From the NCBI RefSeq assembly GCF_015207255.1, contig NZ_JADEXG010000010.1:1-64000 (forward strand): a stretch of 64,000 nt of DNA, written 5' to 3'. A model generated the notes under the pieces. That model was not told the DNA's origin and made no database searches. It saw nothing but the letters and a program-made list of their open reading frames with translations. Source of the stretch: Vasconcelosia minhoensis LEGE 07310 (lineage in GTDB: Bacteria; Cyanobacteriota; Cyanobacteriia; Phormidesmidales; Phormidesmidaceae). The position numbers and the translations under genes were made by a program. Of this stretch, positions 1-64,000 are shown piece by piece. Position 1 is the stretch's first letter. The number at the start of each line of letters is the position of its first letter.

Positions 1-124
1 GCAAGGTCGGGATCATCAGCACGCCGAACCAGCCTACATACAGGCGGTTCTCGGTGCTTGTGACCCACTGACAAAACTGCTCCCACAGTGAAGCGCTGCT
101 GCGCTGCTGTAGTGTCGTTGTCAT
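1..124 (-). CDS. psbA: Photosystem II D1 protein, N-terminal part (runs off the window)
   Basis: Reading the minus strand from the ATG at 124 gives 41 codons of the D1 N-terminus: it opens [17 protein letters not shown] and continues with the near-invariant stretch [15 protein letters not shown] at the edge. D1 is the reaction-centre core subunit that carries the Mn cluster ligands and the QB site in the thylakoid membrane. Only the stromal N-terminus and the beginning of the first helix are inside the window, so the residues that separate D1 isoforms (such as position 130) cannot be seen. It lies 78 bp downstream of tilS on the same strand. Cyanobacteria usually carry several psbA copies; which one this is cannot be told. 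Confidence 0.95.
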
Positions 125-202
125 AATATGGATGATTCCGTTGTTAGTTTTCAGATACAGATAAGCAAGGTAAAGAAAATTTGCTCAGCTGTATGAGTAA
201 TA

Positions 203-1240
203 TTATCTCAATTGCTTAGTTTTGTAAAGTTTTCTCGCATCGTCTTCAGATGGCACCAGCCAGATACTCCCCTGGCGCACGATCGCGATCGCGCCTCCTG
301 GAAACGGATCGGTCTGGCTGCCGTTAGGGCTGTTGGCTAGGGCGCTGAGCTTTTCGACCTGGTCAAAGCTGGGCGATTGGTTTAGAGCCGCTTGTAACAG
401 CCGGCGACAGAGGCGGCGTCTGAGGGCCAGAGGGGCCTGCTGGAGTACCGACTGGCTCATCTCCCAGGCCGATGGCTGGGTATGGGGGGTCACGGCTCGC
501 TCGTACCAGCCATCGGTTTCAGCGTCTAGATAGGCCACTTCGGCGGTGACGATCTCTGCGGTCTGGGCCAGGGCTCGCTCAGCCTGCGGGTTGAAATGCT
601 GGCGGATATAGGGCAGCAGCTCCCGGCGCAGGCGGTTGCGGCGAAAGCCCAGGTCCTCATTGCTGCTGTCTGTCCAGATTGGCAGGCCTTGCTCCTGGCA
701 GAAGCAGCCGGTTTCCTGGCGGGTGAAGGCGAGCAGCGGGCGCACTAGGGTCAGATGGGGCGCAGTTGGACTCAGCGATCGCGTCCAGGTCAGGGACTGG
801 AGGCCATCTAGACCGCTGCCGCGAATCAGGTTATAGAGCGTAGTTTCGGCCCGGTCGCTGGCGGTGTGGCCGGTAACGATAGTGCTGTAGCCGTGCTGCT
901 GAGCTAGGGCCTCAAAGGTCTGATAGCGCCAACGTCGGGCGGCTGCTTCGCTAGCGGGCGGCACCTTAGCAGTCTCAACCCAAACCGGCAGCTGCCATTG
1001 TTGCGCCAGGCCGACGACATGGGCCGCGTTGGCGGCTGAGTCCGGGCGCCAGCCGTGGTCGCCATGGACGATCGCTAGCCGCCAGCCCCAGTGCGGCTGC
1101 AGGCCCATCAGGAGCTGTGCCAGGCAGAGCGAGTCCTGCCCGCCGGAGACGGCTATTAGGATCGAGCTTTGACGGGGCAGCAGTGCCCGTGTTTTCAGCT
1201 GTCGATGCAGTCGGGCCTGGAGCGGATGCCAAGGTTTCAT
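203..1240 (-). CDS. tilS: tRNA(Ile)-lysidine synthetase TilS
   Basis: TilS uses ATP and lysine to convert C34 of the CAU anticodon of tRNA-Ile2 to lysidine, so that it reads AUA and is charged with isoleucine. The PP-loop motif SGGQDS is at residues 32-37, followed by the DHGWRPDSAANA segment and GHTASDRAET, all standard for the N-terminal ATP-pyrophosphatase domain. At 345 residues it matches the shorter cyanobacterial form, with only a small substrate-binding extension. ATG at 1240 is used; the next gene (minC) is divergent with a 137-bp gap. psbA follows on the same strand. The protein is essential in most bacteria. Confidence 0.93.
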   Translation of the reverse strand: MKPWHPLQARLHRQLKTRALLPRQSSILIAVSGGQDSLCLAQLLMGLQPHWGWRLAIVHGDHGWRPDSAANAAHVVGLAQQWQLPVWVETAKVPPASEAAARRWRYQTFEALAQQHGYSTIVTGHTASDRAETTLYNLIRGSGLDGLQSLTWTRSLSPTAPHLTLVRPLLAFTRQETGCFCQEQGLPIWTDSSNEDLGFRRNRLRRELLPYIRQHFNPQAERALAQTAEIVTAEVAYLDAETDGWYERAVTPHTQPSAWEMSQSVLQQAPLALRRRLCRRLLQAALNQSPSFDQVEKLSALANSPNGSQTDPFPGGAIAIVRQGSIWLVPSEDDARKLYKTKQLR

Positions 1241-1377
1241 TACGCTGGTTTGCTGAACCCTTTAAACCAGGGGTAGATTGGCCTGATAGGGATTGACAAT
1301 GGCCCGTGTGTCCGCCAATCATTAATCCCTAAGGTCAATAGTGATCTAATATGTCAAAGTTCGCTGCCTGACAGACG

Positions 1378-2403
1378 ATGACCGCTGGGAATCGGCCGAT
1401 GATTTCAGACTCCTCTTATTATATGCAGATCGGAAATACTGGGCACACCAGGGATACTGGGGATGCCGCTGCGGATGCCAACGGGAATAGATTAGAGGTG
1501 GGTGCTGGCGATCAAATCTACCACGGCGTATCGGCTGAATCGGCTGAATTGATAGATGACGGGGAGCCCATCGATATCGAGGCGACAGAGGATTTCATCT
1601 TGGAAATTGAGTCCAATTTGGATGACGCTGAGTCGCCAGAGACGAAATCTGAGAACAATCCCAATCTTCAGGTGCAGTTTAAGAGCGATCGCGGTCGGCT
1701 GCTTCTCCTCCTGCCCCCCGACCCCGATAATAGCCGCAACCCGGTCAATAGTGAGGAGCTGAGGCACCAGCTGAGACAGCGACTGGACGCCAGCGAGCGG
1801 TTTCTCCAGCCCCATACGCCGGTGCATATGATTGCCCGCGATCGTCTGCTCGACAGCCGCCAGATTCAAGATATCGACGACATGCTCGGAACGGCTAATC
1901 TGCCGCTGAAGCGAATCTACACCAGCCGTCGACAGACGGCAGTAGCGGCGGCAACGGCGGGCTATTCGGTCGAGCAGCAGACTGCCCTATCCTACCTGGG
2001 CCAAACCCAGACGCCCTCCGGCCAGGTTTTAGAAGAGCCGCTGTACCTACAGTACACGCTGCGGTCTGGGGTAGAAGTGCGACATTCCGGCACGATTATT
2101 ATCCTCGGCGATACCAACCCGGGCAGCTCAATTGTCGCAGAGGGCGATATCTTTGTCTGGGGAAGGCTGCGTGGCGTTGCCCATGCGGGCTCTGGCGGCA
2201 ATATCGACTGCCGGATCATGGCCCTGTATATGCAGCCTACCCAGCTGCGAATTGCCGATAAGGTTGCTCGCTCCCCCGAACAGCCCCCCGCCCAGTATCG
2301 GCCAGAGGTCGCCTATGTTGGCCCTGAAGGAATTCGCATTGCCGTTGCTGACGAATTTGCCCAGGTATACCTGAACGCGCCGATGGCGCAAGATAATGCA
2401 TAG
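1378..2403 (+). CDS. minC: Septum site-determining protein MinC
   Basis: MinC is the FtsZ antagonist of the Min system; with MinD it blocks Z-ring assembly away from mid-cell. The C-terminal right-handed beta-helix domain is clear at roughly residues 225-320: SGVEVRHSGTIIILGDTNPG followed by VAEGDIFVWGRLRGVAHAG, the typical Gly-rich turns. The first ~95 residues are acidic and low in recognisable fold; cyanobacterial MinC proteins often have such a tail. ATG 1378 is taken, but ATG 1399 in the same frame is an alternative. It is followed after 3 bp by minD and then minE, giving the classical minCDE operon. Confidence 0.93.
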   Translation: MTAGNRPMISDSSYYMQIGNTGHTRDTGDAAADANGNRLEVGAGDQIYHGVSAESAELIDDGEPIDIEATEDFILEIESNLDDAESPETKSENNPNLQVQFKSDRGRLLLLLPPDPDNSRNPVNSEELRHQLRQRLDASERFLQPHTPVHMIARDRLLDSRQIQDIDDMLGTANLPLKRIYTSRRQTAVAAATAGYSVEQQTALSYLGQTQTPSGQVLEEPLYLQYTLRSGVEVRHSGTIIILGDTNPGSSIVAEGDIFVWGRLRGVAHAGSGGNIDCRIMALYMQPTQLRIADKVARSPEQPPAQYRPEVAYVGPEGIRIAVADEFAQVYLNAPMAQDNA

Positions 2404-2406
2404 ACC

Positions 2407-3204
2407 ATGAGCCGTATTATTGTCATGACCTCCGGTAAAGGAGGCGTTGGTAAAACGACCTGCACCGCTAACCTAGGGATGGCCCTGGCCAAGTCGGGCC
2501 AGCGCGTTGCCGTAATCGATGCCGATTTCGGTCTGCGTAACCTGGATCTGCTGCTGGGGTTAGAAAATCGGATTGTCTACACGGCGATCGATGTCTTAGC
2601 GGGTGAATGTCGGCTCGACCAGGCGCTGGTTAAGGATAAGCGGCAGCCCAACCTAGCGCTGCTGCCGGCGGCTCAAAACCGCTCTAAGGAGTCGATTAAG
2701 CCCGAGCAAATGCAGCGACTGGTGAAGGCCCTAACCAAGGTCTATAACTTTATTTTAATTGATAGCCCCGCCGGGATTGAGATGGGATTCCGCAACGCGA
2801 TCGCGCCCGCCCGCGAAGCGATCATCGTTACCACGCCGGAGATTTCTGCCGTTCGAGACGCCGACCGGGTGATTGGGCTGCTTGAGGCGAACGACATTAA
2901 AGCTGTGCGGCTGATTATTAACCGCTTGAGACCCGCTATGGTAGAAGCTGGGCAGATGATGTCCGTAAAAGATGTCCAAGGTATTCTGTCGATTCCGCTC
3001 TTAGGCGTCATCCCCGACGACGAGCAGGTAATCGTGTCTACCAATAAAGGCGAACCGCTAATTCTAGAGGAAAAGCTTTCTCTGGCAGGAATGGCCTTCG
3101 CCAACGTCACCCTGCGCCTCCAGGGTGAAAAAGTGCCCCTAATGGATCTGAGCGCGCCGCCAGAGGGTTTCTTGACCCGTCTGAAGCGGCTGTTTGATCC
3201 CTAG
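2407..3204 (+). CDS. minD: Septum site-determining protein MinD (ATPase)
   Basis: MinD is the membrane-bound ATPase that recruits MinC and is stimulated by MinE. The deviant Walker A motif SGKGGVGKTT is at residues 9-18, the Walker A' Asp lies in VIDADFGLRNLDLLLG, and IDSPAGIEMGF is the switch region. The C-terminal segment GFLTRLKRLFDP is the amphipathic membrane-targeting helix. 265 residues is the usual length. The start lies 3 bp after the minC stop, so translational coupling is likely; minE follows after 33 bp. Confidence 0.97.
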   Translation: MSRIIVMTSGKGGVGKTTCTANLGMALAKSGQRVAVIDADFGLRNLDLLLGLENRIVYTAIDVLAGECRLDQALVKDKRQPNLALLPAAQNRSKESIKPEQMQRLVKALTKVYNFILIDSPAGIEMGFRNAIAPAREAIIVTTPEISAVRDADRVIGLLEANDIKAVRLIINRLRPAMVEAGQMMSVKDVQGILSIPLLGVIPDDEQVIVSTNKGEPLILEEKLSLAGMAFANVTLRLQGEKVPLMDLSAPPEGFLTRLKRLFDP

Positions 3205-3237
3205 ACTCCGGTGACACTCCCTAACCCATGAGCTTTC

Positions 3238-3693
3238 ATGACAATTCCCGTAATTAGCGATCTGATCGACCGGCTCTTTAGTGGTCGCACGCAGCACAGC
3301 CGTGACGACGTCAAGCGCCGATTGCAGATCGTCCTAGCCCACGACCGGCTTGACCTGGATCCGCAGACGCTCGAACGCATGCGTCAGGAAATTATACAGG
3401 TCGTCTCGCGCTATGTTGAAATCGATTTTGAAACGCTGGAATTCTCCCTGGAAACCGACCAGCGTGTCACGGCTCTGATTGCCAACGTGCCGATTCGGCG
3501 GATGCGGCCCCCAAATACGGCTCCCGACAGGCCGATCGATGCCGAATTAGAGGCGGCTGATATTGAGCTCGATCTGAGTGACGGCGACATTCTGCTTCGT
3601 GATGAAACTGAAGAACCGACGCCGACGCTGCCACGGAGCAAAGAATTCGTTGTGATCGATGATCCCGACGGTCGCCACGATAAGGCGTTTTAG
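3238..3693 (+). CDS. minE: Cell division topological specificity factor MinE, long form
   Basis: MinE binds MinD, triggers its ATP hydrolysis and drives Min oscillation. Residues 1-90 read as MinE: an N-terminal membrane helix (ISDLIDRLF), the MinD-binding stretch KRRLQIVLAHDR, and the dimerisation part ending NVPIRR. At 151 residues it is much longer than the familiar ~90-110. The extra ~55 residues are acidic and proline-containing (runs such as DIELDLSDGDILLRDETEE) and resemble no MinE domain I know. ATG 3238 is used; an ATG at 3228 is out of frame. The stop shares the 4-base overlap TTAG (3690-3693) with the convergent methyltransferase gene. Confidence 0.93.
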   Translation: MTIPVISDLIDRLFSGRTQHSRDDVKRRLQIVLAHDRLDLDPQTLERMRQEIIQVVSRYVEIDFETLEFSLETDQRVTALIANVPIRRMRPPNTAPDRPIDAELEAADIELDLSDGDILLRDETEEPTPTLPRSKEFVVIDDPDGRHDKAF

Positions 3694-4175
3694 TCGCTGT
3701 GTTGGCGGATGTACTCATAGATGGCGATCGCGGCTGCCGTGTGGACGTTGAGCGAGGCGACCTGACCAAACTGGGGAATTGCGATCGCGTCGTCACAGCA
3801 TTGTTCTAGCTCAGGTGGAATTCCAGTCAGCTCTCGCCCCAGCAGCAGCACCGATTTTTGCCTAAATTCATAGGCGGGCAGGTCATGCTGTCCTCGCGGA
3901 CTCAGCCCCACCAAACGATAGCCGCGAGCTTTTTGCGCTATGAGCCAGCTCGCCAGCTGCTCGGGCGGGCAGGTCGCCAGCGGCTGCCAGCGCTGAGCCG
4001 AGACGGCAACCTGGCGGAACGTCCAGGATTCGGCCATCGCCAGATCGGGCAGTACCAGGCACTCGAGCCGAAAAACTTCCGCCGTCCGACAGAGCCCGCC
4101 CAGGTTCAGCGAATTTTGTACTAGGCTGGCGCAGACAATCAGCCCGTGGCGTGGTAGATGATCGGAGAAAGTCAT
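3690..4175 (-). CDS. TrmH/SpoU family RNA 2'-O-methyltransferase
   Basis: This 161-residue protein is a single-domain SPOUT (trefoil-knot) methyltransferase that would transfer a methyl group from S-adenosylmethionine to a ribose 2'-OH. Motif 1 is [12 protein letters not shown] (Asn and Arg of the SpoU family), motif 2 is [11 protein letters not shown], motif 3 is [23 protein letters not shown]. The size resembles TrmL-like enzymes, but the substrate (tRNA or rRNA position) cannot be decided from sequence. It is convergent with minE, sharing the stop region, and divergent from acylphosphatase with only 14 bp between starts. Confidence 0.88.
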
Positions 4176-4189
4176 GGGGAGAGCGACAG

Positions 4190-4462
4190 ATGCAGCGAGT
4201 TAAGCTGACGGTTCATGGGCGGGTGCAGGGCGTCGGGTATCGCTACCACACGCAACAACAGGCGCAGCAGCTGGGTCTGGTAGGCTATGTGCAGAACCAG
4301 TCCGACGGCACGGTAGAAATTGTCGCCGAAGGAGATGCAGCGGCGATTCAGCAGCTGCTGAGCTGGACACAGCAGGGGCCGCCAGCGGCCCGGGTTGAGC
4401 GGGTGGAGTCAGAAGCACTCGCGGCGGGGCAGCCTTTTAGCGCGTTTGAAATTTCGAAATAG
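4190..4462 (+). CDS. acyP: Acylphosphatase
   Basis: Small (~90 residue) enzyme that hydrolyses acyl phosphates such as carbamoyl phosphate. The signature [12 protein letters not shown] contains the phosphate loop and catalytic Arg, and [17 protein letters not shown] contains the catalytic Asn. ATG 4190 is preferred over the longer in-frame start at 4151 because the protein then begins right at the family N-terminus ([10 protein letters not shown]), a GGGGAG ribosome-binding site lies just upstream, and the long form would run into the divergent methyltransferase gene. Confidence 0.92.
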
Positions 4463-4510
4463 CAAATTTGGAATGGGTATCTTGAGGTAGATGTCTTCGG
4501 GTACCTTACT

Positions 4511-4900
4511 ATGTCTGCCACAGCCATTTTGCGCTTTGTCCTGATTGGGCTGTCGCGTTCGTCGCGATCGTCGTCTGGCAGAGCTATAACTGCCGGGTGA
4601 CGCTGCCAATCGCTACCGCAACGCCTATACTCAGATCGACGTGCAGTTCCAGCGCCGCTAGACCGGATTCCCAACCTGGTGGAGACTGCCAAAGGCTACA
4701 TGCAGCACGAGCGCGAAACGCTAGCGGCGTTGATCAATGCGCGAAATCAGGCGGTGAGCCCCAAGCTCAAGCAGTCGCGGGTCGATGCCTGCGCCCATAT
4801 GGTTTTGGTAGACCAGCAGGGGACTGACCGGGAAGCCGAGCTGCTGCGGGCGATCCTGATTGCCCTGGGCTACCCGATGCCGCCTTTTCTCAAAGTCCTT
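4511..4900 (+). pseudogene. Decayed lemA fused to the tail of an M48 peptidase gene
   Basis: The reading frame is broken but protein-like pieces occur in the right order. MSATAIL..FVLIG starts at 4511; AVAFVAIVVWQSYN follows in another frame from 4549; NRYRNAYTQIDVQFQRR is at 4608-4658 in a third frame and ends in TAG; DRIPNLVETAKGYM continues from 4661. The break at 4659 fits loss of one base from the Tyr codon of the LemA motif QRRYDLIPNL. These are the N-terminal membrane segment and first helix of LemA. From 4757 the text switches to SPKLKQ...HMVLVDQQGTDREAELLRAI...MPPFL, which I recognise as the C-terminal region of cyanobacterial M48-type peptidases, a family often encoded next to lemA. 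The simplest reading is one large internal deletion joining two neighbours plus at least three frameshifts. Confidence 0.75.
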
Positions 4901-4909
4901 GCCTATAAC

Positions 4910-5497
4910 TTATTCCCGTGCCGTTTGGAGCTTCCAAATCAGGCTAGAAGCAGAGTTGGTGGTGATATGGGCGATCACCGGCACCAGCAGGTTCCCAGTC
5001 ATGAGCGCACTCAGCGCCAGAATCAGGCCGATACCTGAGGCCCAAACGACGTAGGGCCACTGCCGCCAGCCGGTCATGTGCAATACGCCGAAGCATAGGC
5101 TCGACACGATGACGCCCGTTGCATTCAAACCAATTGCAGGCAGCATCACACCGCGAAATAGCAGCTCCTCACTCAGGCCAGGCAGGAGTCCCATCCAAAG
5201 CGCGTCAGCGGGCAGTAAGGGAGCTAGGACAAACCTGAGATAGAAGTCAGCGCTGCGCCGGTAGGCTGGCCAGATTTGGTAGACTGCGGCACTCGCTAGA
5301 GAAATGCCTGCACCGACGGCTAGGCCCAACGCGATCGCAATCGGCTGCACCACCAGCGGCAGCTGCACCGTGCTGTCAAACAGCAGCCACAGTCGAGCAA
5401 TCACCAACAGCACGATCGCCGTCACTGCCATCGCTACCAGCAGCTGCACCCGGCTCAGCGGCTCAATTTCGGGACTCTGGGAGGGGGGTTGGTTCAC
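4910..5497 (-). CDS. CPBP family intramembrane glutamic endopeptidase
   Basis: A 195-residue polytopic membrane protein of the CAAX-protease/bacteriocin-processing (CPBP, Abi) family. Motif 1 is SEELLFRG (paired Glu plus Arg), motif 2 is FGVLH, motif 3 is IAHITTNS (His and Asn), so the putative active site is intact. The first ~60 residues hold two hydrophobic segments. The substrate is unknown; family members in cyanobacteria are common and mostly uncharacterised. It ends 10 bp from the M48 peptidase remnant on the other strand. Confidence 0.87.
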   Translation of the reverse strand: MNQPPSQSPEIEPLSRVQLLVAMAVTAIVLLVIARLWLLFDSTVQLPLVVQPIAIALGLAVGAGISLASAAVYQIWPAYRRSADFYLRFVLAPLLPADALWMGLLPGLSEELLFRGVMLPAIGLNATGVIVSSLCFGVLHMTGWRQWPYVVWASGIGLILALSALMTGNLLVPVIAHITTNSASSLIWKLQTARE

Positions 5498-6017
5498 AGC
5501 GGACCTACAAGAACGGCGTTTGGAAGCTGCTCATATTTTATACGTCCGGCTCTAGCCCTGGTGACGGGGAATCAACTGGCAGGGCCGCTTGAGCTGAGAC
5601 CCGACCTGAATTTAGGCCCAAAGCCGTGTTTTCACAAAATCTTCATTGACTATTTTTGTCGCCCGATTTTATATCAGCAATGAGTATATTGTAGAAGACT
5701 GAATCTCTAGTGATTAAGTCAACATTTACATTCATAAGGTTTTCATGATTCATCGCATTTGGGAAGGTTCATCTGCCAGTTTGTACGGACAACTTACTTT
5801 TGGGTAGAGACGTTGTTGCCCGTATTTTCCTATTTTTAGTACTTCGGGCTCTTCGGCTCTACAGCCATCAACTTTTTTAGCTGTTATTTTAATTCGAGCG
5901 CCGGGTTCCTTTATTAGTAGGGGATAGCGCCGCCTTCGTTTACTCAGTCATTTTCTGAAATTGCGAAATTAGCTCTGTTCCCTCAGTGTTTAACCCTCTA
6001 GGAAGCAAGTTTTGAAT
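5498..6017. other. Gene-poor stretch between CPBP protease and small conserved gene
   Basis: About 520 bases with no supportable coding region: the open frames here are short and contain no recognisable protein text. The part from about 5600 is visibly richer in A and T than the flanks. It contains one good promoter-like sequence (5646-5674). I see no tRNA-like or known small-RNA motif in it. Confidence 0.5.
5646..5674 (+). promoter_or_regulatory. Sigma-70-type promoter candidate
   Basis: TTGACT at 5646-5651, 17 bases, then TTATAT at 5669-5674. A start near 5681 would leave a leader of more than 300 bases before the gene at 6018, or drive an unannotated small RNA. Based on box match and spacing only. 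Confidence 0.4.
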
Positions 6018-6299
6018 ATGGCTGGCTCGACTAAAACAAACAATCCGCTTTCAGCAGAAGTTGGCCTCTACGAATGCGAGGTTCGATTAAAAGTTCGAAT
6101 CATCGAAGAGCGGCAGCAGGTGATGGAGAATCAGGACGAGCTGCTGCCCCTGCTGCTGGACGCCCTGAGCTACGGCAGCGACGAATATCTGGAAACCCTA
6201 GACAGTCAGGTCGCCATAAAACAAATGGATGAGGTGCAGGCGACGCCAGAGATGAGACGGCAGCTAATCCGCCTGCGCAACTCGAAATCCCTACTGTAG
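6018..6299 (+). CDS. Small conserved cyanobacterial protein of unknown function
   Basis: A 93-residue soluble protein beginning MAGSTKTNNPLSAEVG, with a charged middle (CEVRLKVRIIEERQQ) and a C-terminal MRRQLIRLRN. I recall similar ~90-residue proteins in many cyanobacteria but know no function. ATG 6018 is given; a TTG at 6012 in the same frame is better spaced (6 bases) from the AGGAAG at 6000-6005 and could be the true start. tRNA-Glu follows on the same strand. Confidence 0.72.
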   Translation: MAGSTKTNNPLSAEVGLYECEVRLKVRIIEERQQVMENQDELLPLLLDALSYGSDEYLETLDSQVAIKQMDEVQATPEMRRQLIRLRNSKSLL

Positions 6300-6337
6300 G
6301 CCTCATCTGGAGTTCGCCGGAAAAAACTGCTCCAGGT

Positions 6338-6367
6338 TTGACAGGTTTTCCAATTAGCCGCTATATT
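6338..6367 (+). promoter_or_regulatory. Promoter of tRNA-Glu
   Basis: A consensus TTGACA at 6338-6343, 18 bases, then TATATT at 6362-6367. The expected start (about 6374) is some 14 bases before the mature tRNA at 6388, as is usual for a tRNA gene. Confidence 0.65.
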
Positions 6368-6387
6368 GGTTAAGGTCAAAAGCCTAT

Positions 6388-6460
6388 GCCCCCATCGTCT
6401 AGAGGCCTAGGACACCTCCCTTTCACGGAGGCGACGGGGATTCGAATTCCCCTGGGGGTA
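6388..6460 (+). tRNA. tRNA-Glu (UUC anticodon)
   Basis: A 73-base cloverleaf. The acceptor arm GCCCCCA pairs with TGGGGGT at the 3' end, followed by the discriminator A. The anticodon loop is CTTTCAC with anticodon TTC between CCTCC/GGAGG stems; the T-arm is GGGGA TTCGAAT TCCCC. CCA is not encoded. Besides translation, Glu-tRNA is the donor for 5-aminolevulinate and so for chlorophyll and phycobilin synthesis in cyanobacteria. Confidence 0.97.
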
Positions 6461-6537
6461 TTGATTAAAAGAGCTGCACCCATCAGCCTCAATCTAGATA
6501 ATGACTAGATAGTGACCCCACTGTGAAAATTATTTCA

Positions 6538-7128
6538 CTAGGCTGGGCTGAACTGCGCGATCGCGTGCTGCCGGATGGCCACTAGATTTTCCGTCAGGTT
6601 GTGGCAGAGGTGCCGCTCGATCAGCTTGGCTGGCATCGCTCGCGGTGGCTGGACCACCAGGTCGTAGGAGAGCCGGGTGGCGGACAGGCCGCCTACCTCT
6701 GCTGGCGAAAGCCGCCAGGCCCCGTCGAAAGCTTTGAAGTCGCCGCTGACCAGCGAGAAGCTGAGCTCCTTTGGGAAAGACTCGGACATATCAATCACGA
6801 CGCGGGCGCAGAACTTGATGTTCAAAAAGCACTGGGCGCCAATTTGCTCCAGCCGGATGCCGCCCTCCGGGTGGGGCAGTCGGCGGCTGGTGGTTAAGTT
6901 GGGAATGAAGTCGGCCAGCCGATCGTAGTCGGTCAGCACCTGCCAAACCTGCTCCAGCGGCTGAGGAATGGTGATAGCCGCCAAAATTCGCCGCTGCCGG
7001 GCGGGTAGCTTTTCCGTCGTGATATCGACCCGGTCCAGGATGGCGGGATCGATGCCTAAATACTCAGCCGTCAGGGCCTCAGCTGGGGGCTGAGGGGTTA
7101 GGTCTTCAGGAGCGGAGTTTGGAACCAT
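6538..7128 (-). CDS. SRPBCC (START-like/cyclase-dehydrase) family protein
   Basis: A 196-residue protein with a helix-grip fold. The typical text is AITIPQPLEQVWQVLTDYDRLADFIPNL (residues about 50-78), then LEQIGAQCFLNIKF and the C-terminal helix around residues 165-190. Proteins of this family bind hydrophobic ligands; COQ10-like and polyketide-cyclase-like members look the same at this level, so no ligand can be assigned. An AGGTG ribosome-binding site precedes the ATG at 7128. It is divergent from the HerA-like gene. Confidence 0.85.
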   Translation of the reverse strand: MVPNSAPEDLTPQPPAEALTAEYLGIDPAILDRVDITTEKLPARQRRILAAITIPQPLEQVWQVLTDYDRLADFIPNLTTSRRLPHPEGGIRLEQIGAQCFLNIKFCARVVIDMSESFPKELSFSLVSGDFKAFDGAWRLSPAEVGGLSATRLSYDLVVQPPRAMPAKLIERHLCHNLTENLVAIRQHAIAQFSPA

Positions 7129-7404
7129 AACACACCTGCTATGCCATTCGTAGAGCCGTTGGTAGACTCCTTGGATTGAGTAGACCCTGAATGAGGAGTT
7201 CAGCTCACTATTCTAGCGGATGACTGAAGCTTCCCCAAGTCATCTTGCTACAGTGTGCCCCGCTAAAGTCACAAGACCGCAGCGATATCAGTATCAGGCG
7301 GACTCAATATCAGGCAGGCTCGAGGCGAACGAATAGTAAATTTGTATGCTGTTACCCTTCAGAACCTGCTATAACCTTCAAAAGGCAGCGCTGTAAAACG
7401 TCCT

Positions 7405-9093
7405 ATGGCCCAGTTGGCAACTTCCGAGTCGGTGGTGATCGGTACGGTCAAAGGACCGGGGGAAAACGGCAATCAGTATGTGTTCATCACGGCGAATAAC
7501 CGCCAGGTGAAGATTGGCGAATTTGTCTTTTATGACGTGACTGCGCCCGACAGCCCATCCCAAACGCTGCAAATTTTAGGTAAAATCTCCGCCCGCCGCC
7601 TGACCGAACATCTGCCCGACCGAATTTTTGCCGATACTGAAATTAGCCCAGACGCGATCGCGGCCCTAGTCGGCTTTGTCCATCCCAGCCCCGAGCTCTA
7701 CGAAGTCACCGTCGATGTGATCGGCTATTTTCACCCGGCTCTGGGTTTTATCAACCCCCGCCTCACCCCCGACCCCGGCGCTAAGGTCTATATTACCGAC
7801 GATGACACCCTGCGCCAGGTGGTGAATAAGCGGCAGCCCGGCGAGGTGGGCTCGGCCCGGGTGGGTTCGCTGCTGCTGCGGCCAGGCGGCGCGGTGCCGG
7901 TGGCGCTGGATGTGAAAGAGCTGGTCAGTACGCACATGGCGATTTTGGCCGGCACCGGCTCGGGCAAGAGCTACACGGCTGGGGTGCTGATCGAGGAATT
8001 CTTACAGCCTTACAATCGGGCCGCGGTGCTGATTTTTGACCCCCATGGCGAATACGGTACGCTGGCTGAAATGCGGGGCCACCCGGCCTTTGCTACCGCC
8101 GATGGCTATGCTCCCAAGGTGAAAATTCTCACCCCCGACGACATCTGCATCCGGATTTCTTCCCTCGACTATTACGACGTGATGACCCTGCTGCCGGAGA
8201 TGAGCGATCGCCAGCAGTCGATTCTAAATAAGGCATTTACCCTCCTGAAGCGACATCGCTCCGGCGAGTATCGCTGGAACGTCGACGATCTGATTGCCGC
8301 GGTGAATGAGGCCGACCTCTCCGTCGATGACGAGGGCAATGAAAAAATCGGCTCCTCCGCCCCGGCCATCACCTGGAAGCTAGAGCGCTTTGCCCGCTCG
8401 CCCTACTTCCACCAGATGAATCATTTAGCGCCGCGCGACCTGTTTGAACCAGGGCAGGTGACGGTGCTACAAATGAACGAAATTAGCCAGGAAGAGCAGC
8501 AGGTGATCTGCGCGGCGGTGCTGCGCCAGAGCTATCAGGCCCGGATGAATACGGCCAAGGAAAAGCTGACTGAAGCCGATGAAAACTATCTGCCCTATCC
8601 GATTTTTACCCTAATTGAAGAAGCCCATCGCTTTTGCCCGGCTCACGAACCGGCTCGCTGTAAAGCAATCCTGCGCACCATCCTGAGCGAGGGTCGCAAG
8701 TTTGGCCTGGGGGTAGGGCTGATTACCCAGCGCCCCGGCAAGCTGGACTCGGACGTGCTCTCCCAGTGCATGAGCCAGTTTCTGATGCGGATTGTCAATC
8801 CGGTCGATCAGGAAAGCCTGAAGTACGGCGTCGAAGCGGCGGGGCGCGACCTGCTGAAGGAGCTACCCGCCCTGACCAAGGGGCAGGTGATTATTTCTGG
8901 GGCCTGCGTAAATACGCCGGTGCTCTGCCAGGTGCGCCAGCGGCTCACCCGCCACGGCGGCGAAACCCTGAACGCGCCGACCGCTTGGCAGGACTATTTT
9001 CAGCAGCACCGGCAGCGATCGCAGCAATTGCGGCAGGCCCCGGTGGCAGCGCGATCGCGGCCCGAGACCGTGGGCGGCCTTAGTATTGAGTGA
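7405..9093 (+). CDS. HerA-type hexameric ATPase (DUF87)
   Basis: 562 residues. The N-terminal ~100 residues form the beta-barrel HAS domain (VVIGTVKGPG...GEFVFYDV). The Walker A motif GTGSGKS is at residues 183-189, and Walker B is FTLIEEAHRF near residue 400. The C-terminal part VGLITQRPGKL...QCMSQFLMRI is typical of HerA. Archaeal HerA is a DNA translocase that works with NurA nuclease in end resection; bacterial homologues also occur in defence systems. No NurA or other nuclease lies beside this gene: the next gene is convergent and unrelated. So DNA translocation is inferred from fold, and the partner is unknown. Confidence 0.87.
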   Translation: MAQLATSESVVIGTVKGPGENGNQYVFITANNRQVKIGEFVFYDVTAPDSPSQTLQILGKISARRLTEHLPDRIFADTEISPDAIAALVGFVHPSPELYEVTVDVIGYFHPALGFINPRLTPDPGAKVYITDDDTLRQVVNKRQPGEVGSARVGSLLLRPGGAVPVALDVKELVSTHMAILAGTGSGKSYTAGVLIEEFLQPYNRAAVLIFDPHGEYGTLAEMRGHPAFATADGYAPKVKILTPDDICIRISSLDYYDVMTLLPEMSDRQQSILNKAFTLLKRHRSGEYRWNVDDLIAAVNEADLSVDDEGNEKIGSSAPAITWKLERFARSPYFHQMNHLAPRDLFEPGQVTVLQMNEISQEEQQVICAAVLRQSYQARMNTAKEKLTEADENYLPYPIFTLIEEAHRFCPAHEPARCKAILRTILSEGRKFGLGVGLITQRPGKLDSDVLSQCMSQFLMRIVNPVDQESLKYGVEAAGRDLLKELPALTKGQVIISGACVNTPVLCQVRQRLTRHGGETLNAPTAWQDYFQQHRQRSQQLRQAPVAARSRPETVGGLSIE

Positions 9094-9131
9094 GCATTGA
9101 GCGAGGCCTGGGCGAGGTTAAAGCGCAACGG

Positions 9132-10049
9132 CTAGAGCTTGGACTGCTTGAGGGCTTCCTGGCTGTTGGCTCGGTAGACTTTCACCCGGTCCTGGGCGAT
9201 AGCGTAGCGATCGCTCTCAGGGGTGACTTCGGCCATTAGGTCAGAGGCGCGCTGCCAGCTCGCAGCTAGCTCCAACCACTCAGCCGCCGTAGTAGCCGTC
9301 TTGCCGCGAGCAGAAGTCGCCTCGGCCAGGCGTACCGCGTCGGCGAAGGGGTCTGCGGGCGGCGCGGTCTCAGCTGGGGCTGGCGGCGCCGGAGGAGTAG
9401 CGGCAGCAGGTTCGGACGGCGCCACTGTCGTTGCGAAGGTTTCGGGCGCGGCAGCCGGTTCTGTCCCAGGTTCCGGGGGGCGTTCGGGCAAGGCTACGGG
9501 CGCGACCGGTGCCTCGGTGACTTGGGTAGGCCCGCTGCGGCCTGCCCAAACTGCGGCTAGCAGCAGAGCCGCTGCCGTGGTGCCAGCTATGCCAACCATC
9601 AGCGGCGATGGTCGGCCCGGCTGGACTGGCTGCCGCTGGCCCAGGCTGACCTTAGACGGAGGGGCTTTTGAAGGTGGCTGTAAGCGCCGGAGCAGGTTGG
9701 GCTGCTTCAGGGTGATGATCTCAGACCACAGCAAAAAGCGCTCGGGGTCACGGCTAATTTCCTCCAGCCAGAGCAGCTGATGCTCGCGCACAATGCGGCT
9801 GTTGACGTTGACTTTGCGGATGCGGTGCGGCGCGATCGCCTCTAAAATCTGCTGCACTCGCTCTACAACGAAGGACTTTTCGAGCTGCTCAGGTGTCTTG
9901 GCTTCGCATAGCAGTTGCAAAATGCCATCTGAAAACATCGCCCGAGTACGAATGCCGCTGTCGGCCAGCCGCTCGTTGAGAATTTGAATAATGGCCGCAA
10001 CGCTTCCCTGACGGGCTTGCCCGAGAATATCATTGGCGGGATTAGTCAT
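9132..10049 (-). CDS. Conserved cyanobacterial single-pass membrane protein, function unknown
   Basis: 305 residues in three parts. Residues 1-125 are a soluble alpha/beta domain (ILGQARQGSVAAIIQILNERL opens it) seen in several cyanobacterial proteins of unknown function. A basic linker leads to one membrane segment (about residues 148-168, MVGIAGTTAAALLLAAVW). The outer part has a long Pro/Ala/Glu spacer (about 175-240), then a C-terminal helical domain ending SQEALKQSKL. The pattern suggests a cytosolic domain anchored to a membrane with a flexible arm on the other side. An AGAGG site precedes the ATG. Confidence 0.75.
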   Translation of the reverse strand: MTNPANDILGQARQGSVAAIIQILNERLADSGIRTRAMFSDGILQLLCEAKTPEQLEKSFVVERVQQILEAIAPHRIRKVNVNSRIVREHQLLWLEEISRDPERFLLWSEIITLKQPNLLRRLQPPSKAPPSKVSLGQRQPVQPGRPSPLMVGIAGTTAAALLLAAVWAGRSGPTQVTEAPVAPVALPERPPEPGTEPAAAPETFATTVAPSEPAAATPPAPPAPAETAPPADPFADAVRLAEATSARGKTATTAAEWLELAASWQRASDLMAEVTPESDRYAIAQDRVKVYRANSQEALKQSKL

Positions 10050-10248
10050 ATAAAAACCTCTGCAAGTCAGTCAAGTGAAACGATCTAGGTACCTGTCAGT
10101 TGATGATTCAGTTGAACAGCAGGGGGCAGTTTCTCGACGGTCTCGACAGGAGCAGTGAGACGGATATTGGAACAGGGCGGTTTCGTGCCTCTATTCTTAT
10201 AAAGGAAAATTGAGAATAAAGGAAATGTGAGACGGGGTAAAGCAAGCG

Positions 10249-10944
10249 CTATATAAGATTATGCCGGGCCAATGGCTGCAAGTGCGAACAATCGTTAAAC
10301 CGGCGGATGATCTGGGCTTCTGGGTTAAAGCGGTTTTCGCTGTCAGTCAACGTTCTGCCTGGTTCTGCGAGCCAGAACTCAAACAGGGCGGTATTGGGAA
10401 TGGTTAATTTCCAGGTGAGATCGCAGCCCAGCAGCACCGCAATAATCTGCTGTAGGATGCCCCCGTGGGAAATGGCCCAAACTGTCTCGCCCGGCTGGTG
10501 GGTCTGCAAAATCTGCCTTACCCACTTTGCCGCTCGGGTGTGGGCGGCGCTGAGCGTCTCGGCCTGAGGCACCGGCAGCCAGTCTAGCGATGCCATCAGC
10601 CGCTGGCATAAATCCGGATGGCGATCCATCGCTTCGGCCCAGGTCAGGCCCTGAAAGATCCCCGCATGCAGTTCCTGTAGCTGGGCCTGCTGATAAACCG
10701 GGCAGTCGTGCCCGGCTGAGCGCCAGGGCTGGGCCAGGGCCTCTAGCGTCTGCACTGCCCGCAGCAGGGGACTGGTATAAAAACAGGCGGGCGGAGCCTG
10801 CTGCTGATAAAGGACCTGACTTAGCCGCTGTGCCTGCTGCTGTCCCAGGGGCGTTAGGGCGGTTGAGCTTTGTCCCTCCATCCGAGTCGCCGCGTTACCG
10901 GCTGACTGGGCATGGCGCAGCAGCAGCAGTTTCAAATAGGTCAT
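10249..10944 (-). CDS. Histidine phosphatase family protein (phosphoglycerate mutase-like)
   Basis: 231 residues with the phospho-His motif LLRHAQSAGN at residues 8-17 (RH at 10-11), TPLGQQQAQRL, the Glu-containing middle, and the second catalytic His in ISHGGIL near residue 160. Members range from cofactor-dependent phosphoglycerate mutase to broad phosphatases and sugar-phosphate phosphatases; the short size and the RHAQS variant fit a phosphatase better than the glycolytic mutase. The start is divergent from ndhM, 78 bp away. Confidence 0.85.
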   Translation of the reverse strand: MTYLKLLLLRHAQSAGNAATRMEGQSSTALTPLGQQQAQRLSQVLYQQQAPPACFYTSPLLRAVQTLEALAQPWRSAGHDCPVYQQAQLQELHAGIFQGLTWAEAMDRHPDLCQRLMASLDWLPVPQAETLSAAHTRAAKWVRQILQTHQPGETVWAISHGGILQQIIAVLLGCDLTWKLTIPNTALFEFWLAEPGRTLTDSENRFNPEAQIIRRFNDCSHLQPLARHNLI

Positions 10945-11022
10945 CGGTTCGTCAGCAATTCCGCTAGCAGAGCGTTTACAATAGGTCGCAGAGCCTTTAA
11001 GTTTACTGGTGAGCGACTGCTG

Positions 11023-11370
11023 ATGCTGCTAAAATCCACGACCCGTCATGTCCATATCTTTGCAGCAGAGGTTAAAGATAACGAGCTGATCCCCAGTGAC
11101 CAGGTGCTAACCCTCGACATTGACCCAGACAACGAGCTGAACTGGAGCGATGAAGCGCGGCAAAAGGTCAACGCTGAGTTTGACCGGCTGGTCGGCAACG
11201 CTAAGGGCGAAGCCCTGACCGACTACAACCTGCGTCGGATTGGGTCCGATTTAGAACATTTTGTCCGAGGGCTGCTCCAGTCTGGCGAGATCAGCTACAA
11301 CCTGAAAAGCCGTGTCTTAAACTACAGCCTGGGACTGCCCCGGGTTACCTCCGATCAGCCTACCGCTTAA
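11023..11370 (+). CDS. ndhM: NAD(P)H-quinone oxidoreductase subunit M
   Basis: NdhM is a peripheral, oxygenic-photosynthesis-specific subunit of the thylakoid NDH-1 complex that takes electrons from ferredoxin for cyclic flow and respiration. The 115-residue protein starts MLLKSTTRHVHIFAAEV and keeps the family text LDIDPDNELNW, LRRIGSDLEHFVRGLLQ and YNLKSRVLNYSLGLP. ATG 11023 is chosen; the open frame extends upstream to 10912 but that part would overlap the divergent phosphatase gene and has no family match. Confidence 0.95.
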   Translation: MLLKSTTRHVHIFAAEVKDNELIPSDQVLTLDIDPDNELNWSDEARQKVNAEFDRLVGNAKGEALTDYNLRRIGSDLEHFVRGLLQSGEISYNLKSRVLNYSLGLPRVTSDQPTA

Positions 11371-11391
11371 CCGTTTAGCCTATTCTTCCCT

Positions 11392-13719
11392 GTGGGTGAA
11401 GCGTCCGTGATTACCTGCCCCAACCCCAGCTGCCAGGCCGCCAATCCCGAGGATAGGTCTGCCTGCCAGGTCTGCGGGCTGGCGCTGCCGCATCGCTATC
11501 TATGGGGGGTTGGGGCCGGGGTCAGCGGCCTCCATCCGGGTGCTATCCTGAACCGCCGCTACCGGCTGGTCCAGTCCCAAATCTTTCTCGATACCCGGCC
11601 TGGCCAGCCGCCCGAATCTCCCCAGGAGCTGCCGCCGGAGTTGGTCGCCTATCTTCACCTAGCGGCCTATCCGCTGCAGGTGCCCCGCCCCTACGCGGCC
11701 TTCGCGACGGCGGCGGGAGATTGCCTACTGCTGGAGGATAGCGCGATTGCGACGACTGCTAACCCAGTCGCCCTGCTGCCGACGCTAGCCCAGAGCTGGC
11801 TGGACGCGCCACCCCTACGACAGCTCAACTGGCTCTGGCAGATTGCCCAACTCTGGCAGCCGTTTCAGGCTCAGCAGGTGGCGCAGACGCTGTGCCAGCC
11901 CGAGCTACTGCGGGTAGACGGCTCGACCCTACGGCTGCGGCAGCTTCAGGCTGGCGCAATGCCGTCGCTAGGCCAGCTGGGCCAGTCCTGGCTGGACTTA
12001 GCAAAAGCCGCTCAACCCGCGATCGCGCCGTTTCTAAAAGCGCTGATTCAAGGCATGCAGCAGTCCTCGCCAGAGCAGCTCGAACGCCAGCTTCAGCAGG
12101 CCCTGGAGATCTGCGCCCAGGGTCAGAAGATGGTCTATGACCTGGCCGTTTATACCGACCAGGGGCCGTCGCGGCAGCGCAATGAAGACGCCTGTTACCC
12201 CGCTAGCGGTACAGTGCAGCAGCTTGAGGTCTCGCCGCCCGCCCAGCAGTCGCTACTGCTGCTAGTCTGCGACGGCATCGGCGGTCACCAGGGCGGGGAT
12301 GTCGCATCTAAGCTGGCGATCGCAGTCCTGCGGCGGCATCTAGAACCCGTCCTCAGCTCGCTTGCCGCTCCGGCTCACGCCATTGACCTGGTGCAGGCTC
12401 TGGAAGAGGCGATCGCGGCGGCCAATGATGAAATTTCCGCGCAAAACGATCGCTCCCAGCGGCAGGCGCGCGATCGCATGGGCACTACGCTGGTCCTAGC
12501 GTTGGTCCATGGCTCCTACCTCTACCTCGCCCATGTGGGTGACAGCCGCGCCTATCGAATCAGTCACCAAAGCTGTCAACAGGCCACCCTGGACGATGAC
12601 GTGGCGGCCCGAGAGATGCGGCTAGGCTACGGCTTCTATCGTCAGGTCCTCGATCATCCCGGCTCGGGTTCGCTAATCCAGGCGCTAGGAATGGGACCTG
12701 CAACAGCCCTTTATCCAACTGTCCAGCAATTTATCCTAGACGCAGACAGCGTCTTTCTACTCTGCTCCGACGGCCTTAGCGACCATGACCGAATCGAGCA
12801 GTTTTGGCAGCAGGAGCTGCTGCCTGTCGTTGCGGGTCAGCAGACCGCCGCCGCCAGTGCCCGACGGCTGGTGCAGCTGGCCAATCGGTACAACGGCCAC
12901 GACAACGTCACCGTAGGAATTCTCCAGGTGCGAGTCAGGCAGCCCTCGACCCGAGCGGTGCCGGCTTCAGTCGTGGGGAGCAAGGTTCAGATTGACGCTG
13001 ACCCGGCGCTTTTCACTCCGCCCTTGACCGAGCCCGCTGCGGCGACCCAGCCCAGTCTAAAAGCCGAACTCGGGCCTGATTACAGGACCAAGGCGTCTAC
13101 CCGTCGATTTCCCTTGTTGCTGAGCGGATTAGTCCTGTTAGCCATCTTTGGGGTGGCGGGCTGGGTGCTTTGGGGAGCTGGGACCGAGCGGCTAGCTCGC
13201 CAGCTGCCTCAGTCCGATGGTGCTGATCCGCTCGTGGAACCTGGCGCTACTATGCCACCCCCTAGCCTGGAGCGCGACTCCTTTGTTCGGATCCAGCAGT
13301 CTACGGCTGCCGCAGAAGGGTCATCGCCGCCGCTACTAACCCTCTATGACAGCTTAGAGGCGGTGTCTCAGTCAGCGTCTCAGTCCGCCGCCGTCCCGGC
13401 CCAAGGCACCCTACCTGCTGGCAGTATTGTTCAGATCCTGCATAAACCGTCCGGTGCTGACCAGCAGCGCTGGGTACGAATCAAAGTCTGCTCAGTTTCT
13501 ACAGATACCTCACTGGCCGCGCCGCCGATGGAATCTGGGCCGACCCCGCTACCGACCCCAGCCACGCCAGCGACGAATCCGGCAGCCTCACCGACTCCAG
13601 CTGACTCAGCAGTTTTTCAGCCAGGGGCCGAAGGCTGGATTCAGGAGTCCCAGGTCGCCCCCATCGCCGTCAAGGTGGAGGGTCTGCCGCGGTCGCAGCA
13701 AGGTATCTGCCGTCGCTAG
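11392..13719 (+). CDS. PP2C-type protein phosphatase with N-terminal zinc ribbon and C-terminal SH3-like domain
   Basis: 775 residues. An N-terminal zinc ribbon (CPNPSCQAANPEDRSACQVCG) is followed by ~190 residues that loosely resemble a protein-kinase layout without catalytic motifs (LNRRYRLVQSQ opens it). The PP2C domain is about residues 250-510 and has its metal ligands: RNEDAC, VCDGIGGHQGGD, MGTTLV, AHVGDSRAYRI, CSDGLSD and GHDNVTV. A membrane segment is near residues 575-597, then a low-complexity linker and an SH3-like part (AGSIVQILHKP...GWIQESQVAP). It would remove phosphate from Ser/Thr of partner proteins. GTG 11392 is used; GTG 11407 is equally possible. The CHAT-FHA gene follows within 60 bp. 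Confidence 0.85.
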   Translation: MGEASVITCPNPSCQAANPEDRSACQVCGLALPHRYLWGVGAGVSGLHPGAILNRRYRLVQSQIFLDTRPGQPPESPQELPPELVAYLHLAAYPLQVPRPYAAFATAAGDCLLLEDSAIATTANPVALLPTLAQSWLDAPPLRQLNWLWQIAQLWQPFQAQQVAQTLCQPELLRVDGSTLRLRQLQAGAMPSLGQLGQSWLDLAKAAQPAIAPFLKALIQGMQQSSPEQLERQLQQALEICAQGQKMVYDLAVYTDQGPSRQRNEDACYPASGTVQQLEVSPPAQQSLLLLVCDGIGGHQGGDVASKLAIAVLRRHLEPVLSSLAAPAHAIDLVQALEEAIAAANDEISAQNDRSQRQARDRMGTTLVLALVHGSYLYLAHVGDSRAYRISHQSCQQATLDDDVAAREMRLGYGFYRQVLDHPGSGSLIQALGMGPATALYPTVQQFILDADSVFLLCSDGLSDHDRIEQFWQQELLPVVAGQQTAAASARRLVQLANRYNGHDNVTVGILQVRVRQPSTRAVPASVVGSKVQIDADPALFTPPLTEPAAATQPSLKAELGPDYRTKASTRRFPLLLSGLVLLAIFGVAGWVLWGAGTERLARQLPQSDGADPLVEPGATMPPPSLERDSFVRIQQSTAAAEGSSPPLLTLYDSLEAVSQSASQSAAVPAQGTLPAGSIVQILHKPSGADQQRWVRIKVCSVSTDTSLAAPPMESGPTPLPTPATPATNPAASPTPADSAVFQPGAEGWIQESQVAPIAVKVEGLPRSQQGICRR

Positions 13720-13775
13720 CTTTGCCTGCTAATCCGCTTCCTAGCGCCCGTCATCCCTTCCTGTCAAGCAATGCG

Positions 13776-15413
13776 ATGTCTGATTCTCAGCCTCTCAATC
13801 TGTGGTTAGCGGTCGATCGGCTGACCGCAGCCGACCCAGAGCATTACGCCATCTGGGTATTGAATTCGCCCTATCCCGGCGGTCATGTCCACCACGACTG
13901 TATCTGGAGCCATGCCCTTACCCAGGCTTGGCAAAACTGGCAGTCGATGTTTTCTCTGCGGGGCCTGCCAGAGGTGCCCCATATTCCTTCAGCCTATGTC
14001 CCCCAGTTGATCCAAACAGAGCTGGAGGGGGGCGCCGTAGAACAGGCTCAGGCGACTAGCTACAGCAGCCGCCTGATGCAGCACCTGGGCGTCAACCTGT
14101 GGCAGTGGCTGTTTGACGGCCCGGTCCAGAGCAGCCTTGCTCAGAGCCAGGGGATGGCGGTCGGACAGGATGTGCCGCTGCGGCTGCGGCTGGAGATTCG
14201 TGACCCGGACTTAACTGCCCTGCCCTGGGAAATCATGCAGCCCCAGCCGGGCCGTCAGTCGCTGTCGCTGAGCCAGCAGACGCTGTTTAGCCGCACCACC
14301 AGCGACGTTGACCCGCTAGCGGACCGAGGTCTGGATAAAGCCTTGAAAATTTTACTGGTGCTGGGTCAGGACGGGGGCCGGATGGGCAATGAGATCCAGG
14401 CCGAGCTGCAGCTGGAGCAGGAGGCGGCACTACTGAAGCAAATTTTAGAGCACAGCAGCGACCTGAGCCCGCGGCCCAGCGCTCGGCGGCAGGTCGATGT
14501 CTTGCTAGAGCCAAGCTCGGCTGAGCTGATTGAACAGTTAGAAAAGGGCGCATACAATGTTTTTTTCTACGCGGGTCACGGAGTTTCAGCACCCGATGGC
14601 GGGCTGCTATTTCTTTCAGAGGCTACGCTGAGCGGGACCGAACTGGCCCAGGTTCTGAACCGTTGCCAGGTCAAACTGGCGGTTTTTAATACCTGCTGGG
14701 GAGCTCAGCCCGACCGCAGCGGTCAGCAGGCGATTCCCCGCAGCAGTCTGGCTGAGGTCCTGCTGCACCATGGGATACCTGCGGTATTGGCGATGCGTGA
14801 TTCGATTGCTGATGAAGAGGCAATTAGTTTTATTCAGGTGTTGGCTCAGAAGCTCGCCGAGCGTAAAGCAGTCGATGAGGCAGTCGCGATCGCGCGTCAG
14901 CACCTGCTCACGCTCTACCATTTCAATCAGCCGGCCTGGACCCTGCCCGTGCTCTATATGCATCCCGATTTTGACGGTATCTTGCTCTATCCCATTCCGA
15001 CTGATATCACTTACCTGCCTGGAGATACGGGCACCAGCGTGCGATCTCGAAAAGCCTTGGCATCGCTACGCGATGCCAACAATCCGCAGCTAGCCTGGCC
15101 GATTGTTGGCGGTCTGATGCGGGTTGGGCGACTGCCCGACGACAATGATTTGGTGATTGCTGAACCCTGGGTTTCTAGCCGACATGCCGAAATTTTTTAC
15201 CGTCGGGTGGCTGCACAGTCGGGAATTGGAGGCACAGAAATGGTTTACTTTCTGCGGGACATCTCTCGCTACGGTACATTTTATCTAGATGGCCGCAGCT
15301 GGCGGCAGGTACACCGGCAGGAAATCACCCTATATCCGGGAATTCAGCTCCGCTTCGGCAGTCCTGAGGGACAGCTATTAGAATTTGTCCTGGAATCGCC
15401 GTCACTCTCTTAG
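13776..15413 (+). CDS. CHAT (caspase-like) peptidase domain fused to a C-terminal FHA domain
   Basis: 545 residues. The CHAT domain (about residues 150-410) has the caspase-type dyad: His268 in FYAGHGVS and Cys307 in FNTCWGAQ. It also has the usual N-terminal text LRLRLEIRDPDLTALPWE. The FHA domain (about 445-540) has GGLMRVGR, WVSSRHAEIF and a YGTFYLDG strand, the phospho-threonine-binding layout. ATG 13776 is chosen over TTG 13722 because it begins the recognisable domain text. It lies 56 bp behind a PP2C phosphatase on the same strand. CHAT-TPR proteins are common in cyanobacteria; a direct CHAT-FHA fusion suggests recruitment or gating by phosphorylated partners (inference). Confidence 0.85.
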   Translation: MSDSQPLNLWLAVDRLTAADPEHYAIWVLNSPYPGGHVHHDCIWSHALTQAWQNWQSMFSLRGLPEVPHIPSAYVPQLIQTELEGGAVEQAQATSYSSRLMQHLGVNLWQWLFDGPVQSSLAQSQGMAVGQDVPLRLRLEIRDPDLTALPWEIMQPQPGRQSLSLSQQTLFSRTTSDVDPLADRGLDKALKILLVLGQDGGRMGNEIQAELQLEQEAALLKQILEHSSDLSPRPSARRQVDVLLEPSSAELIEQLEKGAYNVFFYAGHGVSAPDGGLLFLSEATLSGTELAQVLNRCQVKLAVFNTCWGAQPDRSGQQAIPRSSLAEVLLHHGIPAVLAMRDSIADEEAISFIQVLAQKLAERKAVDEAVAIARQHLLTLYHFNQPAWTLPVLYMHPDFDGILLYPIPTDITYLPGDTGTSVRSRKALASLRDANNPQLAWPIVGGLMRVGRLPDDNDLVIAEPWVSSRHAEIFYRRVAAQSGIGGTEMVYFLRDISRYGTFYLDGRSWRQVHRQEITLYPGIQLRFGSPEGQLLEFVLESPSLS

Positions 15414-15540
15414 GACAAGCCCATCAGTACATCTACACAATTTGATAGATAGTTTGGGTTTACCCCGGAACCGGTTCAGTCAGGACTGTATTCCTCCCCT
15501 ATCAGCCTTTATAATTTCCCCTAACGCAATGTGCAAAACC

Positions 15541-16149
15541 ATGGCCGATCCCTCGTCTCGTTCTGATGCTGCCCAGACCGCCGCTGAGTTAGCCTTGCTC
15601 CAGCGACTGCTCGATGCTGCGGGAGAATCTGCGGGAGAATATCCCTGGCAGCCCGCTGACCCCGCTGCCTGGTCCTACTGGCAGCAGGCTGAGGCAGCGG
15701 GTGAATCCTTGGATATTTCGGCTGCTGAAGCCACCCAGGGATGGCAGGCGCTTTCACACCAGCTAGATCAGCAATGGGCAAGTCAAGTGTCGCTGCCGCA
15801 GCAGCTTGAGCAAAAGTTTGCGGGTCGGCTCTCGCCCGCCCTATCTCAGCAAATCAGCGCCCGGGCCATAGAGTTAGTTGCCAGTGGCCGCCCGCTCGCC
15901 GATCAGATGATTGCCTGTGTCCAAGAGTTGCTCTCTGGCTGGGCCGAGGCCGACTTGCGCGTGATGGCCCGCCCCCTGGCCTACGCGATGCGGGATGGCA
16001 GGCGTGACGGCAATCAGGATGAAACGTTAGAGCTAGCAATCCGCTCAGTCCGCCAGGCCCAGTGGGCTGACCTATCGCCGATGGAGCAGGCCAGATTAGG
16101 ACTGGCAGCCGCTCGCTATGCTTTGGACCAGCTCCGCTTAAGCTCTTAG
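15541..16149 (+). CDS. Hypothetical protein downstream of the CHAT-FHA gene
   Basis: A 202-residue, mostly helical, Ala/Gln-rich protein: MADPSSRSDAAQTAAELALL, then LSQQISARAIELVASGRPLADQMIACVQELL, ending RLGLAAARYALDQLRLSS. No membrane segment or known domain is visible. I recall similar cyanobacterial proteins but no function. ATG 15541 is used; ATG 15529 in frame is possible and the open frame itself extends into the CHAT gene. It is the last gene of the co-directional run starting at ndhM, and may belong functionally with the phosphatase and CHAT proteins. Confidence 0.7.
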   Translation: MADPSSRSDAAQTAAELALLQRLLDAAGESAGEYPWQPADPAAWSYWQQAEAAGESLDISAAEATQGWQALSHQLDQQWASQVSLPQQLEQKFAGRLSPALSQQISARAIELVASGRPLADQMIACVQELLSGWAEADLRVMARPLAYAMRDGRRDGNQDETLELAIRSVRQAQWADLSPMEQARLGLAAARYALDQLRLSS

Positions 16150-16328
16150 GCAATACTTTGAAAGTTGGAAAGCCCAGGTATGATATAGACAATGAGTGGT
16201 AGCATTTGTCATCCTCGATGCTGTCTGCACTTAAGCAAAACATGAATCAGATAGAATCCTTTTCCCGTATTGATATTGAAAATAGCGGCATGGATGTTCT
16301 TCTCTTTGAATCATGACCCTGTGCCTGC

Positions 16329-17630
16329 TTAAAGCTGCTGGTTGACCTGCTCAATTTGTTCGGTAAAGTAGTCCTGTCGGTAGCTGAGCCGATTGGCCAA
16401 CACTAGCCCTCTTTCGAACGCCTGAAGGGCTTCAAACGAATTGCCTTGGGAGCGTTGCAGCTGGCCGATGGCGTCGTAGGCATTCATCTCACCATAGGTG
16501 TTGTAGGACTGCTGCTCGGCTTTGACCAGCAGGTTGTAGGCCAGCAGGGCCTCTTCTGTCTGGCCCTGAGTCGCGTAAAGCTGGCCCAGGTCTTGCAGAA
16601 CCTGGCTAGCAAAGCTGAACTGCTGGAGCTGCTGGGCCGCTACATAGGCGGCTCGGTAATAGGCGATCGCGTCATTGGGCCGGTTCAGGTCGCGGTAGTT
16701 GCGGGCGATCGCGAGTTCCAGGGGCGGGTATTGCGCTATCCGCCCCTGGCGCTGGTAGACCGCTAGCAGGTCGGTCTGGGCGCGAATCGCGTTGGTCAGC
16801 GAGTCGCCCTGCTGATAGCTGTAAACCAGCTGAATCAGATAAAACTCCTGCTGCTCTAGGCTGTTTTGAATTCGGGCATCGGCCAGCAGGCGGCGGTAGA
16901 CCTCTGCCGCGTCGGCAAACCGGAACCAATCTAGATGAATCTGAGCCAGAATATTGAGCCGCCGCCGCTGGGCCAGGCCGTCGCCCCGGTCGGCGGCCAG
17001 CTGGGCCAGCTGCTCGTAGGCCGCGATCGCGTCATCCACGGCGCGTAGCACCCGAAAGGTCTCGGCTACGGTCTCTAGCTGAGCTTCGTTCAGCGGCGGA
17101 GCCAGGACATCTTCGTCCTCATCTATTTCATTTCTATCCTCATCCGCTCCAGGCTGAGCCGCAGTTACAATTTCTCGCAGCCGCAGCGTTAGCAGCTGGA
17201 CTTCGACCGGGCGCTCCTGCTGCCAGGCAATTGGCCCGACCCGGCTAATGGCGGCCAGCTCCGCCGACCGGCCCAGGGCTCGCCGCAGCCGCAGCTCTCG
17301 TCGCCAGATCTCAAATGCCGCATCGACCTGGCCTACAGCCAAACGCTGCTGGGCTTCTCGGTTGAGCTCGTCGAGCGCTTGGGAAAGCCGCGATCGCTCT
17401 AACGGACTGAGCGGTCGCTCGACGACTGGTGACGGTAGCAGCGGGTCGCGAGGCGTTTCGGTCAGCGGATCAGATAAAAAGTCCTGCCGCAGCTGGGGGT
17501 CGATACTCTGGGCCAAGCTGGGCTGAGCCAGGGTCAGCAGCAGGGCAGCCTGACAGGCAATCGCCTGCAAAGGTCTCAGTACCGGCCGCAGTCTGACGTC
17601 TAAATGCCGCAAACGGAAATGTATGTTCAT
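16329..17630 (-). CDS. Exported TPR-repeat protein
   Basis: 433 residues. An N-terminal signal peptide (hydrophobic AIACQAALLLTLAQPSLAQS, cleavage likely after the LAQ-type site) is followed by a proline-rich linker and at least five helix-turn-helix units in the C-terminal half that read as tetratricopeptide repeats (for example AIAYYRAAYVAAQQL and EALLAYNLLVKAEQQS). TPR arrays bind proteins, so a periplasmic or thylakoid-lumen scaffold is likely. ATG 17630 is chosen because the signal peptide starts there; an ATG 33 bases upstream adds 11 residues without signal character. Confidence 0.78.
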   Translation of the reverse strand: MNIHFRLRHLDVRLRPVLRPLQAIACQAALLLTLAQPSLAQSIDPQLRQDFLSDPLTETPRDPLLPSPVVERPLSPLERSRLSQALDELNREAQQRLAVGQVDAAFEIWRRELRLRRALGRSAELAAISRVGPIAWQQERPVEVQLLTLRLREIVTAAQPGADEDRNEIDEDEDVLAPPLNEAQLETVAETFRVLRAVDDAIAAYEQLAQLAADRGDGLAQRRRLNILAQIHLDWFRFADAAEVYRRLLADARIQNSLEQQEFYLIQLVYSYQQGDSLTNAIRAQTDLLAVYQRQGRIAQYPPLELAIARNYRDLNRPNDAIAYYRAAYVAAQQLQQFSFASQVLQDLGQLYATQGQTEEALLAYNLLVKAEQQSYNTYGEMNAYDAIGQLQRSQGNSFEALQAFERGLVLANRLSYRQDYFTEQIEQVNQQL

Positions 17631-17777
17631 TCGCAGAACTTCACAGTTGGTCCCATCGCCCATGACCAGGGCAGGATTGCTGTACCCTGGAGATCCGGTA
17701 TAACTCCTGTTTAAGTCTGGCCTATCAGTTCAGGTGCCAGCCGCAGCCCCACTGAAAACCATCCTAGCAAACTCCCC

Positions 17778-18737
17778 ATGACCGCAAACGTCGCTATGCG
17801 TACCGTCCGAATTGGCTCTCGCAAGAGCCAGCTCGCCCTAGTTCAGACTCACTGGGTGCAGGCAGAGCTGCAAAAACAGTTTCCCCACCTCAAGTTTGAG
17901 GTCAAAACGATGGAAACTCAGGGCGACAAGATTCTCAACGTGTCCCTTTCTAAGATTGGCGACAAGGGACTGTTTACGCAAGAGCTGGAAAGCGACATGC
18001 TCGACGGCACGATTGATTTTGCCGTTCACTCGCTTAAAGATCTGCCCACTCGCCTGCCCGAGGGGCTAATGCTGGGCTGCGTCACCGAGCGCGAAGACCC
18101 AGCCGATGCGCTCGTCCTGAATGCTAAACATCAAGGTCAGCAAATCGATACGCTGCCTGAGAATGCGGTAATCGGCACCTCGTCTCTGCGACGACTGGCC
18201 CAGCTGCGGCATCATTTCCCCAACTTTGAGTTTAAAGATATTCGCGGTAATCTCAATACCCGGCTGCGCAAGCTCGACGAGGGCGACTATGACGCGATTA
18301 TTCTGGCCGTAGCGGGATTGCGGCGGTTGGAGATGAGCGATCGCATCGACCAGATTCTGCCGCCCGAGATTTCACTCCACGCCGTTGGGCAGGGCGCACT
18401 GGGAATTGAGTGTCGCAGCGATGATAGCGAAATCCTCTCAATCGTGAAAGCGCTGGAGCATTTACCTACGGCCTGCCGCTGCCAGGCAGAGCGAGCCTTC
18501 TTGCGAGAGCTTGAGGGCGGCTGTCAGGTGCCGATCGGCGTCAATACGATCCTCGTTGACGACCAGCTGACGCTGACGGGCATCGTGGCGAGTTTGGACG
18601 GGCAGCGCCTGATTAAGGACAACATTCAGGGCGCTCCCGCTGAGGCCGAGGCTCTCGGTACGACCCTGGCTAAGCGGGCCAAAGCTGCCGGAGCACAGGG
18701 AATTTTGGATGAGATTACGGCAGCTAGCCGAGCTTAG
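17778..18737 (+). CDS. hemC: Hydroxymethylbilane synthase (porphobilinogen deaminase)
   Basis: HemC joins four porphobilinogen units into hydroxymethylbilane, the step before the tetrapyrrole ring closes for chlorophyll, haem and bilins. The N-terminus [14 protein letters not shown], the substrate-binding RRLAQL, and the dipyrromethane-cofactor Cys249 in [10 protein letters not shown] are all present. 319 residues is normal. ATG 17778 is used; ATG 17796 (MRTVRIG) is an alternative. A small coiled-coil protein follows on the same strand. Confidence 0.96.
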
Positions 18738-18778
18738 AAGCTAGCCACTATACTTGATTATATCTCTGGAGGTCAGTC

Positions 18779-19033
18779 ATGAGTGAAAACCTAGACTGGC
18801 TGAGACGATTAGCCTCAGTCGAAAAGCGCCTGACTCGGGTTGAGAATCAGCTGGATGAGCATGACCAGATTCTAGACCCCAGCGGCTGGATCTCGGAAGC
18901 ATTCGAGCTTCAGCAGCGGGAGATTGAAGAAGTCAAAGGAAAGCTTGAAACAATTGAGGCAGAAGTTAAATCGAACGGCAGTAAATTGGATGCTATTCTA
19001 CAGCGACTTACGGGTACTTTAGAAGGCCCTTAG
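18779..19033 (+). CDS. Small coiled-coil protein of unknown function
   Basis: 84 residues, very rich in Glu, Leu and Lys with heptad spacing over nearly the whole length (RLASVEKRLTRVENQLDEHD, then EIEEVKGKLETIEAEVKSNG). A strong ribosome-binding site (TGGAGG) precedes the ATG by about 6 bases, which supports real translation. No domain is recognised. It sits between hemC and glgA. Confidence 0.72.
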   Translation: MSENLDWLRRLASVEKRLTRVENQLDEHDQILDPSGWISEAFELQQREIEEVKGKLETIEAEVKSNGSKLDAILQRLTGTLEGP

Positions 19034-19193
19034 CAAGGTACCTAAACCTTGATATACCAGGGAAGCTTGAGCCAGTGATACCCGCTTAGCTGCCTCTGGC
19101 TAGTCTTTCAGAGCGCTGACGGCGACCCCGAAATGCGATAGTGTTTAGACGAGTTTTGCTTAATCAACTGTCCCAACGCCGGTGGAGTTTTGA

Positions 19194-20630
19194 ATGCGAA
19201 TTTTATTTGTGGCCGCAGAAGCCGCCCCCCTCGCCAAGGTAGGCGGCATGGGCGATGTCGTTGGCTCGCTGCCCAAGATCCTGCGCGACATGGGACACGA
19301 TGTCCGAATTTTTATGCCCTACTACGGCATGCTCAACCAAAAGCTGAGCATTCCCTCTGAGCCGGTCTGGTGGGGGCAGGCGATGTTTAACTCGTTTGCG
19401 GTATATGAGACCAAGCTGCCCAATACCGACGTGCCCCTCTATCTGTTTGGCCATCCGGCCTTTGACCCCGAGCGCATCTACTCGGGTGAAGATGAGGACT
19501 GGCGCTTTACCTTCTTTGCTAACGGTGCGGCTGAGTTTGCCTGGAACTATTGGAAGCCCAACATCATTCACTGCCACGATTGGCACACGGGCATGATCCC
19601 GGTGTGGATGCATGAGACGTCGGATATCGGCACCGTCTTTACCATCCACAACTTGGCCTACCAGGGTCCCTGGCGCTGGAAGCTAGAGCGCATTACCTGG
19701 TGTCCCTGGTTCATGCAGGGACACAATACGATGGCAGCGGCGCTCCAGTATGCCGATTGGGTAAACACGGTCTCGCCCACCTACGCCCAGCAGATTCAGA
19801 CGCCCGAGTATGGCGAACAGCTGGAGGGGCTGCTGTCTTTCATCAGCGGTCGGCTCAGCGGGGTGCTCAATGGGATTGATCTAGACGCCTTTGACCCAGC
19901 AACCGATGAGCATGTTGACTTTGCTTTCTCGGCTGAGGCACTGGATAAACGGGCCAAAAATAAGGTTGCCCTACAGCGCCATATGGGCCTGAACGAAAAT
20001 CCAGACGCCTTTTTGGTCGGGATGGTGAGTCGGCTAGTGGAGCAAAAAGGCATCGATCTAATTTTGCAGACGATGGACCGGTTCCTGGCCTATTCCGACG
20101 CCCAGTTTGTGCTGCTGGGGACGGGCGATCGCTACTACGAGGGTCAGCTGTGGGAAATGGCCAATCGCCACGGCGGACGCATGTCTACCTACCTAATGTA
20201 TAGCAACGATCTGGCCAGCAAAATCTATGCGGGCGCCGACGCTTTTCTGATGCCCTCGCGGTTTGAGCCCTGTGGCATCAGCCAGATGATTTCTATGCGC
20301 TATGGCTGCGTGCCGATCGTGCGACGTACCGGCGGCCTGGTCGATACGGTCAGCCACAACGACCCGGTCAACGCAGCGGGAACCGGCTACTGCTTTGACC
20401 GCTATGAGCCGCTAGACCTGTTTACCTGCATGGTTCGGGCCTCTGAAGCCTTCCGCCATAAGCCCCAATGGGAAGCGCTGCAAAGGCGTGGCATGGCGCA
20501 GAACTTTAGCTGGGAAAAGTCGGCGCTGGAATATATCCGGCTCTACAGCGACATTATGGGGGTGCCCTATGAGAGCCAGATTCCCGCTCAGTACGGCGGC
20601 GCGGTAGAAACGGTTGCGCCAGTCGCTTAG
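19194..20630 (+). CDS. glgA: Glycogen synthase (ADP-glucose type)
   Basis: GlgA extends alpha-1,4-glucan chains from ADP-glucose. This 478-residue GT5 enzyme starts [20 protein letters not shown], where KVGG is the sugar-nucleotide phosphate-binding motif. The C-terminal catalytic part has SRLVEQKG, the [15 protein letters not shown] acceptor/donor motif and the [10 protein letters not shown] segment. The [14 protein letters not shown] start matches the cyanobacterial clade usually named GlgA2 rather than the KAGGLGDV type (from memory). It is convergent with ddl. Confidence 0.95.
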
Positions 20631-20668
20631 GCAGTGTGGGCTGGGGGCAGTGCGCGCTTAGGTTGGCG

Positions 20669-21778
20669 CTATGGGGCGGTGCGCGCTAGGCCCAGCTGAA
20701 TCAGCTGATCGACCAGCCCGCCAAATTCCAGGCCCGACGCCTTCCACAGCATCGGATACATACTCGTCGCAGTGAAGCCGGGCATAGTATTGATTTCGTT
20801 GATCAGAACCGTTCCGGTAGATTCGACATAGAAAAAATCAACTCTGGAAAGGCCAGCGGCATCGACGGCTTGAAACGCCTGAATCGCCATCGCCTGAATT
20901 TGGGCCGTCACCGCCGTCGGCAGCGGCGCTGGGATCAGCAGCTCGGCCTCACCGGCGGTGTATTTGGTGTCGTAGTCGTAGAAGTCGCTGCTGAAGCGAA
21001 TTTCGCCCAGGGTGGACGCCTGGGGCCGGTCGTTGCCCAAAACGGCGCATTCAATTTCCCGAGCGACGACGCCTGCTTCGACGATGATTCGGCGGTCATA
21101 GCTGGCGGCAGATTCTAGCGCCGCTTCTAGCGCCTTGCGATCGGCAGCTTTGGTAATCCCAACCGAAGATCCCAAGTTGGCGGGTTTGACAAAGCAGGGA
21201 TAGCCCAGGTCGGCTTCGAGCTGATCACAGAGCTGGGAGAAATCATTGGGATTGGCGTAGACCTGCGATCGCAGCACCCCCCGGTATTCGACCTGCGGCA
21301 GCCCCGCCTGGGCAAAGGCCGATTTCATCGCCAGCTTGTCCATCCCCATTGCCGATCCCAGCACCCCCGAGCCGACAAACGGCACCTGCATCAGCTTTAG
21401 CAGCCCCTGGACGGTGCCATCTTCCCCATTGGGGCCATGTAAGACCGGGAACCAGATATCGATGTCAGCCACTTCACGCGTAGGCAGGCGGTTCAGAGCA
21501 GCAGCGGTTGGGGCTAAAGACCCGGTCGAACTATCCCTGCTGTCATCCTGGGCCAAATCGTCAGCGGTTTCCGATAGCGCTACTCCAGAGGCTAGAATCC
21601 GCTGGGCCGACTCGCCGACTTGCCAGCCGCCGTCTTTTTGAATATGCACCGGCACCACCTGGTATTTTTTCGCATTGGCGGCAGTCGAGAGGGCCTGGGC
21701 GACCGCTTGGGCTGAGTGAATCGAGACGTCATGCTCGCCAGAACAGCCACCGAACAATAGGCCAACTCGCATTGCCAT
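20669..21778 (-). CDS. ddl: D-alanine--D-alanine ligase
   Basis: An ATP-grasp enzyme that makes the D-Ala-D-Ala dipeptide for peptidoglycan. 369 residues: [13 protein letters not shown] at the N-terminus binds the first D-Ala, [14 protein letters not shown] is the ATP-binding lysine/glycine loop, [13 protein letters not shown] follows, and SRVDFFY...[12 protein letters not shown] carries the metal ligands. A short insertion rich in Asp and Ser lies near residues 70-95. GAGG upstream of ATG 21778 supports this start over the ATG two codons later. murE and uppP elsewhere in the window serve the same pathway. Confidence 0.95.
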
Positions 21779-22085
21779 GGTATGCCTCGCCGCAGGAGTG
21801 ATGAATGGCGATAGCCTATCACAGACTGCGCGGCCTAAAGAAAGTCCTCCGAAAGTCCAAAAAAAACGCCCGAGCTCCGATTCGGGAACTCAAGCGTCTC
21901 ATTCAGGGTGCATCTACCAATCAACTATTCCAGGCTAAGATTTGCCGTCCGGAAAAAAAGTTGTGGCTCCAAGCGGTGATTTGGAACGCTCGCTGGAAAG
22001 ATTTTGCGATCGCGCTCCCCCAGCTATTGAATTCGCACCAGACTTGTCGGCATAATGCCGTTTATGTGACTGTGTGCAAAGCCCC
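21779..22085. other. Intergenic stretch without a confident gene
   Basis: About 307 bases between the ddl start and a small conserved gene. One open frame (21805-22089, 94 codons, Lys/Arg-rich) covers it, but it has no ribosome-binding site at a fitting distance and no recognisable content, and its end overlaps the next gene. A short inverted repeat CCCGA/TCGGG lies near 21870-21888. Confidence 0.4.
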
Positions 22086-22451
22086 GTGAAATATTTTTTC
22101 CTGTCCGACGGCTGGAGAACTGGCAGAGTTTGGGAATTTGGTGGGCTCTGGAATGAGATTGCCTGGCAGCGTAAGCCCCTGGTGCAGCAGCTCAGCCTCT
22201 GCATTCGAGAGCACGGCGAAATTCTCTGGCTTTACCAGGTTGAAGATGCGGTACTGATGATCGAAGTCAAGCCAGAAGGGGTCACTTCTGAACCGATTGG
22301 TCAAGTGGTCTTAAAGCGCCTGATTACGGCTGAGCAAGTGATTGAGCGTCTGTGTCAGGAAGACTGCTGGAATCAGAAAAGTCAGGATTGGCGACTGTTA
22401 AATCAGCCGGCCCTAAACCAGTCGGAACTGCCTTCTGGCATCCATCACTGA
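22086..22451 (+). CDS. Conserved cyanobacterial protein of unknown function
   Basis: 121 residues starting at a GTG (MKYFFLSDGWRTGRVWEFGG). The text LWNEIAWQRKP, GEILWLYQVEDAVLMIEVKP and IGQVVLKRLITAEQVIERL reads like a compact alpha/beta protein that I recall as widespread in cyanobacteria without assigned function. The GTG start is chosen because the conserved text begins there; the open frame runs 4 codons further upstream. It is convergent with the TolC-type gene. Confidence 0.75.
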   Translation: MKYFFLSDGWRTGRVWEFGGLWNEIAWQRKPLVQQLSLCIREHGEILWLYQVEDAVLMIEVKPEGVTSEPIGQVVLKRLITAEQVIERLCQEDCWNQKSQDWRLLNQPALNQSELPSGIHH

Positions 22452-22488
22452 CTCACAATCAGACTGCTTGACCTGGCTATAGTCCTGT

Positions 22489-24285
22489 TCACAGCGTTGA
22501 GCCCAGATTACTAACAGCCCGCTGTAGGGCTGCTAGAGCTCGGTTATATCCTAAAATAGCCTGTACCAGATTGACCTGGGCGTCGGTCAGATCTGACTGG
22601 GCCGTCAAAACATCGAGCTGAGTACCGACACCGGCTTCCAGCCGTAAATTGGCCAACCGCAGAGACTCTTCAGCCGAAATTACAGCAAGCTGTGCAGTGC
22701 TAATGTTCTCCTGATTCGTCTCTAGATCAAAGTAAGCTTCCTCTACCTCAAAGCGCACCTGGTCTTGCGTTTCCGAAAATCGCTGCTCGGCGATTTCGCT
22801 ATTCCGCTCCTGCTGGCGGGCGCTGGCCCGAGCCGCACCGCCGTCAAACAGGTTCATGTTGAAGCGGGCACCAAAGGCATAATTGTCGTTAAAGCCCGTG
22901 TCGTTGTTGGTCAAGACATTTTGCACAGTGTAGTTGGCAAACAGGCTAACCTGGGGCCGCACAGCGGAAAGCGCCACAATTCGCTGCTGATCGCTAATAT
23001 CCCGCTGAAGCAGCTGCTCCTCTAGCTCGGCTCGGTTTTGAAAAGCTAGGACAATGCTCTCCTCCAGCGTCAGCGGCCAGCTTTCAGCCACTTCGACCGC
23101 AGTGGCCTGAACCCCTGCTGTCGGGGGTAGGTTTAGCAGTCGAGCCAGGTTGCGCTGGACCGTGCGCTCCTCTCCCTGAGCCTGGATCAGCGACTGACGG
23201 TCATTGGCCACTTCTACCTCGGCTCTGAGCACGTCAAAGCGAGTCCCGACTCCCGCCTGCTGACGGAGCTGACTATCGCGCAGGTTGCGCTCGGACTCTC
23301 CCAAAGCATCCTGAGCAATCCGAATTTGCTCCGTGGATTCTTGCAGGTTGTAATAAAGCGTAGCCGTATCCAGTCGCAGCTGCTCCTGAATCCGCTCGAT
23401 TTCCAGCTCGTTAAATCGCAGCTGCAGCTCGGCCGCTCGAATCGAGGCTCTTCGCCCGCCCGACGTAAAAACGCTATAGCTGAGATCGAGCGAGCCGTCC
23501 AAGCTCGTATCTACGTCCGAGCCGGAGTCCTCCTCAATCCCAAGCTGGGCACCCAGATCGCCCAAGCCGCCGCTCTGGCTTTCCTGAGTTGTCACACTGC
23601 TACTCGCATCTAAGCTGGGATACAGGGCTGCCTTAGCCTCATCGACCGCGGCCTCAGCCCGGGCTCGCTCTAGCAGCGCTACCTGCAAAGACTGGCTGTT
23701 GAGATAGGCCAGCTCGACCGCTTCTGCTAAAGTGATAACCCTGACATCGGCGACATTTACCTCCTCTGGCTGGGTCGGAAAGTTGAGTGGATTTGGGTCA
23801 GCAACTAGGTCGCCTGGGGGTAGGGGAACGGTGGCTGGAGAGGCAATCGGCTCTGGCTCAGCTTCTGGTTCAGTCAATTCATCTGAAGCCGCTGGCTCGC
23901 TTGGCGCTGTAGGAGCGGATTCGGATGGCGGGGGTGAAGCAGGCGATTCGGCGGGCTCATTCAATACCGGCAGCTGGGCCAAATTTTCGCCTGGGTGCCC
24001 AGAGCTGGGAGCAAGCTCCGATTTAAGACGCTGCTTGGGTAGCGCTGTAGGCTTAACCGCAGCGGGAAACCGGTTCCGCGGGGGATCTGCTGATATCGGT
24101 TCGGGCACCGGTGGCAGTGCGCTCTGAACCGCGCTAGTCGCTACCCGCGCCGACAGAGCGTCTGCTCCAGATGGGCGAGGCTCTATCTCAGGTAAACGCT
24201 CTGCTGCTCGCACCGGCTGATGGAAAAGCGCGATCGCACTTCCCGTAACCACTAAAAACAGCGCAGCGGAGTTCAAGTGTCGCAT
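22489..24285 (-). CDS. TolC family outer membrane efflux/secretion channel
   Basis: 598 residues. An N-terminal signal peptide (SAALFLVVTGSAIALFHQPVRAA) is followed by a ~160-residue Pro/Ala/Glu-rich region unusual for TolC. The outer-membrane-efflux repeats follow: ITLAEAVELAYLNSQSLQ, LRLDTATLYYNLQES, QAGVGTRFDVLRAEVEVAN, and the second copy LRLEAGVGTQLDVLTAQSDL. The protein would form the trimeric channel for type I secretion or drug export. No inner-membrane ATPase or adaptor is adjacent, so the partner is encoded elsewhere. The start at 24285 gives a clean signal peptide. Confidence 0.9.
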   Translation of the reverse strand: MRHLNSAALFLVVTGSAIALFHQPVRAAERLPEIEPRPSGADALSARVATSAVQSALPPVPEPISADPPRNRFPAAVKPTALPKQRLKSELAPSSGHPGENLAQLPVLNEPAESPASPPPSESAPTAPSEPAASDELTEPEAEPEPIASPATVPLPPGDLVADPNPLNFPTQPEEVNVADVRVITLAEAVELAYLNSQSLQVALLERARAEAAVDEAKAALYPSLDASSSVTTQESQSGGLGDLGAQLGIEEDSGSDVDTSLDGSLDLSYSVFTSGGRRASIRAAELQLRFNELEIERIQEQLRLDTATLYYNLQESTEQIRIAQDALGESERNLRDSQLRQQAGVGTRFDVLRAEVEVANDRQSLIQAQGEERTVQRNLARLLNLPPTAGVQATAVEVAESWPLTLEESIVLAFQNRAELEEQLLQRDISDQQRIVALSAVRPQVSLFANYTVQNVLTNNDTGFNDNYAFGARFNMNLFDGGAARASARQQERNSEIAEQRFSETQDQVRFEVEEAYFDLETNQENISTAQLAVISAEESLRLANLRLEAGVGTQLDVLTAQSDLTDAQVNLVQAILGYNRALAALQRAVSNLGSTL

Positions 24286-24518
24286 GGTGCTCGTGTCAGC
24301 CTCTAAAAATCGGATACTCAGACCAGAGGGTTGAAGCCCGCGTAATATCCTAGGGATGAACGCTCCCTAAAAGCAAGCCAGACGGCAGAAAAGTGAGATG
24401 CCGGCAATATATCCTGCCAGAGCCACCGTTAACCTACCAGAACGACAAAAACTCTAAAGTCATACTATACGGTTTAGTGTATTTTGCCAGAACAGTTCAG
24501 CTAGCTAGGATGTCTGAA

Positions 24519-25868
24519 CTAGATTGGCCGCTCGATGCAGCTCCGCAGCAGTTCGGGGATATTGTCCACTAGCCAAATCGGGCAGCCCAGGCGGCGGCTC
24601 AGCTCGGTGACGCTCATATCGTCGAGAAAGTAAGTCTCTGCTAGGTCGCCTTGGTCGCTCCGCTTCAGCATCAGCGACGGCAGCAGCACGGCCTGCCCCA
24701 GGGACTTCCCCTGCAGCTGCGCAGCAATGTCCTGTCCGGTGAGCAGTCCCGTGACCGTGATGTCTTGCCCCCAGTAAGCACTGTTCAGGGCGGCCATCTG
24801 AACGGTTAGACCCTCAACCCAATTCAACTGTTCCACAATGGGTGCAAAGGCATATTCGACCGCATTACCCACTACCCAGGTCAGCGATCGCGGCGGCGTC
24901 ACTCGCTGGGGAAGATTCCCAGCGGCGGCGGCAAATTCCTTCAGAAATAGCCGAATCGAGCCAACCCCATTGCCGATCTGGGGATAGGTTTCGTAGTGAC
25001 TTTCGGGCGGCAGCGGCTGTCGAGCCAGCAAAAACCATTCGTCGGCCAGCCAGGCAAACGTTGTCCCGTAGCGCTGTCGAAACTCAGCCTGGAGCGGCTG
25101 CACCTGAGCGATCGTCTGCCGGGCCTGGGCTGTCGTCACGGGGATGAGCTCGTCCTGCTCGGGCCGAAATCGGGTTAGCCCCACCGGCACCACTGCGGCT
25201 GAGACTACGGTTGACGGGTCGCCGCTGTGAAACTCGGCTAGGTCGCGCAGGGTGCGCTCTAGATGCTTGCCGTCGTTGATGCCGGGGCAGACCACAATCT
25301 GGGCATGAATCTGTAGCCGATGCCGTCGAAACCAGGCTAGCTGGTCAAGAATTTGGCCCGCTCGGGGATTTTTAAGCAGCCGCGAGCGCACCGCCGGCTC
25401 GGTCGCATGGACTGACACATACAGGGGCGACAGGCGCAGCTGGGCAATCCGCTCCCACTCGGCCGCGGGCAGATTGGTCAGGGTTAGATAGCTGCCGTAG
25501 AGAAAGCTCAGCCGGTAGTCGTCATCTTTGAGGTAAAGGGTTTCACGCTTGCCGGGCGGCTGCTGGTCGATAAAGCAAAAGGGGCAGCGGTTGGTGCATT
25601 GAATCAGTCCATCAAATAGGGCGCTATCAAACTCCAGGCCCAGGTCGACGTCGTAGTCTTTTTCCAGCTCAACTCGATGGGATTGGCCCTGGGCATCCAG
25701 CACCTCCAGCGTCAGCTCTTCGTCGGCGCATAGAAAGCGGTAGTCGATTAGGTCCCGAGGCGGCTGGCCGTTGATCGCCACCAGCCGATCGCCGGGCTCA
25801 AATCCCAAATCGGCGGCAATCGAGTCGGGTAGGACTTGGGTAATGAGCGCAGGCTGGAATGACCTCAT
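24519..25868 (-). CDS. PDZ plus radical-SAM-like FeS protein (TIGR03279/DUF512 family)
   Basis: 449 residues. The N-terminal ~70 residues read as a PDZ-like domain (ALITQVLPDSIAADLGFEPG). Next comes the FeS cluster motif CTNRCPFC (CX3CX2C), then FIDQQPPGKRETLYLKDDDY and a DUF512 C-terminal domain with LFLKEFAAAAG. This is the family annotated as a putative FeS-containing oxidoreductase found across cyanobacteria and related to clostridial proteins. The reaction is unknown. It lies 33 bp downstream of uppP on the same strand. Confidence 0.87.
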   Translation of the reverse strand: MRSFQPALITQVLPDSIAADLGFEPGDRLVAINGQPPRDLIDYRFLCADEELTLEVLDAQGQSHRVELEKDYDVDLGLEFDSALFDGLIQCTNRCPFCFIDQQPPGKRETLYLKDDDYRLSFLYGSYLTLTNLPAAEWERIAQLRLSPLYVSVHATEPAVRSRLLKNPRAGQILDQLAWFRRHRLQIHAQIVVCPGINDGKHLERTLRDLAEFHSGDPSTVVSAAVVPVGLTRFRPEQDELIPVTTAQARQTIAQVQPLQAEFRQRYGTTFAWLADEWFLLARQPLPPESHYETYPQIGNGVGSIRLFLKEFAAAAGNLPQRVTPPRSLTWVVGNAVEYAFAPIVEQLNWVEGLTVQMAALNSAYWGQDITVTGLLTGQDIAAQLQGKSLGQAVLLPSLMLKRSDQGDLAETYFLDDMSVTELSRRLGCPIWLVDNIPELLRSCIERPI

Positions 25869-25900
25869 CGCGGTGGCTGGCAGAACTGGATTCAGAATAT

Positions 25901-26824
25901 TTAAACATTGTCTAGTCTGCGGGTGGCGATCGCAATCAGGATAACCGCCCCAAAGGCAAGCCGGTACCAGACAAAGGGCCAGGTGCTATGGCGCTTGAGA
26001 AACTCAATCAGCCAGACAATCGACAGATAGGAGGAAACCAGGGCAGCAATCAGACCCGCAGCAATCGGCCCGAGACCGCTATCGCTGGGCGTCTCCAGCA
26101 GCGTTTTGAGCTCGACTAGACCCGAAATCAGGATCGCTGGCGTTCCCAGCAGGAAGGAAAACCGCGCCGCAGTTTCCCGCTTTAACCCCAGAAACAGGCC
26201 CGCCGTCAGGGTTGAGCCCGAGCGCGATACGCCGGGAATCAGGGCGAGGGTCTGGGCTAGCCCGACGCCAATGCCGTCACCTAGGCCCAGGCTAGCAAAG
26301 CCGCGCTTGCGTTGTCCCAGCTTTTCCGCGAGACCCAGCAGCAGGGCCATGACGATGGAGACAATCGCGATCGCGGCGGCACTGCGCACAATCGAATCGT
26401 CGTAGCCCGGCACAAACAGCTTGATGAAAACGCCGCAGATGACAATCGGCACTGTGCCTAGCACAATCCCGAGCCCCAGGCGAAACTCGTCTGAGTCAAA
26501 GTTACGGGCGGCAGCGGCGCGGAGCGTATTCACCGTTACTGCCGACAGGTCGGACCAAAAATACCAGAGGATGGCGGCCACACTGCCCAGCTGAATCACT
26601 GCCGTAAACGCCACGCCCGGATCGCCCCAGCCCAGCGCCACTGGCACAATTTTGACATGGGCCGTACTGCTAATCGGCAGAAACTCCGTCAGCCCCTGGA
26701 CGATCCCAATTGCCACGGCTTGGAACAGCCCGATTTCCGCTGAGCCCGCTCTGCTGCTCGCTTCACTGATCTGGGCTAGCCGTCCCAGCAGGGACAGCCC
26801 GCTGAGAACTGTCGTTTCTAGCAT
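25901..26824 (-). CDS. uppP: Undecaprenyl-diphosphatase UppP (BacA)
   Basis: Integral membrane phosphatase that recycles undecaprenyl diphosphate, the lipid carrier of peptidoglycan and polysaccharide precursors. 307 residues with the two family motifs: GIVQGLTEFLPISSTAH (Glu-rich motif) and PGVSRSGSTLTAGLF (Arg/Ser motif). Multiple membrane helices run to the end. ATG 26824 is preferred: GGAG sits 6 bases upstream, while the longer frame begins with TTG at 26839. Confidence 0.95.
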   Translation of the reverse strand: MLETTVLSGLSLLGRLAQISEASSRAGSAEIGLFQAVAIGIVQGLTEFLPISSTAHVKIVPVALGWGDPGVAFTAVIQLGSVAAILWYFWSDLSAVTVNTLRAAAARNFDSDEFRLGLGIVLGTVPIVICGVFIKLFVPGYDDSIVRSAAAIAIVSIVMALLLGLAEKLGQRKRGFASLGLGDGIGVGLAQTLALIPGVSRSGSTLTAGLFLGLKRETAARFSFLLGTPAILISGLVELKTLLETPSDSGLGPIAAGLIAALVSSYLSIVWLIEFLKRHSTWPFVWYRLAFGAVILIAIATRRLDNV

Positions 26825-26920
26825 GACAACTCCAGTCAAAAATTAAGTCGAAACTAAATTTTTAACAGACTTCATTAAATTACTGTTAAATAATTTTAGT
26901 CTGATCCGCCCATTCAGCTA

Positions 26921-26973
26921 CCCCTTTAGAGGGGCTTTAAAGCTGAGGCGGCAGCCTATACTGCAAGCTCAGC
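26921..26973 (+). promoter_or_regulatory. Two adjacent hairpins between uppP and the DUF3120 gene
   Basis: CCCCT-TTAG-AGGGG at 26921-26934 is followed by a two-part hairpin at 26942-26973: outer stem GCTGAG/CTCAGC, symmetrical 3-base bulges (GCG and AAG), inner stem GCAG/CTGC with loop CCTATA. They lie in a divergent intergenic region and could be part of a structured leader on either strand. Function unknown. Confidence 0.35.
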
Positions 26974-27037
26974 GGATAGGTTAGGGCAGCGAGCTGTCAA
27001 GCCGGGGGACATCGGTACCTGCCCCTGCTTTACAATC

Positions 27038-27805
27038 ATGCGTGTTATCTTAACAATAGTTAACTTAAAACTTAGAAAAGCATTGCTCTTAGAACCGCCC
27101 CAGCTTGATCTGCCCGACCCGCCGTCTTCCCTTCAGCCCTGCGAATGGCGGCTAGAAGTCACTCAATCTACCGAACCTCGGCTCAAAGCGTTTTGGGTAT
27201 CGGCTTTTTTAGTCGCCGTTCCAGTCTTTGCCCAGGCTCCCCTGGTCCGGCTGTTTCCCTGGACCAGTTTGCTGCTGAGCGGGATTTGGCTGCTGGGCGG
27301 CTGGCAGCTGCTGCGGTCTCCCCGGCTGCGCTTTTGGGGCGATCTGCTGATTGGCTTTGGCTGGTCCTGGCTAGCCGGCTCAGTTTACTGGGGCTGGTTC
27401 CGCTGGGAGCCCTATGTTCACCTACCGATCGAAGCGATCGCGCTGCCTGCGGTAGCGCTGCTGCTGCTGCGCAATCGGGCTCAAATTGGCAGTTTTTTTT
27501 ACCTGGGCTCCCTGCTGGGAACGGTGATTACCGATTTGTACTTTTATTGGGTCGATTTGATTCCCTACTGGCGGCAGGTGATGTCAGTACCGCCCGCCGA
27601 AGCGGGTAGCGTTTTACACGCGGCGCTAGGGCAGATGCAAACCCTCCCTGGGGTCAGTCGTGCCGCTGTGCTGTTAGCCCTACTGCTCGCTTTGGGTATC
27701 CTACCAATGCAGTCTAAGCGAGCCATCTGGTGGTCCTTTAGCGGTGCTATCCTCAGTACCATCCTGGTAGATAGCCTGTTTTTCGCTGCGGCTGTTTTGG
27801 CCTGA
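27038..27805 (+). CDS. DUF3120 family cyanobacterial membrane protein
   Basis: 255 residues, with five or six hydrophobic segments starting near residue 50 (FWVSAFLVAVPVFAQAPLV). The text SWLAGSVYWGWFRWEPYVHLPIEA and LGTVITDLYFYWVDLIPYWR is characteristic of the DUF3120 family of cyanobacteria and some plastids; no function is known. The N-terminal ~45 residues are hydrophilic, so a later start is possible, but no better ATG is evident. Confidence 0.85.
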   Translation: MRVILTIVNLKLRKALLLEPPQLDLPDPPSSLQPCEWRLEVTQSTEPRLKAFWVSAFLVAVPVFAQAPLVRLFPWTSLLLSGIWLLGGWQLLRSPRLRFWGDLLIGFGWSWLAGSVYWGWFRWEPYVHLPIEAIALPAVALLLLRNRAQIGSFFYLGSLLGTVITDLYFYWVDLIPYWRQVMSVPPAEAGSVLHAALGQMQTLPGVSRAAVLLALLLALGILPMQSKRAIWWSFSGAILSTILVDSLFFAAAVLA

Positions 27806-27856
27806 GTACCTAGCTGGGATGATTGATCCGCAGGGTATTTTTAGGCTGGGTTAATC

Positions 27857-28906
27857 ATGCGGGAATATTTGTTTGTTGTGACGAATCCTGAAACTCCTTC
27901 ACAGTTAGAATCCTATCTGCTGTTTAATACGGCTCTAGGGCAGCGACGCCTGCCGCTGACGGCAAGTAGCTGCTGGACGGTGGGGCGAAATGATGACAAT
28001 AATCTGGTACTGTCTGACCAGTGGATTTCACGCAACCACGCGATGATTCAGAGCATGGAGTCGGGTGAGTTTTATCTGATTGATTTGGGTAGCCGGAATG
28101 GCTCTTTTATCAACGGGCGTCGAGTCACCGTGCCGGTCCCGCTTCACAGCGGCGACATGCTAACCTTTGGTCAGACCGAGCTTCAGTTTTTCTGCTCTTC
28201 AGCCGATGCTGCCGCGGCTGACAGCACCGACAGCGACTATAGCTTTACGGCAACGGCCGCCATCCATGTCCGCAGGCTGGTTTCAACCGCGGTCATCGAC
28301 CTCTGTGACTTTACCGCGATGACCCAGTGTCTCAACGAAAAAGATCTATCAGAAGCGGTCGGTAGCTGGTTTCGGCAGGCGGGGGAAGTGCTCAGGCGCT
28401 ACGGCGGCTGGGTTGACCGCTACACCGGCAGCGCCATCACCGCCGTATGGATTCACGGTACACAAGACGTTCCCCGGGAGGAGAGCCTGCGGACGATTCG
28501 GGCCGTTTGCGACCTACAGCAGGTGATGAATGATCTGAACCAGCGATACGCGCTGCCGATGCGCCTGCGAATTGGCGTTGGCCTCGATCAGGGCTATGCC
28601 ATGGTGGGGGATATGGAAAGCGGCCTGAGGCCTGAATACGCGGTCTTGGGTGATACCATCGACGATACGCGCCAATATGAGCTAGCAACCCAGCATTTGG
28701 GTCTAGATGTCGCAGTCAGCAGTAAGCTATACCAGCAGCTGGGCCAGCTGGGCATGAACGAGCAAACCTTTAAACAGTATTCGGTTCAGCTCAAGGGCCA
28801 GAGCTATTCGCTGGCCACATATGCCTGTGCCTTTTCAGATCTGGGGCGGTTTTTGAGCGCCTATGAAGATAACCAGGTCGATTTGGTTTCGAGCCAGTCC
28901 TACTAA
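27857..28906 (+). CDS. FHA domain fused to a degenerate class III adenylate/guanylate cyclase domain
   Basis: 349 residues. The FHA domain (about 20-110) has CWTVGRNDDNNLVLSD, WISRNHAMI and LGSRNGSFING, all good phosphothreonine-binding features. The cyclase homology domain (about 135-310) has the first metal Asp148 (VIDLCDFT). The second metal Asp is replaced by Ser192 (RYTGSAITAVW instead of GD). The catalytic Asn is Asp269 in GDTIDDTR, and the transition-state Arg is one position off. Production of cAMP or cGMP is therefore doubtful; it may bind nucleotide or act as a scaffold. FHA could link it to Ser/Thr kinases. Confidence 0.85.
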   Translation: MREYLFVVTNPETPSQLESYLLFNTALGQRRLPLTASSCWTVGRNDDNNLVLSDQWISRNHAMIQSMESGEFYLIDLGSRNGSFINGRRVTVPVPLHSGDMLTFGQTELQFFCSSADAAAADSTDSDYSFTATAAIHVRRLVSTAVIDLCDFTAMTQCLNEKDLSEAVGSWFRQAGEVLRRYGGWVDRYTGSAITAVWIHGTQDVPREESLRTIRAVCDLQQVMNDLNQRYALPMRLRIGVGLDQGYAMVGDMESGLRPEYAVLGDTIDDTRQYELATQHLGLDVAVSSKLYQQLGQLGMNEQTFKQYSVQLKGQSYSLATYACAFSDLGRFLSAYEDNQVDLVSSQSY

Positions 28907-29051
28907 AATGACTTCGCTGACGGATAGGCGCTGAATCGCGGCCGAGCCAGTGCGAAAGTGCCAGCGGAAGTACCCGTGAAAGTGGTAACCTCTTAACAGA
29001 TGTGTTGTATAAATTTGACTCAAATTTGATTTTGCGAGAGGGACTGAGATA

Positions 29052-29432
29052 ATGAAGCGATTTTTAAGCCTGCTTTTGGTATTGGGATTGCTGCTCGGCG
29101 GACTTGTTGGGGGATGGCCACAGCCGGCGATGGCGAAGCAGCTCCGCAACGCTGTAGACGATAAGCTGGCGACTGACTACGGGTCTAAAATTGACGTCAA
29201 CAATACAAATATTGCTGCTTTCACCAAATATCGTGGTCTCTATCCGACGATTGCCAGCAAAATTGTCACCAATGCACCCTACGATTCTCTCCAGGATGTG
29301 CTAGAAATTCCTGGGCTGAGCCCTGTTGAAAAGGATCGGATTGAGCAGAATATGGATGTTTTTACCATTACCGAACCGGACCCGGCATTGGTAGAAGGGG
29401 CCGATCGGTTTAACAACGGCGTCTATAAGTAG
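29052..29432 (+). CDS. psbU: Photosystem II 12 kDa extrinsic protein PsbU
   Basis: Lumenal protein that stabilises the oxygen-evolving complex together with PsbO and PsbV. 126 residues: a signal peptide ([21 protein letters not shown], cleavage after AMA), then the mature protein with [18 protein letters not shown] and the helix-hairpin-helix text [19 protein letters not shown], ending NNGVYK. The length and C-terminus are typical. It is a single gene, with 83 bp before nadB. Confidence 0.96.
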
Positions 29433-29514
29433 CCATTCCAGTCGCTATTCTTCGCTGCTATTCACGCCTCCGCCGATTCGGCCGGTCTGCCATCGCGCTT
29501 GCTAGAGTCGGTCT

Positions 29515-31245
29515 ATGCCCCGTCTCGGGTATTTTGGCTGCTCTAGCAGGAGCAATTTTATCTTGACCCATGCTGCATCACGGCCGCTCACACTAGACCC
29601 TGATCCAGCTTTTGACGTTCTGGTGATCGGCGGCGGGGCGGCGGGGCTTTACTCGGCACTCTGTTTGCCGGCTTCGCTGCGGGTGGGTCTGGTGGCCAAG
29701 GACCAGCTGTCAGTCTCTGCTAGCGATTGGGCTCAGGGTGGCATTGCCGCCGCGATCGCGCCGGAAGATTCGCCAGAGCTGCACATTGCCGATACGCTGC
29801 GGGCGGGGGCGGGGCTGTGCGATCGCGCCGCAGTGATCCAGCTGGTTAAGGAAGCCCGCGACTGCATCGAGTCGCTGATCGATCTGGGTGTGGCCTTCGA
29901 CCGGCAGGACGGCGACCTGGCGATGACGCTAGAGGCCGCCCATTCTCGTCATCGGGTGCTGCATGCCGCGGATACAACGGGCCGGGCGATTGTCTCAATT
30001 CTGAGTGAGCAGGTCCTGCAACGGGCCAATATCACCGTTCTTGACCGGTCCTTTGTCCTCGATCTCTGGCTCAATTCAGCTGGTCACTGCCAGGGGATTT
30101 GCCGAGTGAGCGCCGAGGGTCAGATTCGGTGGACTGCGGCCAAGGCCATCGTCCTGGCGACTGGCGGCGGCGGACAGGTTTTTGCCCATACAACAAATCC
30201 AGAGGCTAGCACGGGCGACGGCGTGGCGATGGCCTGGCGAGCCGGGGCGCGGCTGCGAGATCTGGAGTTCTTTCAATTTCACCCCACTGCCCTCAGCCAG
30301 GCCGGAGCGCCTCGATTTCTGATTAGCGAAGCGGTGCGCGGTGAGGGAGCTCACCTGATTGATTGGGCAGGCCGTCGCTTTGCCTTTGACTTCCACCCCG
30401 ACGGTGAACTGGCTCCCCGCGATGTGGTCAGCCGCGCTATTTATACCCGCCTTCAGAATGTCTCTGAAGCCCAGGACCGTTCGGTGGTGTGGCTTGACCT
30501 CAGCCCGATCGAGCCGGACCAGGTGCGGCGGCGATTTCCGAATATTGTGCGGGTTTGCCAACGCTGGGGAATCGATGTTTTCAATCAGCCTATTCCCGTT
30601 TCCCCCGCTGCCCACTACTGGATGGGCGGTATTGTCACAGACTTAAACAGCCAAACGACGCTACCCCGGCTCTACGCGGTGGGAGAAAATGCCAGCACCG
30701 GCGTTCACGGTGCAAACCGGTTGGCCAGCAATTCGCTGTTGGAATGTCTGGTGTTTGGGGCGCAGCTCAGGTCGCTAAGGCTGCCCGAGGCTGAGCTGCC
30801 GCCGCCCGCTGCATGGGGTAAGCCGCTTTCGGCAGCCCGCGCCGATGAACTGGCCCAAGTTCAGGACTGGCGATCGCGGGTGCCCGATCTGGTCTGGCAG
30901 AGCGCAGGCATCTGCCGCGAATCGGCTGAGCTAGACCGCGCGATTGCTCAGCTCCAGCAGTGGCGGCGTGAGTTTGAGCGGCTCTCGCTGTCTCAAATGT
31001 TGACCCAGCTCTCACCCCAATATATCTGCGACCTGCCAGCCAATCTGGCCCCCTTGGCCGTGCGGCAGTGGGGCGAAACCCGCAACCTCTTTGACATTGC
31101 CGATCTAATTTTGCAAAGCGCGGCCTTTCGGACCGAGAGCCGGGGCGGCCACTATCGCCGTGACTTTCCCCAGCCCAATCCGGCCTGGCAGGCCCATACC
31201 CTAGTACAGGGCAGCCGCTGCTGGCGATCGAAACCCCTGCTCTAA
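29515..31245 (+). CDS. nadB: L-aspartate oxidase
   Basis: FAD enzyme that oxidises L-aspartate to iminoaspartate, the first step of bacterial NAD synthesis. 576 residues. The FAD-binding GxGxxG appears as VLVIGGGAAGLYSAL near residue 35; the substrate/FAD region has SDWAQGGIAAAI, HSRHRVLHAADTTG, LEFFQFHPTAL and GANRLASNSLLE. The C-terminal helical domain carries YRRDFP. ATG 29515 adds ~30 residues before the conserved part; a shorter start cannot be excluded. Confidence 0.93.
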   Translation: MPRLGYFGCSSRSNFILTHAASRPLTLDPDPAFDVLVIGGGAAGLYSALCLPASLRVGLVAKDQLSVSASDWAQGGIAAAIAPEDSPELHIADTLRAGAGLCDRAAVIQLVKEARDCIESLIDLGVAFDRQDGDLAMTLEAAHSRHRVLHAADTTGRAIVSILSEQVLQRANITVLDRSFVLDLWLNSAGHCQGICRVSAEGQIRWTAAKAIVLATGGGGQVFAHTTNPEASTGDGVAMAWRAGARLRDLEFFQFHPTALSQAGAPRFLISEAVRGEGAHLIDWAGRRFAFDFHPDGELAPRDVVSRAIYTRLQNVSEAQDRSVVWLDLSPIEPDQVRRRFPNIVRVCQRWGIDVFNQPIPVSPAAHYWMGGIVTDLNSQTTLPRLYAVGENASTGVHGANRLASNSLLECLVFGAQLRSLRLPEAELPPPAAWGKPLSAARADELAQVQDWRSRVPDLVWQSAGICRESAELDRAIAQLQQWRREFERLSLSQMLTQLSPQYICDLPANLAPLAVRQWGETRNLFDIADLILQSAAFRTESRGGHYRRDFPQPNPAWQAHTLVQGSRCWRSKPLL

Positions 31246-31346
31246 CCGCTCGCTAAATGTGAGGATTTGATCGCATTGGGTTAGCGCTCTGTCAGACGGC
31301 ATCGCTATCCTGAGGACAGTTGTTACAAGCCCCACGGCTGCCCTCG

Positions 31347-32405
31347 ATGACCTCCGCAACATTTCCCGAAAAGGTTTCCAACGCCAGCTTTTATATCAAC
31401 CATCGCAATCACTGGATTAGCGCGGCTGCGATCGCCTATGTCTTCATTGGCTACGGCGTCGGCGTCGCGGCGCTGATGGCCGCGTCGGGCTGGCTCAACC
31501 TGGTCGGCCTGCTCTTGGTCATTCATACCCTCATGTGGGCGGCTTACTTCGTCCATGATTTTATGCACAACGCCATTTTTCAGCGGGCGGGGCTGAATCG
31601 GGCGTTTGGTCAGGCCATGCTGTTTCTGACCGGGTCGAGCTACTGTCGCTATCGCGACCTAGCCCATCATCATCTGGCCCACCATAAGGATCGGGCTGAC
31701 TTTTCTGCCTTTGCGATCGCAGACTTTTTGCAGGCCCTCCCCCGTCCGCTCCGGCAGCTGATCATTGGGCTGGAGTGGCTCTACTTCCCGGTGATTAACT
31801 TCATCCTGCGCTGGCTCTGCCTGCTGACGCCCTTCTTCAGTCAGCGACGGCGAGATGAGCGCTGGCGGAATGGGCTACAGCTGTTGGTGCGGGGCAGTTT
31901 GTTTAGCGCGATCGCGATTTATTCACCCAGGGCGGTGCTGCTTTATTTCCTGGCCTACCTCGCGTTTATTCACATTCTGCGCTTTATGGACTGCTTTCAG
32001 CACACCTATACCGTTTTTCGGCTAGACCAGCCGCTTCCTCGGTATGATCTAGCCCACGAAGAGCTCAACACCTTTTCCAACGTTCTGACCCAGCGCTGGC
32101 CCTGGCTTAACCTAATTTTTCTTAATTTTGGTTACCACAACGCCCATCACCGAGTCGTGCGCTGCCCTTGGTACCTGCTGCCGGCGCTCGATCGCGAACT
32201 CTATCGACCCGACTACCGACAGGTCGTGACCCTGCCTCGACTGATTGCCAACTATCATCGCTTTCGCGTTCACCGTCTGTTCCACGGGCAGGGCGAGGTT
32301 GTTGATGAAGCTAGCGGGGTGAGCCTGCATAACTTCGTAGGCGCGATCGGCGTGTCTTTTCTGGTCCTGCGTGACCCGATCGACTGGCTGCCGTTAAACC
32401 TTTAA
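31347..32405 (+). CDS. Fatty acid desaturase family membrane protein
   Basis: 352 residues, membrane-bound di-iron family. Three histidine boxes are visible: HDFMHN, HHHLAHHK, and HNAHHR near the C-terminus, separated by hydrophobic pairs. The long first box-to-box spacing and FVHDFMHNAIF text fit acyl-lipid or carotenoid-modifying desaturase/hydroxylase relatives; the substrate cannot be assigned. ATG 31347 is used, because the upstream extension begins with TTG. A perfect inverted repeat follows the stop. Confidence 0.85.
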   Translation: MTSATFPEKVSNASFYINHRNHWISAAAIAYVFIGYGVGVAALMAASGWLNLVGLLLVIHTLMWAAYFVHDFMHNAIFQRAGLNRAFGQAMLFLTGSSYCRYRDLAHHHLAHHKDRADFSAFAIADFLQALPRPLRQLIIGLEWLYFPVINFILRWLCLLTPFFSQRRRDERWRNGLQLLVRGSLFSAIAIYSPRAVLLYFLAYLAFIHILRFMDCFQHTYTVFRLDQPLPRYDLAHEELNTFSNVLTQRWPWLNLIFLNFGYHNAHHRVVRCPWYLLPALDRELYRPDYRQVVTLPRLIANYHRFRVHRLFHGQGEVVDEASGVSLHNFVGAIGVSFLVLRDPIDWLPLNL

Positions 32406-32435
32406 AGCGACCATGCGACTCAAACTATCACGAAG

Positions 32436-32474
32436 CTACGGCCAGCGGTTCTAGTCAAGAACCGCTGGCCGTAG
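32436..32474 (+). terminator. Perfect 17-bp stem-loop between convergent genes
   Basis: Left arm 32436-32452 and right arm 32458-32474 are exact reverse complements with a 5-base loop (AGTCA). It lies 30 bp behind the desaturase and 36 bp behind the polysaccharide-lyase-like gene, which converge here, so it can act for both. No T-tract follows immediately, so a factor-independent mechanism is not certain. Confidence 0.6.
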
Positions 32475-32510
32475 TGCGTGAGGCAAATTTTCTAGCCAAG
32501 CTCATTGAGC

Positions 32511-34592
32511 TTATTTGACCTGAGGCACAAACGCTAGATAGTCAAGATACAGGTTCCGATCCTTTCCACTACCACCGTAGAGGTCGTCATCAAAATTGAG
32601 GGTAACGGTATCACCTTTCTTCAGGTTCAAGGACGGAACGTTGAGCTCGTGGAGCTTGTACGAGGTGCTAGAAATTGGAGTCGTCCAAGTTTGTTTGCTG
32701 TCGTTTTGTGAAACCGTTACGGCAGGTGCACCTTTGTACAAGTCTGCTTTGGCGTTCAGACTGAGGCCATAGCGTCCAGATTCTCCCGTAAACGTGAAGG
32801 TGGCTGCAGATTTGCCATGGAACAGGGCAAGGGCCTTCCCACCCGACGCATCCTTGGCGCTGACCACACGGCCTTTCTGGGCAAGATCATTTAATGCAAC
32901 TAGGCTTGACTCAGCCTGTACCTGGACAGTGCTGTAGGCTGGCGGAAGAACAGATGGAACAGATGGTGCGGATGGTACAGATTGAACGGGTGGCTGACTT
33001 TTCCTAGCGGCAGGTACAAACTCCAGATAGTCAAGATACAGGTTCCGATCTTTGTCAACACTGCCCTCGTACAGATCGTTGTCGAATTTGAGGGTGACAG
33101 TATCTCCTTTTTTCAGATTTAGATTGGGGCCATTAAGCGCTTGAAGCTGATACGACGTGCTAGAGATCTCAGTGCTCCAAGTCTGGCTGCCGTTGTTATG
33201 CGAAACGGTGACCCGAGGTGCGCCCTTGTACAAATCTGCTTTGGCGTTCAAATTGAGGCTATAGCTGCCAGACTCGCCCGTGAACTTGAAGGTGGCTGCG
33301 GCGCCGTCATGCTTCATCGCATAGGCCTTATCGCCTGATGCATCGCCCGCTCGGAAGATGCCGTCGTATTTGCCGCCTTTATCCAAGTTGACCAAGTTCG
33401 ACTCGGCTTCAACCCGCAGCGTATTGCCAGCTGAAGCATTAGACTTAGGCGGGGAGCTGGACTGACTAGGGGCAGGCTGAGGCTTCTGGGCTACCGGTGG
33501 GTTAACCGGGGCCGCAGGCTCTACAGGCTTAGGAGACGAGCCCTTAGTCAGCATACCGCCCGGCTTGACAATATCGTAGTAGCCCTCGTTGGCGGCAAGC
33601 CGGACCTCATCCAAGTGTAGTTTGCTGTCGATGTCCACACCGCGGGAATTGTAGACGCCGATTTGCACAGTTGTGTAAGAATTCTTTTCACTGGCCATGT
33701 AGGACGAGACATTTGCCCCACGGTAATCAACTTTCTTCTGGCCGTTCAGCCAGAGCTCTGTATGGCCTTTATTCGTAGACGACCAGTAGGTGTGAATCAC
33801 GAAGTCGTACCATTCGCCCTTCTTAACCTTGCCCAAGGAGAACTCTTTACCGGCTCCGTCATACTCGCGGTTGATTACGCCTTTCAAGTTGCCGCTTTTG
33901 GCATCGTAGAAAACGCTAAACGGCGGGCGGCCTACGGGCAGCACTTTACCGGGTCTGTAATTGCGCTTGAGCTGAATAATGCGAGTACTGGCTGAACCCT
34001 CGGTATAGCTTGGGTCAATCTTAATGCTAGCGCCTACCCACAGATTGTCCCCTTCGCCCGAAAAGTGAGATTGATTGAATTTGTTGGCTTGCCCTAACTC
34101 CATCCTGGAGTTTTCTCTTTTCAAGGTCATTGCTAGAGAACCGTTGCCATAGGCAGCTGAGCCAGACTGTAAGTCTGCGATCGCATAGCTATTATTTAAC
34201 TCTGTCGCGTCTACTTTACGGAATCCGGAGTTGCGATTATTACTAGGACCCGATTGTAAAAAGAACTCGGAAGCTTTCTTGTTCTGAAACTGACCTTCAA
34301 AGTTCTCATAATAAACAAGCCCGTTGTTGAGTAACTCGTCTCTGGTGCTTCCTGCGGACCGTCCCGTTAAAGCATCACTGCCTGAAATCGATCTGGGAGA
34401 GGCAACAATATTACTTTCTGCTACCAGAGCAACTGGCTCGGGCATAATAGGGGCGTTGAGCATCATATCTCCGGCGCTTTGGCCATTCCCACCTAAAGGT
34501 AATTGACTCTGGGTGGAAGGAAAAGGTTCCAGACTGGCTGACTGTCCGTTGGTAAAGATGGGTTCGGGGTGTAGCGTTTCTAGGCTTTCCAT
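32511..34592 (-). CDS. Polysaccharide-lyase-like protein with two carbohydrate-binding modules
   Basis: 693 residues. The middle (about 100-360) reads as the heparin-lyase/alginate-lyase jelly-roll type (LWVGASIKIDPSYTEGS, GEWYDFVIHTYWSSTNKGHTELWLNG, LDEVRLAANEGYYDIV). After a Pro/Ser linker come two ~138-residue modules, each starting AES..V and ending DRNLYLDYLxFVP with DNDLYEG/DDDLYGG calcium-type loops, like Ca-dependent carbohydrate-binding modules (CBM36/60 type). No signal peptide is visible, so export may be non-classical. ATG 34592 is chosen because AGGAG lies 8 bases upstream; the longer frame lacks this. Codon use and flanks look more AT-rich than neighbouring genes. Confidence 0.8.
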   Translation of the reverse strand: MESLETLHPEPIFTNGQSASLEPFPSTQSQLPLGGNGQSAGDMMLNAPIMPEPVALVAESNIVASPRSISGSDALTGRSAGSTRDELLNNGLVYYENFEGQFQNKKASEFFLQSGPSNNRNSGFRKVDATELNNSYAIADLQSGSAAYGNGSLAMTLKRENSRMELGQANKFNQSHFSGEGDNLWVGASIKIDPSYTEGSASTRIIQLKRNYRPGKVLPVGRPPFSVFYDAKSGNLKGVINREYDGAGKEFSLGKVKKGEWYDFVIHTYWSSTNKGHTELWLNGQKKVDYRGANVSSYMASEKNSYTTVQIGVYNSRGVDIDSKLHLDEVRLAANEGYYDIVKPGGMLTKGSSPKPVEPAAPVNPPVAQKPQPAPSQSSSPPKSNASAGNTLRVEAESNLVNLDKGGKYDGIFRAGDASGDKAYAMKHDGAAATFKFTGESGSYSLNLNAKADLYKGAPRVTVSHNNGSQTWSTEISSTSYQLQALNGPNLNLKKGDTVTLKFDNDLYEGSVDKDRNLYLDYLEFVPAARKSQPPVQSVPSAPSVPSVLPPAYSTVQVQAESSLVALNDLAQKGRVVSAKDASGGKALALFHGKSAATFTFTGESGRYGLSLNAKADLYKGAPAVTVSQNDSKQTWTTPISSTSYKLHELNVPSLNLKKGDTVTLNFDDDLYGGSGKDRNLYLDYLAFVPQVK
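32514..32930 (-). repeat. Second copy of an intragenic ~415-bp duplication (CBM module 2)
   Basis: Encodes the C-terminal carbohydrate-binding module. It is similar at DNA and protein level to 33012-33424. The shared text includes the ends GATAGTCAAGATACAGGTTC and the protein stretch SLNAKADLYKGAP. This points to a recent internal duplication. Confidence 0.65.
33012..33424 (-). repeat. First copy of the intragenic duplication (CBM module 1)
   Basis: The partner of 32514-32930, offset by about 498 bp. Both copies share NLNLKKGDTVTL-type and NLYLDYL-type text, with most differences in the first third of the module. Confidence 0.65.
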
Positions 34593-35637
34593 AAGATATG
34601 CTCCTGATGATGTGTAATGGAGAGAACTGCGTAGTTGAGAGAGTTTGAAAATAGGCACAGCAGATTTGAACCTCCGCAAAGGAAGCGTTCAGATACAAGC
34701 TAAGTTTGCCTAGATGGCAGAGGCTTATCAGAGAACTGGGTTCAAAATCGCCAAAATCGCTTTGAGCGAGCCCTTATTTGAGCTGAGCGTTACGACAAAA
34801 GGGGGATTTATTCCGCCCGGTTGCCTTTCGAATCTGCTTTGGCGAGAATGCTGCTCAGCGAGATCCAGAAAGATAAAGTGACCGAGGGCAACATAGACCC
34901 TTAAAAATACAAGAGACCGTCAAGCATCAGATAGTCTCCACGTAATTCCCAAGCCGTTTTTCGGGACTTGAGATGAAATCCACTTGAGATGAAATACACT
35001 TGAACTGCCAGACCTTTATACATGCTTTTCCAACATGAAGCAAGTTTTAGCAGAAATTTATTTTCCATGCCTCTAACGCGCTTCTTGGGTTTAGCTTGCC
35101 CCAGCAATTTAGAGCAATAACAGGCAATGATAAAGTTGGTTAGTATTACCGAGGATTGGGTTTTTTGGGAGTTTGTAGATGTCTGGGAACATTTACTGAA
35201 TAATCTCCGTCATTCTCCTCAAGCTGTTGTTTGCGTCAGGCGGATATGCGTAAAATCCCGACTATTAGACCTTTAATCCAGGATTGGACTGATGATTTTA
35301 TCTCAGCGATATCTTCGAGTATTATTCCTCGAGCAGAGCTATAGAGCCAATGATTTTCTTGAGGAAAGCGCCCCGCCGTGAATTAACTCGCTTTAAATGA
35401 ATCTGTTTTGACGTTAGCCGCTGTGTGTAGAATATCGAAAATTAGAGGTCTGCTGATATTTACGCAGAAGCCTCTGTTGGCAGCTCTATCTGCTCAGTAT
35501 TTTTGTCTGTATTACCAGGCAGCACAGCGTAAAAACTTGGATAACAGCTTCTCTAGGCAGTAAAGATACTTCAAAGTCGATAGTTTTCTATTCGGGCTAT
35601 ATTGCCGTTGCGAATCCGTATCTTCAGAGACTATCCG
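34593..35637. other. 1-kb gene-poor, AT-leaning intergenic region
   Basis: No supportable gene: the best open frame (34901-35107, minus) has no family text. It contains a short tandem repeat (unit acttgagatgaaatnc, period 16) at 34966-35003 and an imperfect hairpin AGAGG.../...CCTCT at 35444-35475. It probably holds the upstream control region of the polysaccharide-lyase-like gene, and may be decayed accessory DNA. Confidence 0.5.
34966..35003. repeat. 16-bp tandem repeat, two units plus a partial third
   Basis: acttgagatgaaat recurs at 34966 and 34982, and acttga again at 34998. Short and intergenic; could be a binding-site array or simple slippage product. Confidence 0.5.
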
Positions 35638-36735
35638 CTACCGCAAATTCATATGTTTTAGGAAGAGTAATCCACTATACAGTTGAAAGGCTTGGTCCCA
35701 TTCGCTGGAGGCGCGTCGAGAGATGGAGAGATGAGCTTCGATAGAAGGGAGTATTTTGAAGAACTCTAGTGCGCCTGTCCCAAAAGGGGTAAAGTCGGTA
35801 TGCAGCGGCGTCATAACTGTCTGGTGGATATGCTGAAGCAGATAGTTCCACTGGATGCGGCTACTGAGTTTGAGGTTCAGCCGATTGCCGTTTTGGGCCG
35901 TGGGTACTGGCGTCGCGGCCTTGGCGTAGAGGTAGGTGCGATCGCATAGCCGCAGTATAATCTGCCGTTTTTCTAAATGCAGGTCGAGCAGTTGGACATA
36001 GTCCTGGGTTTTTTCCTTATGTAGCGGCTTTCCCCAGGGGCCGATGTCGGCTACCTGTTCAAAGAATGGGACCTGACCGCTCAGCCGCTGTGAGACCTCG
36101 GCCCAAGCAAATGCGATTGTCCCCAGCTGACCAGCGCTATTCTTGCAGACAATCACCGGCTGCGTTCCCAGCTGCTGAAAATAGCAAATTTGGAAAACCT
36201 GGATAGCCCGTAAATCGGCCACGCTAGCCCAAAAGGCTGGCGTCTGGACCTCCCGCAAAGCCCGACCCCAGGCCTGAATTGCGGTCAAATCTCCGACTCG
36301 CTGTAGCCGCAGGCTGCGGGTGGGAAGCTGCATTCTAGCGGTGTAGAGGTCTAGTTTGAGAACCTGGGCCAAGCCCTGCGCTGCCGTTTCCCGATTGGGT
36401 TCAGGTGGCGGTTCTAAAATCAAAAGCCCGAGGTCGTCTGGGCTAGTACTGTGACGAACCGCTTTGGGGGCTTCGGCTAGCTGCGCTGCTCGCGCCTGCT
36501 GAACCCGATTAAGCCCCTCGCGGGCTTGCCGCATTAGCTTAGGATGGGTAGCCTGTTTCAGCAGCTTTAAATAATTTTTTTCCGCAGCGTCGAGCTTCAG
36601 CGTTGCTTCCTGTAGCTTTGCCGCATAAAGCAGCACCAGCGGATCGCCGGGCGCCGCCTGATGCCACTGCTTCAGCAGCTGCGCAGCGCGGCGATAGTCC
36701 TGCTGTGCCAGAGCGGCAGCCACCAGTTCATACAT
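35638..36735 (-). CDS. Conserved cyanobacterial protein with N-terminal TPR-like helices
   Basis: 365 residues. The first ~95 residues are two or three TPR-like helical hairpins (MYELVAAALAQQDYRRAAQL, DAAEKNYLKLLKQATHP). The rest is an alpha/beta region with FQICYFQQLGTQPVIVCKNS, KTQDYVQLLDLHLEKRQIIL and a C-terminal WDQAFQLYSGLLFL. I recall whole-length relatives in many cyanobacteria, all of unknown function. It is followed downstream by the long AT-leaning gap and preceded by the SbcD-like gene, 47 bp away on the same strand. Confidence 0.75.
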   Translation of the reverse strand: MYELVAAALAQQDYRRAAQLLKQWHQAAPGDPLVLLYAAKLQEATLKLDAAEKNYLKLLKQATHPKLMRQAREGLNRVQQARAAQLAEAPKAVRHSTSPDDLGLLILEPPPEPNRETAAQGLAQVLKLDLYTARMQLPTRSLRLQRVGDLTAIQAWGRALREVQTPAFWASVADLRAIQVFQICYFQQLGTQPVIVCKNSAGQLGTIAFAWAEVSQRLSGQVPFFEQVADIGPWGKPLHKEKTQDYVQLLDLHLEKRQIILRLCDRTYLYAKAATPVPTAQNGNRLNLKLSSRIQWNYLLQHIHQTVMTPLHTDFTPFGTGALEFFKILPSIEAHLSISRRASSEWDQAFQLYSGLLFLKHMNLR

Positions 36736-36782
36736 AAAAAACTCTCAGTCAGCCCCGACGTCAGAATTACTCCATCACCCCA

Positions 36783-38120
36783 TCACAGCAAACGAAGCTG
36801 CTTCGCGTCATCCACAGTCGATAACTCATCACCTGACTCGGCCGTCCGGGACGCCAGCAGAACATCATCTTGCCTGAGCAAGCTCTGGGCCGCTGCGATC
36901 ATATCCTCAGCTAGATCTTGCAGGTCTTCACGATTGGCCAGGTAGGCTTGCAGCGCAGCGAGAGGTTCTAAAGCGCTGTCGGCTCCTAGCTCGGGCAGCC
37001 GAGGGCGAGTCAGCTGGCTGACCAGTTCCGGGTGAATGCTGTAGGTGTGAGCCGGGGCCAAAGCAGCGGCGAGGGCGGCACCGTCGATTTGGTCAATCTG
37101 ATCGGCACGCAGCTTGTAGATCAGGCGAACAACGGCATCTGCGATCGCGCCGGGCTGAATTGCCTTGAGCAAGGCCGCTTGGGGGTCATCTTGCTGGGTC
37201 AGGTCTGTCTTTATCGTCCGAAAGGCTCGCACGGGCAAAGCGCAAAATTCAGCATGGGTATTGGCTTTACTCAGACTAACCATGACGTAGCCCTTGTCTT
37301 CCTTCTCTTCGCTGAAGTCAACCCGCTCAATACTGCCGGGGTAGATCATGAGGGGCGACTCGCAGACGACCTGGTGCCGGTGCACATGGCCCAGCGCTAC
37401 ATAGTCAAAGCAGGGCCGCGCCAAAATCGCCATCGGCACGGTGAAGCCCTTACCCACAGCCAAAAACCGCTCGGCCCCAAAGCGCGCCGTATCGGTCATC
37501 AGATGGGCCAGTAGAATCGTCGGGATGGCCGGGTCGAGCTGGCGAATTTCACCTTCGAGTGCGACCCGGAGCCGGTCAATGAGGAGCTCGTTAACCTGTC
37601 CTAGGGACAGCCCCTCCGTTTCTGGCCGAGTTAGCAGCGTCGAACGGGTCAGCCAGGGCAGGGTCACGATCTGAATTGGGCCTTTGGACGTTTCAATCCG
37701 GTGGGTCTCCAGGCGATCGCCGACGATAAATCCCGGCACGCCCAGGGTGCGATAAATGCAGAGGCTAGCGCCGCCGAGTCCCTGGGAATGCTGGTCGTGG
37801 TTGCCCACCAGCAGCACCGTCGGAATAGCCGCATCGACCAGCCGCCGGAACTGGCTGGCGAACGCCTGCTGCACCAGCGGCGGTGGCGTCGCATCGGGAA
37901 ACGCATCGCCCCCAAATAAAACCAGATCGACGGGTTCCGCGATCGCCCGGTCGATACAGCGACTCAGCGTCGCAACGGAATCTTCCAGACGCGTATTTAA
38001 GCCCGTTTCAGGATTCTGCCGTCCGTGGCTAAAGCCGCTACCCATATGGATATCAGACAGGTGCAGGATTTTAACCTCTGACCCTTCGTCCACAGGCTTA
38101 GTCACCGTTTCACCAGCCAT
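36783..38120 (-). CDS. SbcD-like DNA repair metallo-nuclease
   Basis: 445 residues of the calcineurin-like phosphoesterase superfamily, in the Mre11/SbcD branch: motif I LHLSDIHMGSG (Asp and His), motif II VLFGGDAFPD, motif III LVGNHDQHS, motif IV LLAHLMTD, and motif V ALGHVHRHQ. A C-terminal ~150-residue extension has no known fold to me. SbcD normally pairs with the SMC-like ATPase SbcC to cut hairpins and protein-blocked ends. No sbcC lies beside it here; the neighbour is a TPR-like protein. Confidence 0.87.
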   Translation of the reverse strand: MAGETVTKPVDEGSEVKILHLSDIHMGSGFSHGRQNPETGLNTRLEDSVATLSRCIDRAIAEPVDLVLFGGDAFPDATPPPLVQQAFASQFRRLVDAAIPTVLLVGNHDQHSQGLGGASLCIYRTLGVPGFIVGDRLETHRIETSKGPIQIVTLPWLTRSTLLTRPETEGLSLGQVNELLIDRLRVALEGEIRQLDPAIPTILLAHLMTDTARFGAERFLAVGKGFTVPMAILARPCFDYVALGHVHRHQVVCESPLMIYPGSIERVDFSEEKEDKGYVMVSLSKANTHAEFCALPVRAFRTIKTDLTQQDDPQAALLKAIQPGAIADAVVRLIYKLRADQIDQIDGAALAAALAPAHTYSIHPELVSQLTRPRLPELGADSALEPLAALQAYLANREDLQDLAEDMIAAAQSLLRQDDVLLASRTAESGDELSTVDDAKQLRLL

Positions 38121-38201
38121 AGTTCGCCTGGAAAGTATTGAGAGACCGTAGATTCACAGTTGCCTTTAGGGTACCAGACGAGGTCCTGGACTCGCCCGCA
38201 T

Positions 38202-38930
38202 CTAGCCGTGAATGCCGCATTCCGTCTTTTCACTACCGCGCCAGCGCCCGGCCCGCTCGCCTTCCCCTGCTAAAACGGGCGTTGTCAGCGGCTGATCGCC
38301 AATACTGGTGTAGCCCTGGTCGTGCAGCGGGTTGTAAAGTACATCTTCGTCCAGGACATATTTCCACACGTCATTGCGAGTCCAGTTTGCCAGCGGATTG
38401 ATTTTTATCCGCCCATCCGTATCCCACTCGAAGATCGGCAGATAGCGGCGGTTCTTAGACTGGTCGCGTCGCCGCCCGGTGATCCAGGCTTTGACGTCCA
38501 GCTCATCCAGGGCTCGGGCCAGCGGCTCGACCTTAGTCAGGTGGTGAAACCGGTTGACATCGGTGACCCACAGGGCTTCACCATAGCGCTTAGCAAAAGC
38601 CTCTTGGCTATCAACGCCTTTCGCGCTGTAGGCATGGAGGTCGAGCTGATAGCGCGCCTGTGCCTGCCTGGCGGTTTCAAGGGTTTCGGGAAAGAGGTGT
38701 AGCGTATCTAGAAAAATAACCGGAATCGGGCGTTCGGGCTGAATTTCCTGCGCCAGCATGTGCTGAATCACCGGTAGGCTAAAGGAGGATGCCTGGGCCA
38801 GGCCGTCTGGAATGTGCTCGACGCACCAGGCTAAAATCTCTTGCGGTTCAGCGGACTCGAACTGTCGATTGAGACGAGCCAGGTCTAGGTTAAGCCGTTG
38901 CTTAACAGGAGCTTCCATGCATTGAACCAT
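38202..38930 (-). CDS. cysH: Phosphoadenosine phosphosulfate reductase
   Basis: Reduces PAPS to sulfite in assimilatory sulfur metabolism using thioredoxin. 242 residues. Present are VIFLDTLHLFPET, the KVEPLARAL and TGRRRDQSKNR segments, and the catalytic Cys in ECGIHG at the C-terminus. The paired cysteines of the FeS-containing APS reductases are absent, so the PAPS type is favoured. ATG 38930 is used; ATG 38918 is possible. No other cys genes are adjacent. Confidence 0.93.
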   Translation of the reverse strand: MVQCMEAPVKQRLNLDLARLNRQFESAEPQEILAWCVEHIPDGLAQASSFSLPVIQHMLAQEIQPERPIPVIFLDTLHLFPETLETARQAQARYQLDLHAYSAKGVDSQEAFAKRYGEALWVTDVNRFHHLTKVEPLARALDELDVKAWITGRRRDQSKNRRYLPIFEWDTDGRIKINPLANWTRNDVWKYVLDEDVLYNPLHDQGYTSIGDQPLTTPVLAGEGERAGRWRGSEKTECGIHG

Positions 38931-39033
38931 AGTATTCTGCGGCTGATGAACCTGATATGAGGAACATTAAACGGGTGATACTTCCCAATCCTACCCCATA
39001 AACACACATAACCCGATCGGGAAACGCGGAATT

Positions 39034-39086
39034 AAATCCCCAAAATCTGGGGGATACCCGATCCGCCCCCACCCGCTTGGGGATTT
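39034..39086. repeat. Nested inverted repeat between cysH and the thioredoxin-fold gene
   Basis: AAATCCCCAA (39034-39043) is the exact reverse complement of TTGGGGATTT (39077-39086). Inside lie GGGGG (39049-39053) and CCCCC (39066-39070). The element could fold as a long hairpin in RNA or as a cruciform. It sits in a divergent gap of about 290 bp. Confidence 0.55.
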
Positions 39087-39218
39087 GAACTGCTTTTGGA
39101 CCCCGAATGCTGGTCTTTCAAGATCAGCTTGGGAAGGCATTGGGGGCAAACAGGGGTTACGATTTTGATCGATTTCTGGCCAAATCGTGTATTCCTTTTA
39201 AGAGATATATTTCAGTTT

Positions 39219-39503
39219 ATGAAGACGCTTATCCTTTACAGCAAGCCAGGGTGCCATCTGTGCGAGGGGCTAGCGGAAAAGCTGGCCCAAAGCCAGCTGC
39301 CGTTTACGCTCGAAGTGCGAGATATTACCCAAAATCCCGAATGGTTTCAAAAGTATCAGTATGAGATTCCGGTTTTGTGCAAACTATCGCAGCAGGCCAG
39401 CGGTCTGGCTGAGCAGGCCCTACCCCGGCTGTCACCCCGAGCTCCGCTGCGGCAGGTCGAACGGATGTTGAGGAACCACCTGAATTTTTCGACGGTAGAG
39501 TAG
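39219..39503 (+). CDS. Glutaredoxin-like thioredoxin-fold protein
   Basis: 94 residues with MKTLILYSKPGCHLCEGLAEKL at the start: CHLC is the redox CxxC of glutaredoxin-like DUF836 proteins. IPVLCKL supplies the cis-Pro segment. Likely a small thiol-disulfide carrier; substrates are unknown. ATG 39219 is chosen because the fold begins there; the open frame upstream (from 39096) has no family text. murE follows after 55 bp. Confidence 0.85.
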   Translation: MKTLILYSKPGCHLCEGLAEKLAQSQLPFTLEVRDITQNPEWFQKYQYEIPVLCKLSQQASGLAEQALPRLSPRAPLRQVERMLRNHLNFSTVE

Positions 39504-39558
39504 CTGCTGCCCGCTATGATGAACTGCCCTATGACCCGTTTTATGAGGAATTGCTGAC

Positions 39559-41070
39559 ATGAAACTCCGTGAGCTGCTGAGCGACCTACCCGGTTCCCCG
39601 TCACCTATAGCGGCGGCTCATCCCGCCTGGGAAACTGAGGTGAAGGGGCTATCGACCAATTCCCATGCCTGCCAGCCGGGGGATCTATTTATTGGCATGC
39701 CCGGCACCCGGGTCGATGGGGGCGAATTTTGGCCCAGCGCGATCGCGGCCGGTGCAATTGCGGCCGTCGTCTCTCCCGCTGCCTTAGCGGCCCGCCCGCT
39801 GGCTATGGGCTCGGCCGAGCCGCTGGTGATTCCCTGCGATGACATGGCTCGGGTCTGTGCCGCGATCGCGGCTACCTTCTACGGCCATCCGGCTCAGCAG
39901 CTGCAGACGGTCGGCGTCACCGGCACCAATGGGAAAACTACAACCACCCACCTAATTGAATATTTTCTGACCCAGGCGCAGCAGCCAACCGCGCTGCTTG
40001 GCACGCTTTACAGCCGCTGGCCGGGCCATCAGCAAACGGCGATTCATACCACGCCTTTCCCTATTGACCTGCAGCGCGAACTAGCGGCAGCGACGGCGGC
40101 GGGCAGCGGCTTTGCAGTCATGGAAGTCAGCTCCCACGCGCTGGCGCAAAAACGAGTTTGGGGCTGTACCTTTGAAGCCGCTGTCTTCACCAATCTGACC
40201 CAGGACCATCTAGACTATCACCGCGACCTGGATGACTACTTCGAAGCCAAAGCCCTGCTGTTTAGCCCCGACTATCTCCGGGGACGGGCCATCATCAACC
40301 AGACCGATCTCTACGGTCGCCGGCTGATTCAGCGGCTGCCGGCAGAGCGGGTCTGGACCTATAGCGTGGACGATGCGACCGCGGACCTATTTACCCAGTC
40401 GCTGAGCTATGCGCCCGCCGGCGTCAGCGGTACCCTCTGTACGCCAGCGGGCCGCCAGCCCTTCCGTTCACCGCTAGTCGGCCAGTTCAATTTAGAGAAT
40501 TTGCTGGCGGCGGTAGGGGCCGCGCTCCATCTGGGGCTCGGACTAGAGCAGATTGTTTCGGCGCTGCCTGAGTTTGGCGGCGTCCCCGGACGGATGGAGC
40601 GGGTACAGATTCCCGACCAGGATATTAGCGTGATTGTGGACTATGCCCATACGCCCGACAGCCTCCAGAACGCCCTGACGGCGATCCGTCCCTTTGTCCA
40701 AGGGCAGCTAATCTGTGTCTTTGGCTGCGGCGGCGATCGCGATCGAACCAAGCGGCCACAGATGGGCCGAATTGCTCATGAACGCTCCGATCGGGCAATC
40801 GTTACCTCAGATAACCCACGCACAGAAGACCCAGAGCGAATTTTGCAGGATATCGTCGCGGGGGTCGACACCGCCCTCGACCCTAATCAGGTTCTATGCG
40901 ACCGGGCCGAGGCCATTCGCTCGGCTATTTTGCAGGCTCAGCCGGGCGATGGCGTTTTGATCGCGGGCAAAGGGCATGAGGACTATCAAATTCTAGGAAC
41001 AGAGAAAATTCACTTTGACGATCGGGAGCAGGCCAGAGCAGCCCTCCAGATGCGTTCTGCTCGATCCTGA
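39559..41070 (+). CDS. murE: UDP-N-acetylmuramoyl-tripeptide synthetase MurE
   Basis: Adds the third amino acid to UDP-MurNAc-L-Ala-D-Glu in peptidoglycan synthesis. 503 residues: ATP loop VTGTNGKTTTTHLIEYF near residue 120, TNLTQDHLDYHRD, DYAHTPDSLQNAL, and DNPRTEDP. The DNPR box is the signature for meso-diaminopimelate as substrate (established for this family). ATG 39559 gives the usual N-terminus MKLRELLSDL. Confidence 0.96.
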   Translation: MKLRELLSDLPGSPSPIAAAHPAWETEVKGLSTNSHACQPGDLFIGMPGTRVDGGEFWPSAIAAGAIAAVVSPAALAARPLAMGSAEPLVIPCDDMARVCAAIAATFYGHPAQQLQTVGVTGTNGKTTTTHLIEYFLTQAQQPTALLGTLYSRWPGHQQTAIHTTPFPIDLQRELAAATAAGSGFAVMEVSSHALAQKRVWGCTFEAAVFTNLTQDHLDYHRDLDDYFEAKALLFSPDYLRGRAIINQTDLYGRRLIQRLPAERVWTYSVDDATADLFTQSLSYAPAGVSGTLCTPAGRQPFRSPLVGQFNLENLLAAVGAALHLGLGLEQIVSALPEFGGVPGRMERVQIPDQDISVIVDYAHTPDSLQNALTAIRPFVQGQLICVFGCGGDRDRTKRPQMGRIAHERSDRAIVTSDNPRTEDPERILQDIVAGVDTALDPNQVLCDRAEAIRSAILQAQPGDGVLIAGKGHEDYQILGTEKIHFDDREQARAALQMRSARS

Positions 41071-41188
41071 GGCTATCGGCTAGGAATGTCGCACGGGCCA
41101 GCAGCGGGTTTCTAGACAAATCTGCTCGATCAATACAGAATGCTCTAAAAGCCATGCCGCCGGCTACACGTGACTTGAGAGTTTTTTG

Positions 41189-42538
41189 ATGGATACTGAC
41201 GCTCCTGTGACCTTACAGACCTGTCTTTCCGAGTCACAGCTCCGAGGGCAGATACCGGTTACGCCTCGCGCTTTCAAAGCCATCTTGCAGTCGCTGATTG
41301 AATTTTTGCAGTCCCGCTCGCTCGCGGCTACCCTTTGGCTCAAGCTGCCTAAAGAAGAGGCCTGGTGGGAAGATATCCGGCAATATTGCCAGCAGCTCGC
41401 CGAACCTCGGGTGTACCTGCTGGGACTGGAGCCCTCCTGGCCGACTGCGCCCGATCGGTCCGAGCTACCCTACCAAACGATTGCCTTGAGGAAAGACGAT
41501 CTCAAAGGGGAATATCTGTGCCTGGCGATCGCCGATAATTTTGCCTGTGGGCTCCTGGCCTTTCGCCGTACTCAAGCCCCGGGTGAAGCCAGTCGCCGCA
41601 ACCTATCCCTAGTTTGCTTCGCTTCCCCTGGCGCCTTACAGTCAATTGGGCAGGGGCTCCAGTCCCTGCTACACCACAGTCCGGCGGGTCAAGCCTTGCT
41701 AACCCAAAACGCTGGTGGCTTAGCGACCGAGTTGGCCTCATCGGCAGCGCTAATCGACGATTTTCTCAGCTGGCAGCTACGGGCTCAGAACGAGCTGCGG
41801 GCAACGCTGGCAGAGGCTCGAAAGGCCGACAGCGATTTGGTGCCCTCCTCCAAGCCTGGCGACAGCATCGATCGCGCCTTTTTGGACGCGGCTGGGCAAG
41901 AGCTGCGCACGCCTCTGACAACGATCAAGACCGCGCTAACCCTGCTCAATTCGCCAAACCTGAAGCCGCCTCAGCGCCAACGCTACCTCGATATGATTCG
42001 CCGCGAGTGCGATCGCCAAAGCGCATTGGTGACGAGTGCGATTGAGCTCCTGCAAGTGCAAACCGCTGCTCCACCCCAGCTGCAACCCTTGCAGCTGGGT
42101 GAGATTGTGCCCGGTGTGGTCAGCACCTATCAGCCGCTAGCGCGCGAACGGAGCATTACCCTGGCCTATACGATTGCAGCCAATCTGCCCCCTGCGGCAG
42201 GCGTTGAGCCCTGGCTCAGGCAGATTTTAATCAATCTGATTAATAACGGAATTCGGTTTACGGCAAACGGCGGCTCGGTTCGGGTCACGGCTGCCCAAAG
42301 CGGAGACCGGATTGCGCTGGCCGTTGAAGATACCGGTACCGGCATTGGTAGTGCCGACCTGCCCAGGGTCTTCGACGCTTTTTTTCGGCGATTGCCCGTA
42401 GAGGGTTTGGAGGGGATTGGGTTGGGATTGACCATGGCCCAGCAGCTGTTACAGCAGATGGGAGGCGTAATTCAGATCAAGAGCTCACCCGGTCGCGGCT
42501 CCCGTTTTACGGCGATGCTCCTAGCCTATTCCGAGTAG
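41189..42538 (+). CDS. Histidine-kinase homologue lacking the phospho-acceptor histidine (DICT-like sensor)
   Basis: 449 residues. The N-terminal ~200 residues resemble the DICT sensory domain (SLIEFLQSRSLAATLWLKLP). The dimerisation domain then reads AAGQELRTPLTTIKTALTLL, where the H-box His of SHELRTPL is replaced by Gln237 (CAA at 41897-41899). The ATPase domain keeps an N box (LINLINNGIRFT), a G1 box (VEDTGTGIG) and GIGLGLTMAQQLL. I recall relatives in other cyanobacteria with QELRTPL too, so it may be a conserved pseudokinase. ATG 41189 is preferred to TTG 41186. Confidence 0.83.
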   Translation: MDTDAPVTLQTCLSESQLRGQIPVTPRAFKAILQSLIEFLQSRSLAATLWLKLPKEEAWWEDIRQYCQQLAEPRVYLLGLEPSWPTAPDRSELPYQTIALRKDDLKGEYLCLAIADNFACGLLAFRRTQAPGEASRRNLSLVCFASPGALQSIGQGLQSLLHHSPAGQALLTQNAGGLATELASSAALIDDFLSWQLRAQNELRATLAEARKADSDLVPSSKPGDSIDRAFLDAAGQELRTPLTTIKTALTLLNSPNLKPPQRQRYLDMIRRECDRQSALVTSAIELLQVQTAAPPQLQPLQLGEIVPGVVSTYQPLARERSITLAYTIAANLPPAAGVEPWLRQILINLINNGIRFTANGGSVRVTAAQSGDRIALAVEDTGTGIGSADLPRVFDAFFRRLPVEGLEGIGLGLTMAQQLLQQMGGVIQIKSSPGRGSRFTAMLLAYSE

Positions 42539-42547
42539 CTGCTTTCC

Positions 42548-42826
42548 CTAGACTTCAGTTGAGTCAGGCGAGTCTACCAGGGTTTCCACGAGGAGCGACA
42601 TCTGCTGCTGCTTTTCTTGTAAAAACTGATCGCACTGGCGCAGTCCACCAATCGCAACAGAGAACTGCTCAAATACTTCGGCCAGCGGCATTTCGCCCGT
42701 TTCGAGCTGGGTGACAATCGCCTCTACCTGGCGTAGTGTTTCTTCATAGCTCCAGTCCTGAGATCTTTCGGTTTTTTGGGGGGAGGACATTGTCGGCAAA
42801 TTGAAATGGGGGGTTGGGGTTGTCAT
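42548..42826 (-). CDS. xseB: Exodeoxyribonuclease VII small subunit
   Basis: 92 residues. The XseB core is SYEETLRQVEAIVTQLETGEMPLAEVFEQF, followed by a helical tail. It forms ExoVII with XseA, which degrades single-stranded DNA in both directions. The extra ~22 residues at the N-terminus are poorly conserved, so a start at the internal ATG (MSSPQKTE) is possible. It lies 36 bp downstream of xseA on the same strand. Confidence 0.92.
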   Translation of the reverse strand: MTTPTPHFNLPTMSSPQKTERSQDWSYEETLRQVEAIVTQLETGEMPLAEVFEQFSVAIGGLRQCDQFLQEKQQQMSLLVETLVDSPDSTEV

Positions 42827-42862
42827 CGGGGTTGAAGATCAATTTTAATTCACGCAGTCGGT

Positions 42863-44089
42863 CTAGTCTTCGGTCAGAATTGCGGTGACGGTTGCCCGGA
42901 GCTGTCCTGCCGCCAGCTGAATTTCAATCGGGTCGCCGGGGGCTAAAGCCGCCGCGCGGGTGACAATCTGATGATTTTGTCGGACTAGGGCATAGCCTCG
43001 CTGAAGGACTGCGGTAGGGTCGAGGGCGACCAGCTTTTCGGCAATCAGCTGGTGCCGATGTTGGGCCATTTGCAGCCGCTGGCCAAGGCTGTAGAGCAGT
43101 CGCTGCTGACATTGATGGACGGTTTGCTGTGCCTGGTCGAGCTGCCGATCGAGCTGGACCTGCCGTAGTCGGTTTCGGCAGGTCTGAAGCTGCCCTGCGG
43201 CCTGGTAAAGTCGCTGGGCCGTGAGCTGCACAGTCTGCTGTAGAAAATCGGCCTGCTCCTGATAGAGCTGATCTAAGTTGGGCACCGCCTGCTCTGCGGC
43301 TGCGGTCGGCGTATGGGCGCAGAGGTCAGCAGTCAGATCGGCGAGGGACTGGTCCCGCTCGTGACCGATTCCAGTCACAACGGGGATGGGGCAGGTCGCG
43401 ATCGCCCGTACCACCCGCTCATTGTCAAAGCAGGCCAGATCTTCGCTGGCTCCGCCCCCCCGAGCCAGCAGCAGCACTGCCGCCCGGCCGTCTTGCTGGA
43501 CGCGCTGGATTGCTTTAACAATCGACCCAGGCGCTTGCTCGCCCTGCACGATAGCGGGCGAGAGCAGGACGAGCAGCCCCGGACTGCGGCGGCCCAGCGT
43601 ACGCTGAATGTCTCCCCAAGCCGCAGCTTGGGGAGACGTGACCACGGCCACCGTCTGGGGATAAGCTGGCAGGGGCCGCTTTTGGGCCGCATCGAACAGA
43701 CCTTCGGCCGCGAGCCGCGATCGCAGCTGTCGATAGCGCAGCGCCTGAAGCCCCGCGCCGGCTGGTAATACTTGCCAAACCGTGAGCTGATAGCTGCCGC
43801 GCTTGGGATAGAGGCGAATCTGTCCGAGCACAATCACCTGCTCACCCACCGCCGGTAGCGCCGCCAGCCGCGCCAGCTGACTGCGCCAGACCACACAGCT
43901 GATCGCCGCCGAGCCGTCTGGCTCTTGCAAGGTAAAAAAGCAGCCCTGACGATGCTGCCGGGCACTCGACACCTCCCCGATGACCCAGACCTGGTGGAGC
44001 TGAGCATCATCCTCTAACAGCGCTCGGATATAGTCAGTCAGCCCGGCTACAGTGAGGGCTGAATCAACTGCAGTAGAAAGTGGGGGCAT
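42863..44089 (-). CDS. xseA: Exodeoxyribonuclease VII large subunit
   Basis: 408 residues. The N-terminal OB fold (VWVIGEVSSARQHRQGCFFTL) is followed by the catalytic region with VAVVTSPQAAAWGDI, LLARGGGASEDLACFDNE and VVTGIGHERDQSLADL...AHTPTAAAE, all standard XseA motifs. Long coiled-coil helices form the C-terminal third. With XseB it makes the ssDNA exonuclease used in mismatch and recombinational repair. recA starts divergently 312 bp away. Confidence 0.95.
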   Translation of the reverse strand: MPPLSTAVDSALTVAGLTDYIRALLEDDAQLHQVWVIGEVSSARQHRQGCFFTLQEPDGSAAISCVVWRSQLARLAALPAVGEQVIVLGQIRLYPKRGSYQLTVWQVLPAGAGLQALRYRQLRSRLAAEGLFDAAQKRPLPAYPQTVAVVTSPQAAAWGDIQRTLGRRSPGLLVLLSPAIVQGEQAPGSIVKAIQRVQQDGRAAVLLLARGGGASEDLACFDNERVVRAIATCPIPVVTGIGHERDQSLADLTADLCAHTPTAAAEQAVPNLDQLYQEQADFLQQTVQLTAQRLYQAAGQLQTCRNRLRQVQLDRQLDQAQQTVHQCQQRLLYSLGQRLQMAQHRHQLIAEKLVALDPTAVLQRGYALVRQNHQIVTRAAALAPGDPIEIQLAAGQLRATVTAILTED

Positions 44090-44401
44090 CGGGACAGAAG
44101 CTCAGGTTAGGCATCATAGTTAAGTCACCTTTGAGTTAAGTAACCTTTGGGCAGACGAACGACCATCTAGGCTCGACAAGACGATGAGAGCACGATTAGA
44201 TGATAGTACATCTGTATTTTAATCCTCCGGAAACGGTTTACGATCTGAGAATGTTATAGATAGCCCCTATAGGACTTACTTCAGCCATTGATTTTTGGAG
44301 CGCCCTGCCAGCAGCTGCGCCTTTACAATTTGACCTTTGCAGGACACCTTTACAATAAGGTGCCATATTCTTTCCTCACTCACTACCCCTCATCAGCGTC
44401 T
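44090..44401. other. recA upstream region
   Basis: About 312 bases without a gene between the divergent xseA and recA. It holds a possible SOS box (44205-44218) and two copies of CCTTTACAAT near 44320 and 44348. No clean -35/-10 pair with normal spacing was found. Confidence 0.4.
44205..44218 (+). promoter_or_regulatory. Possible LexA (SOS) box upstream of recA
   Basis: AGTACATCTGTATT matches the cyanobacterial LexA-type box RGTACNNNDGTWCB (recalled) at all but one informative position (T instead of C near the end). It lies about 184 bp before the recA ATG. Weak evidence: one mismatch and no identified promoter. Confidence 0.3.
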
Positions 44402-45442
44402 ATGGCTAAACTTCCAACTGACAAGGCCGAGCGACAAAAAGCCCTGGGCCTGGTGCTCAGCCAGATTGAGCGCAATTTTGGCAAGGGCACCATTATGCGG
44501 CTGGGAGACGCCAGCCGGCTGAAGGTTGAAACGATCTCCACTGGCGCTCTTACGCTTGACCTAGCCCTCAGCGGCGGCTTGCCCAAGGGGCGCGTGATTG
44601 AAATCTATGGTCCTGAGAGTTCGGGTAAGACAACGCTAGCGCTACACGCCATTGCTGAGGTTCAGCGGCAGGGTGGGATCGCGGCCTTCGTCGATGCAGA
44701 GCATGCGCTCGACCCGATCTATGCTGCCGCCCTCGGGATCGATACTGAAAACCTGCTGATTTCTCAGCCTGATACCGGCGAAACCGCTCTCGAAATTGTC
44801 GATCAGCTCATTCGCTCGGCCGCAGTGGAGATTATTGTGATCGACTCGGTCGCGGCGCTGGTGCCACGAGCCGAAATTGAAGGCGAAATGGGAGACACTC
44901 ACGTGGGGCTCCAGGCTCGATTGATGAGCCAAGCCCTGCGCAAAATTACCGGCAGCATTGGCAAGTCAGGCTGTACCGTCGTTTTTCTCAATCAGCTGCG
45001 GCTCAAGATTGGTGTGACCTACGGTAATCCTGAAACCACAACCGGTGGCAATGCGCTTAAATTCTACGCCTCTGTACGCTTGGATGTGCGGCGGATTCAG
45101 ACTCTAAAACGGGGAAATGAGGAGTTTGGGATTCGGGTTAAGGTCAAAGTCGCTAAGAATAAGGTCGCGCCTCCGTTTCGCCTGGCCGAGTTTGACATTA
45201 TCTTCGGTCAGGGGATTTCTAGACTAGGTTGCATTATTGATCTGGCTGAGCAAACGGGTGTCGTCCTTCGTCAAGGGGCCTGGTATAGCTATGGTGGGGA
45301 AAACATCAGCCAGGGCCGAGATAACGCTATCCAGTATTTAGGCGAATGCCCACAGCTGGCCCATCAGCTGCAGCAAGAAATCTGGCAGCGGCTCCAGCCA
45401 GCATCAGAGACTGCTGCTGAAACGTCTAGTCCCATAACCTAG
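44402..45442 (+). CDS. recA: Recombinase RecA
   Basis: ATP-dependent strand-exchange protein and coprotease for LexA. 346 residues: [20 protein letters not shown], Walker [10 protein letters not shown] near residues 66-74, [32 protein letters not shown] (Walker B), the L2 loop [37 protein letters not shown] region, and a short acidic/Ala tail. ATG 44402 is chosen over the upstream 44288 start, which has no family text. Its stop overlaps the convergent FHA gene (CTAG at 45439-45442). Confidence 0.97.
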
Positions 45443-46080
45443 TCAGGCCGTCTAGCTTCGGGCTGAGTCGGCGTAGAATCAGCTCCGTAGGGGAGCTCTG
45501 CGATCGCACTCAGTGCGGTTTGACTCAAACTATTGCAGTGGCCCAATGTGACTGCTGCTTGAGGATCGTAGATGAAAAAGCTAAAGGTAAGGCCGCCTAG
45601 CCGAACCCGGTCACCGTCCCGCAGCTTTGAAAATCGCGCTATCCGACTGCCGTTGACATATGTCCCATTTGTACTTTCCAGGTCAAAGAGGACAAATCCC
45701 TGCTGCGGCTGATACTGAACCACAGCGTGACAGCGTGACAGCCGCTTATCTGGAAAGACTAGGACGGATTGCCGCGGATCGCGACCAATGCTCCAAATCG
45801 ACTGTGGCTGCATAAATGCCTGCGACTGGCCCGTCGGCCCGTTACTGACTAAGTACGCGCCGTTTTGAGTGATTACGCCTTGGGCATAGGGGGCGACAGC
45901 CGGACCGGATGGCGCAGATAGGTCTGCTTCCTCAGCCCGGAGCAGCTCATCCAGAAAATCGCGATCGCGCTCGTAGAGTTTTGAGAAAATTTGAAATAAT
46001 TCAAGTCGCTCCCGTAGCTTTTGCTCTTTAGAGTCTGGCAGAGCAGCTGCATAGGAAGCTAGAGCGCTTGGGTCGAGCAT
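45439..46080 (-). CDS. FHA domain protein
   Basis: 213 residues. The first ~55 residues are helical. The FHA domain lies at about 90-175: [27 protein letters not shown] and [11 protein letters not shown], containing Gly, Arg, Ser and His that bind phosphothreonine. A low-complexity tail follows. It could be a reader of Ser/Thr kinase signalling; the partner is unknown. Its tail-to-tail arrangement with recA, sharing the stop region, is likely positional rather than functional. Confidence 0.85.
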
Positions 46081-46398
46081 AAATGTAGGTGACGCAGCAG
46101 CTAAACGAACGACAAACTTATGAATCAGGCCACTCAGGTGCCAAAGTCAGGTGAAGATCCATTCAGCTCTAATTTTCCCAGATGCTTTTGGTCCACAGCT
46201 ACAATCACCCTGGCTTTATCAAATCTCTAAGCTTTAGGTTTTCTGCTTCATATTGTAGCGAGTTGTCATAGCGGGCCGCAATCTATCAGGTGTCGGCCGG
46301 TAGGCTACTCTGCGTCGTTTACCGATAGAGATCTTTCGAGCAGCCTATCTTTGGGCTGTCCGAGGAAGTTTTGTTGGCGTGCGGTCTCGAAGCCGCGT
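46081..46398. other. Intergenic region between FHA and DUF1815 genes
   Basis: About 318 bases. No open frame with family text, no tRNA or known RNA motif. It probably holds the FHA gene's promoter. Confidence 0.4.
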
Positions 46399-46740
46399 CT
46401 AAGCCGAAATCTGAGCCGCTTGGCTGTCGGCAGGCTTGACCTGATACTTGACTAGATTCGCAAGTTCTTGAAGCTGGCTGATGGCTTCAGCCCCTTCTAG
46501 CTTCATCAGCTCGCGGTCGTCCCGCATCTCCGTCCAGGTGATGCCGTAGTCAGATACCAAAAAGCGAATGAGATGATCGTCTCCCAGACTAACCATAAAG
46601 GAAGCGCTGTTGAGCTGCCCCCCACAGGTGTAGCAGGACGCTAAATAGCCCCGATTTTCTAAAACAGTCGCCAGCGCTTTCAGGCTCAAGACCAGATCCC
46701 GAACGAACTGACGGTGTTGTTCTGCAAGTCTAGTAAACAT
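46399..46740 (-). CDS. DUF1815 family cyanobacterial protein
   Basis: 113 residues starting MFTRLAEQHRQFVRDLVLSL. CYTCGGQLNSASFMVSLGDD and IRFLVSDYGITWTEMRDDRE are characteristic of this small cyanobacterial family; function unknown. The CxxC (CYTCG) could bind metal or act in redox. ATG 46740 is used; the frame extends 7 codons upstream from a less likely start. Confidence 0.82.
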   Translation of the reverse strand: MFTRLAEQHRQFVRDLVLSLKALATVLENRGYLASCYTCGGQLNSASFMVSLGDDHLIRFLVSDYGITWTEMRDDRELMKLEGAEAISQLQELANLVKYQVKPADSQAAQISA

Positions 46741-47162
46741 ACGGCGTTTCTCTCTCACCACATTCCATAATAGGCGACATTTTAAGATTTACTTAATAAA
46801 GTTTGACAGATAAATGTGCTTTTGCCAAAAAATGGCTATTTTGGGGCTACCTATATTGATTCCAGTTAGCCAGCTCGGACAAACTAGTATGGCCAAATTC
46901 AAACCGCGCTCTAACCGCAGCCGGGGTGAAGCAATTCCATCTAGGACGGCGCTCTGGACAGGAACGGCAGCAGCAGCCCTGGGCTAACACCCAAGTCAAA
47001 AACCCATAGTCCAGCAAACAGCCGCTATTAGGCAAACTGCTAAGATGCAAAGCCATAGGCCAGCAGAAACTTACTCCGTTCTAGCGCAGAAGGCGGAAAT
47101 TGACAGATTTATCTAGGCTATTGCCAAAATCATCACAAAAATTAGTAATTGGCGGGCAAAAC
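46741..47162. other. Intergenic region between DUF1815 and DUF2839 genes
   Basis: About 420 bases. The plus-strand frame 46832-46987 (51 codons, MAILGLPILIPVSQLGQTSM start) and the minus-strand frame 46847-47056 both lack ribosome-binding sites and family text, so no gene is called. Confidence 0.4.
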
Positions 47163-47378
47163 CTAACCCGAAATTTCCCACCAGCCAAAGCCGGGACCAA
47201 TAAAGCGCACCGTTAGCCAAATCCCAACCATTAAAATAATCCCAACCCAAGCGCCTAACGTCGTCCATCGGCTGAATTGAGTGGCCTGAGCTTTCGTGAT
47301 CGGCAGCCAAGGCAAAATTGTCTCAGGCTTGCCGTACTCTTCTCCTAGGGCTTCGCGGCGGCGTTTGGCTTCTCCCAT
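47163..47378 (-). CDS. DUF2839 family small membrane protein
   Basis: 71 residues. A charged N-terminus MGEAKRRREALGEEYGKP is followed by one membrane span (TTLGAWVGIILMVGIWLTVRF) and the family ending FIGPGFGWWE. Conserved in cyanobacteria, function unknown. The DinG-like gene lies 34 bp upstream on the same strand, so the two may be co-transcribed. Confidence 0.85.
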   Translation of the reverse strand: MGEAKRRREALGEEYGKPETILPWLPITKAQATQFSRWTTLGAWVGIILMVGIWLTVRFIGPGFGWWEISG

Positions 47379-47412
47379 GAGTTAGCGGTGATTGGGTGAA
47401 CAGCTAAGCCCA

Positions 47413-48942
47413 TCATAGCGCTTCTTCCGCGGGTAACCACTCCATGTCGATATAGCTACTGCGAGCAGCGGGACTTAGCGCCATTAGCACCTGAGCCCCA
47501 TAGCTGCGGTGGTTGACTCGGTTATCCAGCAGGGCGACAATTCCCTGGCGGGTGCGGACAGGCGCGATCGCGCGCTGTAGCTGGCTCAGCGCTTCAGGTA
47601 GCAAATATAGCTTAAACCAGTCTTGCCGCCGTCGCTTGTGGGCAGCTACCCGACCTGCGACCAGCGGATTTTCCAACGAGGGGATAGGCAGCGTTGCAAT
47701 AATCAGGAGTCCAGGCGGGCAGAGTTGGGATTGCTGCTGCTGCCAGAAATCCCAACCGGTAATCAAAATGCCACTCGTCGGCGGCGCTTTTTCGACCTGT
47801 ACCCGTGAGCCATATTCAGCGGCGAGGATGGCCCCCACCTGGGCTTTGAGCGGGACATCGCCGATAATCACCACAGTGAGCTCCGTCGCTCCAGCTCGAG
47901 CGCCCAGCAAAGCCCGAATTTGCTGTAGCAAGGCAACCTGAAAATGACTGGTGTTCGGCATGGGTAGCCGATCCGGCAGATAGAGCTGAATCATATCGTG
48001 GTGTCGATCGGGGGCAAACTTGAGGCAGGTCATGTCGCTCAGTCCCAGCCGGGCTCGATAGACGCTAGCCTTATCATCTAGACCTAGGGCTGCACCCATT
48101 AACACGACCGGCTGCTGTGTCCAGATTGGCGATAGCGTCGCGCTAATATCGGCTGGACTACAGTGCAGCTCAATACTGCCCCGCTCCCGATTAAGACGGC
48201 TCCAGGCAAGCCTTTCAGGACTCCGAAAGCGCTGCCAAAACCGCTGCCAGGTAATCGGCAGAATCGGCTCTTGAGCATAGCCGTTCAATAGCGTTTGATA
48301 GAGTTCTATCAGCAGCGCCTGCTCAGGCTCTCCGATTAGATAGCAGTTGTAGGGATTGATCGGATGCTGAAACAGCGCATGGGTCAAACGCACCCTGAGG
48401 TCACGAATCCAGCCGCTCTGGCTGGGATAGGCTAGCATCAAATGCTCCCAGTCAGAGGCTCGCAGCGATACGGTTAGCTCAGTCTGGACCCAGCTCTCGA
48501 GGTCATCGGCGCGGTCGATCAGGGTCGGCAAGTGATTCGGAAACGCTGTCTGCTGCGTCAGCCGATCCCTCAGCCAGGCTTGCGGAGAAGTCAACAATAA
48601 GCCCCGAAAGTCGCCTCCTGGCCAGCGATCCCCGACCTGAATTGGCTTGATCAGCGGCATGGCCTGCTGCAAACTGGGAATGGCCTGTCGCAGTATCTGC
48701 GACTGTAGCGGCTGCGGTAAAACCACTATGGCTGGTTCAGGCCAGAGCAGCGCCGGCGTCAGGTAGCTGAGGCGGTAACTGCCGTCGTAGGCCGAAGCCC
48801 CACCCGTTTGAATGAGGGCGCTTCTGCCGAGGCGCAGGGCTCTGGCTACGAGACGAGCCATCGTTAGATGGTGGGGCCACGGCCTTTGGCCCTGATCTCG
48901 CAGAAACGCCCGTAGTCGCTGGTGTACTTCCGCCTCAATCAC
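47413..48942 (-). CDS. Degenerate DinG/XPD-like helicase homologue
   Basis: 509 residues, GTG start. The layout follows DinG-type helicases, with LSYLTPALLW after the site of motif I and HKRRRQDWFKLYLLPEALSQLQRAIAPVRTRQGIVALLDNRV matching the C-terminal motif VI region. The Walker A position reads QTGGASAYDGSYR instead of GTGKT, and the DEAH position reads LIDRADDLE. So ATP hydrolysis by the usual site is unlikely. I recall full-length relatives in other cyanobacteria with the same changes, suggesting a conserved non-canonical role. Confidence 0.78.
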   Translation of the reverse strand: MIEAEVHQRLRAFLRDQGQRPWPHHLTMARLVARALRLGRSALIQTGGASAYDGSYRLSYLTPALLWPEPAIVVLPQPLQSQILRQAIPSLQQAMPLIKPIQVGDRWPGGDFRGLLLTSPQAWLRDRLTQQTAFPNHLPTLIDRADDLESWVQTELTVSLRASDWEHLMLAYPSQSGWIRDLRVRLTHALFQHPINPYNCYLIGEPEQALLIELYQTLLNGYAQEPILPITWQRFWQRFRSPERLAWSRLNRERGSIELHCSPADISATLSPIWTQQPVVLMGAALGLDDKASVYRARLGLSDMTCLKFAPDRHHDMIQLYLPDRLPMPNTSHFQVALLQQIRALLGARAGATELTVVIIGDVPLKAQVGAILAAEYGSRVQVEKAPPTSGILITGWDFWQQQQSQLCPPGLLIIATLPIPSLENPLVAGRVAAHKRRRQDWFKLYLLPEALSQLQRAIAPVRTRQGIVALLDNRVNHRSYGAQVLMALSPAARSSYIDMEWLPAEEAL

Positions 48943-49145
48943 AGATCGCTAGCTGTCTTTAATCTGAGTAATGGTCTCAATTGTGACATATCTAATTTGG
49001 ATTCCTGGGCGGGACACAGAACCTCTAGATTGGGCTGAGACTCTGACAGAATGACATTCTAGTCAATTTTTGAGGGGCAGGCTGATTGCCTCAGAGGCCG
49101 GTACTTTCAGAGAAACGATACCCATCGGGAGAACCAGATCCAAAT

Positions 49146-49985
49146 ATGAAGATTGGAATTGTCGGGTTAGGGCTGATTGGTGGCTGCTTGGGCTTAGATC
49201 TACGTCAGTTGGGGCATACCGTATTAGGGGTGGCGCGGCGGCCAGAAACCTGTTCTGAGGCGCTCCGACGGGGGATCGTGGACCGAGCCACCTCGGAGCT
49301 AGCGCTGCTGGAACTGGCAGAAGTTGTGTTTATCTGCACGCCGATTGCCGCTATTGTACCCACTGTGAAGGCTCTAGCGGCGGTTCTACCGGCCTCAGCG
49401 GTGATCACCGACGTCGGCTCGGTTAAAACTGCTATCGCTGTCCCAGCGGCCCAGCTGTGGCCAAACTTTGTCGGCGGTCACCCAATGAGCGGTAAAAGCG
49501 AGGCCGGGCTGGCCGCCGCTGAAGCCGGTATCTTTAGCTGCCGCCCCTATGTTTTAACCCCGCTAGCGGAGACGCCCCCGGCGGCTGTTGCGCTGGTAGC
49601 CGACTTAGCCGAACAGCTCCGCTCCGAGCTCTGCTGCTGTTCGCCGTTGGCCCACGATCGCGCCGTTGCCTGGATATCTCATCTGCCTGTGATGGTCAGC
49701 GCCGGGCTGATCCAGGCCTGCCTGAACGAACCCGACCCAACCATTGCGCATCTGGCGCAGCGACTCGCCAGTTCGGGCTTTCGCGATACCAGCCGAGTGG
49801 GGGGCGGTAATCCAGAGCTAGGGATGATGATGGCCCGCTACAATCGAGAGCCGCTGCTGCGATCGCTCTACCATTACCAAGCCGCTATCGGCCAGCTGAT
49901 TCAGCAGATTGAAAACGAAGACTGGCAGGCGTTAGCCACCCAGCTAGCAGCCGCGGCGGCGGCACGGCAGGACTTTGTCGATTAG
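49146..49985 (+). CDS. tyrA: Arogenate/prephenate dehydrogenase
   Basis: NAD(P)-dependent enzyme of tyrosine synthesis; cyanobacterial forms usually use arogenate with NADP. 279 residues: KIGIVGLGLIGGCLGLDL is the dinucleotide fold, VFICTPI, ITDVGSVK, FVGGHPMSGKSEAG and HDRAVAWISHLP the catalytic parts, GFRDTSRVGGGNPELG the substrate part. ATG 49146 is chosen because the Rossmann fold begins there; the frame extends to 49086 without family text. The stop is shared with the convergent kinase gene (TTAG, 49982-49985). Confidence 0.93.
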   Translation: MKIGIVGLGLIGGCLGLDLRQLGHTVLGVARRPETCSEALRRGIVDRATSELALLELAEVVFICTPIAAIVPTVKALAAVLPASAVITDVGSVKTAIAVPAAQLWPNFVGGHPMSGKSEAGLAAAEAGIFSCRPYVLTPLAETPPAAVALVADLAEQLRSELCCCSPLAHDRAVAWISHLPVMVSAGLIQACLNEPDPTIAHLAQRLASSGFRDTSRVGGGNPELGMMMARYNREPLLRSLYHYQAAIGQLIQQIENEDWQALATQLAAAAAARQDFVD

Positions 49986-51799
49986 TCGATGGCCTCTTGA
50001 CTGATCGCTAACACCGGTTCCTGATAGAGGATCGCCGTAAAGATAACGGTTGATCCCAGCCCTTCGCCCATGCTAATAAACTGGACTTTCCCACCCATCG
50101 CTTCTACCAGGCGCTGCGAAATGGCCAGTCCGAGCCCGGTCCCCCCGTACTGGCGAGTGCGCTCGCTGTCTACCTGGCTGAAGGTCTGAAACAGACGATC
50201 CTGCTTTTCCAGAGAAACGCCAATGCCGGTATCCGCGACGCTAATTTTGACCATTCCCGGCCAGGACTGATCGTCAAAATCAACCGGCTGTGGATTGATT
50301 TCAGCCCCGATGGAAACGCCGCCCTCGCTGGTAAACTTAATGGCGTTGCCGACCAGGTTGAGAATGACCTGGAGCAGCCGCTGGTAGTTGCCATATAGTT
50401 TAAGATCATCGCGCGTCTGCGGCAGGTCGATATTCAGGAAAAGTCCCCTCTGCTCCGCCTGCGATCGCATGAAGCCATCAACCTCGGTCAGCAGCTCTCT
50501 CAGGCTCACGGCGCTCTTATCCAGCTCCATCTTACCCGCTTCAATTTTGGCAATATCTAGGACATCGTTGATCAGGTTGAGCAAGTGCAGAGCTGACTTG
50601 TGGGCCTCTTGAATAAATTCCTCTTGCTCTTCAGGATCGTCTGCCATCCCGTCGAGGACTAGCCTTAGGAAGCCGATCATGCCGTTGAGCGGCGTTCTAA
50701 GCTCGTGGGAGGTGTTGGCGAGAAAATCGCTCTTAAGCCGAGAGGCTTCTTCCGCCTGTCGTTTAGCCGCTTCCAATTCATCGTGCTTCCGGCGCAGCTC
50801 TTCGTTAGTGCCCTCGAGCTGCTCATTGGTGCACTGGAGTTTTAGTGTTAGCTCATCTCGGGCGTTGAATAGTTTGGCGTGGGCAATAGCCGTCCCCACC
50901 TGGTCGGTGAGCTCTGTAATCAGCTCAATTTCTAGCGGCGTCCAGGAGCGCTTTGGACGCTGCTGGAGCAACAAAATGCTGTTGGGTTCGTTCTGATAGC
51001 AGGTCGCGACCGTCAACACGGTGTAGGGTGAACCCTCTTCTGAGTGGTCAAAGTCAGACATGACCGGGGCTAGGGTCTGGAGCGTCTGCTGAAAATCCGG
51101 TTTTTGATTCAGATCAAAGGTTTTGCCCAGACAGGGATGTAGTCCTGACGGATGGTATTCGGCGACAACGAGGAGCGTCTGCATCTCTTGAGAGTAATCA
51201 CAAACTAAACAGCGGTCTAGATTGAGTAGTTTCCCCAAGACTTCTACGGTCTGCTGCCAAATCGTTTCTAGATGAAGGGTTTTGCGGATATCTGCGGCAA
51301 TCTGAGTGAGTAAGGCGTGGTAGCTGCTACCCGGAGCTTCCAGCCGTTCTAAATTCGCTAGCATCCCAGTGGTAATGGGCTGTGGCTGTAGCGATATTAG
51401 CTGATAGCCGATGCCAATTACCCCGGCTACCAACCCCGACTCATCGGGTAGGGGGCTCAGCGTAAAGTCAAAGCTCACGGGATGGTGATCGCAGCGCAGC
51501 ACGCATTGAAACTGCTCTGGTTCCTGTGTTTGTAGCACTCGGTCAACTCGCTTGAGATAGGCTTCGAGCGAAACCGGTCCGACCAGGACTTCGACCGGCT
51601 GCCCTACATAGTCCCTAATCGGCAGACCGGCTGCTTCGGCCTGGGGCCAACACAGCGATAAAATTTGGCCCTGAATATCGTGAGTGACTTCAAGGGCGGC
51701 TGAAGCGCAGCGCCGACCCATCGCTGAGGGCACCGGAGAGACGTCATCCGGCGCTGTGATTGCGTTTGAAAATGAAGACGAGCTAGCGGGCCGAGGCAT
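49982..51799 (-). CDS. Sensor histidine kinase with PAS-like and GAF domains
   Basis: 605 residues. A PAS-like domain (about 35-145) is followed by a GAF domain (about 165-320, IRKTLHLETIWQQTVEVLGKLLNLDRCLV), a coiled-coil stretch, and the dimerisation domain with intact H-box FLANTSHELRTPLNG near residue 365. The ATPase domain has NLVGNAIKFT, VADTGIGVSLEKQD and GTGLGLAISQRLVEAMGG. The input signal and response regulator are unknown: no regulator gene is adjacent. No membrane segment is seen, so it is cytoplasmic. Confidence 0.92.
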   Translation of the reverse strand: MPRPASSSSFSNAITAPDDVSPVPSAMGRRCASAALEVTHDIQGQILSLCWPQAEAAGLPIRDYVGQPVEVLVGPVSLEAYLKRVDRVLQTQEPEQFQCVLRCDHHPVSFDFTLSPLPDESGLVAGVIGIGYQLISLQPQPITTGMLANLERLEAPGSSYHALLTQIAADIRKTLHLETIWQQTVEVLGKLLNLDRCLVCDYSQEMQTLLVVAEYHPSGLHPCLGKTFDLNQKPDFQQTLQTLAPVMSDFDHSEEGSPYTVLTVATCYQNEPNSILLLQQRPKRSWTPLEIELITELTDQVGTAIAHAKLFNARDELTLKLQCTNEQLEGTNEELRRKHDELEAAKRQAEEASRLKSDFLANTSHELRTPLNGMIGFLRLVLDGMADDPEEQEEFIQEAHKSALHLLNLINDVLDIAKIEAGKMELDKSAVSLRELLTEVDGFMRSQAEQRGLFLNIDLPQTRDDLKLYGNYQRLLQVILNLVGNAIKFTSEGGVSIGAEINPQPVDFDDQSWPGMVKISVADTGIGVSLEKQDRLFQTFSQVDSERTRQYGGTGLGLAISQRLVEAMGGKVQFISMGEGLGSTVIFTAILYQEPVLAISQEAID

Positions 51800-52067
51800 T
51801 ACATCTTAAAATTCTGAACGTTCTGAGCCTGGCTGCATAGGCTAGGCCAAAGGGTCCCTTGCTTAAGTCACCCTAAACTGTCTCTAAATCGCTTCTGAGC
51901 CGCCAGGATAGCCTTAGGAATGAGTTTGATAATTAAGCGTAAGCAGATTACTTCAGTGTAAGCTGCTTAGCCTGTCGTGTCATTCCACCGGAAACGGTTC
52001 TGGGGGGATAGAGAGCTTGCGGAAATGAGCGAGTATTATTATTTAGATATCCCGTTTAAGAGCCGAT

Positions 52068-52286
52068 TCAATCATTCCATTCGCCTTTAGGCGGTACCGG
52101 CGGATTGGGATGGAAGGGCCGGGACAGGTCATCTTCACGCCGGGTGCCGGTTTGGAGCCACTGCCGCAGCGCGATTTCAATCACTTTACTGGGATCGCTG
52201 GTCAGCCGGCCAACCTGGTCCATCAGCTCAGGGTCAAGCCGCACCGAAATTTCTACCTTGTCAGGATTGTCAGCAGGAGTTGTCAT
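52068..52286 (-). CDS. Small ribbon-helix-helix-like protein
   Basis: 72 residues: KVEISVRLDPELMDQVGRLT is a beta strand plus helix, then PSKVIEIALRQWLQTG, as in CopG/Arc-type DNA-binding proteins. The C-terminal ~25 residues are polar and proline-rich. ATG 52286 is used; the open frame extends upstream with no family text. No toxin-like gene is beside it, so it is not called an antitoxin. Confidence 0.75.
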   Translation of the reverse strand: MTTPADNPDKVEISVRLDPELMDQVGRLTSDPSKVIEIALRQWLQTGTRREDDLSRPFHPNPPVPPKGEWND

Positions 52287-52550
52287 AGCGGGGTTAAAGA
52301 TATATCCCAAAGTAAACCGTGTCTTCAACCGAATTGTCCTATTGAGTCGTCAACTTTTCAGTCGATGGACTTGTAGATTGGGCAAGTCATCCAATCAGAT
52401 GGCAAGATGGGGCCAAGTGGCAAGACGGGGGCAGGCTAGCTGGGCCAGCCCGATTTGTAGATTACTCACCTTACCGTAAGCCAAGCCTTAAAATAAGTTA
52501 AGATTTCGCCCCCAGTCATTCCGCTTACAAATTTTTAGAGTCTGAAGTTT

Positions 52551-54356
52551 ATGACCGACGCTGCTGTTGCCCGGATTCGCAATTTTTCAATCATTGCCCA
52601 TATTGACCACGGTAAATCGACCCTGGCCGATCGGCTGCTTCAGCAAACCGGCACCGTCAGCGATCGCGACATGAAGGCTCAGTTTCTCGACTCTATGGAT
52701 CTAGAGCGAGAGCGGGGGATCACGATCAAGCTCCAGGCGGCCCGGATGAACTATCGCGCCCAGGACGGTCAGGAATATGTGCTAAACCTGATCGACACCC
52801 CGGGGCACGTGGATTTTTCCTACGAGGTTTCGCGATCGCTCGCGGCTTGCGAAGGGGCGCTGCTCGTGGTCGATGCCTCCCAGGGCGTCGAAGCCCAAAC
52901 TTTGGCCAACGTCTACTTGGCCCTGGAGCACGACCTAGAAATTATTCCTGTCTTGAACAAGGTTGATCTGCCCGGAGCTGAGCCAGACCGGGTCAAGCAG
53001 GAAATTGAAGAAATCATTGGGCTGGACTGTAGTCAAGCCATCCTAGCCTCGGCCAAAGAGGGGATTGGGATCAATGAGATCTTAGAGTCGATTGTCCTTT
53101 TGGTGCCGCCGCCGCCCGACCAGACTCGCCAACCGCTGCGGGCGCTGATCTTCGATAGCTACTACGACAGCTATCGCGGCGTGATCGTCTATTTTCGGGT
53201 GATGGATGGCGCCGTTCGGCGAAAAGACCGGGTACGGCTGATGGCCTCGGGCAAAGAATATGAAATTGACGAACTCGGCGTGCTCTCGCCGCAGCAGGTT
53301 GAGGTGGAAGAACTCCACGCCGGTGAGGTCGGCTATTTCGCCGCCTCGATTAAGTCAGTAGAAGACGCCCGGGTCGGAGACACGATTACGCTGGTCAAAG
53401 AACCGGCCGAGAAGCCTTTGCCGGGCTACGTTGAGGCTAAGCCAATGGTCTTCTGCGGCCTCTTCCCGACCGATTCGGAGCAGTATGAAGACCTGCGGGA
53501 AGCGCTTGACAAGCTGCGGCTGAACGATGCGGCGCTCCAGTATGAGCCAGAGACCTCTAGCGCCATGGGGTTTGGCTTTCGCTGTGGGTTTCTAGGACTG
53601 CTGCATATGGAAATCGTGCAGGAGCGGCTAGAGCGCGAATATAACTTAGATCTGATTACGACGGCACCGTCGGTTGTCTATCAGGTGACGACGATCAAGG
53701 GTGAGGTGTTAGAGATCGACAATCCCTGCGAGCTTCCCGATCCCCAATATCGCGAAAAAATTGAGGAGCCCTACGTCCGCGTCGATATTATCACGCCAGA
53801 GGAGTTTGTCGGACCGCTGATGGAGCTATGTCAGACCCGTCGCGGCGAATTTGCCAACATGAAATACCTGACGCCGGGGCGGACCACGCTGATCTACGAG
53901 CTGCCTCTAGCCGAAATCGTCACCGACTTTTTTGATCAGATGAAGTCCCGGACCCGCGGCTATGCCAGCATGGAATATCAGCTGATCGGCTATCGGCCCA
54001 ATCCGCTAGTCCGGCTAGATATTATGATCCATGGCGACCCGGTCGATCCGCTGGCGACCATCGTGCATCGGGACAAGGCCTATTACGTCGGCAAAGCGCT
54101 GACTGAAAAGCTCAAGGAGCTGATTCCCCGACATCAGTTTAAAATTCCTGTGCAAGCCGCAATCGGCAGCCGCGTCGTCGCCAGCGAGAGTATCCCGGCG
54201 CTGCGTAAGGATGTCCTGGCAAAATGCTACGGTGGCGATATTTCCCGTAAGAAAAAGCTGCTCCAAAAGCAGGCGAAAGGGAAGAAGCGGCTAAAATCAA
54301 TCGGCACGGTCGATGTTCCCCAGGAAGCTTTTATGGCCGTTTTGAAGTTACAGTAA
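52551..54356 (+). CDS. lepA: Elongation factor 4 (LepA)
   Basis: Ribosomal GTPase that back-translocates or remodels stalled ribosomes. 601 residues with the GTPase motifs AHIDHGKST (G1), RGITIK (G2), DTPGHVDF (G3) and NKVDLPGA (G4), the EF4-specific C-terminal domain ([41 protein letters not shown]) and the basic end [17 protein letters not shown] 52551 gives the usual N-terminus. A 12-bp palindrome GCGCGATCGCGC follows the stop but without a T-tract. Confidence 0.97.
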
Positions 54357-54638
54357 GGCGCGATCGCGCTTGTCCAAAATAGCGGTTCAAAATCTAATAG
54401 CTGCTCCGTAGGGTTGCTGACAGTCCTGTTTCCGTAAAATTTGTTCGATAGCGAACCCTTTACGCAGAATTGAATTTTTAGTAAAACTGTTTTGACGAGG
54501 CCTGGCCAGGCTGGGGAACCTTGTTACATTTCTAAGCAAGCTCTAAACTGGCACTCACTGCTGAGCGGCTACCTGCTCAACTTAAGCTCCGATAAGGGCT
54601 GAACTTTTTCCAGAGGACCTCATTAAAGTGCAGAATTT

Positions 54639-55604
54639 ATGAGAATTTTAGTCACGGGCGGGGCGGGCTTCATTGGTTCCCACCTTATCGATCGCCTGAT
54701 GGAGCAAAATCACGAGGTGATTTGCGTCGATAATTTTTATACCGGGCATAAGCGTAACCTGCTGCGGTGGAAGGATCACCCATATTTTGAGGTGATTCGT
54801 CATGACATTACTGAAGAGATCCGCTTAGAAGTCGATCAAATTTATCACCTGGCCTGTCCCGCGTCGCCCGTCCACTACCAGTACAATCCGGTCAAAACGA
54901 TTAAGACCAACGTCATGGGGACCTTAAATATGCTGGGTCTGGCCAAGCGGGTTAAAGCTAGATTCTTACTCGCCTCAACCTCTGAGGTCTACGGCGATCC
55001 AGAAATTCATCCCCAGCCCGAAACCTATCGCGGCAACGTCAACCCGATTGGGATTCGCAGCTGCTATGACGAGGGCAAGCGGGTCGCAGAGACGCTGGCC
55101 TTTGACTACCATCGCCAAAACGATGTCGAAATTCGCGTCGCTCGCATTTTTAATACCTACGGCCCCCGCATGTTGGAAAGTGATGGGCGCGTCGTCAGCA
55201 ATTTCGTCGTCCAGGCGCTGCGAGGGAATCCTCTGACTATCTACGGGGATGGCTCTCAGACCCGGAGCTTCTGCTATGTTTCAGATCTAGTCGAAGGGCT
55301 AATGCGGCTGATGAATGGCGACCATCTAGGCCCGATCAATTTAGGGAACCCTGATGAATATACCATTCTTGAACTGGCCCAGGCTGTTCAAAATATGGTT
55401 AACCCTGACGTTGCCCTCAAGTATGAGCCGCTGCCTCAGGACGATCCCCGCCGCCGCAAGCCCGATATTGTCCTGGCAAAGCAGCTTCTAGACTGGCAGC
55501 CTACCGTCCCGCTGAATCAGGGGCTAGAGCGGACAGTTGACGATTTTCGGCAGCGGCTAGGGGCGACAGACGAGCTGCCTGAGCCATCTGTGGCAGCGTC
55601 TTAG
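54639..55604 (+). CDS. UDP-glucuronate decarboxylase (UDP-xylose synthase)
   Basis: 321 residues of the short-chain dehydrogenase superfamily. GGAGFIGS at residues 7-14 binds [38 protein letters not shown], and [13 protein letters not shown] (catalytic Tyr and Lys) are characteristic of the UXS type, which makes UDP-xylose from UDP-glucuronate. ugd follows 85 bp downstream on the same strand and supplies its substrate, so the two form a UDP-glucose to UDP-xylose module for exopolysaccharide or lipopolysaccharide. Confidence 0.92.
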
Positions 55605-55689
55605 CCGACGCTAGCGAGGCAAACGACCTCAGGGTCGGCAGGAAACCCGGATTAAAACCTAAAACCTTATCTTAAAGAGGATTCGCTCT

Positions 55690-57075
55690 ATGCGTGTTTG
55701 TGTAATTGGGACTGGTTATGTCGGCTTAGTCACAGGGGTATGTCTATCCCATATTGGTCACCACGTGATCTGCGTTGATAACAACGAAGAAAAAGTCGAG
55801 CTGATGCGGTTGGGACAGTCTCCCATCTATGAACCGGGCCTATCTGACCTGATGAAGTCTTCAATGCAGGCCGGGCGGCTAGAGTTTACCTCTGACTTAG
55901 GGGCTGGCGTCAGCCACGGCGACATTCTATTTATTGCCGTTGGCACCCCGGCGCTGCCGACTGGTGAAAGCGATACGCGCTATGTCGAGGCCGTAGCCCG
56001 CGGCATCGGCGAACACCTCAACGGGGGCTATAAGGTAATTGTGAATAAGTCAACGGTGCCCATTGGCTCGGGTGACTGGGTGCGGATGATTGTTCTCGAT
56101 GGGATCGCAGAGCGGCAGAAAGTCCCGGTCGGTGCTGGGGCACCTGCTACGACACCACCGGCAATTGAAGCCCAGTTTGACGTGGTCAGCAATCCCGAGT
56201 TTCTGCGGGAGGGCTCTGCCGTCTACGATACCTTCAACCCCGACCGGATTGTGCTAGGTAGCAACGGCGACCAGGCGATCGCGATGATGCAGGAGCTCTA
56301 TACGCCGATTGTCGAGCGCCAGTTTGCTGAAGATCCGTCGTTGCCGCCGGTGCCGGTGGTGGTTACCGACCTGAGCTCGGCGGAGATGGTCAAGTATGCA
56401 TCAAACGCCTTTCTGGCCACCAAGATCAGCTTTATCAACGAAGTGGCCAATATCTGCGATCGCGTCGGTGCTGACGTCGTGCAGGTGGCCCAGGGCATTG
56501 GTCTCGACAGCCGGATTGGCAATAAGTTCCTCCAGGCGGGCATCGGCTGGGGCGGCTCCTGCTTTCCCAAAGATGTCTCCGCCCTGGTCCACACGGCCGA
56601 CGACTATGGCTATGATGCCGAGCTGCTGAAGGCGACCATCAGCGTTAACCAGCGGCAGCGGTTGCTGACGGTCGAGAAGCTCCAGCAGGTGCTGAAAATC
56701 CTGAAAGGCAAGACGGTGGGTCTGCTGGGGCTGACCTTCAAACCCGATACCGACGATATGCGCGATGCTCCGTCCCTGATTCTGATCGAGAGCCTGAACC
56801 GACTGGGAGCCAGGGTCAAAGCCTACGACCCGATTGTGTCCCAGAGTGGGATGCGCCACGGTTTGTCCGGCGTCATCGTCGAGACCGATCCCGAGCGACT
56901 GGCCGACGGCTGCGATGCTCTCGTCCTGGTTACCGACTGGGCTAAGTTTAAGTCGCTGGACTATGCCAAAATGGCTAGCCTGATGAATTCGCCGACGCTG
57001 ATTGACGGGCGCAATTTCCTCGACCAGGCAGCGCTCGAAAAGGCAGGTTTCCGCTATCTAGGTGTGGGTCGTTAG
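55690..57075 (+). CDS. ugd: UDP-glucose 6-dehydrogenase
   Basis: Oxidises UDP-glucose to UDP-glucuronate with two NAD. 461 residues: GTGYVGLVTGVCLS at residues 7-20, KSTVPIGSG, SNPEFLREGSAVYD, the catalytic Cys in GIGWGGSCFPKDV, and GLTFKPDTDDMRDAPS. AAAGAGG upstream of the ATG is a good ribosome-binding site. It follows the UXS gene and ends at a strong terminator, defining a two-gene unit. Confidence 0.95.
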   Translation: MRVCVIGTGYVGLVTGVCLSHIGHHVICVDNNEEKVELMRLGQSPIYEPGLSDLMKSSMQAGRLEFTSDLGAGVSHGDILFIAVGTPALPTGESDTRYVEAVARGIGEHLNGGYKVIVNKSTVPIGSGDWVRMIVLDGIAERQKVPVGAGAPATTPPAIEAQFDVVSNPEFLREGSAVYDTFNPDRIVLGSNGDQAIAMMQELYTPIVERQFAEDPSLPPVPVVVTDLSSAEMVKYASNAFLATKISFINEVANICDRVGADVVQVAQGIGLDSRIGNKFLQAGIGWGGSCFPKDVSALVHTADDYGYDAELLKATISVNQRQRLLTVEKLQQVLKILKGKTVGLLGLTFKPDTDDMRDAPSLILIESLNRLGARVKAYDPIVSQSGMRHGLSGVIVETDPERLADGCDALVLVTDWAKFKSLDYAKMASLMNSPTLIDGRNFLDQAALEKAGFRYLGVGR

Positions 57076-57106
57076 GCCGTTAGCCAGACTAGCGCTCGCT
57101 AGATTT

Positions 57107-57138
57107 AAGCGTCTGCTCAATGTCGAGCAGACGCTTTT
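57107..57138 (+). terminator. Intrinsic terminator after ugd
   Basis: AAGCGTCTGCTC (57107-57118) pairs perfectly with GAGCAGACGCTT (57125-57136) over a 6-base loop, and T's run to 57138. It lies 32 bp after the ugd stop. A clean factor-independent terminator. Confidence 0.85.
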
Positions 57139-57172
57139 AATTGTCAATCAGAAGAAACCGGAAACCCAGCAG

Positions 57173-57619
57173 TCAGGAGGACCAGCGCTCTAGCGCTCGC
57201 TTGCCGCCCCAGCGAGCCACAATTTCGTCATCGTAGTCGTCGGCCAGGCGAATCACGTTCTGGACGGAATGCTTTAGCTCAATGCGATCGCAGGATGACC
57301 CTACTAGGCTGTGCTCAAAGACAATGTCATCTTCGCCGTCTAAGGCAAACCGGCCAAAATAGATGCCGTTATTGGCTCGGAGCAGATAGTAGGACAGTTC
57401 CGGGGTGATTTCGATATCGGTGACCACGTAGGAGCGAGTGGTAATCAGCGCTTCTTCGCTACCCCACGGGATGACGCGAGTCGATGCCACCGCTGAGCCG
57501 ATAGTGATAATAAACAGGGGCTCATCTTCAAAAGCCACGGTGGATTCGCCAAACAAATCCTGCATCCAAGGGGCAATGCGACTATAGCAGATCTGCTGGG
57601 CGATGCTTTGGAACTCCAT
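57173..57619 (-). CDS. Conserved protein, YbjN/secretion-chaperone-like fold
   Basis: 148 residues starting MEFQSIAQQICYSRIAPW. PLFIITIGSAVASTRVIPWG, LSYYLLRANNGIYFGRFALD and VFEHSLVGSSC give a strand-rich core like that of the YbjN/type III chaperone-like families. In cyanobacteria such proteins are frequent and uncharacterised. ATG 57619 is given; ATG 57634 adds 5 residues. It is convergent with ugd and divergent from the GTPase. Confidence 0.75.
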   Translation of the reverse strand: MEFQSIAQQICYSRIAPWMQDLFGESTVAFEDEPLFIITIGSAVASTRVIPWGSEEALITTRSYVVTDIEITPELSYYLLRANNGIYFGRFALDGEDDIVFEHSLVGSSCDRIELKHSVQNVIRLADDYDDEIVARWGGKRALERWSS

Positions 57620-57678
57620 AGGGACTGCACGCATAGGGCAATACGGTTTATTCTCTCATTCCAGGAGGATTCATCACA

Positions 57679-57882
57679 ATGACAACCCTGGATTCCAGAT
57701 TATTCCATAATTTCAGATCCAGCGGGATCGCGTTCAGACGGTCGGATATGCCGTACCGCGACCGGCATCCCCCCTGCTCAAATGCCTGGCTGATTGGCTA
57801 TGGTGAAGGCCTACTGGCATTTTTAGTTCTCAATCATCGGCTCCATGACTGGTCCCATTTCTGGTTCCCGCCCGCCTGCTGA
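57679..57882 (+). CDS. Possible small ORF preceding the GTPase gene
   Basis: A 67-codon frame with a very strong ribosome-binding site (AGGAGG about 10 bases before ATG 57679). The text GEGLLAFLVLNHRL forms one hydrophobic stretch, and the frame overlaps the GTPase start (57845) by 38 bases. It may be a leader peptide coupling translation, or an artefact. No family text is recognised. Confidence 0.3.
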   Translation: MTTLDSRLFHNFRSSGIAFRRSDMPYRDRHPPCSNAWLIGYGEGLLAFLVLNHRLHDWSHFWFPPAC

Positions 57883-59323
57883 CAACACCCTGACTGATGC
57901 TGCCCAGTTGGCGCAGACGCTGGCCGAATTTGAGGCGCTGGCTGCCGACCTGCACTATCAGCAGGCAATTGAGACGGTACAGCAGCTGATCCAGCAGCTC
58001 GACCTGACGCCGCGGGAGCGAGCCGGACTGGAGTCCGAAATTCAGAGCTTAGACGGGCTGCTGAGCAAGCTCGAGCATACGGTTATCCACATTGCGGTAT
58101 TTGGCCTGGTGGGTCGGGGCAAGTCTTCGCTGCTGAATGCCCTGGTGGGTCAGCCAATTTTTGAGACGGGGCCGCTGCACGGTGTTACCCAGCGAGTGGA
58201 GAGCGTCCGCTGGACAGCGCAGGAGCTTCAGCTTGAGACCGAGACCGCCACCGTTTACCGGGCTACGCTGCCGGGGCTGGGCGAGTCGCGGGTCGAGCTA
58301 GTCGATACGCCCGGCATCGACGAAGTCGGCGGGGAAGCCCGTCAGTCGATGGCCCAGCGAATTGCTCAGCAGGCCGATCTGATTTTATTCGCGATCGCGG
58401 GCGACCTCACCCAGGTCGAGCACGAGGCACTGAGCCAGCTGCACCGGGCCGGGAAGCCGATCATCCTGGTTTTTAACAAAGTTGATCAGTATGCCGAGGC
58501 CGAGCGCCAAACCATTTTGCAGCAGCTTCGGAATCGCCATGCTGCGGTGGTTTCACCAGATAATATTGTCCTGGCTGCTGCCGATCCGCTGGTGACTCAG
58601 GCCGTCCGCCAGGCCGATGGCCAAACGGCAATCCAGGTTCAGCGGGGAAGCCCTCAGATAGACGCGCTGAAGCTGAAGATTTTGGACCTACTCCAGCGCG
58701 AGGGTAAAGCCCTGGTGGCGCTGAGCACGATGCTCTATGCTGACCGGGTGAACCAGCAGCTGGTGGCGCGGAAGCTGGCGATTCGCGATCGCGCCGCCGA
58801 AGACGCTCTCTGGCAGGTGGTTATGACCAAAGCCGTGGCGGTCGCGGTAAATCCTGTTATGGTGGTCGATCTGCTCAGCGGGGCCGCCATTGATATCGCG
58901 CTGATTATTCGACTCTCTCGCCTCTACGGCCTGGAGATGACCCAGCAGAGTGCTGCCCAGCTCTTACAGAAAATTGCTTTGGCGATGGGCGGCCTGACCC
59001 TGAGCGAGCTGGTGGTGACGCTGGGGCTGAGTTCGCTGAAAAGTGCGCTGGGGGCAGCCGCGATCGCAACCGGCGGCCTGGCCCTGACCCCCTATTTCTC
59101 CGTTGCCGTGACTCAGGCTGCCGTCGCCGGCGTTTCGACCTATGCGATTGGCCAGATTGCCAAAACCTACCTGGCCAACGGTGCCACCTGGGGGCCGGAA
59201 GGGCCAAAAGCAGTCGTCGAGCGTATCCTAGACACGCTCGACGAAGACTCTATTCTCAACCGAATTCGCGATCAGCTGCGCAGCCAGCTTGACGCTGACC
59301 GCGTTTCTAAACCACAGCACTAG
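57845..59323 (+). CDS. Dynamin-like/Era-type GTPase with C-terminal membrane domain (DUF697-like)
   Basis: 492 residues. After a helical N-terminus the G domain starts at about residue 87: P-loop FGLVGRGKSSLLNALVG, G3 LVDTPGIDEVGG, G4 LVFNKVDQY. Residues ~340-470 are hydrophobic helices (VALSTMLYADRV..., LTLSELVVTLGLSSLKSALG) that resemble the DUF697 domain. It probably acts on membranes. The stop overlaps the convergent VKOR gene (CTAG, 59320-59323). Confidence 0.82.
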   Translation: MTGPISGSRPPADNTLTDAAQLAQTLAEFEALAADLHYQQAIETVQQLIQQLDLTPRERAGLESEIQSLDGLLSKLEHTVIHIAVFGLVGRGKSSLLNALVGQPIFETGPLHGVTQRVESVRWTAQELQLETETATVYRATLPGLGESRVELVDTPGIDEVGGEARQSMAQRIAQQADLILFAIAGDLTQVEHEALSQLHRAGKPIILVFNKVDQYAEAERQTILQQLRNRHAAVVSPDNIVLAAADPLVTQAVRQADGQTAIQVQRGSPQIDALKLKILDLLQREGKALVALSTMLYADRVNQQLVARKLAIRDRAAEDALWQVVMTKAVAVAVNPVMVVDLLSGAAIDIALIIRLSRLYGLEMTQQSAAQLLQKIALAMGGLTLSELVVTLGLSSLKSALGAAAIATGGLALTPYFSVAVTQAAVAGVSTYAIGQIAKTYLANGATWGPEGPKAVVERILDTLDEDSILNRIRDQLRSQLDADRVSKPQH

Positions 59324-60228
59324 TTCGCAAAATCCATCGGCCCGGTATAACCCGAGGCATTGGCCAGCGTCTCCAGGCTCTGGGCCCCTTCTAAAAACTG
59401 ACCGTTAATCTCCCAGGTGGGATAGCCACGAACTTGCTCAACCGACTGACACAGCGTAGTTTGAGGATCGCGGCCATCGGGAGCGCATTCAATATAGGGG
59501 ATCTCAGCCGTGGCTGCCTGACCAAACAGTTCCTTCTGGTCGTGGCAGTGGGGACACCAGTAGGCCCCATACATCTTCGCATCGATGCTCGTGAGGTGCT
59601 GCGCCAGCGCAATTTCGGCAGGCCCAGAGGCATTTTGAACCGGCGGTCCGACTTCCCCAGCGCTACCCGCTGCCGTTGCATTGCCCTGAATCGGCGCGTA
59701 AAGACCCAAGGTTCCCACTAGCGCGACGACCGCCACAATCATCCCAATAAAGGCAATCTGGCCGCGATCTTCCCAGCGCCGTCCGAGCAGCGTCAGGACA
59801 AACATGGCCACTGTCATGGTGGCCGAAGCGATACAGTAGAGACAAACAGCCCTAATTTCAGTCGTCAGCAGATACATCAGGTAGCCGCTGAATACCATCA
59901 TCGCCGTTGCCCCAACAAACAGCAGCGGCCAGGTCAGCTTTTCAAGCGACAGCCGCCGGGCCTGGGGAGCCAGCAGCGGGCCAATCGCTAACACAAACAT
60001 CGCCCCGTAGGCCAGACAGCCAAACAGCGTTAGCGGTAGGCCAAAAATGGTTGCATAGGGGCTGGAGAGGACGCGCTCACAGCCATCGCTGGGGCAGGCT
60101 GCGGTCGCGCCAATCAATTTGACCAGGGTGAGATAGCCGGTACCAAAGGCACCCACCGCCGCGATCGCGGCAATCAGCGGGCGAGACCAGCGATGAATCC
60201 AAAGCGTTTCCTGACGACGACGAGCCAT
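59320..60228 (-). CDS. Vitamin K epoxide reductase homologue fused to thioredoxin domain
   Basis: 302 residues. A four- or five-span VKOR domain has the loop Cys pair in ACPSDGC and the active-site CxxC in VCLYCIASA. It is followed by a lumen-facing thioredoxin-like domain with YWCPHCHDQ. Such natural fusions in cyanobacteria oxidise protein thiols and pass electrons to quinones, helping disulfide formation in the lumen or periplasm; photosystem II assembly is one reported role. ATG 60228 starts the membrane part; the upstream extension in the frame has no family text. Confidence 0.92.
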   Translation of the reverse strand: MARRRQETLWIHRWSRPLIAAIAAVGAFGTGYLTLVKLIGATAACPSDGCERVLSSPYATIFGLPLTLFGCLAYGAMFVLAIGPLLAPQARRLSLEKLTWPLLFVGATAMMVFSGYLMYLLTTEIRAVCLYCIASATMTVAMFVLTLLGRRWEDRGQIAFIGMIVAVVALVGTLGLYAPIQGNATAAGSAGEVGPPVQNASGPAEIALAQHLTSIDAKMYGAYWCPHCHDQKELFGQAATAEIPYIECAPDGRDPQTTLCQSVEQVRGYPTWEINGQFLEGAQSLETLANASGYTGPMDFAN

Positions 60229-60286
60229 AATCTTGCCTGATGACGGTACGGGAACGGCGGCTTGGGGCAGCCGATCCCCAAAAAAG

Positions 60287-60351
60287 GTTTGGCAAATGTT
60301 ACGAGGAATACTCCGAGGAATCCCCAAAGAATCCTCAAGGAATTCCCAAGT
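60287..60351. repeat. Short imperfect tandem repeat upstream of VKOR
   Basis: gaggaat/aaggaat blocks recur about every 12 bases between 60303 and 60347 (gaggaatac, gaggaatcc, aagaatcc, aaggaattcc). Simple-sequence slippage is a likely origin. Confidence 0.4.
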
Positions 60352-60432
60352 GAATCTTAGACAAAAATACCCCGGATCGGCCATGGTTCGATCCGATGGA
60401 GATGACCAGGGATGCGCACAGCATGGAAGGGG

Positions 60433-61281
60433 CTATGAATGAATCGGCACAGAGCGATTCTGCGGCAGCTCCAGCCGGGCGGCCAGCCCCCGCTGCATGG
60501 ATTCAACAAAGCGGCCCACCCGCACCGGGTCGATCGACTGCTCGATCTGACCGCGCCGCTTCAGCGAGCTAGAGACGATCACCCCGTCGGCTGCCTGAAT
60601 CAGCTTGGGAATGTTTTCCCAGTCGGCCCCGCTGCCGATGAAGGTCGGCGTATCGCCTGCCGCCGCCTTGGCCAGCTCCAAATCCTCCAGACTAGGGGGG
60701 CTACCGGTGGCCCAGCCGGAGAGGATGACGCCGTCGGCCAGGCCACGCTGAATCGTTTCCTGTACTGCTGTCGTCAGGTTGGGCGAGCCCAGGGGGCGGG
60801 CGTGCTTGACCAGCACATCGGCCAGCACAGCGACCTCCGTACCCAGCTGCCGGCGATAGCGCATAATTTCATCAGCCTGCCCTTCAATTAGGCCCTGGTC
60901 GGTCGCCATCACCCCTGTGAGCACATTCACCCGGATAAAACGGGCACCGGTGCAGGCCGCGATCGCTAGGGCGCTGCGGGCATCATTACGCAAAACGTTG
61001 ATGCCAATCGGTAGCGTCACCAGCGGCTGAAGCTGCTGCACCACCAGACTCATAGCGCTGATCACCGCTGGGTCAACCCGGCCTTTAGTGAAAGGAGCAT
61101 CAAAGAAATTTTCCACAATCAGACCATCGACCCCGCCCGAGGCCAGCGCTGCGGCCTCCTGCTCAGCCCTAGCCACGACCGCGTTGAGGTTACCCTGCCA
61201 GCGAGGCGAAGTGGGCAGCGGCAGCAGGTGAATTACACCAATAGCTGGATGGGGCGTATTAAAAACTTGATTTAAGTCCAC
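60433..61281 (-). CDS. btpA: Photosystem I biogenesis protein BtpA
   Basis: 282 residues, GTG start at 61281. The TIM-barrel-like BtpA/SgcQ family text is clear: AIGVIHLLPLPTSPRW, GGVDGLIVENFFDAPF, LPIGINVLRNDARSALAIA, FIRVNVLTGVMATDQGLI, ADGVILSGWATGSPPSLEDL. In Synechocystis BtpA stabilises photosystem I reaction centre proteins, particularly at low temperature. Divergent from rimO. Confidence 0.95.
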   Translation of the reverse strand: MDLNQVFNTPHPAIGVIHLLPLPTSPRWQGNLNAVVARAEQEAAALASGGVDGLIVENFFDAPFTKGRVDPAVISAMSLVVQQLQPLVTLPIGINVLRNDARSALAIAACTGARFIRVNVLTGVMATDQGLIEGQADEIMRYRRQLGTEVAVLADVLVKHARPLGSPNLTTAVQETIQRGLADGVILSGWATGSPPSLEDLELAKAAAGDTPTFIGSGADWENIPKLIQAADGVIVSSSLKRRGQIEQSIDPVRVGRFVESMQRGLAARLELPQNRSVPIHS

Positions 61282-61635
61282 TGCTGCGTCGTCTCGGACT
61301 CACAACTAAAACAGGGTATTGGGTCCATTATCATTCCTTACCCAGACCATGCCCAATATCATGCCCAGATAGAACCCAAATGGCCTCGCTCTAGGTTAGC
61401 AGCTCAGACTACTGAGAACGATTGTTTTGCAGCAATTATTCAGCAATTGTATAGTTATGTTATGGTGAGACTCTGGGATGGCGAATCTCATCACCTAGCC
61501 AACGGACAGTGCCAGCGCCTTCAATCGCTACATCCGCTCGCTGGGTCTGGCATAGGTTTTGTGCAATTTTTGTAACAGCAGTGCCGCTGATCTCGTCAGC
61601 CCTGACTAAGGGTGAACTTTTTAGACGAAAGGGTT
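61282..61635. other. btpA-rimO divergent intergenic region
   Basis: About 354 bases without coding text. It carries one good plus-strand promoter candidate (61427-61455), giving a leader of ~170 bases before rimO. Confidence 0.45.
61427..61455 (+). promoter_or_regulatory. Promoter candidate for rimO-helicase unit
   Basis: TTGCAG (61427-61432), 17 bases, TATAGT (61450-61455). The gene start is 181 bases downstream, leaving a long 5' leader. Confidence 0.4.
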
Positions 61636-62979
61636 ATGGGACGCAAACCGACTATCGCGGTTTCGCATCTAGGCTGCGAAAAAAATAGAGTTGATACCGA
61701 GCACATGCTGGGGCTGTTAGCTCAGGCGGGCTATGGCATAGACGCTGATGAGGCAGCAGCCGACTATGTGATCGTTAATACCTGTAGCTTTATCGAAGCC
61801 GCTCGGGAGGAGTCGGTCCGCACTTTAGTGGAGCTGGCTGAGGCGGACAAGCGGATTGTGATCTCGGGCTGCCTGGCTCAGCATTTTCAGCACGAGCTGC
61901 TAGAGGAGCTCCCCGAGGCGGTCGCCTTGGTCGGGACGGGTGACTATCACCGGATTGTCGAAGTGATTGAGCGGGCCGAAGCGGGCGAGCGGATCAAAGC
62001 CGTCTCGGCAGAGCCCACCTACATTGCCGATGAGACAGTGCCCCGCTATCGAACCACGACTGCTGGGGTAGCCTATGTGCGCATTGCCGAGGGCTGCAAC
62101 TACCGCTGTGCCTTCTGCATCATTCCTCACCTGCGCGGCCAGCAGCGCTCTCGAACGATCGAGTCGATTGTGGCTGAAGCCGAACGGCTAGTAACCGAAG
62201 GCGTGCAGGAACTGGTGCTGATCTCTCAGATTACGACCAACTACGGCGTTGACCTCTACGGCGAACCGCGCCTGGCAGAGCTACTGCGAGCCCTGGGACA
62301 GGTCGATGTGCCCTGGATTCGGATGCACTATGCCTACCCCACCGGCCTATCCCCAGCGGTGATTGATGCCATCCGCGAAACCCCTAACTTACTGCCCTAC
62401 CTCGATCTGCCTCTCCAGCATTCGCATCCCGAAATTCTGCGAGCGATGAATCGTCCTTGGCAGGGCCAGGTCAACGATCGGATTATTGAAAACCTCAAGG
62501 CGGCACTGCCTGAGGCGACCTTTCGCACGACCTTCATTGTGGGTTTTCCAGGCGAGACAGAGGCTCACTTTGAGCATCTGCTGGCCTTTGTCAACCGGCA
62601 TGAATTTGACCTGGTCGGTGCCTTCACCTTCTCTGCCGAAGCCGGAACTCCCGCCCATGACCTGCCAAACCAGCTGCCGCCAGCGGTCAAAGCGGCCCGA
62701 CAGGAGACCCTGATGCTGGCCCAACAGCCCATCTCCTTTCGCCGGAATCAGCTCCAGGTCGGGCGCACCGTCGATGTTTTGGTCGAGCAGGAAAATCTGG
62801 CTACGGGAGAGCTGATTGGCCGCTCGGCCCGGTTTGCCCCCGACGTCGATGGTCTGGTCTATGTCCAGGGTCAGGCCAGACTGGGGCAGATTGTACCGGT
62901 CACGATTGAGGCCGCAGACACCTATGACCTCTTCGGTGAGGTCGCAGTCCCGGCCCTGGCAGCGAGTCGCTCAGGCTAA
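61636..62979 (+). CDS. rimO: Ribosomal protein S12 methylthiotransferase RimO
   Basis: Radical SAM enzyme that adds a methylthio group to Asp88/89 of S12. 447 residues: N-terminal UPF0004 domain with cluster cysteines ([28 protein letters not shown]), radical SAM motif [12 protein letters not shown]-containing TRAM domain at the C-terminus. ATG 61636 is preferred, with AAAGGG just before it; GTG 61612 is in frame. A DEAD-box helicase gene follows after 111 bp on the same strand, an arrangement known in Synechocystis (rimO-crhR). Confidence 0.95.
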
Positions 62980-63000
62980 TTCGCCCCACTTATTTACCCG

Positions 63001-63045
63001 ATATCCCGATATACAGCTTCACCCGATATACAGCCTGACTGCGCT
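63001..63045 (+). repeat. Short direct repeats between rimO and helicase
   Basis: cccgatatacagc occurs twice (starting about 63008 and 63023), preceded by a related cccgatatc just before the first. It lies in the intercistronic gap, where the Synechocystis counterpart transcript is processed. Confidence 0.5.
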
Positions 63046-63090
63046 CAGCCAGTCAAAACCTTTCAACAGAACTCACAGGAAACTATTTTA

Positions 63091-64000
63091 ATGGCTTCAT
63101 TTACCAACTTAGGACTCTCGGAAGCGCGGGTTCAACACCTTAAAAAGCTGGGCTTTACCGAGCCGACTGCAATCCAGACTCAGGCTATTCCCCATTTGCT
63201 CTCCAACCGCGACGTGGTCGGACTGGCCCAGACCGGTACGGGCAAAACGGCGGCCTTTGCTCTGCCGATTTTGGAGCAGGTCAACGTGAGCGATCGCAAC
63301 GTCCAGGCCCTGGTCCTCACCCCGACGCGGGAGCTGGCAATGCAGGTCAGCCAGGCGATCCAAAAGCTCAGCTCCGACCAGCGGCTGCGCGTCCTGGCCG
63401 TCTATGGCGGACAGGCAATCGACCGGCAGCTCCACCAGCTGAAGCGCGGCGTCCAGATTGTCGTCGGCACGCCGGGGCGGGTGCTCGACCTGCTGGGCCG
63501 CCGAGGGCTAATCCTCGATCAGCTCAATTGGCTGGTGCTGGATGAGGCCGATGAAATGCTCAATATGGGCTTTATTCAAGACGTTGAAAAAATTCTCAGC
63601 CACGCCCCCGGCGATCGCCAGACGGCCTTTTTCTCGGCTACGATGGCACCCACCATTCGGGAGCTGGCGGCTAAATTTTTGAAATCGCCGGTGACCGTCA
63701 CCGTTGAGCAGCAAAAAGCAGCCCCGGCCCGGATCAACCAGACAGCCTACACGGTCCCCAAAGGCTGGAGCAAGGCCCGCGCCCTGATGCCGATTCTGGA
63801 AATGGAAGATCCGGAATCCGCCCTGATCTTTGTCAGAACTCGGCGGACGGCGGGCGAACTGACCCGACAGCTCCAGGCCGCTGGGCATAGCGTCGATGAG
63901 TACCACGGCGATCTTTCCCAGTCCCAGCGGGAACGGCTGCTGCTGCGGTTTCGTCAGCGGCAGATTCGCTGGGTGGTGGCGACGGACATCGCTGCCCGCG
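63091..64000 (+). CDS. crhR: DEAD-box RNA helicase, N-terminal part (runs off the window)
   Basis: 303 codons visible: MASFTNLGLSEARVQHL, Q motif GFTEPTAIQTQAI, Walker A AQTGTGKT, PTREL, TPGRVLDL, DEAD box VLDEADEML, FSATM, then the start of the second RecA domain (ALIFVRTRRTAGEL, HGDLSQSQRERLL). This is the DeaD/CrhR type that unwinds RNA; Synechocystis CrhR is cold- and redox-regulated. The symbol is by similarity and by its place after rimO. AGGAAA precedes the ATG by about 8 bases. The C-terminus lies beyond the edge. Confidence 0.93.
   Translation, partial: MASFTNLGLSEARVQHLKKLGFTEPTAIQTQAIPHLLSNRDVVGLAQTGTGKTAAFALPILEQVNVSDRNVQALVLTPTRELAMQVSQAIQKLSSDQRLRVLAVYGGQAIDRQLHQLKRGVQIVVGTPGRVLDLLGRRGLILDQLNWLVLDEADEMLNMGFIQDVEKILSHAPGDRQTAFFSATMAPTIRELAAKFLKSPVTVTVEQQKAAPARINQTAYTVPKGWSKARALMPILEMEDPESALIFVRTRRTAGELTRQLQAAGHSVDEYHGDLSQSQRERLLLRFRQRQIRWVVATDIAAR

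Follow-up and report, generated by a model that had tools for sequence, protein, structure and literature searches.

In the threonine-phosphorylation pathway PpkA/PppA/Fha of Pseudomonas type VI secretion, the gene of a PP2C phosphatase adjoins that of an FHA protein. A CHAT protease with a partner of its own is found in Craspase of type III-E CRISPR, in which Csx29 cleaves Csx30 of the same locus, once on activation (PMC10028731). Among cyanobacteria, HetF (Anabaena alr3546) is the precedent of a CHAT putative protease that controls division and development; its function is abolished by mutation of the active site (PMC8406250), and it could degrade PatU3 (PMC12288457).

The locus described here occupies 11392-16149 of the window (the whole stretch of DNA analysed, 64,000 nucleotides from Vasconcelosia minhoensis LEGE 07310) and encodes a PP2C phosphatase (PP2C), a protein with a CHAT and an FHA domain (CHAT-FHA) and a helical protein designated U. 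It shares with the type VI secretion pathway a PP2C encoded beside an FHA protein, but differs from it in that no kinase lies in the cluster, the carrier of the FHA domain is a peptidase and secretion genes are absent. With Craspase it shares a CHAT protease and a dedicated partner from the same locus; Craspase, however, is RNA-activated through Cas7-11 and has neither an FHA domain nor a phosphatase, and neither a CRISPR effector nor a TPR-CHAT protein was found at the locus or in the neighbourhoods compared. No similarity of U to a described family was detected. HetF, for its part, contains transmembrane and TPR regions but lacks the FHA domain that CHAT-FHA carries. No paper combining a CHAT domain with an FHA (forkhead-associated) domain in cyanobacteria was found in the open-access library searched; as far as that library goes, the gene set is undescribed, in agreement with a preliminary description of this DNA that knew of no system with such a layout.

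CHAT-FHA forms a second, distinct CHAT branch beside HetF; roughly one in four of the sampled species has it, and its partner belongs to no known family. If its FHA domain is functional, this small group of genes would connect bacterial Ser/Thr phosphorylation with regulated proteolysis.

Organization of the locus

The genes of the conserved order are as follows.

10912-11370, + strand: ndhM (NDH-1 subunit M), Pfam NdhM 2.4e-50
11392-13719, + strand: PP2C phosphatase of 775 aa, GTG 11407 being a possible start, orthologue clade 99/97
13776-15413, + strand: CHAT-FHA protein, 545 aa, Pfam CHAT and FHA matches
15541-16149, + strand: U, 202 aa, all-helical, ATG 15541, AF2 pLDDT 85.5

All three open reading frames of the preliminary description were found on the same strand. 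For PP2C, GTG 11407 is a likelier start than 11392, because the orthologues begin at the motif M(I)xCPNPxC. The ATG of CHAT-FHA (13776) follows the PP2C stop after 56 bases, within the 60 bp given earlier, and ndhM, the first gene of the order and absent from the preliminary description, ends 21 bases before the PP2C gene on the same strand. No terminator-like site was seen between the genes in a promoter and terminator scan that was uninformative overall. Among the eight genes scanned at 7405-17663 there was no kinase match, and at least 19 Ser/Thr kinases are encoded outside the module in the host genome, which agrees with the earlier statement that the kinase would be encoded elsewhere.

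Within the family of the window, the genes belong to a longer syntenic block at 7405-18737, which consists of a HerA-like ATPase, a 305-aa gene (- strand), a histidine phosphatase (- strand), ndhM, PP2C, CHAT-FHA, U, a TPR protein (- strand) and the gene 17778-18737, the last being read as hemC from its sequence.

Linkage and co-occurrence across cyanobacteria

Linkage was counted over 80 named cyanobacterial loci, with 73 testable cases for PP2C, 76 for U and 69 for both. In the named genomes, CHAT-FHA had PP2C immediately before it in 61/73 cases and U immediately after it in 67/76; both neighbours were present together at 54/69 loci. The linkage on which the preliminary description had made its module depend was therefore mainly borne out. 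At the locus L197 of Laspinema palackyanum D2a, U stands directly upstream of CHAT-FHA, the order being changed and the adjacency kept. The linkage carries less weight within the window's own family, since the whole block from HerA to hemC is syntenic there; in other families the trio often stays together despite changed flanks (G042, G049, G052, G058, G105, G111, G107, G133, G212, G235, G224 and G065).

The strongest result of the analysis, and a new one, is the co-occurrence of CHAT-FHA and U. Among 244 genomes of the phylum, CHAT-FHA was present in 61 and U in 63; 60 had both, 180 had neither, one had CHAT-FHA alone and three had U alone. U was directly downstream in 47 of the 60 genomes with both genes, and in the remaining 13 the genes were apart, so that linkage by itself does not explain the co-occurrence and U is likely a dedicated partner of CHAT-FHA. 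The Fisher p of 3e-52 for this co-occurrence takes no account of phylogeny and should not be read as a true probability. The two genes also vary together within genus g49, in which G249 has both and G102 and G126 have neither. As for the genomes with U alone (G062, G164 and G245), G164 keeps a 74-residue fragment of CHAT-FHA and G062 a remnant, and these two look like recent losses of CHAT-FHA because the remnants persist. The remnant of G062 (L257, G062:C16:56144-56350) has seven stop codons and lies between intact PP2C and U.

U is the tightest partner of CHAT-FHA, while PP2C orthologues also occur without it. The PP2C orthologues form a clade of their own (99/97), which includes the genes of G050 and G053; both genomes lack CHAT-FHA and U, and G055 conversely has CHAT-FHA with PP2C only as a paralogue. 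On these grounds PP2C is a frequent neighbour and not an obligate partner. Mirror-tree correlation, as partial r given NdhM, was 0.62 for CHAT-U and 0.54 for CHAT-PP2C and did not discriminate between them. With linkage, residue conservation and co-occurrence holding across the phylum, the PP2C/CHAT-FHA/U arrangement is beyond chance.

The CHAT-FHA protein

The following features were located in CHAT-FHA.

13776-14084, + strand: N-terminal region of residues 1-103, in which PGGxxHxD is conserved (alignment; Gly36 117/119, Asp41 113/119)
14085-14924, + strand: CHAT peptidase domain, residues 104-383, Pfam CHAT 8.6e-19
14577-14579, + strand: codon of the putative catalytic His268, His in 119/119
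14694-14696, + strand: codon of the putative catalytic Cys307, Cys in 119/119
15120-15359, + strand: FHA domain, residues 449-528, Pfam FHA 7.5e-9, with Gly451-Arg452, Ser467 and His470 present and Tyr499 in place of the canonical Asn

Orthologues with 52-73% identity were present in about 50 of 59 genomes. The CHAT match lies above the curated cut-off of Pfam PF12770 (68.5 vs 24 bits), and the dyad His268/Cys307, reported as intact in the preliminary description, is invariant across 119 distinct CHAT-FHA sequences. The protein is a predicted active cysteine peptidase of the HetF-related CHAT group. HetF is its nearest relative by sequence (32-44% identity over residues about 90-410), and in the CHAT tree the two are sister clades with full support and long stems; both coexist in many genomes. 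Orthology to HetF was considered and rejected, given the NCBIfam NF045509 score of 159 vs 1200 bits and the separate 100/100 clades.

The C-terminal FHA domain was confirmed by its Pfam match. Gly-Arg, Ser-x-x-His and Asn-Gly are the motifs described for phosphothreonine binding by FHA domains (PMC1262709); the window protein has the first two and lacks the third. Over the 119 sequences, Gly451 is kept in 118, Arg452 in 104, Ser467 in 118 and His470 in 116, and the Asn of the Asn-Gly motif is found in 11, most of the others (101) having Tyr or Phe there. In 15/119, spread over several lineages, a Ser, Cys, Met, Phe or Lys stands in place of the Arg; these lineages keep the CHAT dyad and mostly also U and PP2C. 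Phosphopeptide binding is therefore plausible in most members and doubtful in some, judging from these residues. The conservation that had been expected of both domains thus held for the CHAT dyad and only in part for the FHA domain.

The PP2C phosphatase

The features of PP2C are given below.

11416-11475, + strand: N-terminal zinc ribbon, Cys9/14/25/28 (Cys in 80 or 81/92 orthologues; DZR/Zn_Ribbon matches in family members)
11497-12117, + strand: predicted degenerate protein-kinase fold without HRD/DFG (AF2 and Foldseek)
12145-12930, + strand: PP2C catalytic domain, metal-site Asp294/Gly295, Asp460, Asp504/Asn505
13114-13173, + strand: one membrane span at residues 575-594, with a hydropathy of 2.5 across 19 residues

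The multi-domain architecture proposed earlier (zinc ribbon, kinase-like remnant, phosphatase, membrane span) was recovered except for its SH3-like tail. The phosphatase domain matched Pfam PP2C_2 with E=8.1e-12, and its metal-site residues are kept in 92/92 sequences, from which the enzyme looks active. No kinase homology of the N-terminus was detected by sequence, including no Pfam Pkinase match, and the likeness was revealed only by the fold search. The AF2 model of the first 252 residues had a pLDDT of 94.8, and all 50 PDB matches listed by Foldseek were kinase domains; the best had an E of 7.8e-4 at prob 1.0, the similarity being remote with a TM of about 0.4. Residues 164-166 and 182-184, at the catalytic-loop and activation-loop positions, are not HRD or DFG in the 92 sequences. 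As the kinase fold is matched and these motifs are absent, the N-terminus is confidently predicted to be a pseudokinase fold behind the zinc ribbon.

The membrane span comes after the phosphatase domain, and the tail past it, up to 13716, is variable and probably extracytoplasmic; no family was matched by it. This tail (13174-13716) is Pro-rich, and most orthologues keep one Cys in a 'VC' and one near the C-terminus, with a disulfide outside the cytoplasm being possible.

The PP2C domain aligns with the model of the zinc-ribbon PP2C family PRK14559 (NCBIfam NF011149), but the protein misses its cut-off (264.8 vs 374 bits), falls in a separate clade and has the membrane span and tail in addition. 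A paralogous PP2C of the zinc-ribbon type in the same genome, G000:C4:105486-107132, lies in a clade separate from that of the module and possibly belongs to PRK14559. HltA (PMC9430166) was also considered as the module's PP2C and rejected, being a different PP2C of the GAF type.

Protein U

Two regions were distinguished in U.

15640-15654, + strand: YPWxP motif, residues 34-38, in a low-confidence linker (pLDDT about 60)
15793-16143, + strand: globular helical C-terminal domain with ARP...W..LS..EQAR motifs (pLDDT above 90 over most)

The third protein was helical and of no assignable function in the preliminary description, and structure prediction led to the same picture. No Pfam, NCBIfam or PADLOC family was matched; Pfam and NCBIfam searches over 27 members gave scattered matches at chance level. 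Against the PDB, the best match of the sequence was a designed helical bundle, at E 0.0037, all others being weaker, and the fold found nothing below E 0.6 in the PDB and viral models by Foldseek. Over 102 sequences, the YPWxP motif is kept at Tyr34 in 98, Pro35 in 96, Trp36 in 96 and Pro38 in 83, and Asp138, Arg144, Trp175 and Ser179 of the globular domain are each kept in at least 100. A conserved motif in a poorly modelled linker is the pattern expected for a docking or cleavage site, which YPWxP may represent.

Proposed mechanism and alternatives

The gene set is best read as a vertically inherited cyanobacterial signalling module and not as a defence island. In the mechanism proposed here, a Ser/Thr kinase encoded elsewhere would phosphorylate a protein, and the FHA domain would place the CHAT-FHA protease on it. 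CHAT-FHA would cut U, with the YPWxP linker as the docking or cutting region, and the N-terminal helix of U would be separated from the globular C-terminal domain. The zinc ribbon and pseudokinase of PP2C would act as the input, and the membrane-anchored PP2C would remove the phosphate and reset the protease. U is most likely the substrate by analogy, since Csx29 cleaves Csx30 and HetF could degrade PatU3, and its co-occurrence with CHAT-FHA turns this into a concretely testable question. From the FHA domain and PP2C it would seem that the place or time of protease action is set by phosphorylation; such gating is plausible from the residues kept, and PP2C is the probable reset. In short, the best reading is a CHAT protease that either cleaves U or is held by it. 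The gene order, the conserved catalytic residues and the co-occurrence of CHAT-FHA and U, also where they are unlinked, are observed, and the pseudokinase fold is a confident prediction; peptidase activity, the role of U as substrate, recruitment by phosphorylation and that of PP2C as eraser are inferred.

The explanation as a whole, with U cleaved by a CHAT protease that is recruited through FHA by phosphorylation and reset by a membrane PP2C, is held tentatively, as a possibility somewhat short of probable. Counted for it were the invariant CHAT dyad, the PP2C metal residues, the linkage, the co-occurrence, the near-invariant FHA Ser and His and the trio kept despite changed flanks; counted against it were the FHA Asn and Arg losses, PP2C without CHAT-FHA, the presence in G055 of the paralogous PP2C only, the persistence of U in G062, G164 and G245 and co-occurrence counts uncorrected for phylogeny. 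The fuller relay, in which kinases would write threonine phosphate, FHA would bring a caspase-like protease, U would be cut and a pseudokinase-regulated membrane PP2C would reset the system, is rather unlikely. The preliminary description had suggested a phosphorylation-gated peptidase with its own eraser. The conserved co-directional module, the intact dyad, an active-looking PP2C and the kinases elsewhere in the genome stand from this suggestion; the gating stays at the level of a plausible reading, with the FHA Arg, Ser and His mostly kept but Asn in only 11/119, and the eraser is the weaker part, being linked to CHAT-FHA but present in G050 and G053 without CHAT-FHA and U.

U might instead hold CHAT-FHA as its inhibitor, chaperone or regulatory subunit, with the substrate elsewhere. 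Co-occurrence and adjacency fit a stoichiometric partner equally well, and the residues of U with the highest conservation sit in the globular domain; the intact U of three genomes without intact CHAT-FHA would be odd for a pure inhibitor, although these may be recent losses, and the described CHAT precedents favour a substrate from the same locus. This alternative is somewhat unlikely. It is likewise unlikely that only CHAT-FHA and U form the functional unit, with FHA now mainly a docking module and PP2C and ndhM adjoining by inherited order only. In favour of such an arrangement, about 90% of the sequences lack the FHA Asn and 13% the Arg, against an invariant CHAT dyad, the PP2C orthologue is broader in range than CHAT-FHA, and the block from HerA to hemC is wholly syntenic within the family; yet PP2C still adjoins CHAT-FHA where other families have changed flanks, and Ser467 and His470 are nearly invariant.

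A module that modulates photosynthetic electron flow via NDH-1 would account for ndhM upstream of 50/52 testable PP2C genes on the same strand. It is very unlikely, considering that the gaps reach 1.5 kb, that G042, G049 and G052 have an intact trio but no adjacent ndhM, and that CHAT-FHA is not general to cyanobacteria, unlike ndhM. Anti-phage defence or programmed death is more improbable still. CHAT proteases do occur in defence systems, and CHAT-FHA gave a weak PADLOC SAVED_CHAT match (2.1e-4, 18 bits), but the neighbourhood is of a housekeeping kind, the distribution is broad and conserved with a fixed gene order, the set holds no CRISPR or other defence gene, and the score of the nearby HerA-like ATPase falls well short of the NCBIfam cut-offs for defence HerA. 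A defence system was accordingly rejected, the PADLOC match being its sole hint.

Other FHA, CHAT and kinase genes

The whole genome from which the window comes (G000) has 15 CHAT, 14 FHA and 19 above-cut-off Pkinase matches. Two more FHA proteins are encoded in the window, at 27857-28906 and 45439-46080, with no kinase among the neighbours scanned around them; the gene at 45439-46080 is convergent with recA (44288-45442).
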